Source of the DNA: Flavobacteriaceae bacterium PS02337
Lineage (GTDB): Bacteria > Bacteroidota > Bacteroidia > Flavobacteriales > Flavobacteriaceae
Direction: 5' to 3'
DNA: 64,000 nucleotides
Assembly: GCA_029959285.1 (NCBI GenBank)
Contig: JASCOE010000003.1
Location: forward strand, 1 to 64,000
Part shown: piece after piece, positions 1 to 64,000 of the stretch
Numbering within the stretch: the first letter of the stretch is position 1
Layout: each line of letters starts with the position of its first letter
Made by a program: the position numbers and the translations under genes
The notes under the pieces: generated by a model
What the model saw: only the letters and a program-made list of their open reading frames with translations
The model's database searches: none
What the model was told of the DNA's origin: nothing

Positions 1-13
1 CCAACAATAATCT

Positions 14-122
14 TAAGGTGGTTATTGCGGCGGGGCTCACCTCTTCCCATCCCGAACAGAGAAGTTAAGCCCGCCTGCGCAGATGGTACTGCAGTTATGT
101 GGGAGAGTATGTCGTCGCCTTT
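14..122 (+). rRNA. rrf: 5S ribosomal RNA
   Basis: The sequence shows the conserved 5S core (CCCATCCCGAACAGAGAAG at 47-65, then GGTACTGCAG and GGGAGAGTA), and the ends pair as helix I (AAGGTG near 15-20 with CGCCTT near 116-121). At about 109 nt it has the normal 5S length. It should be the last gene of an rRNA operon whose 16S and 23S genes lie left of the window. A strong terminator follows 6 bases later. Confidence 0.95.
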
Positions 123-128
123 CTTTTC

Positions 129-162
129 AAAAACCCTATCCAATCAGGATAGGGTTTTTTTT
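129..162 (+). terminator. Terminator of the rRNA operon
   Basis: A perfect 13-bp stem (AAAAACCCTATCC with GGATAGGGTTTTT), a 5-nt loop and a run of eight T. It lies just after the 5S rRNA and would end rRNA transcription. Confidence 0.9.
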
Positions 163-238
163 GTTTTTGCTGATTTTTGGAATCCTCCCTAATCGCTTTT
201 TTATATTATAAATGTTAATTAAACGGATCAATACAAAA

Positions 239-1637
239 ACCTGTGGAGAAGAAAAATTAGGCATAAAAATTAGTTAGCCTAAAAAGGAAAAACTAAACAT
301 TTCTAACACCTCTGAATTTTGATCTAAATGCTTTTATTTTAGCATTAAATGATTCTGTGGAAGCATTTGTGCTTCTATTGTCAAAATAATATAATATAGT
401 CTGATAATGATTGATAATCGTTCGTGAGATAGTATTGAAAGACTTAAAACCAGATTGATTTACTTTTTCGTGCCATTTGGCTAGTTTCGCAAATCCTATG
501 ATTTTATCAGTGTTTTTTTTCAAAGATGCTAAGGGTTACTGAGTTAAATTATAAGCTTTTTGAATATCAGGATACAATTCAAATAGTAAATTAGCTCTTT
601 CTATTTGATTTGCAGACCATTTCATTTTTGTTTTATATAAAAAGTGACGGCTTCTGGCTAGTAATTGTTTGAGTGTATCTCCATTTGCAAGTATTTGAGA
701 TTCATATCTTTGATTTAAAATTCTTGCTTTCTCTATCGCATCATTTTCGTTGTCAATAGATTGCCAGCGGTACTTTATTCTGATTTCCTGTAATGCTTCT
801 GTAGCTTATTTTTGAAAATGAAAGCGGTCTGTGACATGCGTTGCATTAGCAAAACATTTTTTAGCAATTAATTCAATATTTCCTGCCATATCTAAAGTAA
901 TCTCCTTGACAAGGTTTCTTTGCTTAAGAGGTGTTTTATCTATAACTGAAATGACCGTATCTGTTTTGATTCTTGCAACCATTGCAACTATAGTGCCTTT
1001 TTTGCCTTTTGCTGATTTGTTGGTTAAAATAGTGTAGAGCTCACCATTAGATAGTGAGGTTTCATCTATTGATAAACATTTTCCAATGTTCTTGGGGAAA
1101 AGAAGCTATTTTTTGGCATGTGATATTTGGTCTCTGACTTTGAAATCACTTAAGAAATCTTTGTATTGGCATTGTAAATTTCTACCAGGATCTTCATAAA
1201 AAGAAGCAATGCTACTACAATCATTTGGACTGGAATCTATTGATTTCTTTTAAAAAAGACGCAAACTCCTGAGTTACACGAGTTCCGTCCGCAACTAAAT
1301 TCCAATCTCTAAAAACTACTTTACCAATCTCTTAATTAAGCCATCTTCTTCTAGATATGTGAAGGTACACCTGATGTCCACGAATAGGAAAATCCTGAAC
1401 CGTTATCTCTTCGAAGAATCCTTTTGATCTTAATTTAGACACTCTGTATTATTTGAGTATCGAATTAATCTCTTTCAGATAAAGGTGCAGTGTTTTTTCT
1501 TCTTTTTTATAAGAAGTAAGTTCAAAGTAATCAACTATTATCTCAGGTAATAATAACTTTAGGATATCGATAAAGGAATCTTGCATTCGGCAATAATTAG
1601 AAATGCAAATATCTAATTTTTAATATTTCCCCACAAC
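239..1637 (-). mobile_element. Decayed ISL3/ISAon1-type insertion sequence
   Basis: On the minus strand the segment reads as the two-part transposase of ISAon1-like elements. The likely ends are related inverted sequences: TGTGGAGAAG near 242-251 and, on the other strand, TGTGGGGAAA near 1625-1634, both followed by an AAAAATTAG-like run. No convincing target-site duplication is visible. The element sits between the 5S rRNA terminator and tRNA-Tyr, in a gap where an insertion does no harm. It is inactive because both reading frames carry stops. The exact ends are uncertain by several bases. Confidence 0.7.
293..1586 (-). pseudogene. Transposase remnant, ISAon1 family (N-terminal and DDE parts)
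   Basis: Read from an ATG at 1586, the first part begins QDSFIDILKLLLPEIIVDYF and includes FPIRGHQVYLHISRRRW, as in ISAon1 family N-terminal region proteins. It has in-frame stops at 1449-1451 and 1332-1334. The second part reads on in one other frame, through LSIDETSLSNGELYTILTNK, then GTIVAMVARI, and finally STNASTESFNAKIKAFRSKF, the last being a DDE-transposase signature. It has stops at 1106-1108, 806-808, 536-538 and 293-295. With at least six stops no functional transposase can be made. Because the frame is otherwise kept, decay has been mainly by point mutation. Confidence 0.85.
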
Positions 1638-1691
1638 AATATGTGTTGATTCGATTTTGTTAATTAAAAAAAATGAAAAGCTTATAAAACA

Positions 1692-1726
1692 ATAAAACCT
1701 GCGAATCTTACGATTTACAGGTTTTT
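1692..1726 (-). terminator. Terminator after tRNA-Tyr
   Basis: AAAACCTG at 1694-1701 pairs with CAGGTTTT at 1718-1725, with a further small stem inside. It lies 15 bases downstream of tRNA-Tyr on the minus strand and is followed there by a T-rich run. Confidence 0.6.
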
Positions 1727-1740
1727 GATGTTTCTTTTGT

Positions 1741-1820
1741 GGGGAGAGCAGGATTCGAACCTGCGAAGTTCACACAGCAGATTTACAGTCTGCCCTCGTT
1801 GGCCGCTTGAGTATCTCCCC
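1741..1820 (-). tRNA. tRNA-Tyr (anticodon GTA)
   Basis: On the minus strand GGGGAGA opens the acceptor stem and TCTCCCC closes it. The anticodon arm is GCAGA-CTGTAAA-TCTGC, giving anticodon GTA. The T arm is GCAGG-TTCGAAT-CCTGC. A long variable arm fits the class II structure of bacterial tRNA-Tyr. The 3' CCA is not encoded. Confidence 0.95.
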
Positions 1821-2231
1821 GATCTCAGCTTTGTTGCGCTTTGTTGTTCTAAGCGGTTGCAAAGATAGCAACGTTTTCTACATTTGCAAACAAAAAAATG
1901 ACTTAATTTAAAGTTATTTTAAAGTTATTTTTTAATTCGTTGGAATTGAATAAAATAAAAATCCTCGAAAAAATATTTTTTTAAATTTATTTTTAAAAGC
2001 AGGATTATTTTTACAGGAAGTTCTGCTTTTTTGTTTGGAATTAATCTTCAATAAAGGCGTTAGTCCTTACTTTTATTGATGTATGAATTAAAATTAAAGT
2101 AATACGATCCGATTTTATTACACTTTGAAATTTAGTGTATTTTATAATAGCTAAACATTCGATTAATCGTTTTTAAGCTGAGTTTTGATTTCTAGCTGAT
2201 AAGGTTTCATTTTTAAATTTTGATAGTGTAT
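1821..2231. other. Gene-free gap
   Basis: I see no convincing coding frame or RNA in these roughly 410 very A+T-rich bases. The part next to the tRNA on the minus strand (1821-1950) should hold its promoter, but I could not fix the boxes. Confidence 0.5.
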
Positions 2232-2276
2232 AAAGCAAAAAAAAAATCTCCACTAGGGAGATTTTTTTTTTTGCTT
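2232..2276 (-). terminator. Bidirectional-type terminator
   Basis: A long A-rich arm ending in ATCTCC pairs with GGAGAT and a T-rich arm; the stem is about 18-20 bp with a 5-nt loop. It lies 10 bases past the end of the thiol-disulfide oxidoreductase gene, whose transcript it should end. The symmetry would let it work on both strands. Confidence 0.85.
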
Positions 2277-2285
2277 TATTTAGTA

Positions 2286-3452
2286 TTATTTAGCTAAAAG
2301 CTCTAAAATTTTTGCTTTCAATTCAGGACCTCTTAAATCTTGAGCAACCACTTTTCCGTTAGCGTCAAGAATAAAAGTTGCAGGAATTCCTTCAACATTA
2401 TATTGTTTTGCAATTGGATCTTCCCAATGTTTTAAATTTGAAACTTGAGTCCAAACTAATCCATCTTTTGCAATTGCCTGTTTCCAAGCTGCAGCGTCTT
2501 TGTCTAAAGAAACACCCACGATATTTAAACCTTTTGAATGTAATTCTTTATAAAGTGCCACAACATTTGGATTTTCTCTTCTGCAAGGTCCGCACCATGA
2601 AGCCCAGAAATCTACAATAGTTACTTTTCCTAAACTTTCTTTAAGAGAAACTACTTTTCCTTCTGGATTAGGAGCAGAAAAATCTGATCTTCATTTAGGG
2701 CTGCCTACTGCTGGAGCTGTTGCACCAACTGATGGCATTTTTGCTTGACCTAATCTAGTTTTGATTTCTTTTCCTGGAGCAGTATTTTTTACAGACTCAT
2801 CTAAAGAATTGTAAAGAGCTTCTAATTTTTTAGTATCAGCCGCTGGATCATTAAACATACTTTGAATAATCAAAACTGTAATAAATGATTTTGGGTGACT
2901 TTCAGCGTAAGCTAAATATTTAGTTTTACTAGCTTCTTGTACTTCTTTTTGAATTTCTCCGTATTGTTTCATCAAACTATTGATAACTGCTGTATCTTGA
3001 GCTTGTTGAGCTTGTTGCATTTTTTGATTATTCTTTTTCTGAAAATCAATTAAGTTTTTTTGAGTTTTTGTCATGTCTTCTGTAAAAGCAACATACTCAT
3101 CATTATTGTAAGTTCCAGAAACTTTAGATTTGTGGATACTGTCTTTATCAATATTTACTTTAATTTCTCCTGACTCAAGGATTAATGGGATTGGTCCGTT
3201 AGCACCTTGTAAAATTAAAGTATGGAAAGCTGGCTCAGTAACTTTTCCTTTTATTTCAAATTTTCCGTTTTCAACTTTTACTGTATCTAAAGAAACTGGC
3301 ATTCTTGTAGCTGGATCAGCACCTTGTAAAATGATTGTTTTTCCGTTTTCAATTCCTGTAGCAGTACCTGTAATAAGGTATTCTCCATCTTTAACTTTGC
3401 TGCAAGAAATGATAGCTGCAGAAGCTGTAAGTACAAAAAGTATTTTTTTCAT
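2286..3452 (-). pseudogene. TlpA/ResA-type thiol-disulfide oxidoreductase (DUF4369 plus thioredoxin domain), split by in-frame TGA
   Basis: The N-terminal product (2691-3452, 253 codons) starts with a lipoprotein signal whose lipobox ends IISC, then a DUF4369-like beta domain (about residues 20-120) and a helical linker rich in K and Q. A TGA at 2691-2693 ends it. The same frame continues without another stop to 2286 and encodes a complete thioredoxin domain, with FWASWCGPCRREN as redox centre and the GIPATFILD cis-Pro loop. Family members are single chains of about 380-390 residues that reduce periplasmic disulfides. If the stop is real, the product lacks its active site. The codons next to the stop do not match the usual linker (typically ...APDFSAPNP), so more than one base may differ. 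A sequencing error is possible. A strong terminator follows the full-length frame. Confidence 0.8.
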
Positions 3453-3660
3453 TATAAAAATTAATTAGTTAATTGATTTGTGCAACAAAAGTATCTAAAA
3501 ATATAAAACTTACAGAATTTTGTAACCTAAAATTTTGTTATAGTTTTTTTGTGGTTAAAGTGCCTGTAATCAGTGTGTTTGTTGGTTAAATTTGACTTAA
3601 AACTGTAATTAAGAAACTTATTTGAAATCATTATAATCAAAATTTTAATTCTTAGATATA

Positions 3661-3692
3661 AAAAAAGCACTCATTTAACAGAGTGCTTTTTT
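3661..3692 (-). terminator. Terminator of the J-domain gene
   Basis: AAAAAAGCACTC at 3661-3672 pairs with GAGTGCTTTTTT at 3681-3692 across an 8-nt loop. It lies 20 bases past the end of the minus-strand J-domain gene and gives a U-run on that strand. Confidence 0.85.
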
Positions 3693-3712
3693 GTAAATAT
3701 AGTGCTTTAAAA

Positions 3713-4153
3713 CTATTCTTGATTTGTTTTCTTTCTCCAAGTAAAAGAGTTTAAGATATGTCTTTTTGCAAATCTTCCAGGAGAATCAGCGTTTACCATT
3801 TTTACGTAAGTTGCTTTAGGAACACTGATGTATTCGTAAACGCTTCCGTTAGAAAAATCGATAATCAAACGACCTTCAACAAATTTGTAATCTGTAATAG
3901 TACAAGTTGAAATTGTTTCAGTGTACTCAGGTAAATTAAGTTTGATTGTATCAGGGTGAATACTTACTAAGAAGTGGTAAGCTTCGATAATCGTTTTACT
4001 TTTTTCTTCAGCATCTTTTAAACCAGCTTCGTCTCCTACAAATTTATCAGGATGAGATTCTTTCATCGCATTACGATAAATTGTCTTTAAATCTTTTAAC
4101 TCTGCAGTTTTCTCTACGTTTAGTAACTTGCGGTATTCAACTATTTTTTTCAT
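3713..4153 (-). CDS. J-domain protein with C-terminal KTSC domain
   Basis: The protein has 146 residues. Residues about 5-65 form a DnaJ-type J domain: helix II KDLKTIYRNAMKESHPDKF contains the HPD tripeptide that stimulates Hsp70 (DnaK) ATPase. Residues about 80-140 match the KTSC domain, here with FSNGSVYEYISVP and SPGRFAKRHI. J-domain/KTSC fusions are common in Bacteroidota; their client is unknown. No G/F-rich or zinc-finger region is present, so this is a specialised co-chaperone rather than DnaJ. It is a single gene with its own terminator. Confidence 0.85.
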   Translation of the reverse strand: MKKIVEYRKLLNVEKTAELKDLKTIYRNAMKESHPDKFVGDEAGLKDAEEKSKTIIEAYHFLVSIHPDTIKLNLPEYTETISTCTITDYKFVEGRLIIDFSNGSVYEYISVPKATYVKMVNADSPGRFAKRHILNSFTWRKKTNQE

Positions 4154-4290
4154 AAATAAAAGGTAACTACTTGTCTATTAGTTTGAAATCGATATTAATT
4201 AGTTCAAATCGACAAATTTTTTGCAAAGGTACACTTTTTTTTAACTTTTTAGTTTTCATCTAAAAAATATTCTAGAATGCTGAAAAAATT

Positions 4291-4436
4291 TAACCGCAAA
4301 GAACGCAAGGACTTTTTTATTTATACTTATGTATACAAACGCAAAGTTCGCAAAGCTGTGTCTACACAAAGCTTTGCGAACTTTTTAAATCTAATATTTG
4401 CACACGATAAAAAAATCCTTGCGTTCTTTGCGGTTA
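4291..4436. repeat. Nested palindromic repeat, AACCGCAAAGAACGCAAGG family
   Basis: The outer arms are a perfect 21-bp inverted repeat (4291-4311 with 4416-4436; core CCGCAAAGAACGCAAGG). Inside is a second inverted repeat (AAAGTTCGCAAAGC at 4343-4356 with its complement at 4371-4384). A related copy is at 25219-25333. An 84-codon open frame crossing the element is accounted for by the repeat and I do not call it a gene. Confidence 0.85.
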
Positions 4437-4492
4437 AAAATTCCCTTCATTTCAACATGAAACATGAAACAAAGAAACCTGAAACAAAAAAC

Positions 4493-4738
4493 TTATTCCG
4501 GTTTATGATTCGCTTTATCGAAGTTTCTTGATTTCTTTGGGTATTTATCGTAGCTAATATCGCTTGGATTTTCTATAATTGATTTGATAGTAATCCAATC
4601 CCCAACTTTAAAATTAGATTGAACCATTTTATAGTCTAAAAGATATACACCACAGAAATAATTATTGTTTTCATCTTTTTCTATAATACCTGTAAAAACT
4701 CCTTTTTGAGGCATTTTTTTTTCTGAATCTGTAGACAT
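4493..4738 (-). CDS. Small conserved protein of unknown function
   Basis: I place the start at the ATG at 4738 (MSTDSEKKMPQKGVFTGI), giving 81 residues; a longer reading from 4846 would run through the promoter of the neighbouring gene. The body reads VFTGIIEKDENNNYFCGVYL...VGDWITIKSII, a small beta-rich domain of the kind that binds a ligand or partner, with a basic tail. I recognise no family. The gene is divergent from the 4823 gene and shares its intergenic region. Confidence 0.6.
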   Translation of the reverse strand: MSTDSEKKMPQKGVFTGIIEKDENNNYFCGVYLLDYKMVQSNFKVGDWITIKSIIENPSDISYDKYPKKSRNFDKANHKPE

Positions 4739-4811
4739 GTTTTTTATTTTGAAATTAAAGTGCAAAGGTAAGCAATTAATGTTTGGTTTAGGGAGTTCCG
4801 CACAATCTGAG

Positions 4812-4819
4812 TATATTTG
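4812..4819 (+). promoter_or_regulatory. -7 box TATATTTG for the 4823 gene
   Basis: TATATTTG matches the Bacteroidota -7 consensus TAnnTTTG. It ends only 3 bases before the ATG at 4823, so transcription should start at or next to the start codon and the mRNA would be nearly leaderless. No clear -33 TTTG lies at the ideal 19-base spacing. Confidence 0.5.
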
Positions 4820-4822
4820 CAC

Positions 4823-5365
4823 ATGCAGAAAAATTTTAAACCACATCCTAATTCTTTTAAAAATACCTTTTGTGCTTTTAATGAAGTCCTTGCAGATTCA
4901 ATTGAAGGTTTAAAAAAACAATTCGAAAGTAAAGCTGGAAGTGCTTATTATTATACAGAAGAAGGAATGTACCGCGTTTCAAATCATTGGGGAAGATTAG
5001 CCAACAGCAAATGGCGTTTAATTGCCCGAAATCCAGAAACGGAATCGAAAACTAAAATAGGTTTTGCAAAATGGGAAGAATTTTATCCTGATAATGCCGA
5101 AGAAAAATTGTATTACATAAAAGCTGATTTCGAAAATAATCTGGCGAATTATGAGCATAAAAATAATCCAGAATTTGATGGAAAAGCAATTTTAAGAACA
5201 AGTTTTGAAACTACAAAAAGATTAAAACAAGTTCGGAATTTACAGCAATTGACTTCGTGGGCAAAATATTTCGATTATGATGATATTGATGATTTGAGAA
5301 AACAGATTATCAACGAGTTAATTTTCACAGAAAAAACTTTAGAACAAATTAAAAGAGAAGTATAA
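4823..5365 (+). CDS. Conserved hypothetical protein (flavobacterial)
   Basis: The protein has 180 residues from the ATG at 4823; an upstream in-frame TTG lies inside the -7 box and is unlikely to be used. It is soluble, without signal peptide. It contains YTEEGMYRVSNHWGRLANSKWRL near residues 45-65, which looks like a compact alpha/beta fold, and ends in an acidic-basic helix. I do not recognise the family. Its stop overlaps the ATG of the next gene by one base (TAATG), implying translational coupling. Confidence 0.65.
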   Translation: MQKNFKPHPNSFKNTFCAFNEVLADSIEGLKKQFESKAGSAYYYTEEGMYRVSNHWGRLANSKWRLIARNPETESKTKIGFAKWEEFYPDNAEEKLYYIKADFENNLANYEHKNNPEFDGKAILRTSFETTKRLKQVRNLQQLTSWAKYFDYDDIDDLRKQIINELIFTEKTLEQIKREV

Positions 5366-5511
5366 TGGGACGCAATAACGAGAAGAATATCAAAAAACAC
5401 AACGATAAGTTACACAAAGCCCAAGCCAAAGCAAAACAAGCTGAAATGGCGAGAAAAGAAAAATTAAAAGAAATCGTAAAGAAATTTAACGAAAGTAAAA
5501 ACGAAGAGTAA
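5365..5511 (+). CDS. 48-residue charged helical protein
   Basis: The ATG overlaps the previous stop (TAATG). The product starts MGRNNEKNIKKHNDKLHKAQ and is almost entirely charged or helix-forming residues (many K, E, Q, A), so a single long helix is expected. There is no signal peptide or membrane segment. The function is unknown. Coupling with the 4823 gene is the main argument that it is real. Confidence 0.6.
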   Translation: MGRNNEKNIKKHNDKLHKAQAKAKQAEMARKEKLKEIVKKFNESKNEE

Positions 5512-5591
5512 AAATTATAGTCTCAAGTTTCAGGTTTCATGTTCCAAGTTGAACCTGAAACTTGAAAGCTGAAACGAAATAAACAAAAAAT

Positions 5592-5825
5592 ATGAATAGT
5601 AAATTTGAAGACCTAAAAGCAAGCGTGCAAGAAATTATCGATTTAATCGCTGCAAAAAACGATAGAGAAGCCAATAATAAATTGTTGGAAGTAAGCGAAA
5701 CATTGGATGAAATGATTGATTTTGCTGAAGAAGATGATGAAGTTAGAGAAATTACTCGTTATCAGGTTTTATTGAATCAACTTCACGTTAAAATTAATGG
5801 AGAAGAACCAGTTGATGGAGAATAA
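5592..5825 (+). CDS. Small acidic helical protein
   Basis: The protein has 77 residues, starting MNSKFEDLKASVQEIIDLIA. It is predicted all helical and strongly acidic, with a heptad-like pattern compatible with a two-helix hairpin. There is no recognisable domain. Its 3' end overlaps the start of the YchJ-like gene, so both are probably on one transcript. Confidence 0.65.
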   Translation: MNSKFEDLKASVQEIIDLIAAKNDREANNKLLEVSETLDEMIDFAEEDDEVREITRYQVLLNQLHVKINGEEPVDGE

Positions 5826-6195
5826 AAAATGCTTTTGCGATTCCGGATTGCCTTTTGAAAATTGCTGCGGATTGTATCTCAATAATAATCAAAAAGCACC
5901 TTCTGCATTGACTTTAATGCGTTCTAGATATTCGGCTTATGCGACTCATAATGCTGATTATCTTATTGAAACGACTTATGTTTCGGAAAGAAAATACTAT
6001 TCTAAACCTGAAATTTTAAGATGGGCCGTTTCTAATAAATGGCATAAACTAGAAATTCTGAGTTTTACTCAAAATACTGTCGAATTCAAAGCCTACTTTT
6101 TAGATTCAAATAATAAACCACAAGTACATTATGAGTTTTCTACTTTTAAATTCGAAAATGAATCTTGGTATTATTTGGATGGAAAGTTTGAATAA
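5815..6195 (+). CDS. YchJ-like protein with SEC-C zinc motif
   Basis: The protein has 126 residues from the ATG at 5815 (MENKKCFCDSGLPFENCCG). The CxCxSGxxxxxCC pattern at residues 6-18 is the SEC-C metal-binding motif, and ALTLMRSRYSAYA followed by an NTF2-like body is typical of the YchJ/UPF0225 family. The role of the family is not settled. The start overlaps the previous gene by 11 bases; an ATG at 5797 is a possible alternative. Confidence 0.8.
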   Translation: MENKKCFCDSGLPFENCCGLYLNNNQKAPSALTLMRSRYSAYATHNADYLIETTYVSERKYYSKPEILRWAVSNKWHKLEILSFTQNTVEFKAYFLDSNNKPQVHYEFSTFKFENESWYYLDGKFE

Positions 6196-6301
6196 TTATT
6201 ATATCTAACAGTGTTAGCTGTGATTTTTTATTGAATATTTTAACTAAAAATTAATAAACGATTCGTTTTTCATAATTCTAAAAAGATGTAATTTTAGGAT
6301 T

Positions 6302-7420
6302 ATGAAAAACGAATTTAAAAAAGGCTTTTATTTTAAGACTTACGAAGCTCCTTTTCAGTCTCCGTTTGACAAACTTTTTACTATTTTTAAAGAGTTGATC
6401 ACTCATACTTCGGGTGATTTTGATGAAGCAATTAGCTGGCTTCGGGAGCTGGATATTGAATATAAACTTACCGACGAAAATTATACTATTGACGATTTTA
6501 TCGAAGATCTAAAGAAAAAAGGATACATCAGAGATGAAGTAAAAGGCGATGGAAGTTCTGGTTTAGGAATTACTGCAAAGACAGAAAGAGCTATTAGACA
6601 ACAAGCTTTAGATCAAATTTTCGGAAATCTAAAACGTTCTGGAAGCGGAAATCATAAAACAAAACATGCCGGAAATGGCGATGAACATACTGGCGAATTC
6701 CGTGAATTTACTTTTGGCGACAGTTTAGAAAGAATTTCTTTAACCGAAAGTCTTCGAAATGCCCAGGTCAACAATGGTGTTGAAAATTTTATGCTGACCG
6801 AAAATGATTTGGTTGTAGAAGATGCTCAATACAAAGCCCAAATGAGCACAGTTTTGATGATTGATATTAGTCACAGTATGATTTTATACGGTGAAGATCG
6901 CATCACACCAGCCAAAAAAGTAGCTATGGCTTTGGCAGAATTAATCACAACAAGATATCCAAAAGATACGTTAGATATTTTAGTTTTCGGAAATGATGCC
7001 TGGACTATTCCAATTAAAGATTTACCGTATTTACAAGTTGGACCTTATCATACCAATACAGTTGCTGGTTTGCAATTAGCAATGGATATCTTGCGTAGAA
7101 AACGAAATACTAACAAACAAATTTTCATGATTACCGACGGAAAACCAAGTTGCGTTCGCGAACGCGATGGTTCTTATTATATGAATAGTAACGGTTTAGA
7201 TGAATATATTGTCGATAAATGTTACACGCAAGCGCAACAAGCAAGAAAATTGCATATTCCGATTACTACTTTTATGATTGCAAAAGATCCGTATTTGCAA
7301 CGTTTTGTAAATCAGTTTACAGAAGCCAATCAAGGGAAAGCATTTTATACTGGACTAAAAGGTCTAGGCGAAATGATTTTTGAAGATTACGAAACCAATA
7401 GGAAGAAAAGGATTAAATAA
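6302..7420 (+). CDS. von Willebrand factor A domain protein, partner of the following AAA ATPase
   Basis: The protein has 372 residues. Residues about 1-170 are a helical N-terminal part. From about 180, VLMIDISHSMILYGEDR holds the MIDAS metal-binding DxSxS (DISHS), followed by VAMALAELI, FGNDAW, and MITDGKPS, which supplies the later MIDAS Asp. No signal peptide or membrane helix is seen. VWA proteins encoded next to MoxR-type AAA ATPases act as adaptors or metal-chelatase-like complexes. The ATPase gene follows on the same strand after 152 bases that contain a palindromic repeat. The substrate is unknown. Confidence 0.85.
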   Translation: MKNEFKKGFYFKTYEAPFQSPFDKLFTIFKELITHTSGDFDEAISWLRELDIEYKLTDENYTIDDFIEDLKKKGYIRDEVKGDGSSGLGITAKTERAIRQQALDQIFGNLKRSGSGNHKTKHAGNGDEHTGEFREFTFGDSLERISLTESLRNAQVNNGVENFMLTENDLVVEDAQYKAQMSTVLMIDISHSMILYGEDRITPAKKVAMALAELITTRYPKDTLDILVFGNDAWTIPIKDLPYLQVGPYHTNTVAGLQLAMDILRRKRNTNKQIFMITDGKPSCVRERDGSYYMNSNGLDEYIVDKCYTQAQQARKLHIPITTFMIAKDPYLQRFVNQFTEANQGKAFYTGLKGLGEMIFEDYETNRKKRIK

Positions 7421-7491
7421 GGAACAGAGGTTCTGAGGAATAAAGGTTCAAAGGTTTCTTTGTTGAAAAATAAACGCAATCTATATCGTAG

Positions 7492-7511
7492 AGACGCACT
7501 GCAGTGCGTCT
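7492..7511. repeat. Perfect 20-bp palindrome
   Basis: AGACGCACTGCAGTGCGTCT is its own complement. A related hairpin with the same AGACGCAC arms occurs near 28496-28517. It lies between the VWA and AAA ATPase genes, after a short stretch of the AGGTTC-type repeat (7428-7460). Confidence 0.75.
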
Positions 7512-7572
7512 ACACACAGTAATGACATAATACATTGTCATAAAATAAATAAACAATCTATATTTCAATACA

Positions 7573-9036
7573 ATGGAAATAAATACTATAAAGACATTAG
7601 GTCAATTAAAAGCCGCTGGATATAAAAGTACAAGCATTAAAGATGAATTGCGAAATAATCTTCGTGAAAAAATAAAATCTGGAAAACCAGTTTTTGAAGG
7701 TGTTCATGGTTTCGAAAATACTGTAATTCCAGAATTAGAAAGAGCTATTTTATCTCGTCATAATATTAATCTTTTGGGACTTCGCGGACAAGCAAAAACG
7801 CGTTTAGCTCGAAAAATGGTAGAATTATTAGACGAATATATTCCATTTGTGGAAGGTTCAGAAATTAATGACGATCCGTTACAGCCAATTTCTCGTTTTG
7901 CAAAAGATTTAATTGCAGAAAAAGGAGATGAAACTCCGATTTCTTGGTTACACAGAAGCGAACGTTTCTTTGAAAAACTGGCAACTCCAGACGTAACTGT
8001 TGCCGATTTAATTGGAGATGTTGATCCTATAAAAGCAGCAAATTTAAAATTATCTTACGCAGACGATCGTGTAATTCACTTCGGAATGATTCCGAGAGCG
8101 AATCGCTGTATTTTTGTGATTAACGAATTACCAGATTTACAAGCAAGAATTCAAGTTGCTTTGTTTAATATTTTGCAAGAAGGCGATATTCAAATTAGAG
8201 GTTTCAAATTAAGAATGCCTTTAGATATGCAATTTGTTTTTACTGCAAATCCAGAAGATTATACCAATAGAGGAAGCATTGTAACACCTTTAAAAGACAG
8301 AATTGGTTCTCAGATTCTAACGCATTATCCTGAAAGTATTGAGATTGCGAGAACTATTACAGAACAAGAATCTAAATTAGATCAAAATCAAACCGATGTG
8401 GTTTATGTTCCGAGTTTAGCGCGAGATATTTTAGAGCAAATTAGTTTTGAAGCCCGTGAAAGCGAATATATTGATAACAAAAGTGGAGTAAGTGCCAGAA
8501 TGAGTATTACCGCTTTTGAAAATTTAATTAGTACCGCAGAACGCCGAGCTTTAATTTCTGGAGTTGAAAAAACTACGCTTCGTTTGTCAGACTTTGTTGG
8601 AATTATTCCCGCAATTACAGGAAAAGTCGAATTGGTTTATGAAGGAGAGCAGGAGGGAGCAGATGTTGTGGCAGAAAGTCTTATTGGTTCAGCAATCAGA
8701 ACTTTGTTTCCGACGTACTTTCCTAAAATCGAAAAATTAGAAAAACCAGACGAAAAAACACCTTATTCTGATATTGTAGAATGGTTTTTTGCAGAAAGCG
8801 GTTTCGAATTATTAGATGATGCCTCAGATGCTGATTATAAAAGTATTTTAGACGAAGTGAGTCCGTTAGATGAATTATTAAAAAAATATCAGCCACAAAC
8901 AGCCAAAGAAGACGAATATTTTATAAAAGAATTTGTTTTGTGGGGATTGGTCGAATATAAAAAACTAAGCAAAGACCGATTTGCAAAAGGAAATCAGTTT
9001 AGAGATATCTACGGAAGTTATATTAGTAAATTCTAA
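7573..9036 (+). CDS. MoxR/magnesium-chelatase-like AAA ATPase
   Basis: The protein has 487 residues. The P-loop is GLRGQAKTR near residue 75. The Walker B region reads CIFVINELPDL, with Asn-Glu where many AAA enzymes have Asp-Glu. Sensor-1 is in VFTANPEDYTNRG, and KDRIGSQILTHYP follows. The layout is that of the BchI/MoxR clade. With the VWA protein just upstream it should form a two-component ATPase/adaptor pair that remodels or loads metal into an unknown target in the cytoplasm. Length is usual for Bacteroidota members. A terminator follows at 9065. Confidence 0.85.
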   Translation: MEINTIKTLGQLKAAGYKSTSIKDELRNNLREKIKSGKPVFEGVHGFENTVIPELERAILSRHNINLLGLRGQAKTRLARKMVELLDEYIPFVEGSEINDDPLQPISRFAKDLIAEKGDETPISWLHRSERFFEKLATPDVTVADLIGDVDPIKAANLKLSYADDRVIHFGMIPRANRCIFVINELPDLQARIQVALFNILQEGDIQIRGFKLRMPLDMQFVFTANPEDYTNRGSIVTPLKDRIGSQILTHYPESIEIARTITEQESKLDQNQTDVVYVPSLARDILEQISFEARESEYIDNKSGVSARMSITAFENLISTAERRALISGVEKTTLRLSDFVGIIPAITGKVELVYEGEQEGADVVAESLIGSAIRTLFPTYFPKIEKLEKPDEKTPYSDIVEWFFAESGFELLDDASDADYKSILDEVSPLDELLKKYQPQTAKEDEYFIKEFVLWGLVEYKKLSKDRFAKGNQFRDIYGSYISKF

Positions 9037-9064
9037 AATAAATCTATTTTAAAAATTTAATCTG

Positions 9065-9101
9065 GTCTAGCTGGTTTTTTAAAACCGGCTGGACTTTTTT
9101 A
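9065..9101 (+). terminator. Terminator of the AAA ATPase gene
   Basis: GTCTAGCTGGTTTT pairs (with some G-U) with AAAACCGGCTGGAC, followed by TTTTTTATTTT. It lies 28 bases after the stop codon. Confidence 0.8.
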
Positions 9102-9139
9102 TTTTACAATAGTTACTTTTACAGTCCAAAAATAAATTT

Positions 9140-9994
9140 ATGTTATTCCTTATATTAAGTATTCTTTGCAGTGTTATTGTTGGCGTTATATTCAAAATTT
9201 CTAGAAAATACGAAGCCAATCCGTCACAAATTATTTCATTTAATTATGTAACGGCAATTACGCTTTGCTATTTTACGTTTAGTCCAGATCTAAAAGCGCT
9301 AGATAATAATGCGCCTTTAGAAATTTATACATCATTTGGAATCTTACTTCCAATCGTATTTCTTTTTCTGGCACTTTCTATAAAATTTATGGGAATCGCA
9401 AAAACCGATGCAGCGCAAAGATTGTCACTTTTTATTCCAATTCTTGCGGCTTGGTTATTATTTAATGAAGCATTTAATACCTATAAAGTAATCGGAGTTT
9501 TGGTTGGTTTTTCGGCACTATTATTTATATTGAAAAAGCCATCAGACAACACAGATAATAAATGGATTTATCCCGCAATGGTTTTGTTTGGTTTTGGAAT
9601 TGTTGACATTCTTTTTAAGAAAATAGCTTTGTACACTGTAGTTCCTTATACAACATCGTTATTTATCGTTTTCTTAATTTCTTTCGCGGTTTCATTGGCA
9701 CTTGTGATGTATAAGTTATTCATCACAAAAGAAAATTTCATTCTAAAAAGTATTCCTTTCGGAATTTTAGTCGGAATCTTCAATTTCGGAAACATATTAT
9801 TCTATTTAAAAGCACATAAAGCATTTGCTGAAAATCCATCAACGGTTTTTGCAGGAATGAATATGGGCGTAATCATTTTAGGAACTATAATTGGTGCTTT
9901 TTTCTTCAAAGAAAAATTATCTAAAATCAATATTTTGGGATTGTTTTTAGCTTTAATTGCAGTTGTTTTTATCGTTTTTTCACAATTGCAATAA
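9140..9994 (+). CDS. EamA/DMT-superfamily transporter
   Basis: The protein has 284 residues and about ten hydrophobic segments arranged as two repeated halves, the mark of drug/metabolite transporter (EamA) proteins. The second half ends GMNMGVIILGTIIGAFFFKEKLS followed by a last helix, as in EamA repeats. It is an inner-membrane exporter or permease; the substrate cannot be told from sequence. It is monocistronic, lying between the ATPase terminator and the leader-peptide region. Confidence 0.8.
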   Translation: MLFLILSILCSVIVGVIFKISRKYEANPSQIISFNYVTAITLCYFTFSPDLKALDNNAPLEIYTSFGILLPIVFLFLALSIKFMGIAKTDAAQRLSLFIPILAAWLLFNEAFNTYKVIGVLVGFSALLFILKKPSDNTDNKWIYPAMVLFGFGIVDILFKKIALYTVVPYTTSLFIVFLISFAVSLALVMYKLFITKENFILKSIPFGILVGIFNFGNILFYLKAHKAFAENPSTVFAGMNMGVIILGTIIGAFFFKEKLSKINILGLFLALIAVVFIVFSQLQ

Positions 9995-10101
9995 TTTTTT
10001 TTAGTCCGTAATCCTTTAGTTTACAGTTGTTTTTGTGATTAATTTAAAAAACTTTAAAAATAAACTCGACTAATTCTATAGAATTTATAAATATATTTTT
10101 G

Positions 10102-10109
10102 TAGATTTG
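10102..10109 (+). promoter_or_regulatory. -7 box TAGATTTG before the leader peptide
   Basis: TAGATTTG fits TAnnTTTG exactly. Transcription would start a few bases downstream, placing the small ORF at 10118 at the very 5' end of the mRNA. No matching -33 TTTG is at ideal spacing. Confidence 0.5.
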
Positions 10110-10117
10110 CTTCAACA

Positions 10118-10207
10118 ATGAAAAACTATAGCCGAAATATTATAATGTCTTTCCCATGCAGCTTTGCGATGTGCTGTATGATGAATCACGTTTTGAAATG
10201 GCGTTAA
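10118..10207 (+). CDS. 29-residue Cys/Met-rich leader peptide (candidate)
   Basis: The peptide reads MKNYSRNIIMSFPCSF and then AMCCMMNHVLKWR, stop TAA. Five Met and three Cys are concentrated in the middle, including C-x3-AMCCMM. It lies 9 bases after a -7 box and is followed by a perfect 10-bp terminator hairpin. That is the layout of a transcription attenuator in which ribosome stalling at scarce amino acids controls read-through. The sensed amino acid would be cysteine or methionine. The next gene is glutamate dehydrogenase, not an obvious sulfur gene, so the target is uncertain. Confidence 0.5.
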   Translation: MKNYSRNIIMSFPCSFAMCCMMNHVLKWR

Positions 10208-10242
10208 TAGAAAAAGTACTTGTTAGTTATTTTTTTTTTTTT

Positions 10243-10275
10243 AGCCTTTCATTGCACCATGAAAGGCTTTTTTTT
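10243..10275 (+). terminator. Attenuator-type terminator after the leader peptide
   Basis: AGCCTTTCAT pairs perfectly with ATGAAAGGCT across TGCACC, followed by a run of eight T. A T-rich run also precedes it. It sits 35 bases after the leader-peptide stop and about 180 bases before glutamate dehydrogenase. Confidence 0.8.
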
Positions 10276-10295
10276 GAATCGATAAAAATCTAAAT

Positions 10296-10376
10296 ATGAG
10301 AACCAATAGAAATATGAAAATTTTGATGCGCCGATGCCTGATAAAGATTCCGTGTTGTATCAGTTTTAAGAGATAA
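10296..10376 (+). CDS. Second short Cys-containing reading frame (26 residues, doubtful)
   Basis: The frame reads MRTNRNMKILMRRCLIKIPC and then CISFKR, stop TAA. It has three Cys and three Met and is very basic. It could be a second leader peptide or chance. It is recorded because it lies between the terminator and the glutamate dehydrogenase gene, where a second control step might sit. Confidence 0.2.
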   Translation: MRTNRNMKILMRRCLIKIPCCISFKR

Positions 10377-10453
10377 AAGAAATAGAATAATCTTCATAAA
10401 AGAAAGATATTCAATAATATAAAAAAGATAACCCAAACCTAAAAACTATAAAA

Positions 10454-11740
10454 ATGAGCTCAGAAATTATAAAACAGAATCCGTTTCAATCGATGGTTGA
10501 TCGCTTTAATATCGCTGCAGATATTTTAAACTTAAATGATTCACTTCGTTACAAATTGCAGCGTCCAGAAAAACAAATCACAGTAAACTTTTCTATAGTT
10601 CTAGATAACGGAAACGTTCAGAATTTTGAAGGATATCGTGTAATTCATAACACAGCTTTAGGACCGTCAAAAGGAGGAATTCGTTACGATACTGCTGTAA
10701 ATTTGGACGAAGTAAAAGCACTTGCCGCCTGGATGACTTGGAAATCTGCTGTAACCGGAATTCCATTTGGTGGAGCAAAAGGCGGCATTATTTGCGATCC
10801 AAAAAATCATTCTAAAACAGAATTAGAAAAAATTACAAGAGCTTACACAAAAGCTTTAGCTGATATTTTTGGACCAGAAAAAGATGTTCCAGCTCCAGAT
10901 ATGGGAACTGGTCCAGACGAAATGGGATGGTTAATGGATGAATTTTCGCTGTTGCACGGAAGACCAATTCATGCCGTAGTTACAGGAAAACATCTTCATT
11001 CTGGCGGATCTTTAGGTCGAGTAGAAGCAACAGGAAGAGGCGTAAGTATTATTAGTATTTTGGCTCTTCAAAAACTAAAAATAAGACCAGCGAGAGCGAC
11101 TGCGGCAATTCAAGGTTTTGGAAATGTCGGATTGCATTCTGCTTTGTTTTTACATGAAAAAGGAGTGAAGATAGTTGCAGTAAGTGATGTTTCGGAAGCA
11201 TTTTACAATCCAGACGGAATCAATATTCCGGAGTTGATTTTATATTATAATTTGAATAATAAAACGATAAAAGGATATCCGAATTCGGTTGCAATCAAAC
11301 ACGAAGATTTGTTGCTTTTGGATGTTGATGTGTTGATTCCGGCTGCAAAAGAAGATGTTATTACGCAGAAAAATGCAGGTGATATTCAAGCAAGAATTAT
11401 TGTTGAAGGAGCAAACGGACCTGTTTCTTCAGATGCAGATCAAATTTTGCATGATAAAAATATATTAGTTGTTCCTGATATTTTAGCCAATGCTGGCGGT
11501 GTTACAGTTTCTTATTTCGAATGGCTTCAGAATTCGCTTTTGGAATCTTGGAGAATTCACCAGATCAATAAACGTCTGGAGGATATATTAGAAAAAGGTT
11601 TTGAAACTGTTTTTAGAGTGGCAGTTAAACATGATGTAACGCCTCGTATTGCTGCTTATATTATTGCTTTGAAAAAAGTAGCCGAAACACAATCGGTTAA
11701 GGAAGTTGCTTTGGAAGCTCCTTTATTTAAGCAGAATTAA
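10454..11740 (+). CDS. gdhA: Glutamate dehydrogenase (Glu/Leu/Phe/Val dehydrogenase family)
   Basis: The protein has 428 residues, the usual length of the NAD-type hexameric enzymes of the GudB/RocG kind. It converts glutamate to 2-oxoglutarate and ammonia. The substrate pocket is seen in GPSKGGIRY (Lys73) and PFGGAKGGI with catalytic Lys109; PAPDMGTG carries the catalytic Asp. The Rossmann GFGNVG follows, then VEGANGP. The start MSSEIIKQNPF fits homologues. About 250 bases upstream are filled by the leader-peptide/attenuator region, which may regulate it. The cofactor preference cannot be settled by eye. Confidence 0.9.
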   Translation: MSSEIIKQNPFQSMVDRFNIAADILNLNDSLRYKLQRPEKQITVNFSIVLDNGNVQNFEGYRVIHNTALGPSKGGIRYDTAVNLDEVKALAAWMTWKSAVTGIPFGGAKGGIICDPKNHSKTELEKITRAYTKALADIFGPEKDVPAPDMGTGPDEMGWLMDEFSLLHGRPIHAVVTGKHLHSGGSLGRVEATGRGVSIISILALQKLKIRPARATAAIQGFGNVGLHSALFLHEKGVKIVAVSDVSEAFYNPDGINIPELILYYNLNNKTIKGYPNSVAIKHEDLLLLDVDVLIPAAKEDVITQKNAGDIQARIIVEGANGPVSSDADQILHDKNILVVPDILANAGGVTVSYFEWLQNSLLESWRIHQINKRLEDILEKGFETVFRVAVKHDVTPRIAAYIIALKKVAETQSVKEVALEAPLFKQN

Positions 11741-11872
11741 AATCAGGTTTACTTTGTAAAAGATCATTTTCGTTGATTACATTTTTAGTCTCCCTAAAAA
11801 CGTAATTGATGGAAGTGTCTTTTTCGTTTGTGTTTAGAATACCATTTTTAGAATCGAAAAATATCATCCAAA

Positions 11873-13096
11873 ATGAAAAATATCAATTTTCTCGCATTTG
11901 CCATGCCAGCCTTTTTTCTTTTTTTGTTTTTAGAATATAAGCTTGCCCAACGCAGGAAAAGGCCTGAAATTTTTAATTATGAAAGCTCAGTTTCCAATAT
12001 TTCCATCGGAATTGCAGAGCGTTTGATCAATCTCTTTATTGCCGCCAGTTTTTACCAATTGTATTATTTGATTTACGATAATTACAGACTATTTGATATT
12101 CCGAGTAATGTATTTATTTGGTTTGCGCTTATTCTCGCTACCGATTTTGTCTGGTATTGGTACCATAGATTAGGTCATGAAGTTAATTTCTTTTGGGCGG
12201 CACATATTGTGCATCATCATAGTGAAGAATTTAATTTTACGGCTGCGGCCAGAATTACTACTTTTCAAGCTGTAATTAGAACAGGATTTTGGTGTGTTTT
12301 GCCTTTTGTTGGTTTTCACCCAAGTATGGTTATTACAATGCTGATTGTGCACGGCGCTTATTCTTTCTTTACTCATACACAATTGATTGGTAAAATAAAA
12401 TGGCCGGAATATGTATTTGTAACGCCTTCTGTTCACGGCGTTCATCATGCATCTGACGAAAAATACCTCGATAAAAATTACGGCGATATGTTTACGTTTT
12501 GGGATCGTCTTTTTGGAACTTTCCAAACAGAAGAAGAAAAACCAAAATACGGATTAACGCATCCGCTGAAAAGCTATAGTTTCTTATGACAGCATTTTCA
12601 TTATTATTTTGAAATCTACGAATTATGGAAACGTTCGAGCGGATTTAAAGCAAGATGGAAAGCCATTTTTGGAAGTCCAGCTCATATGGATCAAGACATT
12701 CGTCCGATTCTTGAAAAGCGTTTTCTGCAAGATAAAAGCAATCCGCATCAAAGACTTCGATTTAGAAATTATCTTTATATACAATTGGGAATTTGTACTT
12801 TGATTCTAACAGTCTTCACTTATTATTTTGATTATTTACAAGCTTACGATAAGATATTTGTACTTTCATTGGTAATTCTGACTTTAATCAATTGCGGTGC
12901 TTTATTAGAGCAACGAAAATGGATTTATTATATTGAATACACTCGTATCTTTATGATTACAACGTATTTTTTATACGAAAAAGATTTAATCGTGTTTTTC
13001 TTTGTTCCGATTGCAATCATGATTTTTATCGAACAATTGTTTTCATTAAGTAAGATTTATCAGAATACAATTCTGCAGTTGGAATCTGTGGAATGA
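11873..13096 (+). pseudogene. Sterol desaturase/fatty acid hydroxylase family protein, interrupted by in-frame TGA
   Basis: The open part (11873-12589, 238 codons) is a membrane di-iron oxygenase domain with three His clusters: HRLGH, HIVHHHS and HGVHHAS. It ends at TGA 12587-12589 within HPLKSYSFL-stop-QHFHYYFEIYELW. The same frame then runs open to 13096 and supplies the missing C-terminal part, including two or three hydrophobic segments. Homologues in flavobacteria are about 400 residues in one chain, and a Trp (TGG) at the stop position would restore it, so TGG to TGA is the likely change. The catalytic core is complete before the stop, so a shortened enzyme might retain activity. The reaction would be hydroxylation or desaturation of a lipid. 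Confidence 0.8.
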
Positions 13097-13159
13097 TTAT
13101 ACAAAATAGTCCCAGAGGGACGAAATATTTATAGAAAACATATTTGTTTGAGATAGAAG

Positions 13160-13208
13160 AGCTCCAGCGGAGCGACATATTTAATTTATATGTCGCTCCG
13201 CTGGAGCT
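13160..13208. repeat. Palindromic repeat, CTCCAGCGGAGCG family
   Basis: The perfect 21-bp arms are 13160-13180 and 13188-13208, core CTCCAGCGGAGCGACATAT. They are preceded by CAGAGGGACGAAATATTTATAG, a companion segment that recurs near 58595-58630. The element also ends in TTTTTA and may terminate the gene at 13096. Further members lie at 57180-57440 and 58470-58640. Confidence 0.8.
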
Positions 13209-13335
13209 TTTTATTGGTTTTTGTAAAATAGGATTCTATAAATATTATGCTTCTCCGAAGCATATTACATTTCTTAATTATTTTCTGTGCAACTAAAAAA
13301 AACTTAGAACCTCAGCAACTTAGAACCTCAGAACC

Positions 13336-14934
13336 TTATATAGTCTTAATCTCCATAATTTTCTGCTCAAAAGTATCTTTAAAATCAGATTTACTTTTGA
13401 TTCTAGTTTTGTACGTATAAATTGTAGCCACAGAAAGTTCTAAGAATTCTGCCATTTGATTACTATCTTGAATTCCTAATCTGTACAAAGCGAAAATTCG
13501 TAATTCGGTATTTAAAAGTTCGCCTTTTTTGACCAAACATTTATGATCGTTTGGAAAAAGATTATTGAAATCGGTTACAAAAGTGGGAAACAATTTCAAG
13601 AAAATTTCATCAAATTGATGAAAGAGATTTTCCCGTTCTTCTTTCACATTATAACGCTTCAAACTTGCAATAACTTCATCTGTTTTTTTGGTGATGATTT
13701 TGTGAAGTGTACTTTTCTGAATATGATCTATTTTATTGATGAAAGCCGAAGTTGCTTTGATGAAATAAGTAATATATTCTTCTTTAATCGCATTTGCTTC
13801 ACTCAAACTCACATTCATTTCTTGTAATTGCAAATACGACGAAGCCATAGTTTTACGAGCTTTATTTTTCTCTTTTAATTGTTTAAAAATGATTCCCAAA
13901 AAAACAAAAATGATAACCGTTAGAATTGTCAAAAGAATAATGATTTTTTCGAGTTTGTCGTTTTTATCTTTTACATTATTTAATTGTGCTTTTTCTATAA
14001 TTGGCAAAATCGAAGAAATCTCAATTTTTCTATGTCTTGCATTATAAAAAGTAGCATCGTCCATGGCAATGTTGATGTATTCATTGGCTTTATCCAAATA
14101 ACCCATTTTGAAGAGTTCATTTGCTAAATTTCTAAGCGCTACGGTTTCTTTTGTAGCATTTTTGACATCGGCAACAGCAGCCATTGCCAAATACTGAATG
14201 GCTTTTTTGGTGTAACCTCGCTCGGAATAAATATATCCTAGACTCGAAGTTGCAATTCCGTAATAATCAGGAGGAAGATTATAGTTGTTAATCCAATAAC
14301 TGAAAGCGAATTCGGCGCCGCGCCAATCTTGTTGTTTTAAACGTTTCAGACTTTCTGCTGCCCAATATTCATTCGTATTCGTTCCAATTAATTCTAATGC
14401 CTTTTTTAAGAAATGATTTCCTTGCTGAACATAATGAATATTAAAACGCTGATCACGATTATAATCGGCTAAATCATAATACGCACGTGCTTTTATGTTG
14501 TAATATTCGAATTTGTTTTTGAGATCTAGCTTCGTGTCGTCAATAACATTTAAAGTGTCAATTGCTTCTTTAAAAAGTCCAGAAGACAAAAGAACAAAAC
14601 CTTCTTTAATTCGGCTTTTAGATAAAAATTTAGGATCTTTTAAAACCTTCGCTTTAATTTTAGATTGCTCTAGATAATAATAAGCCGAATCATATTTGAA
14701 TGATTTGTATTCGTCAAATAATCCCATATAACAATTATACAGCGCTTCATTATTTTGACTTAATGTAAACTTAGATACGTTTTTCTTTAAAGATTCAATT
14801 TTTCGATATTTCTGTTTCAGGTAAACGTCTTTTTTCAAGAGTACCTGATCCAATTCTTCTAAATATGGATTCGTCTCTTTCGCAGTTAGAGAAAATCCTA
14901 TAATGAAGAAAAACAGCATGAATATTCTTCGCAT
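13336..14934 (-). CDS. DUF6377-type regulator: TPR sensor with C-terminal LuxR-like HTH
   Basis: The protein has 532 residues. It has a signal peptide ([20 protein letters not shown]), then a TPR-like helical periplasmic region to about residue 325. One membrane helix follows ([20 protein letters not shown]), then a cytoplasmic coiled coil and an HTH near the C-terminus ([20 protein letters not shown], then [17 protein letters not shown]). Proteins of this layout (DUF6377) are found beside SusC/SusD loci in Bacteroidota and are taken to be one-component membrane regulators. It is divergent from the SusCD operon at 15415, and the 480-base gap between them should hold both promoters, so control of that operon is likely by inference. 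Confidence 0.8.
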
Positions 14935-15414
14935 GATTTAGGTTTGGTTTAGGGTAAGGTTGGTTTTTTGTATAGTTAGTTAATTCGTTTTAAAATTAAA
15001 ATAAGTTTGAGATTAATTGAAATCTGACTTTATGGAATTTTGTAATTCGTTTAATAACATCGTTTTAAAAGGTGATTTTGGAAGTGAAAACGTGTGGTAA
15101 ATGTTAAAAACGGTTAATTTATTTGCAATTATACAATAAAAAGAGGTTATATAAATGCATAGTGAAAAAAATATACCAAATATTTTGCATATTGTCATTT
15201 TTACCATTAAAAAATCATTGATTTTCATCTAAACAACACCTTGATTTTTTAATTTCAAAAATAATAATAAAATATTGATATTCAGATTTTTGTATTTGTA
15301 ATTGTCTGAATTATATCTTGATTTTTCTCCGATTTTTTTTTTAGGATTTATTTAACTTCTAGCTTCGTGGTATCCTTTTGAAGGGGATAACAAACTAACA
15401 AAAACCAAAATTTT
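14935..15414. other. Divergent promoter region of the polysaccharide locus
   Basis: This is 480 bases without a gene, very A+T-rich. It separates the DUF6377 regulator from the SusCD operon. Weak -7-like matches (GATTTTTG and TGTATTTG near 15285-15299) precede the operon, but none fits TAnnTTTG exactly. No clear operator palindrome was found. Confidence 0.45.
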
Positions 15415-15936
15415 ATGAAATGTAAAAGTCTTTATTGGATAGCTTTTATGATGTGTTTTTTTGCGATTAGTTGCGATAACACAGAAGACGGAAGCTACGT
15501 AGATCCGATTACCCTTTACGAAAAAGTAAATGGAAATTGGGCATTAACAAATCTGAAAATGGTCGACGAAGTTGCCAAGGCAAACAAGATCGAACCAAAT
15601 GAAGAAAACTTGAGTACTTACTTTAACTACGAAGATTTTAAAATCAAATTTAACGTAGACGAAAAGAACAACCCAACAAGTTATGAAGTTACCGGAAATG
15701 TCCCTCCGTTATTTGCTGCAAAGGGATATTGGGCATTAAGTTCAGATTTTCAGCCAACTAATAATGGCGCAAATAAAATCTACTTATACAGCGATGCGCA
15801 GAAAACTCAAAAAACAGATGAACTTCGATTGATTTCCGTACCAGGAAAAAATGAAGAAATGCAGATTCAATTAACTCGTACTTCGGGCGGAGTAGATTTT
15901 GTGTCTTACATATTTAAATTAAATGCTATTAATTAA
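15415..15936 (+). CDS. DUF5004-type lipoprotein of the polysaccharide locus
   Basis: The protein has 173 residues. The signal peptide ends in a lipobox (FFAISC), and the acidic run after the lipidated Cys (CDNTEDGSYVD) resembles the export signal of surface lipoproteins in flavobacteria. The body, with GNWALTNLKM and KGYWALSSDF, is a lipocalin-like beta fold of the DUF5004 kind. It is the first gene of the operon and lies 8 bases before the next. It may take the place of a SusE/SusF glycan-binding protein; that is inference from position. Confidence 0.7.
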   Translation: MKCKSLYWIAFMMCFFAISCDNTEDGSYVDPITLYEKVNGNWALTNLKMVDEVAKANKIEPNEENLSTYFNYEDFKIKFNVDEKNNPTSYEVTGNVPPLFAAKGYWALSSDFQPTNNGANKIYLYSDAQKTQKTDELRLISVPGKNEEMQIQLTRTSGGVDFVSYIFKLNAIN

Positions 15937-15944
15937 AAAGTAAT

Positions 15945-17027
15945 ATGAAAAAGTTTATATATACAATTTTACTTGGCTTGTTGATGGCTCCTAATTTTAT
16001 TAAGGCGCAAGAAGCCGCAGGAGCTGTGGGGCCAATGTCATCATTTCCTGTTGTTTACAAATATGATGAAAAAGTTACGTGGTATTTTGATCTTTCGGGA
16101 ACCACTTTTGCAGAAACAGAAGATTTATATATCTGGATTTGGTCTCCATCTGAACCGGATGCTGGAAACTGGGAACATTCTTCAAGCTTTGCAAAACTCA
16201 AATATGAAGGAAATAAAATGTGGAGTTTTACTTTGACTCCAACTGTTTATTTTTCTAAAACACCTGCTGAAATTGCGGCAAGCGCTGGATTTTGGTTCCG
16301 TTTGAAAAACTTTAACGGATCTAAACAAAGTGAGGTTGCAAATATGCCGTATACTGATTTTTCATCATTTTATACTTCAAATGAATTAATCAGATCATAT
16401 CCTTCAAAACCGCTTATTGATAAACCAGTTAGTATTTTATTCAACGCTAATTTGAAAGATGGTTTTGCGGGTGTAGAAAGTGTTCATTTTCATAGTGGAT
16501 TGAATAATTGGGCTGTTTTACAAGAATATCAAGCTTGGCTTCCAGAGATTTCTGAAAAAACAAAACTGAAAGATCTTGGAAACGGTTTCTACAGAATGGA
16601 TTTGATTCCGCAGCAATATTACAATCCGCCAGCAGGTTTTGTCATGGAAAACATCACTTTTCTAATGGTGGCAAAAGATTGGGCAGCCAATTCGGGTGAT
16701 CAAATTATTTATGCTGGAGAATTTATTCCGCCGCCTCCGCCAAGTTTCAGCTTTTTTCCATTACAAATCAGTCAGAGAGATTTTCTTGGAATGTCTAGAA
16801 AAAACAACGAAGTGGGTGTAAACAAGTTGGTTTACACGATTACAGCTGGAACAAAAACATTTTCTGGTGAGTTTTCTGGAGGAACAGCAGAAATTAAAGG
16901 TTTTGTCAATCTGGTTACAGAATTGAACGGACTTCCGAATTTAAACGAAATCCATGTTTTGGTTAAAGATAACAAAGACAAAACGATTTCGGATACGATG
17001 ATCCCGCTTAAAACTCTAGACAAATAA
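15945..17027 (+). CDS. Secreted protein of the SusCD operon, probably glycan-binding
   Basis: The protein has 360 residues with a clear signal peptide (MKKFIYTILLGLLMAPNFIKAQ) but no lipobox. Residues about 30-150 (TWYFDLSGT, then EDLYIWIWSPSEPDAGNW) and about 160-290 look like two related beta domains with Trp-rich strands, as in starch-binding or SusE/F-like modules. A Pro-rich stretch (FIPPPPPSFSFFP) precedes a C-terminal domain. I cannot name a Pfam family. The placement between the DUF5004 lipoprotein and SusC suggests a role in binding the polysaccharide. Confidence 0.6.
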   Translation: MKKFIYTILLGLLMAPNFIKAQEAAGAVGPMSSFPVVYKYDEKVTWYFDLSGTTFAETEDLYIWIWSPSEPDAGNWEHSSSFAKLKYEGNKMWSFTLTPTVYFSKTPAEIAASAGFWFRLKNFNGSKQSEVANMPYTDFSSFYTSNELIRSYPSKPLIDKPVSILFNANLKDGFAGVESVHFHSGLNNWAVLQEYQAWLPEISEKTKLKDLGNGFYRMDLIPQQYYNPPAGFVMENITFLMVAKDWAANSGDQIIYAGEFIPPPPPSFSFFPLQISQRDFLGMSRKNNEVGVNKLVYTITAGTKTFSGEFSGGTAEIKGFVNLVTELNGLPNLNEIHVLVKDNKDKTISDTMIPLKTLDK

Positions 17028-17055
17028 TCACTATTAAATTAAAACACCAATTCTA

Positions 17056-20000
17056 ATGAATAGTAAAAATACAAAAAGCGTCCTGCATCTAATGTGGACT
17101 GCTAAAGGAGCGGTATTGATGATTTTTATGCTTTTTCTTTCTGCCGGTACATTCGCGCAGGCGAAAAAACAAATCTCAGGAACCGTTTATGATAATACTG
17201 GAACGGTTTTGCCGGGAGCTTCAATTATTGAAGTAGGAACAAAAAACGGAACTACAACAGATTTTGATGGAAAATTTAACCTTCAGGTAGCCGCAGGAAG
17301 TGCAATTAAAATTTCGTTTATCGGAGCAACAACGCAAAAAGTTCAGATTACTGGAAATAACAATTATGAAATTCGTCTGCAAAATGATGGTTATGCATTG
17401 GCAGAAGTTCAAGTTGTTTCAGTTGGTTACGGAAAAGTAAAAAAATCAGATTTGACTGGAGCAATTTCTACAGTTGGAGCAGATGATTTGGTAAAAGGAA
17501 CAATTTCTTCTACAGAACAAGTTTTACAAGGAAAAGTAGCGGGATTGAATATTATTCGTCCTTCTGGAGATCCTGCGGCGGGTTCTACAATTCGTCTTCG
17601 TGGAGGAACTTCTTTAACGGCAAGTAATAGTCCGCTTATTGTGGTGGATGGAATTGCTGGAGTTGATATCAACATTGTTCAGCCATCAGACATTAAATCG
17701 GTTGACGTTCTTAAAGATGCTTCGGCAACAGCAATTTACGGTTCTCGTGGAGCAAATGGAGTAATTATGATTACAACAAAATCGGGAACAAAAGGAGTTT
17801 CCGTTGTTTACAGCGGATTATCGAGTGTGGGTTATGTTACAGATAATTTAGATTTACTTTCGGCAAATCAGTGGAGAGGTTATGTTCGCCAAAACGGACT
17901 TGCAGATGCTGTAGATTACGGTGGAAATACCAATTGGCAAAAAGCAATTGAGCAAACCGCTATTTCGCAATCTCATACTTTAAGTATCAATTCTGGTAAA
18001 GCAGACAGTGGTTTCAGAACCTCACTTTCATACTTAAACAATGAAGGCGTTATTAAAAAATCTGGTTTAGAAAGATTAAGCGGAAACGTAAGCGCTTACC
18101 AATTTCTTGGAGACAATAAAGAGGTAAAATTCGATATGGGATTATTTGCAAACATTGACAAATGGCATCCAATTGATTATAGAATTTTTGAAAGAGCTTA
18201 TAATTTAAATCCAACGATTCCAGTTTACGATTCAAATGGAAATTTTAGCGAAGTAACAGGAAATATTTATCAAAACCCGGTTGAGATTTTAACCAACAGA
18301 ACAATTGATAACGAAAGACACAGACTTTTAGGTTATTTCAAAACAGATGTAAAATTCTTGAATGATTTTACTGCAACTGCCAATATTTCATTAGAACACA
18401 ATGCTGTAAAAGGAGGAACTTACAAACCATCGTATGCTGTTATGGAAGGACAGACTGAAGGTGGTTTTGCTCAAAGAAATTACGCTGAATATACTAATGC
18501 GCAAGGTGAACTTTATGTAAATTATAGTAAAATCATCGACAAACATAATATCGGCGCTTTGGCTGGATATTCTTATCTTGAAAATATCTATCAAGGTTTT
18601 GGAGCGCAAAGAGGTGGTTTTGTAACAGATGCTTTTGGTTATAACAATTTAGGAGCAGGTTACAATTATCGTTTGAGTGATGTTTATTCATATAAAGGAA
18701 AATCAAATTTAGTTTCTTTTTATGCTCGTGCTAACTACGGTTACGATGGGAAATATTTATTGACAGCAACTGTAAGACGTGACGGATCTAGCCGTTTTGG
18801 AGAAAATAATAAATGGGGAACTTTTCCTTCTGCTTCTGCAGCGTGGAGAATTTCTAACGAAGAATTTATGGAATCTTCAAAAGGTTGGTTAGACAACTTA
18901 AAAGTTAGAGTTGGTTACGGAGTTACAGGAAATCAAGATGGAATTGGCGAATATAAATCGCTTTCTATTTTAGGAGTTGGAAATGACAGTTATTACGATC
19001 CAGTTACTAAAACGTGGAGTTTGGCTTATTCACCAAAACAAAACCCAAATCCTGATTTGAAATGGGAATCTACAGAGCAAATTAACGTTGGTTTTGATTT
19101 TGGACTTTTCAACAGAATTACTGGATCTTTTGAATATTATTCTAAAACAACAAAAGATTTATTATACACGTATGAAGTGCCACAGCCTCCTTATTTAGTC
19201 GGAACGATGTTGGCTAACGTTGGAGAAATGTCTAATAAAGGAGTGGAATTGACTTTAAACGCAGATATTGTTAAAGGAGATAAATTCAATTGGAATGCTA
19301 ATTTGACATTAGGACACAACGTTCAAAAAATTGAAAAACTTTCTAACCCAACGTATAAAACAGATGTTATTTACAGTGGTTCTCTTCATGGTTTAGCGGG
19401 TATGTCTGGACAATATTCTCAAATTATTGCAGAAGGATATCCAGTTGGAACTTTCTGGGGATTCAAAAATGCTGGTTTAGATGTAGATGGAAAAATTCAG
19501 TATTACAACGCCGCGAATGAAGTTGTGGCAGAAAGCGCTTTGGTTGATGCAGATAAAAGAGATTTAGGAAACATTCAGCCCGATTTGACTTTAGGAATCG
19601 GAATGAATTTTACTTATGGAAATTTTGATCTTGGAGTTTCAGGATACGGAATGTTCGGTCAAAAAGCATTAAATGCAACCAACATGATGTTAAACGATCC
19701 GAACAGATTACCAGCGTTTAATGTTCCTGATGATTTCTTGAACAGCGGTCTTACTTCGGCTCCAAAATATTCAGATTATTGGATTGAAGATGCTTCTTTC
19801 TTCAGACTTCAAACACTTTCGTTAGGTTACACTTTACCATTAAAATACAAAAAATCTAAAGTGAGATTCTATGTAATGGGAGAAAATCTATTTGTAATTA
19901 CAGGTTACAAAGGTGTAGATCCGGAGATTGGTTTAAATGCTCAAGACGGAATAAATCAAACGGGTGTAATCGACCAAACTGGTTTAGCAGCTCCTGGAAT

Positions 20001-20070
20001 TGACCGATACAATAATTATCCTCGACCAACAACAATTTCTGTTGGACTAAATTTTACGCTGAATAATTAA
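17056..20070 (+). CDS. SusC/RagA-type TonB-dependent outer-membrane transporter
   Basis: The protein has 1004 residues. A signal peptide is followed by a carboxypeptidase-regulatory-like domain (KKQISGTVYDNTGTVLPGAS). The plug comes next (GYGKVKKSDLTGAISTV, LRGGTSLTASNSPLIVVDG, and DVLKDASATAIYGSRGANGV, the family hallmark), then a long barrel ending GLNFTLNN. It imports oligosaccharides through the outer membrane using TonB energy, with SusD as the lid. The length is normal and no breaks are seen. The susD gene follows after 29 bases. Confidence 0.95.
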   Translation: MNSKNTKSVLHLMWTAKGAVLMIFMLFLSAGTFAQAKKQISGTVYDNTGTVLPGASIIEVGTKNGTTTDFDGKFNLQVAAGSAIKISFIGATTQKVQITGNNNYEIRLQNDGYALAEVQVVSVGYGKVKKSDLTGAISTVGADDLVKGTISSTEQVLQGKVAGLNIIRPSGDPAAGSTIRLRGGTSLTASNSPLIVVDGIAGVDINIVQPSDIKSVDVLKDASATAIYGSRGANGVIMITTKSGTKGVSVVYSGLSSVGYVTDNLDLLSANQWRGYVRQNGLADAVDYGGNTNWQKAIEQTAISQSHTLSINSGKADSGFRTSLSYLNNEGVIKKSGLERLSGNVSAYQFLGDNKEVKFDMGLFANIDKWHPIDYRIFERAYNLNPTIPVYDSNGNFSEVTGNIYQNPVEILTNRTIDNERHRLLGYFKTDVKFLNDFTATANISLEHNAVKGGTYKPSYAVMEGQTEGGFAQRNYAEYTNAQGELYVNYSKIIDKHNIGALAGYSYLENIYQGFGAQRGGFVTDAFGYNNLGAGYNYRLSDVYSYKGKSNLVSFYARANYGYDGKYLLTATVRRDGSSRFGENNKWGTFPSASAAWRISNEEFMESSKGWLDNLKVRVGYGVTGNQDGIGEYKSLSILGVGNDSYYDPVTKTWSLAYSPKQNPNPDLKWESTEQINVGFDFGLFNRITGSFEYYSKTTKDLLYTYEVPQPPYLVGTMLANVGEMSNKGVELTLNADIVKGDKFNWNANLTLGHNVQKIEKLSNPTYKTDVIYSGSLHGLAGMSGQYSQIIAEGYPVGTFWGFKNAGLDVDGKIQYYNAANEVVAESALVDADKRDLGNIQPDLTLGIGMNFTYGNFDLGVSGYGMFGQKALNATNMMLNDPNRLPAFNVPDDFLNSGLTSAPKYSDYWIEDASFFRLQTLSLGYTLPLKYKKSKVRFYVMGENLFVITGYKGVDPEIGLNAQDGINQTGVIDQTGLAAPGIDRYNNYPRPTTISVGLNFTLNN

Positions 20071-20099
20071 GCGAATTTGATAACCATAAAATACTAAAA

Positions 20100-21602
20100 A
20101 TGAAAATCAAAATAATAGCACCAATACTTTTAAGTATGCTTTTTACGGTATCATGTACTGATCTGAACGAACAGTTGTATGATCAAGTAGAAGATGGGAA
20201 TTTTGGAAACACAACTAAAGAAATTGATGCGTTGGTTGGTGGAGCTTATTCTTCTTTAAGAGGATTTGCCGACCCGATTTCGAACAACTATCCAACTTGC
20301 GAATATGTTTTCTTTTTGAATGAAACTGTTTCAGATGAAGCGACAATTCCAACAAGAGGAACCAACTGGTACGATGGCGGACAATATCAAGATGCACAAA
20401 AACACACTTGGAAAGCCGACAACAGAATGATTCTTTCGGCTTGGCGTTACAACTATACTGGAATTGCAAAAATCAACGCGATCATTTATCAAATCAATAA
20501 ATCGACTTTGACAGAGCAAGCAAAAGCCCCCATTTTTGCTGAACTAAAAGCCGTAAGAGCATATTACTATTACAATCTTTTAGATTTATTCGGAAATGTG
20601 CCAATTGTAACCAATTTTGAAGATACAGATTTGCCTTCAAACTCAACAAGAAAACAAGTATATGATTTTGTTGAAAAAGAATTGACAGACGCGATTCCGT
20701 ATTTAAATGGAAATGTGGTGTATTCTAAATTAACTAAAAATGTTGCGTATTCGATTTTAGCAAGATTATATCTTAATTCAGAAGCATTTATTGGCGTAGC
20801 GCGTTGGCAAGATTGTATCGATATGTGTCAGAAAGTTTCTGGATATACTTTAACTCCAGATTTCTTTGCCAATTTTGCAACAGAAAATCAGACTTCATCA
20901 GAAATTATTTTCGCTATTCCTTACGATTCAAAAGCGGGGACAGTTGGAAATTACATGAATTCGATGTCTGCACATTACAACCAAAAATTAGCGATTTCTC
21001 CAACAGGAAATTATCCTTGGAGCGCCAACGGAATGTGTGCACAACCAGGAGTATATTCTGCTTTTGCCGATACAGACAAAAGAAAAAAATGTATGCTGCA
21101 CGGCGATCAGATCAACTTAGCAACAGGTTCTGTAATTATGATGGATAACGGAGAACCGTTGACTTATACTGAAAACTTAACAAGTTTGACAGATGCAAAA
21201 GAAAATGAAGGAGTTCGTTTAGCGAAATATGAAATGAAAGCTGGAGAACAATGGGAACGTGATCACGATTTCGTTTTAATTCGTTATGCAGAAATCTTAA
21301 TGATGCAAGCAGAATGTTATGTTCGTTTAGGTTCACCAGATCTGGCTAGACCATTTTTACAGCAAGTGGTTACGCGCGCTGGAGAAGAAATGCCAACTAC
21401 AATTGACCTTGCGTTTATTGATCAAGAATTGCTGAAAGAATTCACATTTGAAGGAAGAAGAAGAACAGACAACATTCGTTTTGGAACTTACTTTCTGCCT
21501 TGGTGGGAAAAAGGTGCAACGGCAAAATACAGAGCTATTTTTCCAATTCCAAGTTCAGTGTTAACAACAAATAAAAACCTGAAACAGAATCCTGGGTATT
21601 AG
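20100..21602 (+). CDS. SusD/RagB-type glycan-binding lipoprotein
   Basis: The protein has 500 residues. The lipobox is MLFTVSC, followed by TDLNEQLYDQVEDGNFG. The body has the TPR-rich SusD fold, with AELKAVRAYYYYNLLDLFGNVP, VAYSILARLYLNSEA and, near the end, LLKEFTFEGRRRTDNIRFG, all typical. It forms the lid on SusC and captures glycan at the surface. A hairpin and a second inverted repeat separate it from the hydrolase genes, so transcription of these may be reduced relative to susCD. Confidence 0.95.
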   Translation: MKIKIIAPILLSMLFTVSCTDLNEQLYDQVEDGNFGNTTKEIDALVGGAYSSLRGFADPISNNYPTCEYVFFLNETVSDEATIPTRGTNWYDGGQYQDAQKHTWKADNRMILSAWRYNYTGIAKINAIIYQINKSTLTEQAKAPIFAELKAVRAYYYYNLLDLFGNVPIVTNFEDTDLPSNSTRKQVYDFVEKELTDAIPYLNGNVVYSKLTKNVAYSILARLYLNSEAFIGVARWQDCIDMCQKVSGYTLTPDFFANFATENQTSSEIIFAIPYDSKAGTVGNYMNSMSAHYNQKLAISPTGNYPWSANGMCAQPGVYSAFADTDKRKKCMLHGDQINLATGSVIMMDNGEPLTYTENLTSLTDAKENEGVRLAKYEMKAGEQWERDHDFVLIRYAEILMMQAECYVRLGSPDLARPFLQQVVTRAGEEMPTTIDLAFIDQELLKEFTFEGRRRTDNIRFGTYFLPWWEKGATAKYRAIFPIPSSVLTTNKNLKQNPGY

Positions 21603-21610
21603 GTTATTTA

Positions 21611-21658
21611 ATGTCAGTCTTCCATGTTGGTTAGTCGTGGAAGGCTGACATATTTTTT
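21611..21658 (+). terminator. Hairpin between susD and the hydrolase genes
   Basis: ATGTCAGTCTTCCA at 21611-21624 pairs with TGGAAGGCTGACAT at 21638-21651 (one G-U), then ATTTTTTAAA. It may end some transcripts after susD, or protect the 3' end of the susCD mRNA. Confidence 0.65.
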
Positions 21659-21673
21659 AAAAATTACTAAAGA

Positions 21674-21762
21674 TTTTTTTTGCCACAGATTAAAATGATT
21701 TTCACAGATTATTTTTTTATAAAAAATCCTTTTTAATCCCTTTAATCTGTGGCAAAAAAAAA
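21674..21762. repeat. Inverted repeat GCCACAGATTAAA
   Basis: TTTTTTTTGCCACAGATTAAA at 21674-21694 is mirrored by TTTAATCTGTGGC plus an A-run at about 21741-21762. The arms enclose a second short copy of CACAGATT. It is a stable intergenic palindrome between susD and the GH71/99-like gene. Confidence 0.75.
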
Positions 21763-21792
21763 AGTAATCATGAGTTCAAAATAAATCTCAGT

Positions 21793-23037
21793 ATGAAAAG
21801 ATATATCACATCATTGGTTTTTGGTTTAATGAATATTGTGATGGTTGCTGGCTGCAGCAGCGATGACAAAAGTTCAGATAAACCGACAGAACCAGAAAAA
21901 ACAGCACCTGTTGCGATTGAGAAAACCAACAGCACCAAAATTTACATGCACTATATGCCGTGGTTTGAAACCAACGAAAGCAGTGCCGATAAAAAATGGG
22001 GATACCATTGGACAATGGCAAATAAAAATCCGAACAATGTAAATGCAAGCGGAAGAAGAGAAATTGCATCTTATTATTATCCGCTGATTGGGCCTTATCA
22101 CTCAGGCGATAAAAATGTGATTGAAAATCATTTACTTCTGATGAAATATTCAGGAATTGATGGAATTCTAATCGATTGGTACGGCACTTACGATGTTAAC
22201 GATTACAGAATGGTAAAAGAAAATACAGAACAGCTAATTGCAATGTTAGATAAAGTTGGTTTAGAATACGCCATTGTATACGAAGACCGATTTTTAACAA
22301 ATGTTGTCAATGCTGGAAAAGCCATTTCGGTAACCAGCGCAGCAAAAACAGATTTGGCTTATGTACAAAATAATTATTTTACTGATGCTAATTATATCAA
22401 AATTAATGGCAAACCACTTTTGATGAATTTTGGACCAATTGTTTTACAGACAGCTGCCGAATGGACTAATGTATTCAATACATTAACAGCAAAACCAACT
22501 TTCTTAACGCTTTGGGATCATTCTGTAAAAGCGGGAGACAATGCTTCTGGCGAATATGCGTGGGTGTATAAAGACAATAGTTATCTGACGAATTTCTATA
22601 CAAACACAAAACCAAAATTAGGCGTTGCAATGGGAAGCGCTTATCCTGGTTTTAAAGTTTTTTATGCAGAAGGTGGAGGCGGAGCAGCAATCGGCTGGAC
22701 AATCGATCATAAAAACGGAGCGACGCTTGATGAAACACTTACACTAGCTAAAAATGCCAATGTAAATTACCTGCAATTGATTACGTGGAATGATTTCGGA
22801 GAAGGAACCATGATTGAGCCAACAGTCGAATTTGGTTATTCTTTCGTTGAAAAAATAAAAACTTTCGCTGGAGTAAAAAATACAGAAAGTATATTTCCGG
22901 AAATCAGCAAATTGTATGATTTACGCGTACAGAAAAAAGGAAATGCAGAAGCCCAGAAAAAACTCGATCAGGCGTTTAATTATTTTGTTTCGATGCAGCC
23001 TGCAAAAGCAAAACAAATACTGAGCGAAATTAAATAG
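21793..23037 (+). CDS. Glycoside hydrolase family 71/99-like lipoprotein
   Basis: The protein has 414 residues. The lipobox MVAGC is followed by acidic SSDDKSSDKPTEPE, which resembles the surface-export signal of flavobacterial lipoproteins. The TIM-barrel reads IYMHYMPWFET, GIDGILIDWYG, EYAIVYEDRF and LQLITWNDFGEGTMIEP. The last is the acid-containing motif shared by GH99 and WbsX-like proteins. GH71 enzymes cut alpha-1,3-glucan and GH99 alpha-1,2-mannan, and the GH97 neighbour favours an alpha-glucan. It probably makes the first cut at the cell surface. The family assignment is by motif, not by search. Confidence 0.75.
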   Translation: MKRYITSLVFGLMNIVMVAGCSSDDKSSDKPTEPEKTAPVAIEKTNSTKIYMHYMPWFETNESSADKKWGYHWTMANKNPNNVNASGRREIASYYYPLIGPYHSGDKNVIENHLLLMKYSGIDGILIDWYGTYDVNDYRMVKENTEQLIAMLDKVGLEYAIVYEDRFLTNVVNAGKAISVTSAAKTDLAYVQNNYFTDANYIKINGKPLLMNFGPIVLQTAAEWTNVFNTLTAKPTFLTLWDHSVKAGDNASGEYAWVYKDNSYLTNFYTNTKPKLGVAMGSAYPGFKVFYAEGGGGAAIGWTIDHKNGATLDETLTLAKNANVNYLQLITWNDFGEGTMIEPTVEFGYSFVEKIKTFAGVKNTESIFPEISKLYDLRVQKKGNAEAQKKLDQAFNYFVSMQPAKAKQILSEIK

Positions 23038-23062
23038 AGCTGTAATTAATACAATTTAAATA

Positions 23063-25081
23063 ATGAAAAACAGAAAATATAGATACTGTATAATTGCGCT
23101 TGCTTCAATCGTGATGCTGGCGTGCAGTACTAAAAAAACGTATAAAATCAGTTCTCCAGAAAAAATATCTGAATTAACTTTTGAATTAACATCAACTGGA
23201 CAGCCTCAATATAGTTTTTCTTCTAATGGAAAATCGGTTATTGAACCTTCTCTCATGGGATTTGAATTTCAAGGTTTAACCAAAATGACCGACGGTTTTG
23301 AAGTGGTTTCAACCGAAGAAAAAACGTCAGATGAAACTTGGGAACAGCCTTGGGGCGAATTCAAAAAAGTGAGAGATCATCATAACGAATTGATTGTTCA
23401 TTTAAAAGAAGCAAAAGGCGAGGAGCGTTTGGTAGATATTATTTTTAGAGTTTTTGATGATGGAGTAGGTTTTCGATATGAATTTCCAAAACAGCCACAT
23501 TTAGGAAAAGTCAAAATTTCTAATGAAATAACGCAATTTACATTCAAAGATAATAATGACGTTTGGTGGATTCCTGTTCACCGTGAAAATAGTTATTACG
23601 AAAGTACTTATCGCAAAACATTAATGAGTAAAACAGATACCATTAATACGCCCGCAACTTTCGAAACCAAAGACAAATTGTATGTGGCAATTCACGAAGC
23701 CAATTTAACAGATTTTGCTTCAATGACTTTATTAAAAACCAATGATAAGCAATATAAAAGTGATTTAGTGCCGTGGGCTGATGGTGTAAAAGTATATGCT
23801 GAAACACCTTTTAAAACGCCCTGGAGAACGATTGTGGTTGGAAAAAATCCTGGAGAAGTGGCAACTTCAACCATTATGCTGAATCTAAACGAGCCGTCAA
23901 AAATTGAAGATTTATCTTGGATAACGCCTTCGAAATATATCGGAATTTGGTGGGGAATGCATCTAGAAAAATATACTTGGGGACAAGGACCAAAACATGG
24001 TGCAACTACAAAAAATACGAAAGAATATATCGACTTTGCAGCAAAAAATGGTTTCGATGGCGTTTTGGTAGAAGGCTGGAATGAAGGCTGGGACGGCGAT
24101 TGGACTGCTGACGGTTCTGCATTTAGTTTCGTAAAAGCGTATCCAGATTTTAATTTGGAAGAAATTACAAAATATGCTGCCATTAAAAATGTTCGTTTAA
24201 TCGGGCATCACGAAACGGCTGGAGCAACTAAAAATTATGAAACTCAATTAGAAGATGCTTTCAAATTGTATCAAAAAATGGGTGTGAATTCAGTTAAAAC
24301 GGGCTACGTAAACAAATTTTTAGATAAAAAAGAATGGCACGATAGTCAATACGGAGCGCGTCATTACAGAAAAGTGATCGAAACGGCGGCTAAATATCAT
24401 ATTATGATTGACAATCACGAACCAATGAAAGGAACTGGAATTCAGCGTACTTATCCAAACTTTATGTCTCAAGAAGGCGGACGCGGACAAGAATACAATG
24501 CATGGTCTGTAGATGGAGGAAATACGCCAGAACATTTAACGACTTTGCCTTTCACCAGAATGCTTTCTGGACCTTTTGATTATACTCCAGGTAATTTCAA
24601 TTTTGATTATAAAACACCTTCTGGAGCAAAAGTGCAGACCACTTTGGCAAATCAATTGGCGCTGTATGTTATTATTTTCAGTCCGTTGCAAATGGCTTCA
24701 GACTTACCAGAAAATTATGAAGGAAAACCAGAATTTCAATTTGTAAAAGATGTGCCTTGCACTTGGTCAGATACCAAAGTTTTAGATTCAAAAATTGGAG
24801 AATATACTACAATCGCCCGTAAAGATTGGGAGGAGAAAAACTGGTATTTAGGTTCTATAACAAATAGCAACGCAAGAGATTTAAAAGTAGCGCTTTCATT
24901 CTTAGATAAAGACAAACAATACGAAGCAGAAATATATGCAGATGGAGCAGGAGCAAATTATAAAACAAATCCGTATCCGGTTACAATCTCTAAACAAGCA
25001 GTAAACAGCAAAACCGTGTTAAACATCAAATTGGCAGCTGGCGGAGGAACAGCAATAAAATTCACTCCAATAGAAAAATAA
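23063..25081 (+). CDS. Glycoside hydrolase family 97 alpha-glucosidase (SusB-like)
   Basis: The protein has 672 residues. The lipobox is VMLAC, followed by basic STKKTYK with no acidic stretch, so it should face the periplasm. Residues about 30-280 are the N-terminal beta-sandwich (SPEKISELTFELTSTGQPQY). The TIM-barrel begins near IGIWWGMHLEKYTWGQG and holds VLVEGWNEGWDGDW, IDNHEPMKGTG and MSQEGGRGQEYN. The Glu residues of the last two fit the inverting SusB type. It would release glucose from imported alpha-oligosaccharides. It is the last gene of the operon. Confidence 0.9.
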   Translation: MKNRKYRYCIIALASIVMLACSTKKTYKISSPEKISELTFELTSTGQPQYSFSSNGKSVIEPSLMGFEFQGLTKMTDGFEVVSTEEKTSDETWEQPWGEFKKVRDHHNELIVHLKEAKGEERLVDIIFRVFDDGVGFRYEFPKQPHLGKVKISNEITQFTFKDNNDVWWIPVHRENSYYESTYRKTLMSKTDTINTPATFETKDKLYVAIHEANLTDFASMTLLKTNDKQYKSDLVPWADGVKVYAETPFKTPWRTIVVGKNPGEVATSTIMLNLNEPSKIEDLSWITPSKYIGIWWGMHLEKYTWGQGPKHGATTKNTKEYIDFAAKNGFDGVLVEGWNEGWDGDWTADGSAFSFVKAYPDFNLEEITKYAAIKNVRLIGHHETAGATKNYETQLEDAFKLYQKMGVNSVKTGYVNKFLDKKEWHDSQYGARHYRKVIETAAKYHIMIDNHEPMKGTGIQRTYPNFMSQEGGRGQEYNAWSVDGGNTPEHLTTLPFTRMLSGPFDYTPGNFNFDYKTPSGAKVQTTLANQLALYVIIFSPLQMASDLPENYEGKPEFQFVKDVPCTWSDTKVLDSKIGEYTTIARKDWEEKNWYLGSITNSNARDLKVALSFLDKDKQYEAEIYADGAGANYKTNPYPVTISKQAVNSKTVLNIKLAAGGGTAIKFTPIEK

Positions 25082-25127
25082 ATTAGTTTAGTTTTATTTT
25101 GAGTTAAGTAAGTTTAAGTAGTTTGAC

Positions 25128-25172
25128 AATAAACCCGATAGCAGAGCAGTTATCGGGTTTATTATTTTTTTG
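25128..25172 (+). terminator. Terminator of the polysaccharide operon
   Basis: AATAAACCCGATA pairs perfectly with TATCGGGTTTATT across a 10-nt loop, then ATTTTTTTG. It lies 47 bases after the GH97 stop. Confidence 0.85.
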
Positions 25173-25218
25173 TTTAAAGTTTCAGGTTTCAGTTTTTCTT
25201 AACTTTGAACTTAATTTT

Positions 25219-25333
25219 AACGCAAAGGACGCAAAGTCTTTTTGATAAGCGAGATTTTATAAAAACGCAAAGTTCGCAAAGCTTTGAAAAAAAACTTTGC
25301 GAACTTTGCGTAAATCTTAGCGCTCTTTGCGGT
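25219..25333. repeat. Nested palindromic repeat, second copy of the CGCAAAGAACGCAAGG family
   Basis: AACGCAAAGGACGCAAAG near 25219 is partly mirrored by CTTAGCGCTCTTTGCGGT ending 25333. An inner pair, AACGCAAAGTTCGCAAAG (25264-25281) with CTTTGCGAACTTTGCGT (25295-25311), is nearly perfect. The organisation matches 4291-4436. It is followed by an AACTTAGTATCTTAGCCTC-type stretch to 25378. Confidence 0.8.
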
Positions 25334-25380
25334 AAAAAAAACTTAGTATCTTAGCCTCTCAGTACCTTAGAACCTCAAAA

Positions 25381-26313
25381 CTAATGTTTATAAAGCTTCA
25401 CGTGGTTTCCGAAACTATAAGTTGCCGTAATACTCGGACCATTATATCCCCATTTTAAATATCCATTCAGACGTTCTCTTTCAGCGTCAACTCTAAAATT
25501 TAAGCCATTATACCCTGCAGTCAAGCTGAAATTTTGATACACATTAAACAAAACAGATAAATTATAGCTAACAATTCGCCCGTCGATATTATCAATTTTT
25601 ACTGCAAGATAATTAGCGTTTACAAACAATCCCCAGCGTTTAGCCAAAACAAATTCTCCCCAAACGCCAATATCTGGTAGCGGAGCCGTAAAAGCAAAAT
25701 TATCTTTATATTCAGCACTTGCCTGATCAGCTTCTAAACGAAGACCAACATCTGCAAAAAGTACATGCGCACCAATTAACAATCCAGCTTCGTATTTTGG
25801 TTTTGATAAAAAGGCATATCCATAATATATTCGAGCAATTTGAACATTAAAAAAAGCGCTGACTCTTGCGTTTACATCATAAGTATGATCTCCAAAATTA
25901 ATTTCACGTTGCAATGTTTTTTCTGAAGTTCTGTCTAAAACAAAATACTCTGTACCTAATCTAGATCTTCTGGAGATTCGCCAGTCAAAAGTTGCCATAA
26001 AAGAAGAACTTGATTTAGAAAAGCCCAGATCATCTTCAAGATCTATTTCTGTTCCTGCATTTCCGTTGTTTGTGCCCACTTGTACCTGTGTGTTATTTAC
26101 AGGAAAAAATGCACCAGCAGTTACTTTAAATCTTCTCGCGTGCCACGGAAGGTCGTCGGCATAACTGTCCTGAAGATCTTTATTTTCAGTCTTAAAATCA
26201 CTTTCAGTTTTAAAAGTTGAAAAATTTTCAATAGAATTACTTTCTGCTACAGTTTGAGCTTTTAGGGGGATCCAAAAGAGTGTCATTACCAAAAAAACAA
26301 ATAATTTTTTCAT
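25381..26313 (-). CDS. Outer-membrane beta-barrel protein of unknown function
   Basis: The protein has 310 residues with a signal peptide (MKKLFVFLVMTLFWIPLKAQ). From about residue 60 amphipathic strands alternate, ending in an aromatic-rich strand (ITATYSFGNHVKLYKH), as expected for a small outer-membrane barrel. I recognise no named family. The acidic region between the signal and barrel may be a short periplasmic or plug segment. It is convergent with the GH97 operon and not obviously part of it. Confidence 0.65.
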   Translation of the reverse strand: MKKLFVFLVMTLFWIPLKAQTVAESNSIENFSTFKTESDFKTENKDLQDSYADDLPWHARRFKVTAGAFFPVNNTQVQVGTNNGNAGTEIDLEDDLGFSKSSSSFMATFDWRISRRSRLGTEYFVLDRTSEKTLQREINFGDHTYDVNARVSAFFNVQIARIYYGYAFLSKPKYEAGLLIGAHVLFADVGLRLEADQASAEYKDNFAFTAPLPDIGVWGEFVLAKRWGLFVNANYLAVKIDNIDGRIVSYNLSVLFNVYQNFSLTAGYNGLNFRVDAERERLNGYLKWGYNGPSITATYSFGNHVKLYKH

Positions 26314-26452
26314 CAGATTTAGTTTTTAGATTTTGATTAGGTAATATTTAACAATAAAGTTAGTAAATATTATCGTTCAATTTTCTTTTTTGATTTGAAT
26401 TATTTGTTTGAAATGTCTGGTTATCAGTAAAATATAAAATTTAATTAGATTT

Positions 26453-26483
26453 AGTTGACATGTCATCCTTTTTTGTAAATTTG
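26453..26483 (+). promoter_or_regulatory. marR promoter with overlapping operator
   Basis: TTG at 26455-26457, an 18-base spacer and TAAATTTG at 26476-26483 form a Bacteroidota promoter. The -33 lies inside the palindrome TGACATGTCA (26456-26465, within AGTTGACATGTCAT). A related palindrome precedes the MATE gene. Binding of the MarR protein here would block its own promoter. The ATG is only 4 bases after the -7 box, so the mRNA would be nearly leaderless. Confidence 0.65.
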
Positions 26484-26487
26484 CTTC

Positions 26488-26964
26488 ATGGAAAAAGTAA
26501 ATGCAGATCAAGAAAGTGCTATAAACTTTTGGAAAGAAGAAATTGCAGATAGTTTCTTCTTTCAAATTCACCGTATGAAAAGAGCAATTTTCAGAAGGAC
26601 GAACGCGTTAATGACTGAAGCGGGAATTACTTTACAGCTAGAACAATTGCCATTATTGATGATTTTACGTCACAAAGGTCTTTCACAAAGAGAATTGTCA
26701 GACAAAACCATGCGTGATAAATCGTCAATTTTGAGAAGTATTACGGCGCTTGAAAAAAAGAATTTAGTTGAAGTTGTGAAAGACAAAATCGATAAGCGAA
26801 AAAACATAGTAAGTCTTACCGATGAAGGTTTTACAATGGCAAAAGAGATTCGATCGCTTATGAAAAGAGCAGAAGATGAGGTAATGTCTGTTTTTTCTCC
26901 AAAAGAAAGAATGGAAGCTTTGAATATTGTGAAATCATATGCAGACAAGTTAGAAACGCTTTAA
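26488..26964 (+). CDS. MarR-family transcriptional regulator
   Basis: The protein has 158 residues. The winged helix is seen in LEQLPLLMILRHKGLSQREL, then DKTMRDKSSILRSITALEKK and the wing VKDKIDKRKNIVSLTDEG. N- and C-terminal helices provide dimerisation. MarR proteins repress drug-efflux genes and release DNA on binding phenolic or toxic ligands. The MATE pump gene follows on the same strand after 60 bases, and both have similar palindromes upstream, so the protein probably controls itself and the pump. Confidence 0.9.
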   Translation: MEKVNADQESAINFWKEEIADSFFFQIHRMKRAIFRRTNALMTEAGITLQLEQLPLLMILRHKGLSQRELSDKTMRDKSSILRSITALEKKNLVEVVKDKIDKRKNIVSLTDEGFTMAKEIRSLMKRAEDEVMSVFSPKERMEALNIVKSYADKLETL

Positions 26965-26981
26965 TTTTTTTTAAACTTTAA

Positions 26982-26999
26982 AAGTTGATATGTCAACTT
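26982..26999. promoter_or_regulatory. Candidate MarR operator before the MATE gene
   Basis: AAGTTGA-TATG-TCAACTT is a perfect 7+7 inverted repeat around 4 bases. It shares GTTGAyATGTCA with the site at 26453-26467. It sits between marR and the MATE start. Confidence 0.6.
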
Positions 27000-27024
27000 A
27001 TTTTTAAATTATTATTTTGAATAA

Positions 27025-28442
27025 ATGAAAAAAAATGAATTATTAGAAGGACCAATTCTTTCTTCATTATTAAAATTGGCAGTTCCCATTATGATTGCCA
27101 ATTTATTACAAGCCGCTTATCAGTTAGTTGATGCTTTTTGGGTAGGTCGATTGGGCGGAGATGCCGTTGCAGCCGTTTCCATAAGTACGCCCGTAATATT
27201 TTTAACCATCGCTTTAGGAACTGGACTTGCCATTGCGGGTTCAATTTTGATTGCACAATATTTTGGCGCTGGAAATCAGCAAATGGTCAATCATGTCGCG
27301 GCGCAGACATTGTCAATGGTGATTACAGTTTCTGTTGTTTTATCGATTATTGGATATTTACTGAGTCCGTATTTTTTATATCTTTTAAAAGTTACGCCGC
27401 AAGTTTATGTTGATGCTTTAGGATTTATGAGAGTCGCATTTATTGGTTTGGTTTTTAGTTTCGGATTTATGATTTTTCAATCGATTATGCGTGGAGTAGG
27501 GCGTGTTACGTTGCCAGTATATATTGTTTTAGGAACCGTTATTTTGAATTTTGCTCTTGATCCGCTGTTTATTTACGGATGGAATTTTATTCCCGCGATG
27601 GGCGTAAAAGGTGCAGCTTTGCCACTTTATTTACACAGCTTTTGGCGATTATTATTGGTTTTGTTATTTTATTTAGAGGAAAACACGGCATTCATCTTCG
27701 TATCTCAGACTTTAAACCAGATTATAAACATATCAAAAAAGCATTTGAAATCGGATTTCCTTCTTCAATAGAACAATCTATGCGTGCGTTGGGAATGATG
27801 GCGATTACTTTTTTAATTGTACGCTTCGGAACATTAACCGTGGCTTCTTACGGTGCAGGATCAAATTTGATTCAGTTAATTTTGATTCCGGCTTTAGGTT
27901 TATCTATGGCAATTGCGACTTTGGTCGGACAAAATATTGGCGCAGGAAATATTGATCGAGCGGGAGAAATCGCAAAATTAGGCGCGTATTTAGGTTTCGG
28001 ATTATTAACTGGACTTGGTATTATTGCATTTATTTTCGCACCTTATTTAATTGCTTTTTTCGTTCCAAACGATCAAGAAGTTATTAAAGGCGGAACAGAA
28101 TTATTGAGAATCACTTGTCTTTCTTGGGGATTTTTAGGTTTACAACTTTGTTTGATGGGCGTTTTCCGCGCAGTTGGAAACACAAAATTGCCTATGATTC
28201 TGACTTTGGTTTCGCAATGGGTTATTCAATTTCCGTTGGCTTTTATTTTATCGCATAATACTTCTTTAGGTAAAATCGGAATTTGGTGGGCTTTTCCAAT
28301 TGCTTCGGTTCTTACGGCTTTAATCACTTTGATTTTATACGTAAAAGGCGATTGGAAAAAAGAAAAATTAACAGGCAAAACCAACAAATTAATTAATAAA
28401 GTTGAAAAGGAAATTGTGAAAGAAGGGTTTGAGGTTAAATAA
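27025..28442 (+). pseudogene. MATE-family multidrug efflux transporter, frameshifted
   Basis: The first 200 codons (start MKKNELLEGPILSSLLKLAV) give the N-terminal MATE half. Near 27619-27622 the frame shifts. Inserting one G (GCTTTG-G-CCACT) restores AALATLFTQLLAII and the second half, which is open to 28442 and ends in a Lys-rich tail. The joined product would be about 472 residues with 12 membrane helices, the normal size, exporting cationic drugs with Na+ or H+. As given, translation ends at 27771 with a scrambled tail. One missing base could be a true mutation or a base-calling error. The regulator and both operators beside it look intact, which favours error or very recent loss. Confidence 0.85.
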
Positions 28443-28612
28443 GGTTCTGAGTTTCTAAGATACTAAGGTTCTGAGGCTTTTACTCAACTTTATATAGACG
28501 CACAAATGTGCGTCTTTTTTGTTTTAGTAAAAAACTCTGAACCTTTGTCCCTTTGAGCCTTTGTCTCTTAAAAAAAACTTAGTATCTTAGAAACTCAGAA
28601 CCTTAGCACCTT
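28443..28612. repeat. AGGTTCTGAG / CTTAGAACCT intergenic repeat block
   Basis: AAGGTTCTGAGTTTCTAAGATACTAAGG at the left is mirrored by AACTTAGTATCTTAGAAACTCAGAACCTTAG on the right (28578-28604). Between them lie an AGACGCACAAATGTGCGTCT hairpin (near 28496-28517) and a variant reading CTGAACCTTTGTCCCTTTGAGCC. The whole gap can fold into one long imperfect hairpin. Confidence 0.7.
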
Positions 28613-28618
28613 AATTTG

Positions 28619-29785
28619 ATGACCAAAAATCTAAAACGTTACTTCGTAAAATCTGTTATTGTATTAGCCATAATTCACTTTATTTATTTTTTGTACGGTT
28701 ATTTTACTTTCAAAGGAATTGGAAAAATAAATATTTATACCGAATTCTATAGATTCAAATTTTATGATGACGTTTCGATTTCGCATTTCTTTGTAAGCGG
28801 ATTATTCTTATTGTTGTTTTTGATTTTCTTGATTAAAAACCATTCTAGAGAAAGTTATAAAGGCGGAAATTTATTAAAAATTGCAGTTAGTTTGTTCTTA
28901 ATCTCGTTCTTGACTTTTTCATTTTTTATAAGTTATAGCTTCGGAATGAATGCGAAATTAAAAACAGAATTACCTGAAAAAGATTTCAATAAAGATAAAA
29001 AACTGATGAATGTCTTGGATCCGTTTTTGTATGGATATACTTCGTATAGTTCCGAAAAATTGTTTAATTATGAGAATATTTTATACCCGAAACCTTATCC
29101 GGTAATTAAACAGGAAGATACCATTTCTGGCGGCGAATATCCTATTACCGAAACTAGTTATTACAGTATTGATACCATAAAAGCTTTAACGAGTTCTTTT
29201 GATAAAACAACCAATAAAGCCGACAGTATTCTAGATATTTTAGGTTTTGATAAAACGGAACTGTACAAAAGAATCATCTCTAAAAGAGTTATAAACGACA
29301 GTACAGAAATTGTTTTTAAAAGTGTTCCTGTGCATCCAGAACATGATGAAGATATTTGTATTTTCTTAGAAAACAATTCTTTGTTTAGTGTTGTTAAAGG
29401 CGATTCTATTGGCAAACAACAACGTCAAGCGGCAATTGAGCGTTATAATTTATTGTATAAATCGAAGAAAGATTCTCTGACTTATGAATTTCAAAAATTA
29501 GACACGATTCTTAAAAAATACAATGTAGAAACGAATCTAATTCCGAAACAATTAACGCAAGATGTTTATCATTATAGAGATAATAATGATGAACCGCTAA
29601 ACGGAATCCGAAATAGTTTTGATAGAAAGGCTTTGGTTGAAAAATTCACCACTTTAGATAAACTGTTTTACCAGCCAAATTATCTGCATCCGAATATTAT
29701 CGAAATCTATTTTATAGTAATTGCTGTAGTTTGGATTTTATTGTTTCTGTTTTATCTTATATTCAATAAAAAGAAGGTTCAATAA
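28619..29785 (+). CDS. Membrane protein of unknown function
   Basis: The protein has 388 residues from the ATG at 28619. There are three N-terminal membrane helices (about 10-30, 55-75, 88-110), a long polar region (about 115-355) outside the membrane and one C-terminal helix (IIEIYFIVIAVVWILLFLFYLIF). The polar part has no motif I recognise. The open frame also includes an upstream TTG at 28616, a less likely start. It is a single gene between repeat blocks. Confidence 0.6.
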   Translation: MTKNLKRYFVKSVIVLAIIHFIYFLYGYFTFKGIGKINIYTEFYRFKFYDDVSISHFFVSGLFLLLFLIFLIKNHSRESYKGGNLLKIAVSLFLISFLTFSFFISYSFGMNAKLKTELPEKDFNKDKKLMNVLDPFLYGYTSYSSEKLFNYENILYPKPYPVIKQEDTISGGEYPITETSYYSIDTIKALTSSFDKTTNKADSILDILGFDKTELYKRIISKRVINDSTEIVFKSVPVHPEHDEDICIFLENNSLFSVVKGDSIGKQQRQAAIERYNLLYKSKKDSLTYEFQKLDTILKKYNVETNLIPKQLTQDVYHYRDNNDEPLNGIRNSFDRKALVEKFTTLDKLFYQPNYLHPNIIEIYFIVIAVVWILLFLFYLIFNKKKVQ

Positions 29786-29799
29786 TAATTTCAAAAATC

Positions 29800-29945
29800 A
29801 ATGTCAATTTCAATAACAATCACAATTTCAAAAATCAATTTCAAAGATCAATAATAAACTCAATAATAAATTTCAATTAAGTTGTGATATTAAAGTTTTT
29901 TATTTTTATTGATTTTTGAAATTGCTATTGATTTTTGATATTGAA
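29800..29945. repeat. CAATTTCAAAAATCAAT degenerate repeat with inverted copies
   Basis: Near-copies of AATTTCAAAAATCAAT recur at 29800-29855, and their complement (ATTGATTTTTGAAATTGC, then ATTGATTTTTGATATTGAAA) occupies 29905-29945. The region between two convergent genes can fold into a long A+T hairpin and may end both transcripts. Confidence 0.6.
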
Positions 29946-29951
29946 ATCTTT

Positions 29952-30386
29952 TTAAACACGGTGATAATCGGCTTTCCAGTGTACGATTGCTTTTTTGATT
30001 GCGTCTCCAGTTAAATTATTTTTTAAAACATCTTCTAAAAGAGGAATAAATTCGTCGTCTGGAGCAAATCGTAAAGCAAAAATTTGATCGTCAGTAAGTT
30101 TGTATTCGATTTCTTCGAAGCGTTTTCCAGTTAAAGTAAAATAACGATAGCGCACTTCTAAACGTACAATTCTATTTTGTAGCGTAAGCGCATAATGCTG
30201 ACGAAGCATAAAAGCAAGCACAAATAAGAATATAAAACCAACGCTTATAAATGCCCAAATTAAATGATCTTCTGTAGTAATGGCTAAATAAATACTAGCA
30301 ATTAAAAACAAAATTAATACTGGATAATATATGAAATGATGAGGTTTGTAAAACCGTATATGATTGTAATAGGTCTGGATTTTCAT
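29952..30386 (-). CDS. DUF6526-family membrane protein
   Basis: The protein has 144 residues. MKIQTYYNHIRFYKPHHFIY is followed by two membrane helices (about 20-38 and 45-65) and a cytoplasmic part with LEVRYRYFTLTGKRFEEIEY, DDQIFALRFAPDDEF and a C-terminal helix. This matches DUF6526 proteins of Bacteroidota as I remember them. The function is unknown. It is a single gene on the minus strand. Confidence 0.7.
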   Translation of the reverse strand: MKIQTYYNHIRFYKPHHFIYYPVLILFLIASIYLAITTEDHLIWAFISVGFIFLFVLAFMLRQHYALTLQNRIVRLEVRYRYFTLTGKRFEEIEYKLTDDQIFALRFAPDDEFIPLLEDVLKNNLTGDAIKKAIVHWKADYHRV

Positions 30387-30418
30387 GTTTTTTTATTTAA
30401 ATGGTATCCTATAAAAAC

Positions 30419-30452
30419 AAAGCTACTCTATATTTCTATAGAGTAGCTTTTT
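30419..30452. terminator. Hairpin AAAGCTACTCTATA
   Basis: A perfect 14-bp stem (30419-30432 with 30437-30450) and a 4-nt loop, flanked by A-rich and T-rich runs. It lies 33 bases upstream of the DUF6526 start and 234 bases past the glycosylase gene on the minus strand. It is best read as the terminator of the latter. The 230 bases between hold no clear gene. Confidence 0.6.
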
Positions 30453-30685
30453 CCCAAAAATAAACTAACATAACCAATGTTCTCTTTATAGTCAAAACTT
30501 TTTACAGTTTGCTTTATCAATTTTAATAAGAAGAAAGCCGTTTCATTTCGTTTGTCAAATCTTCATTGTGGCTTGTTTTTCTTTTTGTAAAATTACTTCA
30601 AGAGTGCTTGTAATTTGTTATACTTTAAACGGAAAAAGTTACATGATTCCAATATTTGCATTATAATTGTATAAAATGTACCTAT

Positions 30686-31171
30686 TTATAATAGAGATTG
30701 AATGATTTTCCATTCGTCTAATTTACTTTGAAAAGCCTTGCTAGCATTGGCAGGACTTGTAGAAGGCAGTGTGTAAGTTTGGTACTCTTTCTTTAGATGA
30801 ACATATTTTTTAAAAAACGATGCCGCTTTCTGTCCATTAAATAAAATTGTAGTTATTTGAGAATGCGTTTCTAAAAATTGTTCAAAATCATTTGCAATTT
30901 CATTTTTAATGGCACTATCTAGACTTCCCACGCGATCACAAAATTGTAAGACGTCCCATAAGGCGATGTTCTTTTTAATTAACAAGTTTTTTCTTGTTTC
31001 GTAATCGTGTGAGAAATCTTCTTTTAGAATTTGAAACATAAATTTCCAAAAATTATTCTGATTATGACCGTAATATTGATTGAGTTCTAAAGATTTTGTT
31101 CCAGGCATTGTGCCGAGAATCAGTATTTTGGAAGTTGGTGAACTTATAGGTGCAAAAGAGAAACTTTTCAT
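30686..31171 (-). CDS. Hypoxanthine (deoxyinosine) DNA glycosylase, uracil-DNA glycosylase superfamily
   Basis: The protein has 161 residues. The N-terminal motif LILGTMPGTKSLELNQYYGH and NNFWKFM are those of family 6 (HDG) of the UDG superfamily. LPSTSPANA near the C-terminus is the DNA-intercalation loop. Such enzymes excise hypoxanthine from deaminated adenine and start base-excision repair. NIALWDVLQFCDRVGSLDSAI and TTILFNGQKAASFF also fit. The length is usual. It is monocistronic. Confidence 0.85.
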   Translation of the reverse strand: MKSFSFAPISSPTSKILILGTMPGTKSLELNQYYGHNQNNFWKFMFQILKEDFSHDYETRKNLLIKKNIALWDVLQFCDRVGSLDSAIKNEIANDFEQFLETHSQITTILFNGQKAASFFKKYVHLKKEYQTYTLPSTSPANASKAFQSKLDEWKIIQSLL

Positions 31172-31331
31172 ATTTATATAGTATCGATTTTCATCTTATG
31201 TTAAAATAAGCATTTATAAGGAATTATAAAACAAAACCAGAAAATTATATAACAAAATTGGTGTGTGTTTAGGCGAACTTTGAATTTCAGATTTTTAGAA
31301 AATTGTCTGTCTAATTTTAAATCCTGTCGCC

Positions 31332-32357
31332 ATGAAAATAGTAACTATAAATACAGAGAAAACTCAAAATATATTTGATGAACTTCATACTAATTTTGGC
31401 GGACAAGTGACTTTTGATTTAGACGAATATACACTTCAGGTCGAAAATAGTTTTGCTGAAGGTTCTATTATCGGAGCTTCTTTTAATGATAACATTTCGT
31501 ACGTTCAGTTTGATATGACTTTTTCTGCCGATGTAAGATTGGATATTTTGAATGTAAAATCTTCACCAATATATTTTGCGTATTGTTCTAAAGGAAATCT
31601 TTCGCATAGTTTTGGGTTGAATGGGGAAGAACGAAAATTGAAAACGTTTCAAACGGCGATTGTAACTTCTAGAGAAAATCAGGATAATGTTTTATTTTTT
31701 GAAAAAGGAAAAAAGACAAAATTGACGCTGATTATTGTTGGAACACAAACTGATGCCAAACAACAAGCGCAATCTTTAAATCAAAAAGTTAGAGATACTT
31801 TTTTTGAAAATAATTTGGTTCAAGATTTCTTTTACATTGGATCTTATAATTTACAAATTGCTGAAAAAATTGAACAGCTTAATTCTATTACACAAACTGG
31901 AATTGTTCGGAATCTTTTGAAAGAAGGAATTATGAGAATTATTCTAGCAATGGAAATTCAACAGCATTCTGACGATTTACATGCTTTCGCAAACGAATCA
32001 AACGGATTGACTTTGAGAGAAATGGAAGAAATAAAAGAACTTTCTGAATTTATAAAATCAAGTCCAGAAGAAGCATTTTCGATAAAATCATTGAGCAAAA
32101 AATCTGGTTTGTCTCCAAATAAACTTCAAGAAGGTTTCAAAATGATTCATAATCGCACAGTAAACGATTATATCACACATATGAGAGTTTTAAAAGCCGA
32201 AATCTTAATCAGAACTTCTGATCTAAATATTTCAGAAATAGTGTATTGCATTGGATTTACAAGCAGAAGTTATTTTTCTAAAATTTTCAAACAAAAATAC
32301 AATTGCAGTCCAAAAGAATATAAATTTAATTTGAATTCGTTGGCTATTACGGCGTAA
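31332..32357 (+). CDS. AraC-family transcriptional regulator
   Basis: The protein has 341 residues. The C-terminal 100 residues are a paired AraC HTH: SIKSLSKKSGLSPNKLQEGF for the first and LNISEIVYCIGFTSRSYFSK followed by IFKQKYNCSPKEYK for the second. The N-terminal 230 residues are a cupin-like sensing region without a membrane helix. The ligand and targets are unknown. The ATG at 31332 starts MKIVTINTEKTQNIFDE. Confidence 0.85.
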   Translation: MKIVTINTEKTQNIFDELHTNFGGQVTFDLDEYTLQVENSFAEGSIIGASFNDNISYVQFDMTFSADVRLDILNVKSSPIYFAYCSKGNLSHSFGLNGEERKLKTFQTAIVTSRENQDNVLFFEKGKKTKLTLIIVGTQTDAKQQAQSLNQKVRDTFFENNLVQDFFYIGSYNLQIAEKIEQLNSITQTGIVRNLLKEGIMRIILAMEIQQHSDDLHAFANESNGLTLREMEEIKELSEFIKSSPEEAFSIKSLSKKSGLSPNKLQEGFKMIHNRTVNDYITHMRVLKAEILIRTSDLNISEIVYCIGFTSRSYFSKIFKQKYNCSPKEYKFNLNSLAITA

Positions 32358-32636
32358 ACGCCTCAGCTGCTAAGGTTCTAAGTTGCTAAGATTCTAAGCT
32401 TTGTTGGAATCTAAAAATTAAATAATGAAGTTAGCTCTAAAGCATGATATATAAAAGCTATTAAGATTCTAAGTATCTGAGTTGCTAAGAAAGACACTCA
32501 ACAATTTAGAATCTTAATAGTTAAAAAAATTAAAGTCGTTAGCTCCAAAGCATGATATATAAAGTTGCTAAGGTTCTAAGATACTAAGAAAAAAGCTTAG
32601 AATCTTAGAACCTTAGTTTCTTAGTGCCTAAAAAAA
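32358..32636. repeat. Long block of TAAGGTTCTAAG-type repeats
   Basis: GCTAAGGTTCTAAGTTGCTAAGATTCTAAG and similar runs recur on both strands through the gap. Two longer near-copies contain TTAGCTCTAAAGCATGATATATAAA (32429-32453 and 32536-32560). The right end is the inverted form (AGCTTAGAATCTTAGAACCT). The block ends where the next promoter begins. Confidence 0.75.
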
Positions 32637-32639
32637 ACT

Positions 32640-32683
32640 TTTGCAAAAAAGTTTTTTTTTAATACATTTGCATAACTAGTTAT
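32640..32683 (+). promoter_or_regulatory. Promoter and palindromic operator of the MarR-GNAT gene
   Basis: TTTG at 32640-32643, exactly 19 bases, then TACATTTG at 32663-32670 is a perfect Bacteroidota promoter. Immediately downstream, ATAACTAGTTAT (32672-32683) is a perfect 12-bp palindrome at the expected transcription start, a likely site for autorepression by the MarR domain encoded next. Confidence 0.75.
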
Positions 32684-32699
32684 ATAATTAATTATTGTT

Positions 32700-33653
32700 G
32701 TGGAATTTTTTAATAAAGTTGGAAAAGTGGCTTTAGGAAGCCGTTTGCGTTTAATGACTGCATCTTTTACAGACGATGCTTCTAAAATTTACGAATTATA
32801 CGGAGTCGATTTTAATCCGAAATGGTTTCCTGTGTTTTATACAATTGCAGAAGAAAGAGAAATTACGATTACAGAAATTGCAAACGAAATCGGTCATTCT
32901 CAGCCATCTGTAAGCAAAATTATTCAAGAAATGATTGGAGCTGGAATACTTGAAGAAGCGGCAAAAACAGACGATAAACGTAAAAATAATGTTGTTTTGA
33001 CAGAGAAAGGAATTTTGATTTCGAATAAAATTAAACAGCAATTATTAGATATTGATGTCGCTGTTGAAGGTTTAATTTCGGAAGCAAAACACAATCTTTG
33101 GGCAGCCGTTGAAGAATGGGAATTTTTATTGCAACAGAAATCACTTTTTAAAAGAGTTAGCGACCAGAAGAAACTTCGCGAAAGCAAAAATGTCGAAATT
33201 GTCGATTATAAACCTGAATATAAAGAAGCATTTAAAGCATTAAATGTAGAATGGATTTCGACTTATTTTGAGATGGAAGAATCTGATTATAAAGCACTCG
33301 ATAATCCTGAAGATTATATTATTAATAAAGGTGGGAAAATTTTGGTTGCTTTATATGAAAACGAACCAGTTGGTGTTTGCGCACTAATAAAATCAAATGT
33401 AGCCGATTATGATTTTGAAATGGCAAAAATGGCCGTTTCACCAAAAGCTCAAGGCAAAAGTATTGGCTGGCTTTTAGGAAAAGCAATTGCAGATAAAGCG
33501 AAAGAATTGGGCGCTAAAAAAATATATTTAGAAAGCAATACAATCCTAAAACCAGCAATTAATTTATACTATAAATTAGGTTTCGAAAAAGTATTTGGTT
33601 TAGAAACGCCTTATAAAAGATGTAATATTCAGATGGAGTTGGTGCTTTCTTAA
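32700..33653 (+). CDS. MarR-type HTH fused to GNAT acetyltransferase
   Basis: The protein has 317 residues, starting at a GTG at 32700; no ATG is closer. Residues about 1-150 are a MarR winged helix (ITEIANEIGHSQPSVSKIIQ, then EMIGAGILEEAAKTDDKRKN). Residues about 160-317 are a GNAT domain (MAVSPKAQGKSIGWLLGKAI for acetyl-CoA binding, then YLESNTILKPAINLYYKLGF). Such fusions are widespread and are thought to link acetylation to gene control. The promoter carries a palindrome suited to autoregulation. Confidence 0.85.
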   Translation: MEFFNKVGKVALGSRLRLMTASFTDDASKIYELYGVDFNPKWFPVFYTIAEEREITITEIANEIGHSQPSVSKIIQEMIGAGILEEAAKTDDKRKNNVVLTEKGILISNKIKQQLLDIDVAVEGLISEAKHNLWAAVEEWEFLLQQKSLFKRVSDQKKLRESKNVEIVDYKPEYKEAFKALNVEWISTYFEMEESDYKALDNPEDYIINKGGKILVALYENEPVGVCALIKSNVADYDFEMAKMAVSPKAQGKSIGWLLGKAIADKAKELGAKKIYLESNTILKPAINLYYKLGFEKVFGLETPYKRCNIQMELVLS

Positions 33654-33654
33654 A

Positions 33655-33728
33655 GGTGCTAAGGTTCTGAGCTACTAAGTTACTAAGTTTTTTCTCTTAG
33701 AATCTTAGTAGCTCAGAACCTCAGAATC
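33655..33728. repeat. GGTGCTAAGGTTCTGAG / CTTAGAATC repeat with inverted halves
   Basis: AAGGTTCTGAGCTACTAAGTTACTAAG is followed by TTCTCTTAGAATCTTAGTAGCTCAGAACCT. The halves are near-perfect inverted copies, so the gap between two convergent genes forms a hairpin about 30 bp long that may serve as a terminator for both. Confidence 0.75.
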
Positions 33729-33732
33729 TTTC

Positions 33733-34932
33733 TTAACGTCCAAATCGATAATACTCTAAATCTGTATTTTTTTTATTGTTGATTGAATCCAAAATTGCAT
33801 TCATTCCCATTACGCTAAATGTGATTCCGTTTCCGCCGAAGCCTAAAAAATAGTGTTCGTTTCTTCTTGAATTTGGCTTTCCGAAATAGGGAAGTCCATC
33901 TTTTGTTTCTCCAAAAGTTCCTGCCCAGGAATAATCAATTTTAAAATCTAAATCTGGAAATCTTTTCATGAATTGTTTCAAAAGATATTTTTCTTTTTTT
34001 GGAAGCAATTTATCACGTTTATTGGCATCTTTAAATTCTTCATCGCCACCGCCCATAATAATTCTATTATCATCTGTCGTTCTAATATAGTTATAAGGAT
34101 TTCCAGTATCCCAGAATATGGCGTGTTTAAAATTTTCTGGCAAATCAGACTGACTTTCAGAAGCAATTACAAAAGTGCTTTTTAGATCAACCACTTTTTC
34201 TTGCAGCGTTTCGGTGCTTTCATAGCCAGTACAATGTATAATATGATCTGCTTTTATTGTGCATTTATTTTCTGCAGTAGCAATAATTCTGCCTTTTTGA
34301 TGCTGAATATTTGTGATGTTAGTGCGGTCTAAAATCTGCATTCCTTTTTCATGGCAATAAAATAATAATTCGGTTGCCAATTTAAACGGATCCATAACTG
34401 CGGCGGTTTTAGATTCTATGCCTGCAATTGCATTTAAGCCCATTTTTTGCAATTCAGATCTGCTGAGCCAGCTTACTTCAAAACCATGCTGTTTTCTCGA
34501 TTTAAATTCATTTTTTAAAAATGGAAGATCTTTTTTTAAAGTGGTAAAAAAGATGCTTTTTTTAAACTCAAATCCACAATCGCAACCCACATTATCGATA
34601 ATACTTCGAAGATCAAAAATGGCTTTTTTTCCGTTTTGATAACTTTCGACAGCACATTTTATTCCGCGAAGTTTAATTAACTGATGCAGCGGAACATCAA
34701 TTTCATATTGTAATAATGCCGTACTTCCAGACGTGCTTCCGCCACAAACGTCGCGTCGGTCTACAAGAACAATTTTTTTGCCTTCGTTTATCAATTTGTA
34801 AGCCATTAAAGCGCCTGTAATTCCGCCGCCAATAATTAAAATATCTGTAGTGATATCAGAATCTATAGAAGGATAACTGTGCTTCATGGCATTTTTTAAA
34901 GGCCAGTAGGTTTCGGTAGAGCTTAATTTCAT
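33733..34932 (-). CDS. FAD-dependent oxidoreductase, DAO family
   Basis: The protein has 399 residues. The N-terminal dinucleotide fold is ILIIGGGITGALMAYKLINE followed by GKKIVLVDRRDVCGGSTSGS. The substrate domain and the C-terminal FGGNGITFSVMG complete a glycine/D-amino-acid oxidase (DAO) fold without a Rieske domain. There is no signal peptide. The substrate cannot be told. It lies 27 bases downstream of the iron-permease-like gene and may share its transcript. Confidence 0.85.
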   Translation of the reverse strand: MKLSSTETYWPLKNAMKHSYPSIDSDITTDILIIGGGITGALMAYKLINEGKKIVLVDRRDVCGGSTSGSTALLQYEIDVPLHQLIKLRGIKCAVESYQNGKKAIFDLRSIIDNVGCDCGFEFKKSIFFTTLKKDLPFLKNEFKSRKQHGFEVSWLSRSELQKMGLNAIAGIESKTAAVMDPFKLATELLFYCHEKGMQILDRTNITNIQHQKGRIIATAENKCTIKADHIIHCTGYESTETLQEKVVDLKSTFVIASESQSDLPENFKHAIFWDTGNPYNYIRTTDDNRIIMGGGDEEFKDANKRDKLLPKKEKYLLKQFMKRFPDLDFKIDYSWAGTFGETKDGLPYFGKPNSRRNEHYFLGFGGNGITFSVMGMNAILDSINNKKNTDLEYYRFGR

Positions 34933-34959
34933 TTCTGGTTATTTAAGTTAAGTTTTGGG

Positions 34960-35427
34960 TTAATTTGGTTTTGCTTTTTTATGTTTTCTATCATGAAGAT
35001 CTTGCGCTTCATCAATAGAATGAGATGATTTAATGCTTTTTTCTTTTTTAGCTAATTCGCTCAATTTGTGATAGTATTTTTGAATAATAATCATTTCTTC
35101 TTCAGTCATACTTTCAATATCAACCAAACTATTACTCGATTCTTGATTAGAAGCAACGAGTTCATTTAGTTTTAATTGAATGGCAAGCGAATCTTTATTT
35201 TGCGCTTTTTGAATAAGAAAAACCATTAAAAAAGTTATAATAGTTGTTCCTGTATTAATCACCAATTGCCAGGTTTCAGAATAATTAAAAATCGGACCTG
35301 AAACCGCCCAAGCAATTACAACCAAAAATGCACTTAAAAAAGCAGCCGTGCTTCCAGTTGCTTTGGTGACTTTGGAAGCAAACTTTTCAAAAAAGCCATT
35401 TTTATTTTGCTGTTTTTTCCCTTTCAT
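34960..35427 (-). CDS. Low-affinity iron permease family protein
   Basis: The protein has 155 residues. It has two membrane helices (AAFLSAFLVVIAWAVSGPIF and LVINTGTTIITFLMVFLIQK), then QNKDSLAIQLKLNELV and a charged C-terminal tail. This is the signature of the small bacterial members of the low-affinity iron permease family. Transport of iron by these proteins is not proven. Its ATG overlaps the stop of the upstream AsmA gene by one base (TAATG), implying translational coupling. Confidence 0.8.
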   Translation of the reverse strand: MKGKKQQNKNGFFEKFASKVTKATGSTAAFLSAFLVVIAWAVSGPIFNYSETWQLVINTGTTIITFLMVFLIQKAQNKDSLAIQLKLNELVASNQESSNSLVDIESMTEEEMIIIQKYYHKLSELAKKEKSIKSSHSIDEAQDLHDRKHKKAKPN

Positions 35428-38243
35428 TATTTCTTTGCTTTTGATTTACTAACTTTTTCTTCTTTGATTACTTTGTTGTGCTTTTCGTCGTAAACAGCAG
35501 GATTAATTTCTTGTCCAGTTTTACTGAAAATTTTAATTTTTGGAGCTTCGTGCGTTCCCGTAATTGTAATTGGAAATCCGACAATTCCAAATAGCGGAAG
35601 ACCTAAACGCATTCTAAGATCTAGAAGTCCATCAAAGCTTGTAGTACCTTTAATTGTTGGTCTAAAACCAGCAACTTTAAAGGTAAATGGCTCAACATTA
35701 ATAAGATTTTTATCTATCGTCGATTTGATTTCGATTCCTTGCATATCAGGATTATTCAAACCGTCTTGACCAGTTTTAGAACTAATTCCGTCAAATAATT
35801 TAAGGCCTTTAATTTTTATATCGCGTAAATTTATGGTTCCGCCACCATTAAGTGAAGCGTAAATTGGTCCCATATTTCCGTCTAAATCGCCTTTAACTTT
35901 ATAATCAACAGAAATTTTTCCGTATGCTTTTTCTGCTGCGGTAACCATATCATGAAACATCGGAATTTCTTTGTAAGCCCTTTGTACATCGAAATCTTTT
36001 GCAGTAAAATGAGCGTCAAAATGTGCTGCTGTAGGAGATTCGTCTTTATAAAAAGCATTAATTCCGACAATGCAGTCAATAATGTTAAAGTTAATGTTTT
36101 CTAAGTAAAATCCTTCTTTTTTAACACCAGTTTTTCCGTTAAGTTTATTGATAACCAAACCGTTATATTCAACTTTGTCTGCATTTGCGTTTAAGCTTAC
36201 ATTTAAGTTTTTCGGAATCATGACCACACCGCTCATTTTCGGATGATCTTCTTTGGCATATTCTATTTCTGTTTTTTGATCTTTATTTTCGCCTTTTTCA
36301 AGCGCCATAAATTCATCAACATTAATCAGTTTAGATTTTAAGTTGAAATTTCCGCTCAAAGTTCCATTCGATTCTAAGAAATAATTAATCGTATTCAACA
36401 AATAACCGTTAATGTCAAAATCTGATTTTCCGTAAGAAGCGTAGAATTTTTCAAACCACATTTTTTCATTTTGAAAACGGAAATTTCCTTGTTTGATAAA
36501 AAACGCTTTCGGAAACAATTCTGAAGTCGCTTTTATATTTTTAAGAATCAAAGTTCCTTTATTGTCTAATTTATCGTATTGCCCAGTTGTAGCGTAACTT
36601 TGTTTTCCTTTTAATGAAAGATCAGCTTTTGCGTAACCCGTTAAATCAAGACCTTTTTGAGAGAAAACCTGATAGATTCTGCCAATATTTAATTCACCTT
36701 TAATTTTTGCATTATAAGCCAAATCATTAAAGTCAGATAATGTCGCATTTACATAAACCGGATTTCCTTCAAAAGTGAAAGAAGCAGGCGCAACAGCAAC
36801 AATTAAATCTTGGAATGTTCCTGCTTTATTCAACATATTAGCAACAAAAGTGATATTGGTAATCGGGTTTGGATAATATTTTGTTTTTAGCCATCCGTTT
36901 CGCAATGAAATTCCTCCAATAGTTTTCGGAAACAATTTTTTTGAAGTGCTAAAAAGTCCGCGTGCCTGAATATCGGTTTTTAAAATTCCTTTCAAATCAA
37001 AATCACTTAAACCTAAAGCAGCATCAACAACGGCTAAATCTAAAGCGCCTTTTATACTTGCGTTAATGTTCATTTCGCTCAAACCTTTGCTGTGCAGATA
37101 AGCGTTGAAATAATCTTTATCGCCAACTTTAAATTTTAAAGTTCTAAGATTCACCAACAATTGTTCGGTATCTAAAGATGGAAGAATGGCATTCAAATCC
37201 ATTTGGAAATCTTTTAAAGGAACTGGCGCATCTTTATGATTCACAGAACCTTCATTGATTTTTAGATTAAAAGCTAAGTTTGGTTTTTGTTTTTTTGCAA
37301 CGTTATAATCGCCTTTAAAAGTCAATAATAAATCGCTTCTTCCAGAAATTTCTGTTTTTTCTAACCAAGTCAAATATTCTGGCGGCATTACAGATAATAA
37401 ATCTTTGACCGTTGTATTTTCTGATAAGGCTTTGATGTCAATTTTATATCCGTCTCGTAAAATGGTAAACAAACCAGTAAATTTTAATGGCAGTTTATTG
37501 ATACGCAATTCATTTTTTTGAAGAATAAAAGAAAGCGAATTGGTATTGATTCGTGTAATTAAATCGGCACGAATTTCTTTTTTTCGTACATAACCTGTTC
37601 GGTCGTAAAAGAAATCCAGCTCATCAATTCTGGCGTCGGTTGCCAAGTCGAAAATATCTTCGCTAAGATTTCCTTTTCCAACATAATTGAAACCTTTTGC
37701 GTCAACTAAAATCTTTGCAGAACGATCGTTGTATTTTACGTGGCAATTTTCTAAATCAATTCTTTCTAATCGAATGGCTGTTCCTTCTTCTGGCGCATCT
37801 TTTTCTTCTTTTCGTTTTTCTGGCGCCACATAAATATTATAATTCGCCTGACCTTTTTCATTGACCATTACATTAATCAAAGCATCAGAAACGTACAGTT
37901 TATTGATTTTCACTTCATTATCAAAAAGCAATCTTTTAATATCAATTCCAAATGCAACCTGATCTGCTTTCAATAAAGTATCATTGCTAAAAGGTTTAGA
38001 ACCCGTTAAAGACAATTCATCTAATGAAACAGTTAACGCTGGAAAATGAGTAAAAAAAGACAATTTAGATTTCGTAAAATCCAATTTTGCATCGAGACGT
38101 TCGTTGGCAATTTTCTTCACTTCCGATGCAATTTTTCCAGGAAAAAGCAACGGAATAATAAACAACAAAAACAAAATCACTGCAATTGTTATTCCAGTGA
38201 TTTTTAAAACTTTTAAGGCGGTATATTTGAATGTAGTAGGCAT
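35427..38243 (-). CDS. AsmA-family protein
   Basis: The protein has 938 residues. One N-terminal membrane helix (about 13-33) is followed by SEVKKIANERLDAKLDFTKS and FFTHFPALTVSLDELSLTGS, the AsmA opening. A long repeated beta structure follows, ending GLPLFGIVGFPITITGTHEA and a Lys-rich tail. AsmA-like proteins form hydrophobic grooves that bridge the envelope for phospholipid transport to the outer membrane. A lipid-transport mla operon lies just upstream on the same strand. Confidence 0.85.
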   Translation of the reverse strand: MPTTFKYTALKVLKITGITIAVILFLLFIIPLLFPGKIASEVKKIANERLDAKLDFTKSKLSFFTHFPALTVSLDELSLTGSKPFSNDTLLKADQVAFGIDIKRLLFDNEVKINKLYVSDALINVMVNEKGQANYNIYVAPEKRKEEKDAPEEGTAIRLERIDLENCHVKYNDRSAKILVDAKGFNYVGKGNLSEDIFDLATDARIDELDFFYDRTGYVRKKEIRADLITRINTNSLSFILQKNELRINKLPLKFTGLFTILRDGYKIDIKALSENTTVKDLLSVMPPEYLTWLEKTEISGRSDLLLTFKGDYNVAKKQKPNLAFNLKINEGSVNHKDAPVPLKDFQMDLNAILPSLDTEQLLVNLRTLKFKVGDKDYFNAYLHSKGLSEMNINASIKGALDLAVVDAALGLSDFDLKGILKTDIQARGLFSTSKKLFPKTIGGISLRNGWLKTKYYPNPITNITFVANMLNKAGTFQDLIVAVAPASFTFEGNPVYVNATLSDFNDLAYNAKIKGELNIGRIYQVFSQKGLDLTGYAKADLSLKGKQSYATTGQYDKLDNKGTLILKNIKATSELFPKAFFIKQGNFRFQNEKMWFEKFYASYGKSDFDINGYLLNTINYFLESNGTLSGNFNLKSKLINVDEFMALEKGENKDQKTEIEYAKEDHPKMSGVVMIPKNLNVSLNANADKVEYNGLVINKLNGKTGVKKEGFYLENINFNIIDCIVGINAFYKDESPTAAHFDAHFTAKDFDVQRAYKEIPMFHDMVTAAEKAYGKISVDYKVKGDLDGNMGPIYASLNGGGTINLRDIKIKGLKLFDGISSKTGQDGLNNPDMQGIEIKSTIDKNLINVEPFTFKVAGFRPTIKGTTSFDGLLDLRMRLGLPLFGIVGFPITITGTHEAPKIKIFSKTGQEINPAVYDEKHNKVIKEEKVSKSKAKK

Positions 38244-38381
38244 ATATGTAAGTTTTTGCTGTTTAAAAACGGCAGTTAAATGTAGATGTAAAAAGATTTA
38301 CAAAGCATGAACAATGCGTTATAACTTATTATCATTTGTAATAAATTAGGAGTCAAAATCATTTAGGAAATATTTCAGAAT

Positions 38382-39215
38382 TTATTTTTTCTTTTCAGCT
38401 TCTGCTTTTTTAGCATCTTCTTGTTTTTGTTTTTCCTCTTTTTCCTTTTGTTCTTTCAACTCTTTCTCTTTTTTTTCTTGTTCTTTAGCAGCTTTTTCTT
38501 TTGCTTCTTCTTGTTTCTCTTTCGCTTCTTCTATCTTTTTCTCTTTTTGTTTTTCTTTTTTCTTGTAGTAACCTCTTAAAAGAAAGTTGCTTTTTGCGGC
38601 TTCCATATTATCACTGAAACCTTTTGTTCCAGATTCTAGGTTGTTCAGCGTATTCGAAACACTGTTTGCCATTTTATCGTCTTTAACCAAACGGGCTAGA
38701 GCACCATTTCCGTTATTCATACTGTGACTGAAAATGGCTATTTCATCTGAAATTACGCCAATATTATCCACGCTCTTTTTAACGCTTTTCATAATATCGT
38801 GCATTTCAATTCCGTCTACAGAAGCAATGATTCCATTGTCTTCAATCATTTTCTGAGATTTCGCACCTGGAGTAATAGTCAAAACTTTATCTCCCATTAA
38901 ACCATCAGAACCAATGCTGGCTGTGGCATCTGTTTTAATAAATTTTCGAACGTCTTCTTTCATGACCAAAACCACAATTACAGTTGAGTCATTTTTTAAT
39001 TGAATTTGTTCGACCGTTCCGACATTAATTCCTGAGAAACGAACATTATTTCCTACTTCTAAACCGCTCACGGTTTTAAATTGAGAAGAGATATGAAAGG
39101 TTGAGCCGAAAAGGTTTTTTTGTTTACCGATAAAATATATGGCCATTACAAAAAGCAGTAAACCTATTGTTACAAACATTCCTAATTTCCAAGTATATCC
39201 AGATTGCTTTTCCAT
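38382..39215 (-). CDS. mlaD: MlaD-type MCE lipid-transport protein
   Basis: The protein has 277 residues. An N-terminal membrane anchor (WKLGMFVTIGLLLFVMAIYF) precedes the MCE domain (SSQFKTVSGLEVGNNVRFSG, then INVGTVEQI and GLMGDKVLTITPG, about 40-125). A helix follows. The last 65 residues or so are almost only K, E, Q and A (for example KEKQEEAKEKAAKEQEKKEK), a long charged coil. MCE rings carry phospholipid across the periplasm. It is the third gene of the mlaEFD-type operon. Confidence 0.9.
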   Translation of the reverse strand: MEKQSGYTWKLGMFVTIGLLLFVMAIYFIGKQKNLFGSTFHISSQFKTVSGLEVGNNVRFSGINVGTVEQIQLKNDSTVIVVLVMKEDVRKFIKTDATASIGSDGLMGDKVLTITPGAKSQKMIEDNGIIASVDGIEMHDIMKSVKKSVDNIGVISDEIAIFSHSMNNGNGALARLVKDDKMANSVSNTLNNLESGTKGFSDNMEAAKSNFLLRGYYKKKEKQKEKKIEEAKEKQEEAKEKAAKEQEKKEKELKEQKEKEEKQKQEDAKKAEAEKKK

Positions 39216-39240
39216 GATTTCTATTTATTTTGCTTTATTT

Positions 39241-40020
39241 TTATTGAAAGAATGAGCGTACCCATTCATCTTCGTCTTTTTCTAGTTCTTCGTAAGTTCC
39301 TTCGGCGTGTATTATACCGTCTTTTAAAACAATAATTCTATCGGCAGTCAATTTTGCGCAAGCCATATCGTGCGTAATAATTATTGAGGATGTTTTTTGT
39401 TTGTTTTTAATATCCAAAATCAACTCGCTGATTTCTCTTGAAGTTATCGTGTCTAAACCTGTTGTGGGTTCATCGTACAAAATGATTTCGGGTTTTAAAA
39501 TCAGTGTTCTTGCCAAACCAATTCTCTTTCTCATACCACCAGAAAGTTCAGAAGGCATTTTGTCAACAGCTTCGGCCAAACCAACGCTTTCGAGTGCTTC
39601 CATGACTTCTTTTTCAATTTCATCTGCACTTAAATCGCGTTTGTGTTTGCTTAATGTAAAAGCAAGATTTTCTCTAACGGACATCGAATCGTAAAGCGCG
39701 CCACTTTGAAACAAAAATCCGATTCGGACTCTTATGGCATTTAGCTCGTTTTTTGAAATGTTAAGAACGTTTTCGCCAAAAACTTTAATTTCTCCTTCGT
39801 CAGGTTCAATCAATCCGACAATACATTTTATGGTTACCGATTTTCCTGATCCAGATTTTCCTAAAACCACAAGGTTTTCATCTTTATTCAAAACCAGAGT
39901 TAAACCTTTTAAAATGGTATTATCTTTTCCAAAAGTTTTGTGCAGATCTTTAATCTCAATAATTGGAGATTGATCTTTATCTTTTGTTTTGGGTTCTTTA
40001 TGTAATTTTTCTGTCATCAT
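39241..40020 (-). CDS. mlaF: MlaF-type ABC ATPase
   Basis: The protein has 259 residues. The Walker A is GKSGSGKS (54-61), the Q-loop is Q105, the signature is LSGGM (159-163), Walker B is IILYDE (179-184) and the H-loop is H217. It energises the MlaE permease for phospholipid trafficking between membranes. The gene begins 1 base after mlaE ends and precedes mlaD by 25 bases. Confidence 0.93.
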   Translation of the reverse strand: MMTEKLHKEPKTKDKDQSPIIEIKDLHKTFGKDNTILKGLTLVLNKDENLVVLGKSGSGKSVTIKCIVGLIEPDEGEIKVFGENVLNISKNELNAIRVRIGFLFQSGALYDSMSVRENLAFTLSKHKRDLSADEIEKEVMEALESVGLAEAVDKMPSELSGGMRKRIGLARTLILKPEIILYDEPTTGLDTITSREISELILDIKNKQKTSSIIITHDMACAKLTADRIIVLKDGIIHAEGTYEELEKDEDEWVRSFFQ

Positions 40021-40021
40021 T

Positions 40022-40780
40022 TTAAAAGAATAAATCGGTTATTTGAACAGCTACCATATCAATTATAAAAATGCTTAATGACGCTGTTACAACGGCTGAA
40101 TTCGCGGCGTTTCCAACACTTTCTGTTCCGTTTGAAGCATTAAAACCTTTAAAACATCCAATCATTCCGATAAAAAATCCGAAGAAAAATGTTTTAATTG
40201 TTGCTGGAAACAAATCCAAAAAGCTTAACGATTGAATAATTTGAGTTAGAAATCTGTAAAAGTTTACATCGCCATGAATGTTAATCCCTACGTAACCGCC
40301 AACTATTCCGACTGCATCAGCAAAAAAGACTAAAAGCGGGACCATTAATGTGCAAGCTAAAACTCTTGTGACAACTAAATAGTTATACGGATTTACGGCC
40401 GAAACTTCCATCGCGTCTATTTGTTCCGTTACTTTCATTGAACCTAGTTCGGCTCCAATTCCAGAAGAAATTTTTCCTGCACAAATCAAAGCGGTAATTA
40501 CTGGAGCAATTTCTCTAATTAATGAAAGTGCCACCATTCCGGGCAACCAAGATTCTGCACCAAATTTTACCAATGTCGGGCGAGATTGGAGTGTAAGAAC
40601 CAAACCCATAATAAATCCGGTTATAGCCACTAGAGGCAAAGATTTATATCCGATGATGTAACATTGTTTCAAAAACTCTTTGGTCTCGTAAGGCGGAATA
40701 AAAACCTCCTTAAAAAACTTCTTGGCGAATATCGTCGTCTCTCCAATTTCGGCGAATATATTTTTTAGGTTGAGAATCAA
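40022..40780 (-). CDS. mlaE: MlaE-type lipid ABC permease
   Basis: The protein has 252 residues with five or six membrane helices. ITGFIMGLVLTLQSRPTL, SLIREIAPVITALICAGKIS, GAELGSMKVTEQIDAMEVSA and KTFFFGFFIGMIGCFKGFNA are hallmarks of the MlaE family. It is the inner-membrane part of the Mla-type phospholipid transporter. It is the first gene of the operon; its promoter lies in the gap to 40972 and was not resolved. Confidence 0.93.
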   Translation of the reverse strand: MILNLKNIFAEIGETTIFAKKFFKEVFIPPYETKEFLKQCYIIGYKSLPLVAITGFIMGLVLTLQSRPTLVKFGAESWLPGMVALSLIREIAPVITALICAGKISSGIGAELGSMKVTEQIDAMEVSAVNPYNYLVVTRVLACTLMVPLLVFFADAVGIVGGYVGINIHGDVNFYRFLTQIIQSLSFLDLFPATIKTFFFGFFIGMIGCFKGFNASNGTESVGNAANSAVVTASLSIFIIDMVAVQITDLFF

Positions 40781-40971
40781 AATGTTATGTTTTTATGTGA
40801 ATGATATAAAATGAAAATCGAAATGCTATAAAAACACCTCTGATTTCTATATGAAAGTTACTTTTTTTATGAGCAAAAAATCTTACACAACTTTTTTTCA
40901 ACTTTATATAATTTTCATTGAAATAAACACAATAAAAAGCGGAATGCAACGTTGTCAAATTCCCGTAAACA

Positions 40972-41002
40972 AAAAATCCCTTTCAGTAATAAAGGGATTT
41001 TC
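40972..41002 (-). terminator. Terminator of the glycosyltransferase gene
   Basis: AAAATCCCTTT at 40973-40983 pairs with AAAGGGATTTT at 40991-41001. On the minus strand it ends in a U-run and lies 46 bases past the stop of the 41048 gene. Confidence 0.85.
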
Positions 41003-41047
41003 TGGGTTTTAAAAGAGAAGAGTTTGGTTAGCTTCGTCTTTATATTT

Positions 41048-43318
41048 TTATGAATTAATAGCTAATCCTGTTCGAGTTTTCATCAACGGAATAACTTTAG
41101 ATTGCGATAAAGCTAGTTTTTCCATTAATAATCTTGCTGTCAAGAAACACACTGTTGATTCTGCACCTTGATTTAAGTTTACGTTTTCTTTTTCAAGTCC
41201 ATCGTAACCGCCTCCGCTTACCGGATTGTACATAATTTGACCCAAATGATTTTTACCTAAAAACCAATTAAAAGCCGATTTCATTTTTTTCTTGTATGAT
41301 GGCGTTTTAAATTCATTATAAAATGCATTTAAAGTCATAATCGTATATGTTACATCAATTGGCTGTTCTCCAAATTCGTGTGGTTCAGAACCTTTATGAA
41401 ACCAACTTCTGTTTGAAATTGCTTTGAAATTTCCTTTTACAAAAGTTTTAGAAATTAAGAAATCTAAAGAATCTAAAGCTACTTTTTTGTAAATAGGTTT
41501 ATTGGTAATTAAATAAGCATACAACATCGATTCTGGTAGAATTCCGTTTCCGTATGTTAAATAATTTTCAAACCATTGCCAGTCTTCTGTTGCAGTATCT
41601 TCATAATTGGCTAAAAGTTTAGCATTCAATTTATTGATAATTGCCGCTACATATAAGTTCGGAATAGTTGAATGGTATAAATACAATCCTTTTGTTGCAA
41701 AACCAATAGAACGTGGTGATTGAATGTTTTCTGCCCATTTTAATGAAGTCAATAAACATTTTGCTGCTTTTTTAGTAATGGCTTCAGGAAGAATATCAGA
41801 CAATGAAACTACAGTTCCTAACGCCCAAATTGCTCTTGCATTTGAATCTTCTAAATTAACTTCTGCATTTTGTTCAACATGCTCGCGGTTTTCTTGATCA
41901 ACATAATTGATGAAATCTCCTTTCGGCTGTTGACAACGTTGAATAAAATCTAAATAAATTAAAATATAAGCTAAATCTTCTTTGTCTTGTGTTAATTTAT
42001 AATGCATGCAAAATGCAACCAAAGCTCTAGCGTTATCATCTAAAGTATAACCTGATTCTAAATCTGGAATGGAGATTTTGCTAAATTGAATGATACCTAA
42101 ATCGGTAGTCATTTTTTTGATGTGTTTCAGCTGAATTTCAGGATAACTGAATTTAATTTCTGCAGGATTTTCGATTAGTTTTTTATACGTGTTCATTTGG
42201 GTAATTCCAACATTTTCCCAAGAAGAAGCGCGCATTTTAGTAAACGAATTGATTCCCATTTCATGTCTTAAATTTTCATCTTTAATCAATTTAATTGCTG
42301 CTGCAGCAAACTGATCTGATTCTCCAATGTCACATAAAATCCCAGAATCTTCAGTAAGAACTTCTCTTGTATGCGGAATTTTAGATGCCACAATCGGACA
42401 AGCGCAACCCATCGCATAAGAAAATGTGCCGCTAACCGCTTGATTCGGATCTTTAGAGGTAAACATATAAATATCTGTAGCTTTCAAATATTCTAAAAGT
42501 TCATCTGTATCTAAATATTCATTTACAAAACGAACATTATTTTCAAGGTTTAATTCGGCTACAATTCCTTCTAGTTTTTCTCTATAAGGATCTACGCCAT
42601 CTTTAATTAAGTTTGGATGTGTTTTGCCAATAATTAAATACAACGCATTTGGCGCTTCTTCAACAATTTTTGGTAAAGCTTGTAAACCTGTTTCTATATT
42701 TTTTCCTTCGCCCAAAAGTCCGAAAGTTGAAAGTACTATTCTGTCTTGAATTCCTAATTTTTCTTTTGCATTTTCTGGAGCTTCATAAACTACAATATGA
42801 GTTCCATGAGGCACGCAAGTAATTATTTCTTCACTAATGTCATAATCATTAATTAGTATTTCTTTTGATTTATTAGTCATTACAAAAACCGAATTGCTGT
42901 AAGTCAATAACAATTTTACGAACGTTTTCAATTCGTCATTCGGATTTGGAATCACGCTGTGAAAAGTATACGTTACTGGAACTTTAATAGTATTTAAAAA
43001 ATCTAATAAATGATCTCCATAATTACCTGCAAATAAACCAAATTCATGCTGAATGTGAACCAATTTTACTGCATCATCACTATTGATTTGCTCAGCAACT
43101 TTAGTATATTCTTCTCTATTTTTTGTGTTTAAAGTAAAGGCTTGTGTTGGCTTTTCTTTAGGTTCGATAACCAATTCGCAGATTTCACATTGAATAGATT
43201 TACCATAAACGTCTGTAATTCCTTTAATTGTGTCTTGAGTATAAGTTGCTATACCGCATTGCGTTGGTGGAAAAGTAGATAAAAAAACTATTTTTGATTT
43301 ATTTGATATTGTTTTCAT
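41048..43318 (-). CDS. Two-domain glycosyltransferase (GT4 plus (alpha/alpha)6-like domain)
   Basis: I use the ATG at 43318 (MKTISNKSKIVFLSTFPPTQ), giving 756 residues; an in-frame start at 43372 would add 18 atypical residues. Residues 1 to about 390 are a GT-B glycosyltransferase of family 4 (CGIATYTQDTIKGI, HIQHEFGLFAGNYGDHL, ATDIYMFTSKDPNQAVSGTF). From about 400 the chain is helical and contains GYTLDDNARALVAFC, DSNARAIWALG and, at the end, NPVSGGGYDGLEKENVNLNQ then GAEST. This resembles an (alpha/alpha)6 barrel of glycoside hydrolases. Homologues in Bacteroidota often lie near GH130 mannoside phosphorylases, but none is here. The acceptor sugar is unknown. It is cytoplasmic. Confidence 0.8.
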   Translation of the reverse strand: MKTISNKSKIVFLSTFPPTQCGIATYTQDTIKGITDVYGKSIQCEICELVIEPKEKPTQAFTLNTKNREEYTKVAEQINSDDAVKLVHIQHEFGLFAGNYGDHLLDFLNTIKVPVTYTFHSVIPNPNDELKTFVKLLLTYSNSVFVMTNKSKEILINDYDISEEIITCVPHGTHIVVYEAPENAKEKLGIQDRIVLSTFGLLGEGKNIETGLQALPKIVEEAPNALYLIIGKTHPNLIKDGVDPYREKLEGIVAELNLENNVRFVNEYLDTDELLEYLKATDIYMFTSKDPNQAVSGTFSYAMGCACPIVASKIPHTREVLTEDSGILCDIGESDQFAAAAIKLIKDENLRHEMGINSFTKMRASSWENVGITQMNTYKKLIENPAEIKFSYPEIQLKHIKKMTTDLGIIQFSKISIPDLESGYTLDDNARALVAFCMHYKLTQDKEDLAYILIYLDFIQRCQQPKGDFINYVDQENREHVEQNAEVNLEDSNARAIWALGTVVSLSDILPEAITKKAAKCLLTSLKWAENIQSPRSIGFATKGLYLYHSTIPNLYVAAIINKLNAKLLANYEDTATEDWQWFENYLTYGNGILPESMLYAYLITNKPIYKKVALDSLDFLISKTFVKGNFKAISNRSWFHKGSEPHEFGEQPIDVTYTIMTLNAFYNEFKTPSYKKKMKSAFNWFLGKNHLGQIMYNPVSGGGYDGLEKENVNLNQGAESTVCFLTARLLMEKLALSQSKVIPLMKTRTGLAINS

Positions 43319-43701
43319 GAGGAATAAATTTAATTCGGTTAATAACGCGTCGCGGTTCAGAAAGCTGCCCAAATTGTAATTGGCAGCGCCATTTTAAAAT
43401 TAAATACAGCACATTTTCATGTTCTTTTGTCGCTGTAATTATTATTAGATAAAATTACTTTAGTCATGAAGCGACAATTAATCCAATCGATCAAAAAATT
43501 AACTCAAATGCTTAAACATGGTAATTGTGTAAGACAAAAAAATAATAGTGAAAATAACGCGTAGAATATTGTTTTTTAACGGATTGAGTTAATTTAAAAT
43601 GGCTTTTGAGTTAACAATATTTGTAGGAATAAATGAACTTTGAGTAACAAACAAAACAGACTATCAATTAGTCATATTTAGCAACTTAAAAATCAACTAT
43701 T
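43319..43701. other. Divergent gap between glycosyltransferase and DUF1328 genes
   Basis: I see no gene in 383 bases. TTGTCGCT near 43425 and AGCGACAA near 43467 form an 8-bp inverted repeat 34 bases apart, a possible regulatory site. A weak -7-like AATATTTG precedes the DUF1328 gene. Confidence 0.4.
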
Positions 43702-43863
43702 ATGTTACGTTACACTGTCATCTTTATAATTCTTGCTATTATTGCTGGAATTTTTGGCTTTGGTGGTATTGCCGCTGGAGCTGCAAGTATTGCAAAAGTT
43801 TTATTCTTTATCTTTTTAGTGTTATTTATTATTTCACTAATTACAGGAAGAAGAAAAGTATAA
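43702..43863 (+). CDS. DUF1328 small membrane protein
   Basis: The protein has 53 residues, starting [20 protein letters not shown]. It has two hydrophobic segments with [17 protein letters not shown] between them and a basic GRRKV end, which is the DUF1328 (YtjA) pattern. Family members are often stress-induced membrane peptides with no known activity. Confidence 0.85.
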
Positions 43864-43877
43864 TTTTTTTTCTTTCA

Positions 43878-44056
43878 GGTTCAAAGGTTCAGAGTTGCAA
43901 AGGTACTAAGGTTCAAAACGAATCTATATTCTTTGCAACTCTGAACCTTTGTTCATTTGTAACTTTCTCTAATTACAAAAAGAAGAAAAAAAATATTTTT
44001 TAGAGTTCAAATTACTAGCCTTTGCACCTCTGAACCTTTATCCCTTTGTACCTTCC
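43878..44056. repeat. CAGGTTCAAAGGTTCAGAG / CTCTGAACCTTTG repeat block
   Basis: TTCAAAGGTTCAGAGTTGCAAAGGTACTAAGGTTC at the left is answered by TTTGCAACTCTGAACCTTTG (43931-43950) and again by TTTGCACCTCTGAACCTTTATC (44023-44044). These are inverted forms of the same unit. This variant of the AGGTTC family uses AAAGG instead of TAAGG. Confidence 0.7.
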
Positions 44057-44058
44057 CA

Positions 44059-44526
44059 CTAATACCACTTTGCATAATATTTTTTTGTTATAAAAGCGAT
44101 TGGCATTCCCACACATACAATAACTATCAATATAGAAAGCAAAAGCGGAAAATCTAAGTTCTTTTCTGGTAAAACCGGAAATACAATTGGAAGCACTATA
44201 AGGTTCATTACAACCCAAATAAAGAAACCATAACAAAATCCAGATAAGAAAGTATTGATTCGGAAGAATGGGATATAAGGGAAAATCTTAAAGTAAAACC
44301 AAGCAAATATAAAAGCAATGAAGAAATGAAAACCTAAACCTGCAAAAGTCATTTCTGTTCCCGCCGAATACGCTTCTTTTTTAAAAATTCCACTTGCAAT
44401 AGACTGCAATATTTTTTCGGCTGTTGTTTTATGAAGAATCACCGAGTAGATTAAAATAGCGGCAGTAATATCTAAAGTTCCCGCAACTAAACCAGATGAA
44501 ACAATGGTTTTTACTTTTGATCTCAT
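44059..44526 (-). CDS. Small membrane protein of unknown function
   Basis: The protein has 155 residues with four hydrophobic helices (about 10-30, 62-85, 90-115, 125-147). It begins MRSKVKTIVSSGLVAGTLDI and ends in a basic tail. It may be related to DUF1440/YagU-type proteins, but I am not certain. It is followed by the DinB gene upstream on the same strand with 28 bases between, so they may be co-transcribed. Confidence 0.6.
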   Translation of the reverse strand: MRSKVKTIVSSGLVAGTLDITAAILIYSVILHKTTAEKILQSIASGIFKKEAYSAGTEMTFAGLGFHFFIAFIFAWFYFKIFPYIPFFRINTFLSGFCYGFFIWVVMNLIVLPIVFPVLPEKNLDFPLLLSILIVIVCVGMPIAFITKKYYAKWY

Positions 44527-44554
44527 AAAAAATATTTTAAATTAAAATGCTGAT

Positions 44555-45064
44555 TTATTCTTTCTTGATACGTTCGTAAATCAATTGCAACTGATGCGTA
44601 TGCCTTTGTGTATGAACGATCGCAAAATGAATCCATTCGTAAATTGTGAAATTTTCAAAACCAGGTATTTGAAAACCGACGCACGTTAGCGTTAAATCGT
44701 AAGTTTCGGCAGCTTCAAACAAATCGGTTTGTATTTTTTGTATAGAAGCCAGCAAAGCTTTTTTATCATAATCAATTGTAGCAGGTTTTATATTTTCAGG
44801 CGATTGGTATTTGGTACTAAAATCTAAAAATATGGCATCTAATTTTTTTACGTTTTCATCAGGTTCTCGAGTTGTTTTTTCTGTTTTTCCTGCAAATAAT
44901 TTTGGAAAACCAGAACAACCTAGAATAATATGCTGAACAGTTTGTCCGCCTGTCCAACTTCCTTCAAAAGGCACAATATTGATTTCTTCCTCGGAAAAAG
45001 CAGAAAGAATATCGCTCAATTTAGTGTAGGTTTCTAATATCGTATTTTGAATAGCGCTTTCCAT
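44555..45064 (-). CDS. DinB-family protein
   Basis: The protein has 169 residues. A four-helix bundle is suggested, with WTGGQTVQHIILGCSG and WIHFAIVHTQRHTHQL. The His residues at these two places and the paired HTQRH are the metal-binding triad of DinB-like proteins. Family members are thiol-dependent or damage-induced enzymes whose substrates are mostly unknown. There is no signal peptide. Confidence 0.8.
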   Translation of the reverse strand: MESAIQNTILETYTKLSDILSAFSEEEINIVPFEGSWTGGQTVQHIILGCSGFPKLFAGKTEKTTREPDENVKKLDAIFLDFSTKYQSPENIKPATIDYDKKALLASIQKIQTDLFEAAETYDLTLTCVGFQIPGFENFTIYEWIHFAIVHTQRHTHQLQLIYERIKKE

Positions 45065-45240
45065 TTTTGTAAATTTTAGAAATTAGTTATTCAACAGCAA
45101 TGCCAGCCGAAAGGTTAATAAACCCACAGTACATTTTCTGTTAAAGTAAATTTTATAGAATTAGGGGAATGATGGTATTTCAAATATACGATAAAAAATA
45201 ATAAAATGCTAAATATCAGTAATTTGAAAGCTGTTAATTT

Positions 45241-45450
45241 TTATGGAAGAACTTCACAAGAATAACCATGAAAGTTTAAAACATCAATAATTTTTGTATT
45301 CGAAATTGCAGGCGCATGAATACGGAGGACTTTATCACAATCTTCTAAATCGAAGTTGATCGAACTATTTGGAAAATGCTCAAGAAGCTTTTCAATGATT
45401 ATTTTACATTGCCATTCTTCTTGAACATTTGTTTTAAAAACTTCAATCAT
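45241..45450 (-). CDS. Small alpha/beta protein, HMA-like fold
   Basis: The protein has 69 residues, starting MIEVFKTNVQEEWQCKIIIE. The pattern of strand, helix, strand, strand, helix, strand (INFDLEDCDKVLRIHAP, then IIDVLNFHGYSCEVLP) suggests a ferredoxin-like fold similar to heavy-metal-associated domains. The usual CxxC is absent. It lies 13 bases from the DoxX gene on the same strand. Function is unknown. Confidence 0.65.
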   Translation of the reverse strand: MIEVFKTNVQEEWQCKIIIEKLLEHFPNSSINFDLEDCDKVLRIHAPAISNTKIIDVLNFHGYSCEVLP

Positions 45451-45463
45451 AAAGTTTTGGTTT

Positions 45464-45844
45464 TTAGAGCGCTATATTTTTATAACGCTGTATTTTATGA
45501 TATGTTACATAAGAAACAACTAGAATTGCCAGAACAATCAGAGGGAAGAAACCATTAAAATCTATTCCATCTACAGCAAAATGACTTATGGATGCAAAAA
45601 TAAAATCGAAGGCAAATCCAGCGTAAGCCCATTCTTTAATACGTCCAGGCACTTGCGGAATAATCAATGCTAAAACTCCTAGAATTTTAAACACAACCAA
45701 AGCATTTCCAAAATATTCTGGATAACCAAGATGTCTGATTCCTTCTTTAGCCAATTCAGATTGAGAAGTTAAAGCTGGCATAACACCTTCAAATAAGAAG
45801 ATTAAAATTGTAGTAGTCCAAAAAATAATTTTTGTTGTTTTCAT
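45464..45844 (-). CDS. DoxX-like membrane protein
   Basis: The protein has 126 residues and four membrane helices (FWTTTILIFLFEGVMPALTS, VVFKILGVLALIIPQVPGRI, WAYAGFAFDFIFASISHFAV, FNGFFPLIVLAILVVSYVTY). The motif FKILGVLALIIP is typical of DoxX-like (DUF4267-type) proteins. Some relatives take part in redox defence at the membrane. A heptanucleotide repeat lies about 105 bases upstream of the start. Confidence 0.8.
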   Translation of the reverse strand: MKTTKIIFWTTTILIFLFEGVMPALTSQSELAKEGIRHLGYPEYFGNALVVFKILGVLALIIPQVPGRIKEWAYAGFAFDFIFASISHFAVDGIDFNGFFPLIVLAILVVSYVTYHKIQRYKNIAL

Positions 45845-45950
45845 TAGGTAATTTTTTAAAAGGTTATTAGTTAATGTATTACAAATCTAATAATGTTTTC
45901 CTTTTAATGAAATATACTTTTAAGACTATTTTAGGGGCATTTGGGACAAG

Positions 45951-46012
45951 TTAGTTGTTAGTTGTTAGTTGTTAGTTGTTAGTTGTTAGTTGTTAGTTGT
46001 TAGTTGTTAGTT
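45951..46012. repeat. Tandem heptanucleotide repeat (TTAGTTG)8
   Basis: Eight exact copies of TTAGTTG run from 45951 to 46006, followed by a partial copy. It is an uninterrupted 7-bp microsatellite in the region upstream of doxX (transcribed leftward). Confidence 0.95.
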
Positions 46013-46107
46013 TTGAACTTACCTTACTGTTTGTCATCCTGACGAAGGAAAGATCACACTAGTAGCTCGACAAAGTTTATTAACTAGAGTAACCATAAAG
46101 CATGTCA

Positions 46108-46185
46108 TTGCGAGGAACGAAGCAACCACACTAGCAAGAGTTACAATTTGATTAACAAAATGAGGTTGCTTCGTTCCTCGCAATC
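46108..46185. repeat. Inverted repeat ATTGCGAGGAACGAAGCAACC
   Basis: The arms at 46108-46128 and 46165-46185 are perfect complements over 21 bp, with a 36-base loop. A related unit, GTCATCCTGACGAAGGAAAGATC, lies just left at 46026-46048. This type of palindrome is found scattered in many Bacteroidota genomes. Confidence 0.85.
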
Positions 46186-46209
46186 ACATAAAAAGAGAAA
46201 ATTTACAAT

Positions 46210-46941
46210 TTACGTAAGTTGATAATTCGTAATCAAAAACAAATCTTCAAAACCCAATCTTGTATAAATCCCTTTTCCTAAAGCAGAGGCTTGCAATTGC
46301 GCATATTCGCATTCTGCATCAATCGCTTGGTTGATGGCAAATTTCATAATTTCTTCTGCGAAACCTTTTTTACGCATTTCGGGAATAACGCCAACTCCGT
46401 GAATGCCCATTATTTTCTCGGTTTGAAAAAGTGTAAGCGTTCCGATTGGTTTTTCTTCAAAATGAACTAAATAAAATTTGGCATTTTCATAATTAGAAAC
46501 CAGTGTTTCTTTGCTGATTACATAATTAAAAGAAAGCGGATAAATATCTGACCAAGTTTTGGCATCTTCTTCGTTTAAAACTCTTTTGAAAGCGAGATTG
46601 TTTTGAAGTGCGAGTTTTTGATCTAATTTTAAAGCCATAGCGACCAATTGATTTCGAATTTCGAATCCATTTTTCTCAAAAAAATCATTCGAATTGCTTT
46701 CAAAAATATCCCAATACGGAACAACCAAACCCGGATTTTTTTCAATAGTTTCTACAATCTGAGGAAGATTTTCTTCGGTAATGTCTTTTCGAAACCACAA
46801 TCTATTTGGCCAGCCTGAATCTTTGATTTGACTAAATTCTAAAAAATCTGCTTTATGATAAGAAAGGAGTGGATTAGCAACGGTTTTCCAAAGAGTGGTA
46901 AGATTGTCAATGTTGTCTTTGATGAGATTTGTATTTTTCAT
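46210..46941 (-). CDS. GNAT-family N-acetyltransferase
   Basis: The protein has 243 residues. The C-terminal half holds the acetyl-CoA fold: AKFYLVHFEEKPIGTLTLFQ, IMGIHGVGVIPEMRKKGFAE (motif A) and ALGKGIYTRLGFEDLFLIT. The N-terminal half resembles a second degenerate GNAT domain. The substrate is unknown. The upstream Crp/Fnr gene lies on the same strand 70 bases away. Confidence 0.85.
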   Translation of the reverse strand: MKNTNLIKDNIDNLTTLWKTVANPLLSYHKADFLEFSQIKDSGWPNRLWFRKDITEENLPQIVETIEKNPGLVVPYWDIFESNSNDFFEKNGFEIRNQLVAMALKLDQKLALQNNLAFKRVLNEEDAKTWSDIYPLSFNYVISKETLVSNYENAKFYLVHFEEKPIGTLTLFQTEKIMGIHGVGVIPEMRKKGFAEEIMKFAINQAIDAECEYAQLQASALGKGIYTRLGFEDLFLITNYQLT

Positions 46942-47011
46942 TTTGAGTGACGTATTTAATATGGAGCAAAGATAAAATTGACTTTTCTAGAAAGCCTTTA
47001 CATATGTTGAT

Positions 47012-47617
47012 TTACAAATCTTTTTCTAAACTTTTTCTGATTCTACTTAATTGCGTTGGTGTAATGCCTAAATGTGAAGCGATATGCAGCAACGGAACCC
47101 GATCTGCAATCGTAGGATGTTTTTCTAAAAGCTTGACATATCTTTCGGTTGCGTTTAGCATAACTAGCGCCACTTCTCTTTGTTCTTTTTCGATAATCCA
47201 GTTTTTTTCTAAATGAGCGATATAAAAGTTTTTAAGATCATCATTTTCATTAATTAACGAAATATACTTTTTATAATTAAGGTTAATGATAACGGAGTCT
47301 TCAAGTGCTTCAATCGTAAAATTTGAAGGCGTTTGCAGCATTAGAGAAACTTTAGAACCTGCAAAAGAATTTTCCATAAAAAGGTTTTTGTTATAGAAAT
47401 TACCTAATTCATCAGTTATAAAAGCTCTTAAAATTCCTTTAGCGATAAAATGGAGATTTTTGGCGATTTCTCCATTTTGTAATAATGTTTCTCCTTTTTT
47501 AAGGATTTGAAATTCTGAAATCCCTTCAATCAATTTCCATGAATTCTCAGAAATAGGGTAGTAACTTTTAATAGCAAGTTTTAGATTGTTTAGATTTTCC
47601 GGCTGATTAAGATGCAT
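47012..47617 (-). CDS. Crp/Fnr-family transcriptional regulator
   Basis: The protein has 201 residues. The N-terminal cyclic-nucleotide-binding-like barrel (KKGETLLQNGEIAKNLHFIA) leads to a dimerisation helix. The C-terminal part has LHIASHLGITPTQLSRIRKS as HTH. No Cys cluster for FeS binding is present. Such proteins in Bacteroidota often regulate a neighbouring gene; the acetyltransferase at 46210 is the closest. Confidence 0.85.
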   Translation of the reverse strand: MHLNQPENLNNLKLAIKSYYPISENSWKLIEGISEFQILKKGETLLQNGEIAKNLHFIAKGILRAFITDELGNFYNKNLFMENSFAGSKVSLMLQTPSNFTIEALEDSVIINLNYKKYISLINENDDLKNFYIAHLEKNWIIEKEQREVALVMLNATERYVKLLEKHPTIADRVPLLHIASHLGITPTQLSRIRKSLEKDL

Positions 47618-47836
47618 TATTGTAGTTTTTAAAACTTATCAAAAATAGCAAAATTCTGGTTCAAGTGCTTTCGTTCAAAGTTGTCTTCTTAGCTTTAAAT
47701 ATATACTAACAATATATAATGATAAGATTCATGTCCCATTTTAATACAAAGAAAACTTTTAGAGGTAAAATCTTACATGTCCTAATTTTATTTTCGTGCT
47801 CATTTTAAAACTTAAATCAATTTAATAAAATAAACA

Positions 47837-49816
47837 ATGAAAATGAAAAAGATTGTGTGTATGCTTTTATTAATCCAAAGCGGATTTTTGATGGCGCAAA
47901 CAGAAACATTGGTCACGCCAAATGGGAAAAAAGTAAAAGTATTTACTAATCCCCTTATTACAGCAAATAACGGATTAAGAACTGAAAATGGTAATGTTGA
48001 ATTAGGAGGAGCTTTATTAAAACCTACTACAATTTTAACCAATTCAGAAAATACATTAACTATTGATGGATTGCAAGTTGGCGCAGATACAGATAACATC
48101 TTAGTTGCAGATGCTAATGGAGTTTTAAAATGGGTTACAAGAGCTTCTATTGGAGATAATATGGGAGATCATACAGCTACCCAAACCTTGAAAATGGGGT
48201 TATATAAGATCAATAATGGTGTTGATGTAAATGATTGGGGATTAGGTTTTAGCAATCGTGATAAAGATTACATGGTTAGAGTAGAAAATGCATCGTTAAA
48301 AGTTGAGATTTTACCTGATTATAGAATTAATTCTTTAGAGGAAGCAAAAGAGTTAAAGTTGGTTACTGTGGACAATGGAGGAAATCCCTTAGGCATGACT
48401 TCTTTTGAAGATGCAATAAATAAGGCAAAAGAATATTTTATTATTCCAAGCCAAGATCTTTCTGATATTCATTCTAAAGATGGATTTCCAAATCAGACCA
48501 TTACACTTGGTCAATTAGTTTATAATACTAATGATGCAATGGAGAATGGAAGCGGCAAAGGATTGTATTATTGGGGGATACTTCAAGATGGTAATGTTGG
48601 CTGGATTGCTGCAACCAAAGATAACCTTGGTAATCATATTGCGACTCAAACTTTAGATATGGGGGATAATCCTATTAATGATGGTGGTGGTAATTGGGGA
48701 TTAAAATTTGAGAAAGGTGAGGTTGATTTTGATCCGGAAACTAAAGATTTTTTGAATTCAAATCGTGCCCGTTTTGGAGGATCATTTGTTGTAATTGATC
48801 ACTTACCTAATTTAAAACCAAATGATCCTTCAGAAAAATTACCAAAAGGTTTTGAGTTTGTCACGCAAAATATTAGTGGTGAAATATTAAGAAGTACATC
48901 ATTAAATGAGGTAATGGATGCCGCGCAAAATCAATATTTCATGCCTAAAATAAGCCTTGCGGATAATATTGTAGGTCATGCTGTTGCTAATTTGCTTCAA
49001 CAACCAAAGGAAGGACAGTTTGTGTACAATACAAATCCTGACATGCAAAGTGGAAAAGGTATAGGAATATATTATAACCAAGATGATTATTGGATTCCTC
49101 TAGCTAATGCTACACCTGGAGACAATTTAGGAAACCATATTGCAGATAAAGATTTAGATATGAACACTAAGAATATTTCTAACGCAACAAATGTAGCAGC
49201 TAGCGGTACAGTTACAGCCGCTAACCTTACAGCTACGACAAAAACAATTACTCCAGCAGTGCAGATTACTACTGGTGCAGGAGCTGGAAAAATAGCAGTT
49301 TCTGATGCTTCGGGTAATCTTGTATGGACTAATGCTTCTCTTGAAGGTCTTTTGGTCGATACTAAAACTGTTGGAATTGCTGGTTATGTCGAAACCCCTT
49401 ATACATTAAATGCAAGTACAACGTTATCAAATTCCAAACAGTCTGTTAGAGTAGACAAATTATCTAGGATAATTATATCTGGGGCAGTTGTAATTGGAGC
49501 AAAATCAAATACAATGGGATCTGGATACATTATTGTAAAAAAGAATGGAGCTGAAATTTATGGATTTGGATCTATAGTAAAATATTCAGTATTAAATCCT
49601 CTTTTGAACGCTACTGCTGATATTGATCCCAATGCTAGTTTGACAACAACTGTTTCTTATGAAGCAATTATTGATGATGTTGAACCAGGAACTTATGAGT
49701 TTTCTGTTGATATAAATCCTACATGGTCAGCTCCAGTTACTACAGGAACGAATTATACGCCTGAACATTATTGTCCAGGGAAAAGTTATCTTACTTATAA
49801 AGTATATAATAAATAA
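47837..49816 (+). CDS. Secreted repeat protein with DNLGNHIATQTLDM-type motifs
   Basis: The protein has 659 residues with a signal peptide (MKMKKIVCMLLLIQSGFLMA). Three related segments are visible: GDNMGDHTATQTLKMG near residue 110, KDNLGNHIATQTLDMG near 265 and GDNLGNHIADKDLDMN near 430. Each is followed by a beta-rich part. This motif occurs in many surface or fibre-like proteins of Bacteroidota. The C-terminus (about 530-659) is a separate beta-sandwich-like domain. No type IX sorting domain is evident. The second ATG at 47843 is an alternative start. A surface or structural role is inferred only from the repeats. Confidence 0.75.
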   Translation: MKMKKIVCMLLLIQSGFLMAQTETLVTPNGKKVKVFTNPLITANNGLRTENGNVELGGALLKPTTILTNSENTLTIDGLQVGADTDNILVADANGVLKWVTRASIGDNMGDHTATQTLKMGLYKINNGVDVNDWGLGFSNRDKDYMVRVENASLKVEILPDYRINSLEEAKELKLVTVDNGGNPLGMTSFEDAINKAKEYFIIPSQDLSDIHSKDGFPNQTITLGQLVYNTNDAMENGSGKGLYYWGILQDGNVGWIAATKDNLGNHIATQTLDMGDNPINDGGGNWGLKFEKGEVDFDPETKDFLNSNRARFGGSFVVIDHLPNLKPNDPSEKLPKGFEFVTQNISGEILRSTSLNEVMDAAQNQYFMPKISLADNIVGHAVANLLQQPKEGQFVYNTNPDMQSGKGIGIYYNQDDYWIPLANATPGDNLGNHIADKDLDMNTKNISNATNVAASGTVTAANLTATTKTITPAVQITTGAGAGKIAVSDASGNLVWTNASLEGLLVDTKTVGIAGYVETPYTLNASTTLSNSKQSVRVDKLSRIIISGAVVIGAKSNTMGSGYIIVKKNGAEIYGFGSIVKYSVLNPLLNATADIDPNASLTTTVSYEAIIDDVEPGTYEFSVDINPTWSAPVTTGTNYTPEHYCPGKSYLTYKVYNK

Positions 49817-49839
49817 CTATAGATTGACTACAAAAGGAT

Positions 49840-49872
49840 AAAAGAGATTGCCTCAAAAGCAATCTCTTTTTA
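49840..49872 (+). terminator. Terminator of the repeat protein gene
   Basis: AAAAGAGATTGC pairs with GCAATCTCTTTT across a 7-nt loop, then TTATTT. It lies 24 bases past the stop. Confidence 0.9.
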
Positions 49873-49924
49873 TTTAAAATAACTAGGAATGTAACAAAAA
49901 ATATAGTGCGTTAATTACAGGAAC

Positions 49925-49963
49925 AAAAAACGCCATGAAACCTAAAAAGTCTCACAGCGTTTT
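49925..49963 (-). terminator. Likely terminator of the RND efflux operon
   Basis: AAAACGC at 49927-49933 pairs with GCGTTTT at 49957-49963, with partial pairing inside. On the minus strand it is followed by a T-run. It lies 36 bases past the outer-membrane factor gene. Confidence 0.55.
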
Positions 49964-49998
49964 CCTCTCAAAAAATAAATAATTAACGGGTACGGGTA

Positions 49999-51417
49999 TT
50001 ATTTCCAGCCGCCACCAAGAGCACGATATAAATCGGTATTGGCTGTTAGTTGTTGTCTTTTTAAGTCTGCTAATTCTAACTCGCTTTGCAATAGATTTGC
50101 TTGTGCAGTTAAAACTTCAAGATATTCTGCCATTCCGTTTTTAAATAAAAGGTTGGCATTTTTAATTGCTTGTTGCAACGTTTTTACTTTTTCTTTTAAG
50201 AAAGTTTCTTGCTGTTGTAATTTCTCTACTTTAACCAAAGCATCAGAAACTTCACTTACCGCAACTAAAACAGATTGTCTGAAAGCTAAAACTGCTTTTT
50301 CTCTTTCCGCGACAGCGATATTATATTGCGTTCTCACTCTTTTGTTGTTCAGAATAGGTTGTGTTAAACCTCCTGCAACGGTTCCGAATAGAGAAGCTGG
50401 AATATTAAACCAGTTGCTTGTTTCGAAAGAGTTTAAACCGCCTTGAGCCGTAATTCTAAGAGCTGGGTATAAATCTGCTTTTGTGATTCCCACGTTTGCA
50501 TTTGCTGCTTTAAGCGCTAATTCTGCACTTTTTACATCTGGTCTTCTGCTTACTAATGAAGATGGAATTCCGATTGCATTGTTATTTTTAACCTGTAAAG
50601 CACTTAAGCGAATTGATCTTTCTTTTGCATTTGGAAAAGAACCAGTCAAAACACTCAACGCATTTTCTTGAATTGCAATATTTTGCTCCAATAACGGAAT
50701 CAATTGTGATGCGGTTAATTTTTGTGCTTCAGATTGTTGAATCGCTAAATTTGTTACTTGACCAGCATCGTATTTTAATTTGATAATATTGGTTGTACTA
50801 TCATTTAAACGAAGATTTTGTCTAGCAATATCCAATTGAGCATCAAGCATTAGAAGATTGTAATATCCTTTTGAAACATTGGCAACAATTGTAGTCTGCA
50901 ATGCTTTTTTTACTTCAGCTGATTGAAGATATCCTGCGTAAGCTCCTTTCTTTTGGTTTCTAATCTTTCCCCAAATATCAGCCTCCCAAGAAAGTGAAGC
51001 TCCAGCAGAATAGTCGTCAATATGTTTAGCGCCAATTGCCTGATTTAAGTTTAATCCTGTAAAACTATTGTCAGAAGGATTACTAGTACTGGCATTTACA
51101 AATAAATTTACCTGAGGAACATTTCCCCATTTTGACTGCGTAAATCTGTATTGTGCGATTTCAATGTTTTTTTCTGCAATAAGCAAATCATTGTTTCTAG
51201 CTACAGCGCTGTCTATTAGTTTAATAATATCTTTTTCGGTATAAAAGTTTTTCCATTCCAAATCGGCAATACTAGTTGTATCACTCGAAACCGATGCATT
51301 CCTGAAATTTTCAGGAAATGCATCTTTTGGAGTTTCAACATCCTTCGATACTTTACAGGATATTAAGGTCGTGATCAGAATGGCGAAGGTCACGATTTTG
51401 GTTATATAATTTTTCAT
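49999..51417 (-). CDS. Outer-membrane efflux factor (NodT/OprM-type lipoprotein)
   Basis: I start at the ATG at 51417 because it gives the lipoprotein signal MKNYITKIVTFAILITTLIS with Cys next; the frame is open further upstream but overlaps another small gene. The protein has 472 residues with two TolC-type repeats (GYYNLLMLDAQLDIARQNLR, SRRPDVKSAELALKAANANV, and YLEVLTAQANLLQSELELAD). The trimer forms the exit duct of the efflux complex together with the permease and adaptor of this operon. Confidence 0.9.
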   Translation of the reverse strand: MKNYITKIVTFAILITTLISCKVSKDVETPKDAFPENFRNASVSSDTTSIADLEWKNFYTEKDIIKLIDSAVARNNDLLIAEKNIEIAQYRFTQSKWGNVPQVNLFVNASTSNPSDNSFTGLNLNQAIGAKHIDDYSAGASLSWEADIWGKIRNQKKGAYAGYLQSAEVKKALQTTIVANVSKGYYNLLMLDAQLDIARQNLRLNDSTTNIIKLKYDAGQVTNLAIQQSEAQKLTASQLIPLLEQNIAIQENALSVLTGSFPNAKERSIRLSALQVKNNNAIGIPSSLVSRRPDVKSAELALKAANANVGITKADLYPALRITAQGGLNSFETSNWFNIPASLFGTVAGGLTQPILNNKRVRTQYNIAVAEREKAVLAFRQSVLVAVSEVSDALVKVEKLQQQETFLKEKVKTLQQAIKNANLLFKNGMAEYLEVLTAQANLLQSELELADLKRQQLTANTDLYRALGGGWK

Positions 51418-51427
51418 TGTCTTTTTA

Positions 51428-51541
51428 TTAGATTTCTGTACAAATATCTTTTTTGGTTTCAAGATCTTTCGAGATTCTGTACGATATATATCCGATGCCA
51501 AATATTATGGCAACAAGGATTGTTGTGATATAGTTTTCCAT
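51428..51541 (-). CDS. 37-residue single-span membrane peptide inside the efflux operon
   Basis: The peptide begins MENYITTILVAIIFGIGYIS and ends in polar YRISKDLETKKDICTEI. One membrane helix covers about residues 4-22. Its ATG lies 2 bases after the RND permease stop and its stop 10 bases before the outer-membrane factor ATG, so it is tightly embedded in the operon. Size and layout recall AcrZ, the small protein bound to AcrB in enterobacteria, but no sequence kinship is claimed. Confidence 0.6.
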   Translation of the reverse strand: MENYITTILVAIIFGIGYISYRISKDLETKKDICTEI

Positions 51542-51543
51542 TT

Positions 51544-54500
51544 TTATTTTTCTTCGTTATGAATTACGGCAACTGGTTTTCCAGACACCTTTTCTTGTAA
51601 ATATTGGAAGACGATGAATAAAACCGGAATAATGAATAATCCTAAAATTACTCCCGAAATCATTCCACCCGCAGCTCCAATACTAATAGAGTGATTTCCT
51701 TGAGCCGATGGTCCTTTGGCGCTCATCATTGGGACTAAACCAACAATAAAAGCTAGAGACGTCATGATAATTGGTCGCAGACGTAATTTTGCAGCATCTA
51801 TTGAAGCTCTTACTAATGCTTGTCCCGATTTTCGTTTCTGCACCGCAAATTCGACAATCAAGATGGCATTTTTGGCGAGCAATCCAATCAGCATGACAAG
51901 AGCAACTTGAACATAAATGTTATTTTCAATTCCTGTTAAACCAATTGCCACAAATACTCCAAAAATACCTGCAGGGATCGATAAGATTACTGCTAAAGGC
52001 AGAATGTAACTCTCATACTGTGCAGCAAGTAAGAAATAGATAAAAATCAAACACAGTAAGAAAATTGTAGCCGACTGCCCTCCAGAAGAGATCTCCTCAC
52101 GAGTTTGGCCCGAGAATTCAAACCCGTAACCTGCAGGTAATTGTTGTGCTGCTACTTCTTCAATTGCTTTAATGGCATCTCCAGAACTAAATCCAGGTTT
52201 CGGAATGGCATTAATAGAAATTGAATTAAATAAATTATATCGAGAAGCGGTTTCTGAACCATAAATACGAGTTAGTTTTACTAATGTATTGATTGGCACC
52301 ATTTCGCCAGTTTTGTTTTTTACGAAAACACGGTCAATTGCTGTTGGATCTGCTCTGTCGGCAATATCAGCCTGAACAACCACACGGTAATATTTACCAA
52401 ATCGGTTGAAATCTGATGCCTGCGCACTACCAAAATAAGCTTGCATAGTTTGTAAAATGTCTTTTACATTTACGCCTAATTGATTCGCTTTTTCGTCGTT
52501 GATATCCAATTGTAATTGCGGATAATCTGCTTTGAAAGAAGTAAACGCAACTGCAATTTCTGGACGTTTCATTAATTCGCCGATAAAATTTTGAGAAATT
52601 CCACTGAATTTATCCAGTTTTCCTCCAGTTTTATCTTGAAGAACCAAATCTAAAGCCTCAACGTTACTAAATCCAGGAACAGTTGGGAAACTGAATACGA
52701 AGAAACTTCCGCCAGAAATAGCGCCCAGTTTACCACGAACCTGATTCATGATTTCGTCAATGTTTTTAATATCTCCACGTTCTTCGTTTGGTTTAAGCAA
52801 TACGAAAACAACCGCAGAAGATGGACTTGTAGAATTCGTCAATAAGTTGAAACCTGAAATCGCTGTTACGAATCTAGAAGCATCTAAACCTCTCAATGTA
52901 TTTTCAGCTTCAGTCATTACTTTTTGAGTTCCGTCAAGAGATGTTCCAGATGGCGTATTTACAGCAATAGCAATAAATCCTTGATCTTCTGTTGGAATAA
53001 ATCCTGCAGGAGTTGTTTTTACTAATAAAACAGTTGCTACAGTAATTAAAGCCAATCCGCCTAAACTCAACCATTTTTTTCTGATTAAGAATTTAAGTCC
53101 GCCAACATAACGGTTTGTTAAAGATTCAAAACTGCTGTTGAAAGCGGTAAAGAATTTTTCTTTAAATCCTTTTTTCTCATAAGGCGCATTGTGATCGTGC
53201 GCTCCGTGATTGTCTTTTAAGAACAAAGCAGCAAGCGCTGGACTCAAAGTCAAGGCATTTACAGCCGAAATTACAATTGCAATTGCCATCGTAAAAGCAA
53301 ACTGACGATAGAAAACTCCTGTTGAGCCTTCCATAAAACCAACCGGCAGGAATACAGCAGCCATTACCAGCGTAATCGAGATAATAGCACCCGTTATTTC
53401 GTGCATTGCCTCATGTGTGGCGATTTTTGGAGACAGATGTTTGTGCTCCATTTTCGCATGCACGGCCTCTACGACTACAATCGCGTCATCTACCACAATA
53501 CCAATCGCCAGAATTAATGCGAAAAGCGTTAGAAGGTTGATCGAGAATCCGAATAACTGCATGAAGAAGAACGTTCCTAAAATTGCTACAGGTACAGCAA
53601 TAGCCGGGATTAATGTTGATCTAAAATCTTGCAAGAAGATAAATACCACAATAAAAACCAGTATAAAAGCTTCTAATAATGTATGCTCAACTTGTTCAAT
53701 AGATTGGTCAAGTGATACTTTTGTACTATAGAAAATATTGTGTTTTATGCCTTTAGGAAAATCTTTAGAAGCTTTTTCCATCATTTTATTAATGGCAATC
53801 TGAATATCATTTGAGTTCGATCCAGCCAACTGAATAACCCCAATTACAATTCCTTTTTTACCATTTAAACGAGTTAAACTGTTGTATGAATAAGCACCAA
53901 GTTCAACTCTCGCTACATCTTTTAAGCGAAGTACTGAACCATCTGCATTAGAACGTATAGCAATATTTTCATAATCTTCAGGTTTGGTTAATTTTCCTTT
54001 GTATTTAATAACATATTCAAAAACTTCTTTGCTTCGCTCTCCAAATTTCCCTGGAGCCGCTTCCAAACTCTTGTCTTGAATCGCGCCCATAACTTCGCTT
54101 GGCGTCACTTTGTAAGTTGACATTTGCGTTGGATTCAACCAAACACGCATAGAGTAATCTTTTACACCACCAAAAATACTAGCAGAACCAACTCCGGGAA
54201 TACGTTTTAATTCTGGGATAATATTAATCTGCGCATAATTGGCAACAAAAGTCTGATCGTATTTTGCTTCATCTTCGGTATACATACCAATTGCCATGAT
54301 GAAACTATTTTGTTGCTTCGCCGTGATAATACCTTGCTGAACAACTTCTGCTGGCAATTGACTTGTTGCCTGAGCAACTCTGTTTTGCACGTTTACCGCA
54401 GCTTGATCGGCATCTGTTCCCAATTTAAAGAAAACAGTGATAGCCAAAGTACCATCATTACTCGCTGTAGAACTCATGTAAGTCATGTTTTCTACACCAT

Positions 54501-54708
54501 TTATAGACTCTTCGATAGAAGGTGCCACAGAACGTAAAACCGTTTCTGCGTTAGCTCCAGGATATACCGCCGTTACCAAAACGGATGGAGGCGCAATATC
54601 AGGAAACTGTTGTAAAGGCAGTTTAGTTAAACCAAGTACTCCTAAAATCACCAACAGAATCGAGATTACAGTGGCAAGTACTGGTCTTTGTATAAATATT
54701 TTGAACAT
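51544..54708 (-). CDS. RND multidrug efflux permease, HAE1 (AcrB-like)
   Basis: The protein has 1054 residues, the normal size. It begins MFKIFIQRPVLATVISILLV and has GANAETVLRSVAPSIEESIN. TM4 has IGIVVDDAIVVVEAV with the paired Asp of the proton relay. PSLA-type porter repeats follow, and then MLIGLLAKNAILIVEFA with the relay Lys. It exports drugs, dyes or detergents with proton import. It lies 12 bases after the adaptor gene. Confidence 0.95.
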   Translation of the reverse strand: MFKIFIQRPVLATVISILLVILGVLGLTKLPLQQFPDIAPPSVLVTAVYPGANAETVLRSVAPSIEESINGVENMTYMSSTASNDGTLAITVFFKLGTDADQAAVNVQNRVAQATSQLPAEVVQQGIITAKQQNSFIMAIGMYTEDEAKYDQTFVANYAQINIIPELKRIPGVGSASIFGGVKDYSMRVWLNPTQMSTYKVTPSEVMGAIQDKSLEAAPGKFGERSKEVFEYVIKYKGKLTKPEDYENIAIRSNADGSVLRLKDVARVELGAYSYNSLTRLNGKKGIVIGVIQLAGSNSNDIQIAINKMMEKASKDFPKGIKHNIFYSTKVSLDQSIEQVEHTLLEAFILVFIVVFIFLQDFRSTLIPAIAVPVAILGTFFFMQLFGFSINLLTLFALILAIGIVVDDAIVVVEAVHAKMEHKHLSPKIATHEAMHEITGAIISITLVMAAVFLPVGFMEGSTGVFYRQFAFTMAIAIVISAVNALTLSPALAALFLKDNHGAHDHNAPYEKKGFKEKFFTAFNSSFESLTNRYVGGLKFLIRKKWLSLGGLALITVATVLLVKTTPAGFIPTEDQGFIAIAVNTPSGTSLDGTQKVMTEAENTLRGLDASRFVTAISGFNLLTNSTSPSSAVVFVLLKPNEERGDIKNIDEIMNQVRGKLGAISGGSFFVFSFPTVPGFSNVEALDLVLQDKTGGKLDKFSGISQNFIGELMKRPEIAVAFTSFKADYPQLQLDINDEKANQLGVNVKDILQTMQAYFGSAQASDFNRFGKYYRVVVQADIADRADPTAIDRVFVKNKTGEMVPINTLVKLTRIYGSETASRYNLFNSISINAIPKPGFSSGDAIKAIEEVAAQQLPAGYGFEFSGQTREEISSGGQSATIFLLCLIFIYFLLAAQYESYILPLAVILSIPAGIFGVFVAIGLTGIENNIYVQVALVMLIGLLAKNAILIVEFAVQKRKSGQALVRASIDAAKLRLRPIIMTSLAFIVGLVPMMSAKGPSAQGNHSISIGAAGGMISGVILGLFIIPVLFIVFQYLQEKVSGKPVAVIHNEEK

Positions 54709-54720
54709 TATTTCTTTTGA

Positions 54721-55869
54721 TTATTTTTTGTTAGTTACTTCGGCAACTTTAGTTGATTTTTCAGGTTGAATAGCTTGTCCGTCCTGAAGTTTGTCAATAC
54801 CGCTTATCACGATTTGATCGCCAGTTTTTACACCTTCTTTAATTAAATAATTCGTACCGCTTTTACCTACAATAGTAATAGGCGTTTTAGTTACTTTGTT
54901 GTCTTTACCTACACTGAAAACAAATACTTTATCTTGCATTTCAATTGTAGTCGCTTGCGGAACTAAAATCGCATCGTCGTGGTTTAATCCTAAACGAATT
55001 CTTCCTGTGTTTCCAGAACGTAAAATTCCGTTTGCATTTGGAAAAGTCGCTCTAATCGTAATAGCACCAGTAGTTTTATCAAACTGACCGTCAACCATAT
55101 CGATTTTTCCTGTTTTTGGATAAGCGCTGTTATCTGCTAAAATCAAAGTTACTGGAGGTAATTTTTTGATTTTATCGCCTAATGAACTTCCAGCATATTG
55201 TTCTTTAAAGTGAATGAAATCTGTTTCACCTAAAGAGAAATAAGCAAATACTTCGTGAACATCAGATAAAGTCGTTAAAGCTTCAACATCAGAAGCAGAA
55301 ACTAAACTTCCTTGTTTTTTAGGCAATCTTCCAATGTAACCGCTAACAGGAGCTGTAACATTAGTATATCCTAAATTAATTTTAGCTGAACCAACCATTG
55401 CTTTTGCTTGTTCGATATTCGCAGCAGCAATTTTTTGAGAAGCTTTAGCCGTTTTCAATTGATAATCAGAAACTACTTTGTTCTGAACTAGCGGAGTCAA
55501 TTTATCAACTTCTAAATTCGCGATAATCAAAGCCGCTTCTGCAGCGTGAAGACTTGCCAAAGCATTGTTTAACTGCTCGCGAAACGGACGCTCATTGATT
55601 TTGAATAAAGTTTGTCCTTTGCTTACATAAGCACCTTCGTCAACAAAAATTCTGTCAAGGTTTCCGCTTACTTGTGGACGAATTTCAACGTCAACAGTTC
55701 CTTGTATAGCCGCTGGATATTCAGCATCAGTAGTTGTATTTGCACTTGTTATAGCCAACACAGGTAAAACCGGCGGTGGTGGAGCAGTTGGCGCCTGATT
55801 TTTGTCGCCACAGCTGCTTAATACTAAAGCCAGAATAAAACTGGTTATAATTACATTTTTCATTTTCAT
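54721..55869 (-). CDS. RND efflux periplasmic adaptor lipoprotein
   Basis: I choose the ATG at 55869, which gives MKMKNVIITSFILALVLSSC with lipobox LSSC; the frame opens at 55938 but would add a non-signal leader. The protein has 382 residues. Next come a Pro-rich linker, the lipoyl halves (VEIRPQVSGNLDRIFVDEGA, then VTAPVSGYIGRL), an alpha-hairpin between them and the beta-barrel and MP domains (GKSGTNYLIKEGVKTGDQIV). It links permease and outer-membrane factor. It is the first gene of the operon and is preceded by the TetR operator array. Confidence 0.92.
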   Translation of the reverse strand: MKMKNVIITSFILALVLSSCGDKNQAPTAPPPPVLPVLAITSANTTTDAEYPAAIQGTVDVEIRPQVSGNLDRIFVDEGAYVSKGQTLFKINERPFREQLNNALASLHAAEAALIIANLEVDKLTPLVQNKVVSDYQLKTAKASQKIAAANIEQAKAMVGSAKINLGYTNVTAPVSGYIGRLPKKQGSLVSASDVEALTTLSDVHEVFAYFSLGETDFIHFKEQYAGSSLGDKIKKLPPVTLILADNSAYPKTGKIDMVDGQFDKTTGAITIRATFPNANGILRSGNTGRIRLGLNHDDAILVPQATTIEMQDKVFVFSVGKDNKVTKTPITIVGKSGTNYLIKEGVKTGDQIVISGIDKLQDGQAIQPEKSTKVAEVTNKK

Positions 55870-55958
55870 ATTGGTTTTAATTGGTTGAACATTCTCTCGG
55901 GTTAAATTTTTTGGTATTCTGGAATTCTCGGGATTCATATTTAATTAAATTAAATTAT

Positions 55959-56168
55959 CTAACATTGTTAAGTAAATGTGCGCAAACTTCCATATTTTAA
56001 GCTTTTTCAATTTTACTCTAGAATCACTATTAAAACATTTAACGGCGTTAAGTAAAAGTCTAAAAAAAAGGTTTTTATTACCTCGATTAAATTTTCTAAC
56101 AGTGTTAAGTGAATGTTATAAAAAAAAGGATTTTATATTATCCGATTAAATTATTTTACACTGTTAAG
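55959..56168. promoter_or_regulatory. Array of four TetR-type operators
   Basis: Four sites of the form yTAACAnTGTTAAG are seen: CTAACATTGTTAAG (55959-55972), TTAACGGCGTTAAG (56039-56052), CTAACAGTGTTAAG (56096-56109) and TTTACACTGTTAAG (56155-56168). The last three are embedded in tandem copies of about 58 bp that share TAAAAAAAAGG, TTTTAT and CGATTAAATT. A fifth site precedes the tetR gene. They fill the gap before the efflux operon. Confidence 0.75.
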
Positions 56169-56186
56169 TAAAAATTGAAAAAAATA

Positions 56187-56780
56187 TTATTGAATAGATT
56201 TGATGATACCGCCAATGGCATCTTTCAAAATTTGAGCATTTATTGTTTCTAAAATGTCACTTTTATTAATGATGTTGATGGCGATTAAACCATGAATAAC
56301 AGAAAAGAAAGTGAAATACTTTTGTTTAATGATATCTTGACTCGGATTGCTGTCTTTCATTACTTCAGCAATAACCTGAGTAAATAATTTGTAAGGTCCC
56401 TCTTGAGCCGAACATCGCTGTGCGCAACACGTCATTTGAACACCAAACATCAACTGATACATTTCAGTATTAGTAAAAGCGAAGTCCCAGTAAGTCATCC
56501 ACATGGCTTCCAATTGATCTTCGGGTTTTTCAAACTTGTCTATTGCAATTTGCAATTCTTTAGTCAGTTTGACGAAACCTTTGCCAGTCAGTTCTTCTAA
56601 TATTGCTTCCTTATTCGAAAAATATTCATAAATAATAGGAGCAGTATATTCGATTCTGTCGGCAATTTTACGCATACTCAAACCATTCCAGCCTTCTTCT
56701 TTTACGATATCATAAGCAGCGCCAAGGATGTTGTTCCTTGTTTCTTCTTTTTGTCTTAAAATTCGATCTTTGCTAGCCAT
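56187..56780 (-). CDS. TetR/AcrR-family repressor of the efflux operon
   Basis: The protein has 197 residues. The N-terminal HTH reads KEETRNNILGAAYDIVKEEG then WNGLSMRKIADRIEYTAPII followed by YEYFSNKEAI, the classic TetR pattern. The rest is the helical ligand domain, with CCAQRCSAQ in the middle (three Cys), which might sense oxidants or metals. It lies on the same strand and just upstream of the efflux operon, and has a matching operator at its own promoter. Confidence 0.9.
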   Translation of the reverse strand: MASKDRILRQKEETRNNILGAAYDIVKEEGWNGLSMRKIADRIEYTAPIIYEYFSNKEAILEELTGKGFVKLTKELQIAIDKFEKPEDQLEAMWMTYWDFAFTNTEMYQLMFGVQMTCCAQRCSAQEGPYKLFTQVIAEVMKDSNPSQDIIKQKYFTFFSVIHGLIAINIINKSDILETINAQILKDAIGGIIKSIQ

Positions 56781-56801
56781 TATATTCGAGTATTAAATTG
56801 T

Positions 56802-56815
56802 TTAACACTGTTAGG
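56802..56815. promoter_or_regulatory. TetR operator upstream of tetR
   Basis: TTAACACTGTTAGG; its complement CCTAACAGTGTTAA matches the sites of the 55959-56168 array. It lies 22 bases upstream of the tetR ATG and implies autoregulation. Confidence 0.65.
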
Positions 56816-57072
56816 CAAATGTATGACCGTTTTTCTAATTATGAAATAAATTTATCATAATATTTTCTTATCGTGTCATAGATTAATTTAAAAAGCTTTG
56901 AAATGCCTTTGTTTTATTGAAGTTTTTATCTGAATGATTTTTTTGAGAAGCAGAAAATTTTCGGTTTACAAGACCGTTTGTCCTGCTCTTCACTATATCT
57001 TTTGTGGTGAACCCCACCACAAAAGGATGCCGTTTCGATCAGGGCTAGGCAAGAACTGTTATTTTTCATAAG

Positions 57073-57105
57073 AACTTTGTCAAAGTTTCAAACTTTGACA
57101 AAGTT
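57073..57105. repeat. Perfect 16-bp inverted repeat with a 1-base centre
   Basis: AACTTTGTCAAAGTTT, then C, then AAACTTTGACAAAGTT. Each arm is itself almost self-complementary (AACTTTG-TC-AAAGTT), so it can form one long or two short hairpins. Confidence 0.8.
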
Positions 57106-57179
57106 TAAAAACGAACAATTTTCTCTCAGTAAAATTCCAGAAGAATGAAATATTTATAGATTATTGATATGTGATTCAC

Positions 57180-57440
57180 AAAAAAGCTCCAGCGGAGCGA
57201 AATAATAATTGGTATAATACATAAATATGTCAGCCCGCCGAGGTTTTCATTGCAAATTGCGTTTCCAAATGGACTGAAGTCCAGCTCTACAATATTTTCC
57301 GAGCCTTTGGCTCTTTTGAGTTATGATAAGAATAGTTTTAAAATTACATTTCTAATATCATTGTAGATATGAATTAGACAATCAAAATAAAATTCCGAAG
57401 GAATGATTCATATTGAAGGGCTGGACTTCAGTCCAGTTTA
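57180..57440. repeat. CTCCAGCGGAGCG and GGACTGAAGTCCAG repeat units
   Basis: AAAGCTCCAGCGGAGCGAAATA at 57184-57205, then TGGACTGAAGTCCAGCTC (57271-57288) and its inverted form GGGCTGGACTTCAGTCCAG (57418-57436). Also CCGAGCCTTTGGCTC at 57299-57313. Several short palindromes are packed together, related to 13160-13208 and 58470-58640. Confidence 0.65.
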
Positions 57441-57691
57441 ACAGAAAGATAAGATCAAAAATCAATGTATAGAATTTTTTTATAAATTATTTTTCTGGTT
57501 TCCAACCTATAAAATAGCAAATCAAATCGACACCAATTTTATATAATTTTGATTTAATGTTTAATAAAAATCTGAATTTCAATTAATTAACTTTTATTAA
57601 AGAAAGCTTTAACAAGGACAGTTTCCGCTGGCTGTTTGAAATAACTAATTTTAGATAAATTAAAATTAATAACATTTTAAATAGTAGAATT

Positions 57692-58240
57692 ATGAAAAAG
57701 AATATCGCCATATTAGCAACAAACGGTTTTGAAGAATCAGAATTAGCATCACCAAAAGCCTATCTTGAAGAGCAAGGTTGGAATGCAGATATCGTCAGCT
57801 TGAAATCTGGAACTATCAAATCTTGGAAAGACGGAAATTGGAGCAACGAATATAATGTTGATGTCGTATTAGATCAGGCAAATGAAGCAGATTATGATGC
57901 TTTGGTTATTCCAGGTGGAGTTATAAATCCTGATTTATTGAGAAGAGAAGAAGCAGCAGTAAATTTTGCACGTTCCTTTTTTGAAAGTAAAAAACCAGTA
58001 GCCGCTATTTGTCACGGACCTCAAATTTTGGTAGATGCTGACGTTTTAGAAGGTCGAAAAGTAACTTCATTCTTCTCTATTAAAAACGATTTGAAAAATG
58101 CTGGAGCACAATGGGAAGATTCAGAAGTTGTTGTAGACAATGGATTAGTGACGAGCCGAAACCCAAATGATTTGCCCGCTTTTAATAAAAAAATGGTGGA
58201 AGAAATTAAAGAAGGAATACATGAGCGCCATAGAGTTTAA
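57692..58240 (+). CDS. DJ-1/PfpI-family protein (type 1 glutamine amidotransferase fold)
   Basis: The protein has 182 residues. KNIAILATNGFEESELASPK has the family Glu (E15), and AAICHGPQ has the nucleophile Cys107 with His108. This is the PfpI/YhbO/YraA subfamily, known as stress-protective proteins and reported to act as protein or nucleotide deglycases or small peptidases; the real activity is debated. It is cytoplasmic and monocistronic, with its own terminator. Confidence 0.9.
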   Translation: MKKNIAILATNGFEESELASPKAYLEEQGWNADIVSLKSGTIKSWKDGNWSNEYNVDVVLDQANEADYDALVIPGGVINPDLLRREEAAVNFARSFFESKKPVAAICHGPQILVDADVLEGRKVTSFFSIKNDLKNAGAQWEDSEVVVDNGLVTSRNPNDLPAFNKKMVEEIKEGIHERHRV

Positions 58241-58271
58241 AAAGATATTTATTTAGATTATCAAATTATAG

Positions 58272-58308
58272 AAAAATGCAGGATCATATTTTGGTCTTGC
58301 ATTTTTTT
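58272..58308 (+). terminator. Terminator of the DJ-1/PfpI gene
   Basis: AAAAATGCAGGATC pairs imperfectly with GGTCTTGCATTTTT, followed by TTTATT. It lies 31 bases after the stop. Confidence 0.8.
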
Positions 58309-58357
58309 ATTAAATAGCCCCTAGTTTTAACTAGCGGATTAAAATATTCAATAGTAA

Positions 58358-58640
58358 TAAGGCTTTAGCCAAAATGTGTTTTTTGGCTAAAGCCTTACTA
58401 TCATTCTTATTTATACCTCCAGCTAAAGCTGGAGGCAATTGATTCTTTATTATAATGTGGTTTTAAAATCTGTAAAAGAAAATTCCGGAGGAATGAAATA
58501 TTTATAGATTCATAAAACGCACCGTACCAAAAACTCCAGCGGAGCGACATATCGTAAACAGATTTCAACCCGCTGGGGCTCTTTTAAAATGGGGAACATT
58601 GTTTTCTATAAATATTTCGTCCCGCTGGGACTTTCTCGAG
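58358..58640. repeat. Cluster of palindromes (AAGGCTTTAGCC, CCTCCAGC, CTCCAGCGGAGCG)
   Basis: ATAAGGCTTTAGCCAAAA (58357-58374) pairs with TTTTGGCTAAAGCCTTA (58381-58397). CCTCCAGCTAAAGCTGGAGG (58416-58435) is a second palindrome. AACTCCAGCGGAGCGACATA (58532-58551) and ACAGATTTCAACCCGCTGGGGCTC with TTTCTATAAATATTTCGTCC (58598-58617) belong to the same family as 13110-13208. Confidence 0.7.
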
Positions 58641-58645
58641 ACAAT

Positions 58646-58801
58646 ATGGCTAAAGTCTTAAGACAAGTAAATTGCATTTTTAGCTCTCGGCGTAATGCGA
58701 CAACACGAACCCTCCAAATTGGATTAACCAATTTTGAAGACAATTATTATTGGCTCAATGAATTGGCGGAGATTTTGAATCCTTATTTAAGTGAGGAGTA
58801 A
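58646..58801 (+). CDS. 51-residue frame, possible gene remnant
   Basis: The frame MAKVLRQVNCIFSSRRNATT and then RTLQIGLTNFEDNYYWLNEL, ending PYLSEE, has protein-like composition and is followed after 15 bases by a good terminator. Its upstream 19 codons run into palindromic repeat. It may be the tail of a larger lost gene that the repeat cut off, or a real small protein. I recognise no family. Confidence 0.3.
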   Translation: MAKVLRQVNCIFSSRRNATTRTLQIGLTNFEDNYYWLNELAEILNPYLSEE

Positions 58802-58815
58802 GGTTTGTAAAATGG

Positions 58816-58852
58816 AAAACCTCGATTTTTTAAAGTCGAGGTTTTTGTTTTT
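58816..58852 (+). terminator. Terminator hairpin AAAACCTCGA
   Basis: AAAACCTCGA at 58816-58825 pairs perfectly with TCGAGGTTTT at 58836-58845, followed by TGTTTTTTT. It marks the end of the 58646 frame; on the other strand it could also serve the HEPN gene, which ends at 58927. Confidence 0.85.
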
Positions 58853-58926
58853 TTGAAGTATAATATATTCATTACTTTATAGGCAAAGATTGTAAATCTG
58901 AGCTATCGGGTTGGGTGCAGTTTAAA

Positions 58927-59691
58927 CTATAAATTTACTTTTTTGAGTACAAATTTTTTAGAAATTTCTTCGTCAATTGAAGCAACAAAATTAAATAATT
59001 GGAGATTTATGGAGGAAACATACGCGAAGTCAAAAATCAAATACTGTCCAATAGAATTTTTTAAATCAGGAAATTGTCGTGCAAAGTCTTTCGATATTTT
59101 CCTTCTATTATGTACGGTAAGATTTCTTTGCTTAATAAGTCTATTTATATTTTCCTTTGCGAGCTTAGTTTTAAAAAGATCTATTCCTAAACGACTTTGA
59201 AAAAATTTCTCAATGTCTTGAATCCCTTTGTAAAATAGTTCTTCAATCTTTTTATCAGATATTGCATTTATTAAGTCACTAAGTGATTCATGTTCCAGAA
59301 TGAAGTCCAATCTCTCGGTTTCCTGCGATTTTAGTATTTGTGGTTTGATAGAAACAACCTCTGAAAGAATTTCTTTAAAGTAAATTGAGAGATTATCAAT
59401 TGAGCTCACATATATCATTGAACATAGATGCTCCTCATAAAATCCTATATTTAGAAAAGTATCGATATTGTTAGTAAGACTTTCTTTGACAATTTCTGGA
59501 TTGTAAACATGATCATATATTCCCTTAAGATATTCTTTTGCTTCACTATTGTTTTTTAAAATAAGTTTGCTGCTAACCTCTAGATAACTGATAAGCATTT
59601 CAGACCGTTGTACTCCTTGCCGAAATCTCAAAAAAGATTCAGTTGATTCGGTAATTATTTTTGCGGGATATTTTTGATTATCTTCATTCAT
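58927..59691 (-). CDS. HEPN-type protein with R-x4-H motif (candidate RNase)
   Basis: I start at the ATG at 59691 (MNEDNQKYPAKIITESTESF); the frame also opens at a GTG at 59736. The protein has 254 residues, is all helical and has no signal peptide. Near the C-terminus, INRLIKQRNLTVHNRRKI contains Arg189-Asn190-x3-His194, the R-x4-H catalytic pattern of HEPN ribonucleases. An earlier helix MIYVSSIDNLSIYFKEIL resembles the first helix of HEPN domains in the MAE_28990/RiboL-PSP groups. HEPN proteins with this motif act in toxin-antitoxin and abortive-infection systems by cutting RNA. No clear antitoxin is adjacent. The next genes (AlbA_2-type and a nuclease-like membrane protein) also fit defence. 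The function is inferred. Confidence 0.6.
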   Translation of the reverse strand: MNEDNQKYPAKIITESTESFLRFRQGVQRSEMLISYLEVSSKLILKNNSEAKEYLKGIYDHVYNPEIVKESLTNNIDTFLNIGFYEEHLCSMIYVSSIDNLSIYFKEILSEVVSIKPQILKSQETERLDFILEHESLSDLINAISDKKIEELFYKGIQDIEKFFQSRLGIDLFKTKLAKENINRLIKQRNLTVHNRRKISKDFARQFPDLKNSIGQYLIFDFAYVSSINLQLFNFVASIDEEISKKFVLKKVNL

Positions 59692-59800
59692 ACGACGCTC
59701 GTAAATTAAATAGCACAAAAACTTAAATACGCTCACTACAAAGTAGTGACAGTTTATCCAAATTTGGTTGTATTGGCAAATGTTTATTTAGTATTTTTAT

Positions 59801-59857
59801 TTTTCAAAAATATGAATTTACCGATCTCAATAGCCAAGTATTTTTACCTGTTTATTA
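59801..59857. repeat. Left copy of imperfect direct repeat (about 55 bp)
   Basis: TCAAAAATATGAATTTACCG with ATCTCAATAGCCAAGTATTT and TTACCTGTTTATTA matches the copy at 61924-61981 at about 44 of 52 positions. The two copies flank the AlbA_2-type gene and the membrane nuclease gene and lie in the same orientation. Confidence 0.75.
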
Positions 59858-59921
59858 CTTATAAAACAAGTGCCTTAGCTTCGATGGGGAATTTGATGAT
59901 TTATTTGATGCAAAATAATTG

Positions 59922-59929
59922 TATGTTTG
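59922..59929 (+). promoter_or_regulatory. -7 box TATGTTTG for the AlbA_2-type gene
   Basis: TATGTTTG matches TAnnTTTG and lies 25 bases before the ATG at 59955. TTTG motifs exist upstream (59892-59895 and 59904-59907), but at 26- and 14-base spacing rather than 19. Confidence 0.45.
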
Positions 59930-59954
59930 AAATAACAATCAAAGAAAATAATAT

Positions 59955-60884
59955 ATGGAAATTCATAAACGAGAAGATTACGATATTGAATTTATTCAGT
60001 CACTTATAGATAATGGCATTGAAGAATCAATAAATGTAGATTTTAAAGCTTCTGGATCACTTTCAAAAGATGAGATGAAAAAAAAGGAAATATCTAAAGA
60101 TGTTTCTGCTTTCGCAAATTCAAACGGTGGAATTATTATTTATGGATTAACAGAAAAGAATCATAAAGCGGATAGTTTTTCTTTTATTGATGGTGATATT
60201 TTTTCGAAAGAATGGCTTGAACAAGTAATTAGTACAACAATTCAGCGTAATATCGATGGTTTAAAAATTTTTCCAATTAGAAATAATGGAAATATAAAAG
60301 AATCAATTTATGTTGTACAAATTCCTGAAAGTCAAGATGCACCACATATAAATAAAGATAAAAAATTTTATAGAAGATATGATTTTCAATCTGTTGTAAT
60401 GGAGGAATATGAAATTAGAAATTTATATGGAAGAAAATCAAAATCTAAACTAGCTATATCTACTTTAAATATTAGATATGAAGAAATAAAAGATGGCTTT
60501 ATTAATTTTTTGATGAGAGTAGATGTTGCCAACATTGGAGATATCGAAGAGGCAAACTATAAATTAAATACATATTTTAAGAATTTCATACCAAATAAAT
60601 TCAAAGTTAGTTGGCTTCAAGCTGATTCTAACAAAAATTACTGTTCAACACGTTTAGACGGGAATAGAAGTAAAGTAAGTAGTAATGGAACTTCAACGAT
60701 ATATCCAAATGAAACAATTAACATTAGTAGCTTTAATTTTTATATTCCTGTGAATGATATAGAAGAAGCCTTAAAAGATATGCATATTAGCTTTACACTT
60801 CTATTTTCAGGAGGACAAGATGAAGTTGATTTAGACGATAACTTAATGAGAGAGGCATATCTTAAAGGTCCTATAAATATCTAA
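59955..60884 (+). CDS. Schlafen AlbA_2-domain protein
   Basis: The protein has 309 residues. The N-terminal half is an AlbA_2 (Schlafen-like) domain: IEESINVDFKASGSL (residues 22-36), KDVSAFANSNGGIIIYGL (48-65), IPESQDAPHINKDKKFYRRY (123-142) and MEEYEIRNLYGR. In proteins of this type the domain binds or cuts nucleic acid. Residues about 160-309 are a beta-rich domain I do not recognise. There is no membrane segment. The gene is convergent with the membrane nuclease-like gene, 8 bases apart, and the pair is flanked by direct repeats. Confidence 0.75.
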   Translation: MEIHKREDYDIEFIQSLIDNGIEESINVDFKASGSLSKDEMKKKEISKDVSAFANSNGGIIIYGLTEKNHKADSFSFIDGDIFSKEWLEQVISTTIQRNIDGLKIFPIRNNGNIKESIYVVQIPESQDAPHINKDKKFYRRYDFQSVVMEEYEIRNLYGRKSKSKLAISTLNIRYEEIKDGFINFLMRVDVANIGDIEEANYKLNTYFKNFIPNKFKVSWLQADSNKNYCSTRLDGNRSKVSSNGTSTIYPNETINISSFNFYIPVNDIEEALKDMHISFTLLFSGGQDEVDLDDNLMREAYLKGPINI

Positions 60885-60892
60885 TTTTATAT

Positions 60893-61867
60893 CTAACTCT
60901 TTTTAAATGTATTAATTGCAAAACCACTAATTGAGCCAATAATGGTTATTAAAATACCTGAAATCCAAAGTGTCAACTGATCTATCCTGTCTTTTAGATT
61001 GTTAAATTTGGATTCATTTAATTCCTTTGCATTTGAAATTTCATTTTTTAAATATTGTATTTGAAATAACAATTCTTGTGTTTTAAATAGTTTCTCAGGA
61101 GTTTGACTAATTGAATTTTCAATATTATTGATACGATTTTTTAAATAAAGTATTTCTGTCTTTTCAGTGCTAATTTGGAATAGAGAATCTTGCCTTTGAA
61201 TAGTTTTTAAATTTCCCTCAAGTATAGATATTTTTCTTGTGATTTCATTTTGAAGACTTTCGATACTATCTTTTTCAAAATAATGTTTAAAAAAAGAAAA
61301 ATCATGTTTGTCATTGGTAAACAAATTGGAAGATATTATTGAAACTGAAAATACAGCAATAATTAAACTTAAAATTGAAGAAATAGCAGTACCTCTAATA
61401 ATTTCTTTTTTCTTTTTTATCTCTTTCTCTTTAATCTCTTCGTAATCTCGATATTCTTTTTTTTCATCTGCTCGGTTTTTAGATATGATGGTTTCGTATT
61501 GTGGAAAATCAGATAGTTCGATTTGCTTAAAAGTATCATTTTTTAAAACAAAAATTTTAAACGGATTTTCTTCTTTTCCATCTGGAATTACTATATAAGC
61601 AGGTATAGGTTTGTTTATTATATTTAAAAAACTTTTAATTTTATTAACATAATTATTTAATGCAAGCCTTGAACTTCCTTTAAATTCTACGAGAGCCAGA
61701 TAATTATTGTCACTTGTATCAAGTAAAATTAAATCTGCAATGTAAATCCTACTTGTTGAACCCATTTTAAGTTTAATAGGTGATTCAGATAAAAAACTTT
61801 CTTTTGGAAATCCCTTTTCTTTAATTAAAAAAGTTATAAAAATTTTAGATAATTCCTGTTCTCTCAT
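60893..61867 (-). CDS. Membrane-anchored coiled-coil protein with PD-(D/E)XK-like N-terminal domain
   Basis: The protein has 324 residues. Residues 1-115 resemble the HsdR N-terminal restriction-endonuclease fold: MREQELSKIFITFLIKEKGF, Asp45 in IADLILLD, then ALVEFKG with Glu61-x-Lys63, giving the D-x15-ExK pattern of PD-(D/E)XK nucleases. A basic stretch (EIKEKEIKKKKEIIRG) precedes TM1 (about 158-180). Residues about 200-298 form a coiled coil, and TM2 (about 300-320) ends the chain. The nuclease domain and the tail would be cytoplasmic. I know no named family with this layout. Location beside HEPN and AlbA_2-type genes suggests a defence role; that is inference. Confidence 0.65.
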   Translation of the reverse strand: MREQELSKIFITFLIKEKGFPKESFLSESPIKLKMGSTSRIYIADLILLDTSDNNYLALVEFKGSSRLALNNYVNKIKSFLNIINKPIPAYIVIPDGKEENPFKIFVLKNDTFKQIELSDFPQYETIISKNRADEKKEYRDYEEIKEKEIKKKKEIIRGTAISSILSLIIAVFSVSIISSNLFTNDKHDFSFFKHYFEKDSIESLQNEITRKISILEGNLKTIQRQDSLFQISTEKTEILYLKNRINNIENSISQTPEKLFKTQELLFQIQYLKNEISNAKELNESKFNNLKDRIDQLTLWISGILITIIGSISGFAINTFKKS

Positions 61868-61923
61868 AATTTTATTTAGGTTGATGAAACTTTTTTGCTA
61901 GCTTATAAATATGAATAAATTTT

Positions 61924-61981
61924 GGTCAAAAATATCCATTTACCAATATCAACAACCACGTATTTCTACCTGAATTTATTA
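61924..61981. repeat. Right copy of imperfect direct repeat (about 55 bp)
   Basis: TCAAAAATATCCATTTACCA, then ATATCAACAACCACGTATTT and CTACCTGAATTTATTA. It is the same orientation as 59801-59857. Differences are mostly single bases, plus one insertion of two. Confidence 0.75.
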
Positions 61982-61984
61982 AAC

Positions 61985-62029
61985 AAAAAAAGGACAGTCC
62001 CTCCAATTAAAGAGGAACTGCCCTTTTAG
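61985..62029 (-). terminator. Terminator of the second RND operon
   Basis: AAAAAAAGGACAGTCCCTC pairs imperfectly with GAGGAACTGCCCTTTTAGG across an 8-nt loop. On the minus strand it ends in TTTTTTTG and lies 75 bases past the adaptor gene. Further small hairpins (GCAAATTTTTAAATTTGC, GCATTCCTAAGAATGC) lie between. Confidence 0.75.
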
Positions 62030-62103
62030 GCAAATTTTTAAATTTGCATTCCTAAGAATGCGTACAGTTTTTGGTAATCACTAAATTGAAGACTAAACGC
62101 AGG

Positions 62104-63192
62104 TTATTCGTTTATGACATCGCCTTCCTTAGTTTCTTCGCTGGCAATTTTTACCAGTTTATCGTTTGGAGTCAAATCGCCGAAAATTTCAATTTTATCT
62201 TCGATTTCTCTTCCTTTTTTAATGTCAACTCTTGTCGCTTTGTGGTTTACCACTTTCACCACATATAAACCTTCCGCAGAATTCACCACTGCCGTTTTTG
62301 GCACTACAAATGTGCTGTCTTTCGCGTTAAGCGGTAACAAAACTTCGGCAACCATTCCAGGCAATAAATTTCCTTTGGTGTTGTGAACGTCCATTTCAAC
62401 TCTTTCAGAACGCAGTTTCAAATCTAAAGCGCCAGACATTCTGGTAATTTTTGCTGTAAAAGTTTCTGGTAAAGATTTTACATTAAAACTCATTTCGTCG
62501 CCTGGGTGCAAATATCCTGTATACAATTCTGGAACCGAAACCGCCAAACGCAATTTACTTTGTTCCTGAATCGTTAATAAAGGCAAATCTGAACCTTTTC
62601 CTGCTGGTCCAACAAATGTTCCTAAATTCACATTTCTAGCCGCTACAACGCCATCAAAAGGAGCGCGAATTTCTAGATAACCTCTCATAATCGAAACTTC
62701 TTTATGCGCTGCAATTGCTGCTTGGTATTGTGCATAATCAGAATTCTTTTTACCGCTTGCCATTTCTAAGTCGTTTTTAGAAATCGTTCCTTCAACCTTG
62801 CTTGTTTCATACAAACGGTTGTAAGTGCTTTTGCTGGTTGCGTAAATCGCTTCCATCGATTTCAATCTCGATTCGGCTGCAGCCAATTGCGAACTGATTT
62901 CTGGTGCTTCTAAAACAATCAAAAGCTGTCCTTTTTTTACTTTCGTACCAATATCAACTTTCAATAATTTTACGAAACTGCTCACTTTTGCGTACAAATC
63001 AACTTGTTGGAAACCGGTTAATTCAGCAGGCAAACGCAATTCTGTTGTTAGTTTTTCTTTCGCTAAAGCGAAAGTTTCTACTTTAGGTTCTATTTCTGCT
63101 TTCGCAGTTTCTTCTTTTTTCTTTTCGCAACCGCTTAATACAACTAGTGCTGTAAATAATAATGCAGATGATTTTATAATATTACTTTTCAT
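62104..63192 (-). CDS. RND efflux periplasmic adaptor lipoprotein (second system)
   Basis: I use the ATG at 63192, which gives MKSNIIKSSALLFTALVVLS followed by GC, the lipobox; the frame opens further upstream at 63282 but would overlap the permease gene. The protein has 362 residues. VDLYAKVSSFVKLLKVDIGT and RAPFDGVVAARNVNLGTFVG are the lipoyl halves, with a hairpin between. It connects an RND permease to an outer-membrane factor. It follows the permease gene; adaptor-first order is more common, so the operon is rearranged. Confidence 0.9.
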   Translation of the reverse strand: MKSNIIKSSALLFTALVVLSGCEKKKEETAKAEIEPKVETFALAKEKLTTELRLPAELTGFQQVDLYAKVSSFVKLLKVDIGTKVKKGQLLIVLEAPEISSQLAAAESRLKSMEAIYATSKSTYNRLYETSKVEGTISKNDLEMASGKKNSDYAQYQAAIAAHKEVSIMRGYLEIRAPFDGVVAARNVNLGTFVGPAGKGSDLPLLTIQEQSKLRLAVSVPELYTGYLHPGDEMSFNVKSLPETFTAKITRMSGALDLKLRSERVEMDVHNTKGNLLPGMVAEVLLPLNAKDSTFVVPKTAVVNSAEGLYVVKVVNHKATRVDIKKGREIEDKIEIFGDLTPNDKLVKIASEETKEGDVINE

Positions 63193-63259
63193 AAATGTTG
63201 AATTCATTTTATATTGGTCATTTATGTTATCGCCTTTAGCGGTATTTGTTTTCAACAAA

Positions 63260-64000
63260 TTATTTTTTATTGGCGATTTCATTTTTTGGTTTTAATGATG
63301 AGATATAATGGATACTTTCTTCGTCTTCAGGATCTAAAGAAACCGATTGTGTCGATGTTTTTTCTTGCGCCCACGCAAATATCTGCGGAAGGATTAATAA
63401 TACGGCAAAAGTAGAAAATAATAATCCGCCAATAACCGCTCTTCCTAACGGAGAAACCTGATCGCCTCCTTCGCCATGACCAATTGCCATTGGCAACATT
63501 CCCGCAATCATCGCAACAGAAGTCATGATAATCGGACGAAGACGCAACGCAGCCGCTTCACGCGCAGATTCTAATGCATTTCCGTTTATTTTTCGAAGCT
63601 GTTCGGCATTCGTAACCAATAAAACGGCGTTGGCAATCGAAACCCCAACCGACATTATGATTCCCATATACGATTGTAGATTCAACGTTGAGCCTGTAAT
63701 AGTTAGCATTAATAATGATCCTAAAACTACGGCTGGAACTGTCGTTAAAATCACTAGCGAAACTTTAAACGATTGGAAATTAGCAGCCAACATTAAGAAG
63801 ATTACAAAAATGGCAACCAATAATCCTGTTTGCAAACTGCTTAATGTTTCGGTCAATACAGTACTTAGCCCAATTGGCGTGATAAATAATCCACGAGGTA
63901 ATTCGCCCAAATCGCTAATTGTTTTGCCTACATCTTTTGTAGCCGTACCTAAATCGGTTTGGTAGATGTTTGCTGTTACGGTAATGTATGGCATGGCTCC
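63260..64000 (-). CDS. RND efflux permease, C-terminal part (gene runs out of the window)
   Basis: The 3' 246 codons of an RND permease lie in the window; the reading frame continues to the right edge. MGIIMSVGVSIANAVLLVTN, LRLRPIIMTSVAMIAGMLPM and GRAVIGGLLFSTFAVLLILP are the last membrane helices of the family. The C-terminus is a polar tail. The pore motif at MSVGVSIANAVLLVTN differs from the HAE1 permease at 51544 (MLIGLLAKNAILIVEFA), with Asn replacing the relay Lys region, so the class may be different. Confidence 0.88.
   Translation of the reverse strand, partial: GAMPYITVTANIYQTDLGTATKDVGKTISDLGELPRGLFITPIGLSTVLTETLSSLQTGLLVAIFVIFLMLAANFQSFKVSLVILTTVPAVVLGSLLMLTITGSTLNLQSYMGIIMSVGVSIANAVLLVTNAEQLRKINGNALESAREAAALRLRPIIMTSVAMIAGMLPMAIGHGEGGDQVSPLGRAVIGGLLFSTFAVLLILPQIFAWAQEKTSTQSVSLDPEDEESIHYISSLKPKNEIANKK

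Follow-up and report, generated by a model that had tools for sequence, protein, structure and literature searches.

Three ORFs, encoding a HEPN-like protein, a Schlafen/AlbA_2 protein and a PD-(D/E)XK nuclease-like protein, lie between a DJ-1/PfpI gene and an efflux operon in a 64,000-nt stretch of Flavobacteriaceae bacterium PS02337 DNA (the window; genus Flavobacterium, genome size 5.7 Mb), the efflux operon forming the right-hand side of the block (Table 1). The ORF listing of the window confirmed all three at their annotated positions, on the minus, plus and minus strands, respectively, and because of this alternation they do not form one operon. The HEPN-like ORF would extend over 58927-59736 (minus strand) if started at the GTG at 59736. 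The initial annotation had described the block as A+T-rich and as placed between palindromic repeats and the efflux operon, and both descriptions held: G+C content is 29% in the HEPN gene, 27% in the AlbA_2 gene and 25% in the nuclease gene vs. 37-38% in the flanking DJ-1 and adaptor genes, and inverted repeats lie to the left at 58350-58405 and at the repeat pair of Table 1, with the efflux operon to the right. Sequence like that of these inverted repeats recurs at 13104-13246 and 57133-57204, and all three match one repeat in another locus (L026). The window copy of a conserved small gene lacks its 5' part, and a palindromic repeat stands in its stead. At the other end of the block, many relatives have a similar hairpin at the place of the terminator-like hairpin of the window. 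The block contained no recombinase gene that we could identify.

Table 1. Features of the variable block and its flanks (window coordinates; D1 is the promoter-like element described in the text).
Feature	Position	Strand	Remarks
DJ-1/PfpI gene	57692..58240	+	left core flank
Palindromic repeat pair	58477..58636		dispersed repeat, outside the system
Truncated copy of conserved 77-aa small gene	58598..58801	+	left cargo border in relatives
HEPN-like protein	58927..59691	-	likelier start ATG at 59691 (254 aa); RNase by prediction, R-x4-H residues R189 and H194
D1 copy A	59800..59852	-	upstream of HEPN gene; 57.7 bits; used to build the model
Schlafen/AlbA_2 protein	59955..60884	+	309 aa; Schlafen-like N-terminal domain, E24, D29, E67
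PD-(D/E)XK (HSDR_N_2) protein	60893..61867	-	324 aa; two membrane helices with a long segment between them
D1 copy B	61924..61972	-	upstream of nuclease gene and next to the efflux-operon terminator; 54.9 bits; part of the model set
Terminator-like hairpin	61985..62027		separates D1 copy B from the efflux operon
Efflux adaptor gene, conserved part	62104..63192	-	right core flank

Each of the three proteins adds a new member to a known superfamily, and the domains first read from them were borne out by Pfam for two and by an invariant motif for the third. The AlbA_2 protein scored 57.2 bits against SLFN_AlbA_2 (PF04326; curated cut-off 25.3), and its C-terminal domain is an Ig-like beta-sandwich. 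It has the Schlafen active-site carboxylates: E24, D29 and E67 align to E205, E210 and D248 of rat SLFN13, and among 38 aligned sequences E24 is kept in 37 and E67 in 38, while the residue at D29 is D in 30 and E in 7. The protein thus keeps the carboxylates of a Schlafen RNase, and we predict it to be an RNase of this type. It shares the N-terminal fold and the three active-site carboxylates with the Schlafen family (SLFN13 RNase; PMC5862951), but it has a single AlbA_2 domain joined to the Ig-like domain, whereas mammalian Schlafen cores are described as pseudo-dimers. PADLOC gave no match to the protein. Relatives (E up to 1e-20) were present in 5 other genomes among 200 of the genus; a scan of contigs with the AlbA_2 sequence alone gave no match, and an alignment-based search of contigs gave 80 AlbA_2 loci, with flanks of up to 8 kb, some of them cut by contig ends. 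Relatives of the gene adjoin restriction-modification genes, in a neighbour scan that took in 102 of 131 selected ORFs.

The nuclease-like protein scored 30.1 bits against HSDR_N_2 (PF13588; cut-off 25), and E3, D45, E61 and K63 are identical in all 3 aligned sequences, so that both the profile and the motif of PD-(D/E)XK nucleases are found. Two hydropathy peaks, near residues 160-178 and 300-318 with about 120 residues between them, agree with the membrane anchor proposed for it at the outset. In profile match and motif residues it is of the HSDR_N_2 type, but it is without a helicase or motor domain and has the two membrane helices instead. It had no match in PADLOC, in viral contigs or in plasmids, and a PDB sequence search gave only a chance coiled-coil match. 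Its relatives are rare (2 others in 200 genomes of the genus at 1e-10; 1 other in 346 of the order at 1e-8).

The HEPN-like protein has the superfamily motif R-x4-6-H in the form R-x4-H, the R and H of which do not vary in two alignments (6 and 7 sequences) with distant relatives. Against HEPN_RiboL-PSP (PF18735) it scored 11.5 bits, below the curated cut-off of 28.4, and neither PADLOC nor a PDB sequence search gave a match. The predicted model is of low confidence (pLDDT 58.8) and found nothing significant with Foldseek (best E 0.51); when 420 chains were re-aligned with this model by VIA-align, the top six were HEPN/HepT toxins, YutE and SO_3166, the last two of which we take to be HEPN-like. 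Relatives were found in 5 other genomes of the 200 (1 close, 4 distant), at 3 and, in a later search, 9 distant loci in viral contigs, and as 1 distant match in plasmids. In three genomes with distant relatives (G024, G208 and G476) AlbA_2 and HEPN domains are fused in a single protein, the gene for which adjoins a large GHKL-like ATPase gene; the fused protein had no match in viral contigs. In a 2013 survey, too, the MAE_18760 family of HEPN proteins is listed with Schlafen fusions (PMC3710099), and from these two sets of fusions it follows that AlbA_2 and HEPN domains can work together. The window protein resembles this family in its R-x4-H motif, its apparently mostly helical make-up and its relatives fused to a Schlafen/AlbA_2 domain (PMC3710099); unlike it, the window protein is not fused and does not reach the Pfam cut-off.

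The efflux adaptor gene is present in 78 of 300 genomes of the genus, PS02337 included. Our sample of the site comprised ~10 kb downstream of the adaptor gene in 40 of the 77 other genomes, together with the corresponding stretch of genome G111 (41 loci); one stretch (L104) was cut by a contig end. The left flank was a DJ-1 or TetR gene in 28 of the 41 fetched loci and lay beyond the stretch in 13. An adaptor-proximal ORF of at least 100 aa on the efflux strand was present in 38 of 41 loci (window included), and the adaptor-proximal ORFs of 41 loci, again with the window, fell into 39 clusters, 37 of which were singletons. One locus with no adaptor-proximal ORF of this size (L089) is an empty site, with 404 nt from DJ-1 to adaptor. 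The comparison shows a variable site with the properties of a core hotspot, conserved flanks around cargo that differs from genome to genome.

At the same site, G111 retains the DJ-1 gene, the HEPN gene and the efflux operon at 91-95% DNA identity (HEPN 94.7%) and carries a 356-aa predicted lipoprotein in place of the AlbA_2 and nuclease genes, relatives of which were not found in that genome at the thresholds used. Between the window and G111 the HEPN gene has a dN of 0.029 and a dS of 0.11 (ratio 0.26, 254 codons), and it is therefore under selection. As its dS is lower than that of the flanks (0.29 for the adaptor gene and 0.23 for DJ-1), the comparison suggests that the HEPN block was exchanged after the flanks had diverged.

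A small gene of ~77 aa, truncated in the window, was located by tblastn between the left flank and the adaptor gene in 32 of the 41 loci and beyond DJ-1 in 2, and was not found in 7; several loci have additional partial copies between cargo genes. Across the genus the small gene occurs in 54 of 300 genomes, with 1-9 copies each. Of 20 other copies, those of L257/L262/L264/L265, of L255/L266 and of L271/L272 share the far flank and differ beside the small gene, and for this reason it seems to mark several variable sites; 2 of these 20 loci carry type II methyltransferases. Scans of 8 sources detected the c4-2 RNA in 4, the window, L026, L081 and L110 giving no match, and it is thus not universal.

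Upstream of both the HEPN and the nuclease gene lies D1, a conserved promoter-like element of ~50 nt with the Flavobacterium TAnnTTTG box, which is described as the sigma-A -7 box of flavobacteria (PMC9723704). On the minus strand both window copies contain TTG-N17-23-TATTTTTG. Across 14 aligned copies TATTTTT is invariant and the next G nearly so, and GGTAnAAnTACnTnGnTnTT (as read by eye) is a further conserved block beyond the promoter box. A D1 model built from sequence gave two strong matches in the PS02337 genome, the window copies (6e-15 and 4e-14), the next match standing at 0.08; copy B was not among the matches when this genome was searched at DNA level with copy A. At a score of at least 25 bits, D1 was found in 14 of the 41 hotspot loci (11 used for the model, 3 not), and so is not general at the hotspot, and in 3 of the 20 other small-gene loci (L258, L260 and L267, none used for the model); 0 of 20 control regions reached 12 bits. 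Two D1 patterns had no match in viral contigs. TANNTTTG alone is not enriched over shuffles (17 found vs. 13.4 expected in an 8-kb stretch); it is the conserved ~50-nt element that carries the argument.

Nineteen of 20 D1 copies have an ORF of at least 80 aa 34-227 nt ahead in the same direction, the exception being L102. Among the genes behind D1 are those for the HEPN and nuclease proteins and, at other loci, for proteins of the TIR (L074), PHP/SMC-like (L083) and AAA kinds, the AAA gene having a helicase-like gene beside it (L267); the last two names were read partly from the sequence. Over ~120 nt the leader of the HEPN gene resembles the leader of a gene in L086 that is unrelated to it. 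In L100, L102 and L110, D1 and a Flavo-1 RNA are arranged back to back; near copy A of the window there is, by eye, a degenerate Flavo-1 look-alike, for which Rfam gave no score up to E 1. We also considered D1 as the direct repeat of an insertion around the AlbA_2 and nuclease genes and dropped this; the TTG-N17-23-TANNTTTG of each copy points into a gene.

Several relatives have D1 next to the efflux terminator. In L107 the duplication around a 2.9-kb cargo takes in a longer stretch of the border, with D1, the terminator and the sequence that follows, and this cargo would have been stacked by recombination within the conserved borders. Both observations would also fit a role of D1 other than that of a promoter, either as a recombination site or as a leftover of the efflux operon's 3' flank copied along with cargo; the invariant TATTTTT of the box, the orientation of nearly all copies into a nearby ORF and the different sequence behind D1 at L258, L260 and L267 make this reading unlikely, though with an appreciable chance of being right. 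We regard a promoter/operator role of D1 ahead of cargo genes as the better account, and return to it below.

It could further be argued that the block holds two units, the HEPN gene alone and an AlbA_2/nuclease pair whose products act together, for the latter two genes are 8 nt apart, are bracketed by the two D1 copies, are both more A+T-rich than the HEPN gene and are both missing in G111. They are, however, convergent and so form no operon, and nowhere else in the genomes and loci searched did we find them together, which leaves this division of the block rather improbable.

To gauge the defence content of the cargo, PADLOC was run on 92 cargo ORFs (110 aa or longer) taken from those 30 of the 41 loci in which a small-gene ORF had been counted. 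These matched 177 families at 1e-5 and 27 at 1e-30, vs. 37 and 10 for 88 control ORFs (20 control regions, same genomes); given the redundancy among models and the choice of control regions at round coordinates rather than at random, we read 177 vs. 37 as enrichment for defence systems and not as a rate, and the excess at 1e-30 is small. The control-region matches were mostly to generic-looking models (e.g. RtcR, capP/capH). The occupants of the site include NsnA/B/C, PDC-M30A/B, M37A/B, M60A/B/C, M65A/B, AbiU and TIR proteins. Scanned singly, 9 of 20 large cargo proteins had a PADLOC match and 11 had none, which leaves room for cargo with no part in defence. The role in defence first proposed for the three genes is made plausible by location, in a cargo hotspot with other defence occupants, and by the AlbA_2 relatives beside restriction-modification genes. 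We consider it improbable that the three genes sit at a variable site and play no part in defence, as selfish or degrading genes (e.g. toxin-antitoxin-like remnants): many cargo ORFs are without a defence match and a predicted lipoprotein occupies the site in G111, but the catalytic residues are retained, the HEPN dN/dS is 0.26 and the AlbA_2 relatives have restriction-modification neighbours.

Whether the three genes belong together was addressed in 200 Flavobacterium genomes, those of three co-occurrence searches being taken as one draw because the sets are equal in size and have handles in common. No genome besides that of PS02337 had two of the three genes at the thresholds used, and conserved co-occurrence of the three was not found. 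The neighbourhood survey likewise spoke against co-location: among the 80 AlbA_2 loci the flanks held the nuclease gene in 0 and a HEPN gene in 1 (L165, F. silvaticum), two genes away. The nuclease relatives of G183 and G414 had no AlbA_2 or HEPN gene on stretches of 3.4 and 13 kb, respectively. The contig of G031 ends within its nuclease copy. In the genomes and loci searched, the AlbA_2 and HEPN genes are not a conserved pair, and the comparison shows separate histories for the three genes. That they cooperate as one three-gene defence system, as the initial annotation had it, is very improbable: the genes are adjacent, AlbA_2-HEPN fusions exist in other proteins (also PMC3710099) and the HEPN and nuclease genes have in common the only two strong D1 matches of the genome, but the absence of co-occurrence at the thresholds used, the G111 site with only the HEPN gene of the three, the nuclease relatives without an AlbA_2 or HEPN gene on the stretches covered and the alternating strands all argue against it.

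The reading that we prefer, at a probability of about three in four, is that the three genes are independently acquired single-gene anti-phage effectors in a Flavobacterium defence hotspot, with the HEPN and nuclease genes behind a shared D1 promoter/operator. The three would have come in separately as hotspot cargo downstream of the efflux operon, the HEPN protein acting as an RNase, the AlbA_2 protein as a Schlafen-type RNase and the third protein as a membrane-anchored PD-(D/E)XK nuclease, presumably a DNase. The HEPN and nuclease genes would each be transcribed leftwards from their own D1 copy, and the same promoter/operator would also precede unrelated cargo, both at this site in other species and at other small-gene sites. 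Cargo would be swapped and stacked by recombination between the conserved borders.

Integron gene-cassette arrays hold exchangeable genes behind a resident promoter, and the Flavobacterium site is like them in having exchangeable genes behind a shared promoter-like element; unlike integrons, it has no integrase or attC that we could identify, its element is present at other sites too, and its border duplications look like ordinary recombination. Core defence hotspots as such are already known, cDHS1 and cDHS2 having been described in Pseudomonas aeruginosa (PMC10250203). The site presented here is like these in its core flanks, in immune systems that differ from genome to genome, in a G+C content below that of the host and in having no single mobile element as explanation (PMC10250203). 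It differs in being in another genus, in its flanks (efflux operon and DJ-1/TetR) and in its smaller size, and it adds a small gene repeated at the border and a promoter-like element common to cargo genes that are unrelated. We recognised no description of this hotspot, of D1 or of the small gene in the literature searched, most subscription papers and the bioRxiv preprints not in PubMed Central lying outside that search.

More speculatively, and at odds that we put below even, D1 may be a regulated promoter common to unrelated immune genes at several hotspots, that is, a defence regulon, in which the small gene with its c4-2 RNA leader marks hotspots and helps them recombine; here D1 would control the HEPN and the membrane nuclease genes. 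In place of a guessed three-gene system, our analysis offers a testable rule for finding new immune genes in Flavobacterium, namely that candidates lie downstream of the efflux operon, next to the small gene and after D1, and the three proteins are themselves well suited to assays as single-gene candidates. Should D1 prove to be a common promoter/operator, it would reveal the way in which captured defence genes become subject to one control in a phylum that has a promoter type of its own, and it would give a sequence handle on the regulator.

The small-gene family (~77 aa), members of which border the hotspot cargo, was found in 54 of the 300 genus genomes at 1-9 copies per genome. The small gene seems to mark several variable sites (loci L254-L273), and is preceded at some loci by a c4-2 RNA. 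Additional copies, full or partial, lie amid the cargo genes of L076, L077, L084, L087, L101 and L111, as if each incoming block had left a border copy behind.

By eye, a second motif could be read in several leaders, ~20-50 nt downstream of the promoter-like element D1. Flavo-1 RNAs stand back to back with D1 copies in three loci (L100, L102 and L110), and the window's own Flavo-1 RNA is close to a TetR gene.

Coordinates of features in the window and in other loci
Feature	Location	Strand	Remark
TTTTCCRTAA-like motif	Leaders of L258, L260, L267, L100, L107, L110		Read by eye
Flavo-1 RNA	Window 56975-57050	(-)	Rfam RF01705, 75.6 bits
Nuclease relative and surroundings, genome G414	L281:5636-12225
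HEPN-containing protein, 458 aa	L142:5536-6912		Viral contig
Five-gene operon, genomes G208 and G476	L036:6887-13623 and L284:338-7072

In G414, a recombinase/transposase-like gene set, present in two copies, adjoins the relative of the window nuclease. The viral contig L142 also carries DNA-polymerase-like and primase-like genes. ParA-like and mobilisation-like genes lie close to the G208/G476 operon. The operon products measure 301, 390, ~350, 850 (GHKL-like) and 358 aa, the last being an AlbA_2-HEPN fusion; this five-gene operon is likely a mobile defence system.
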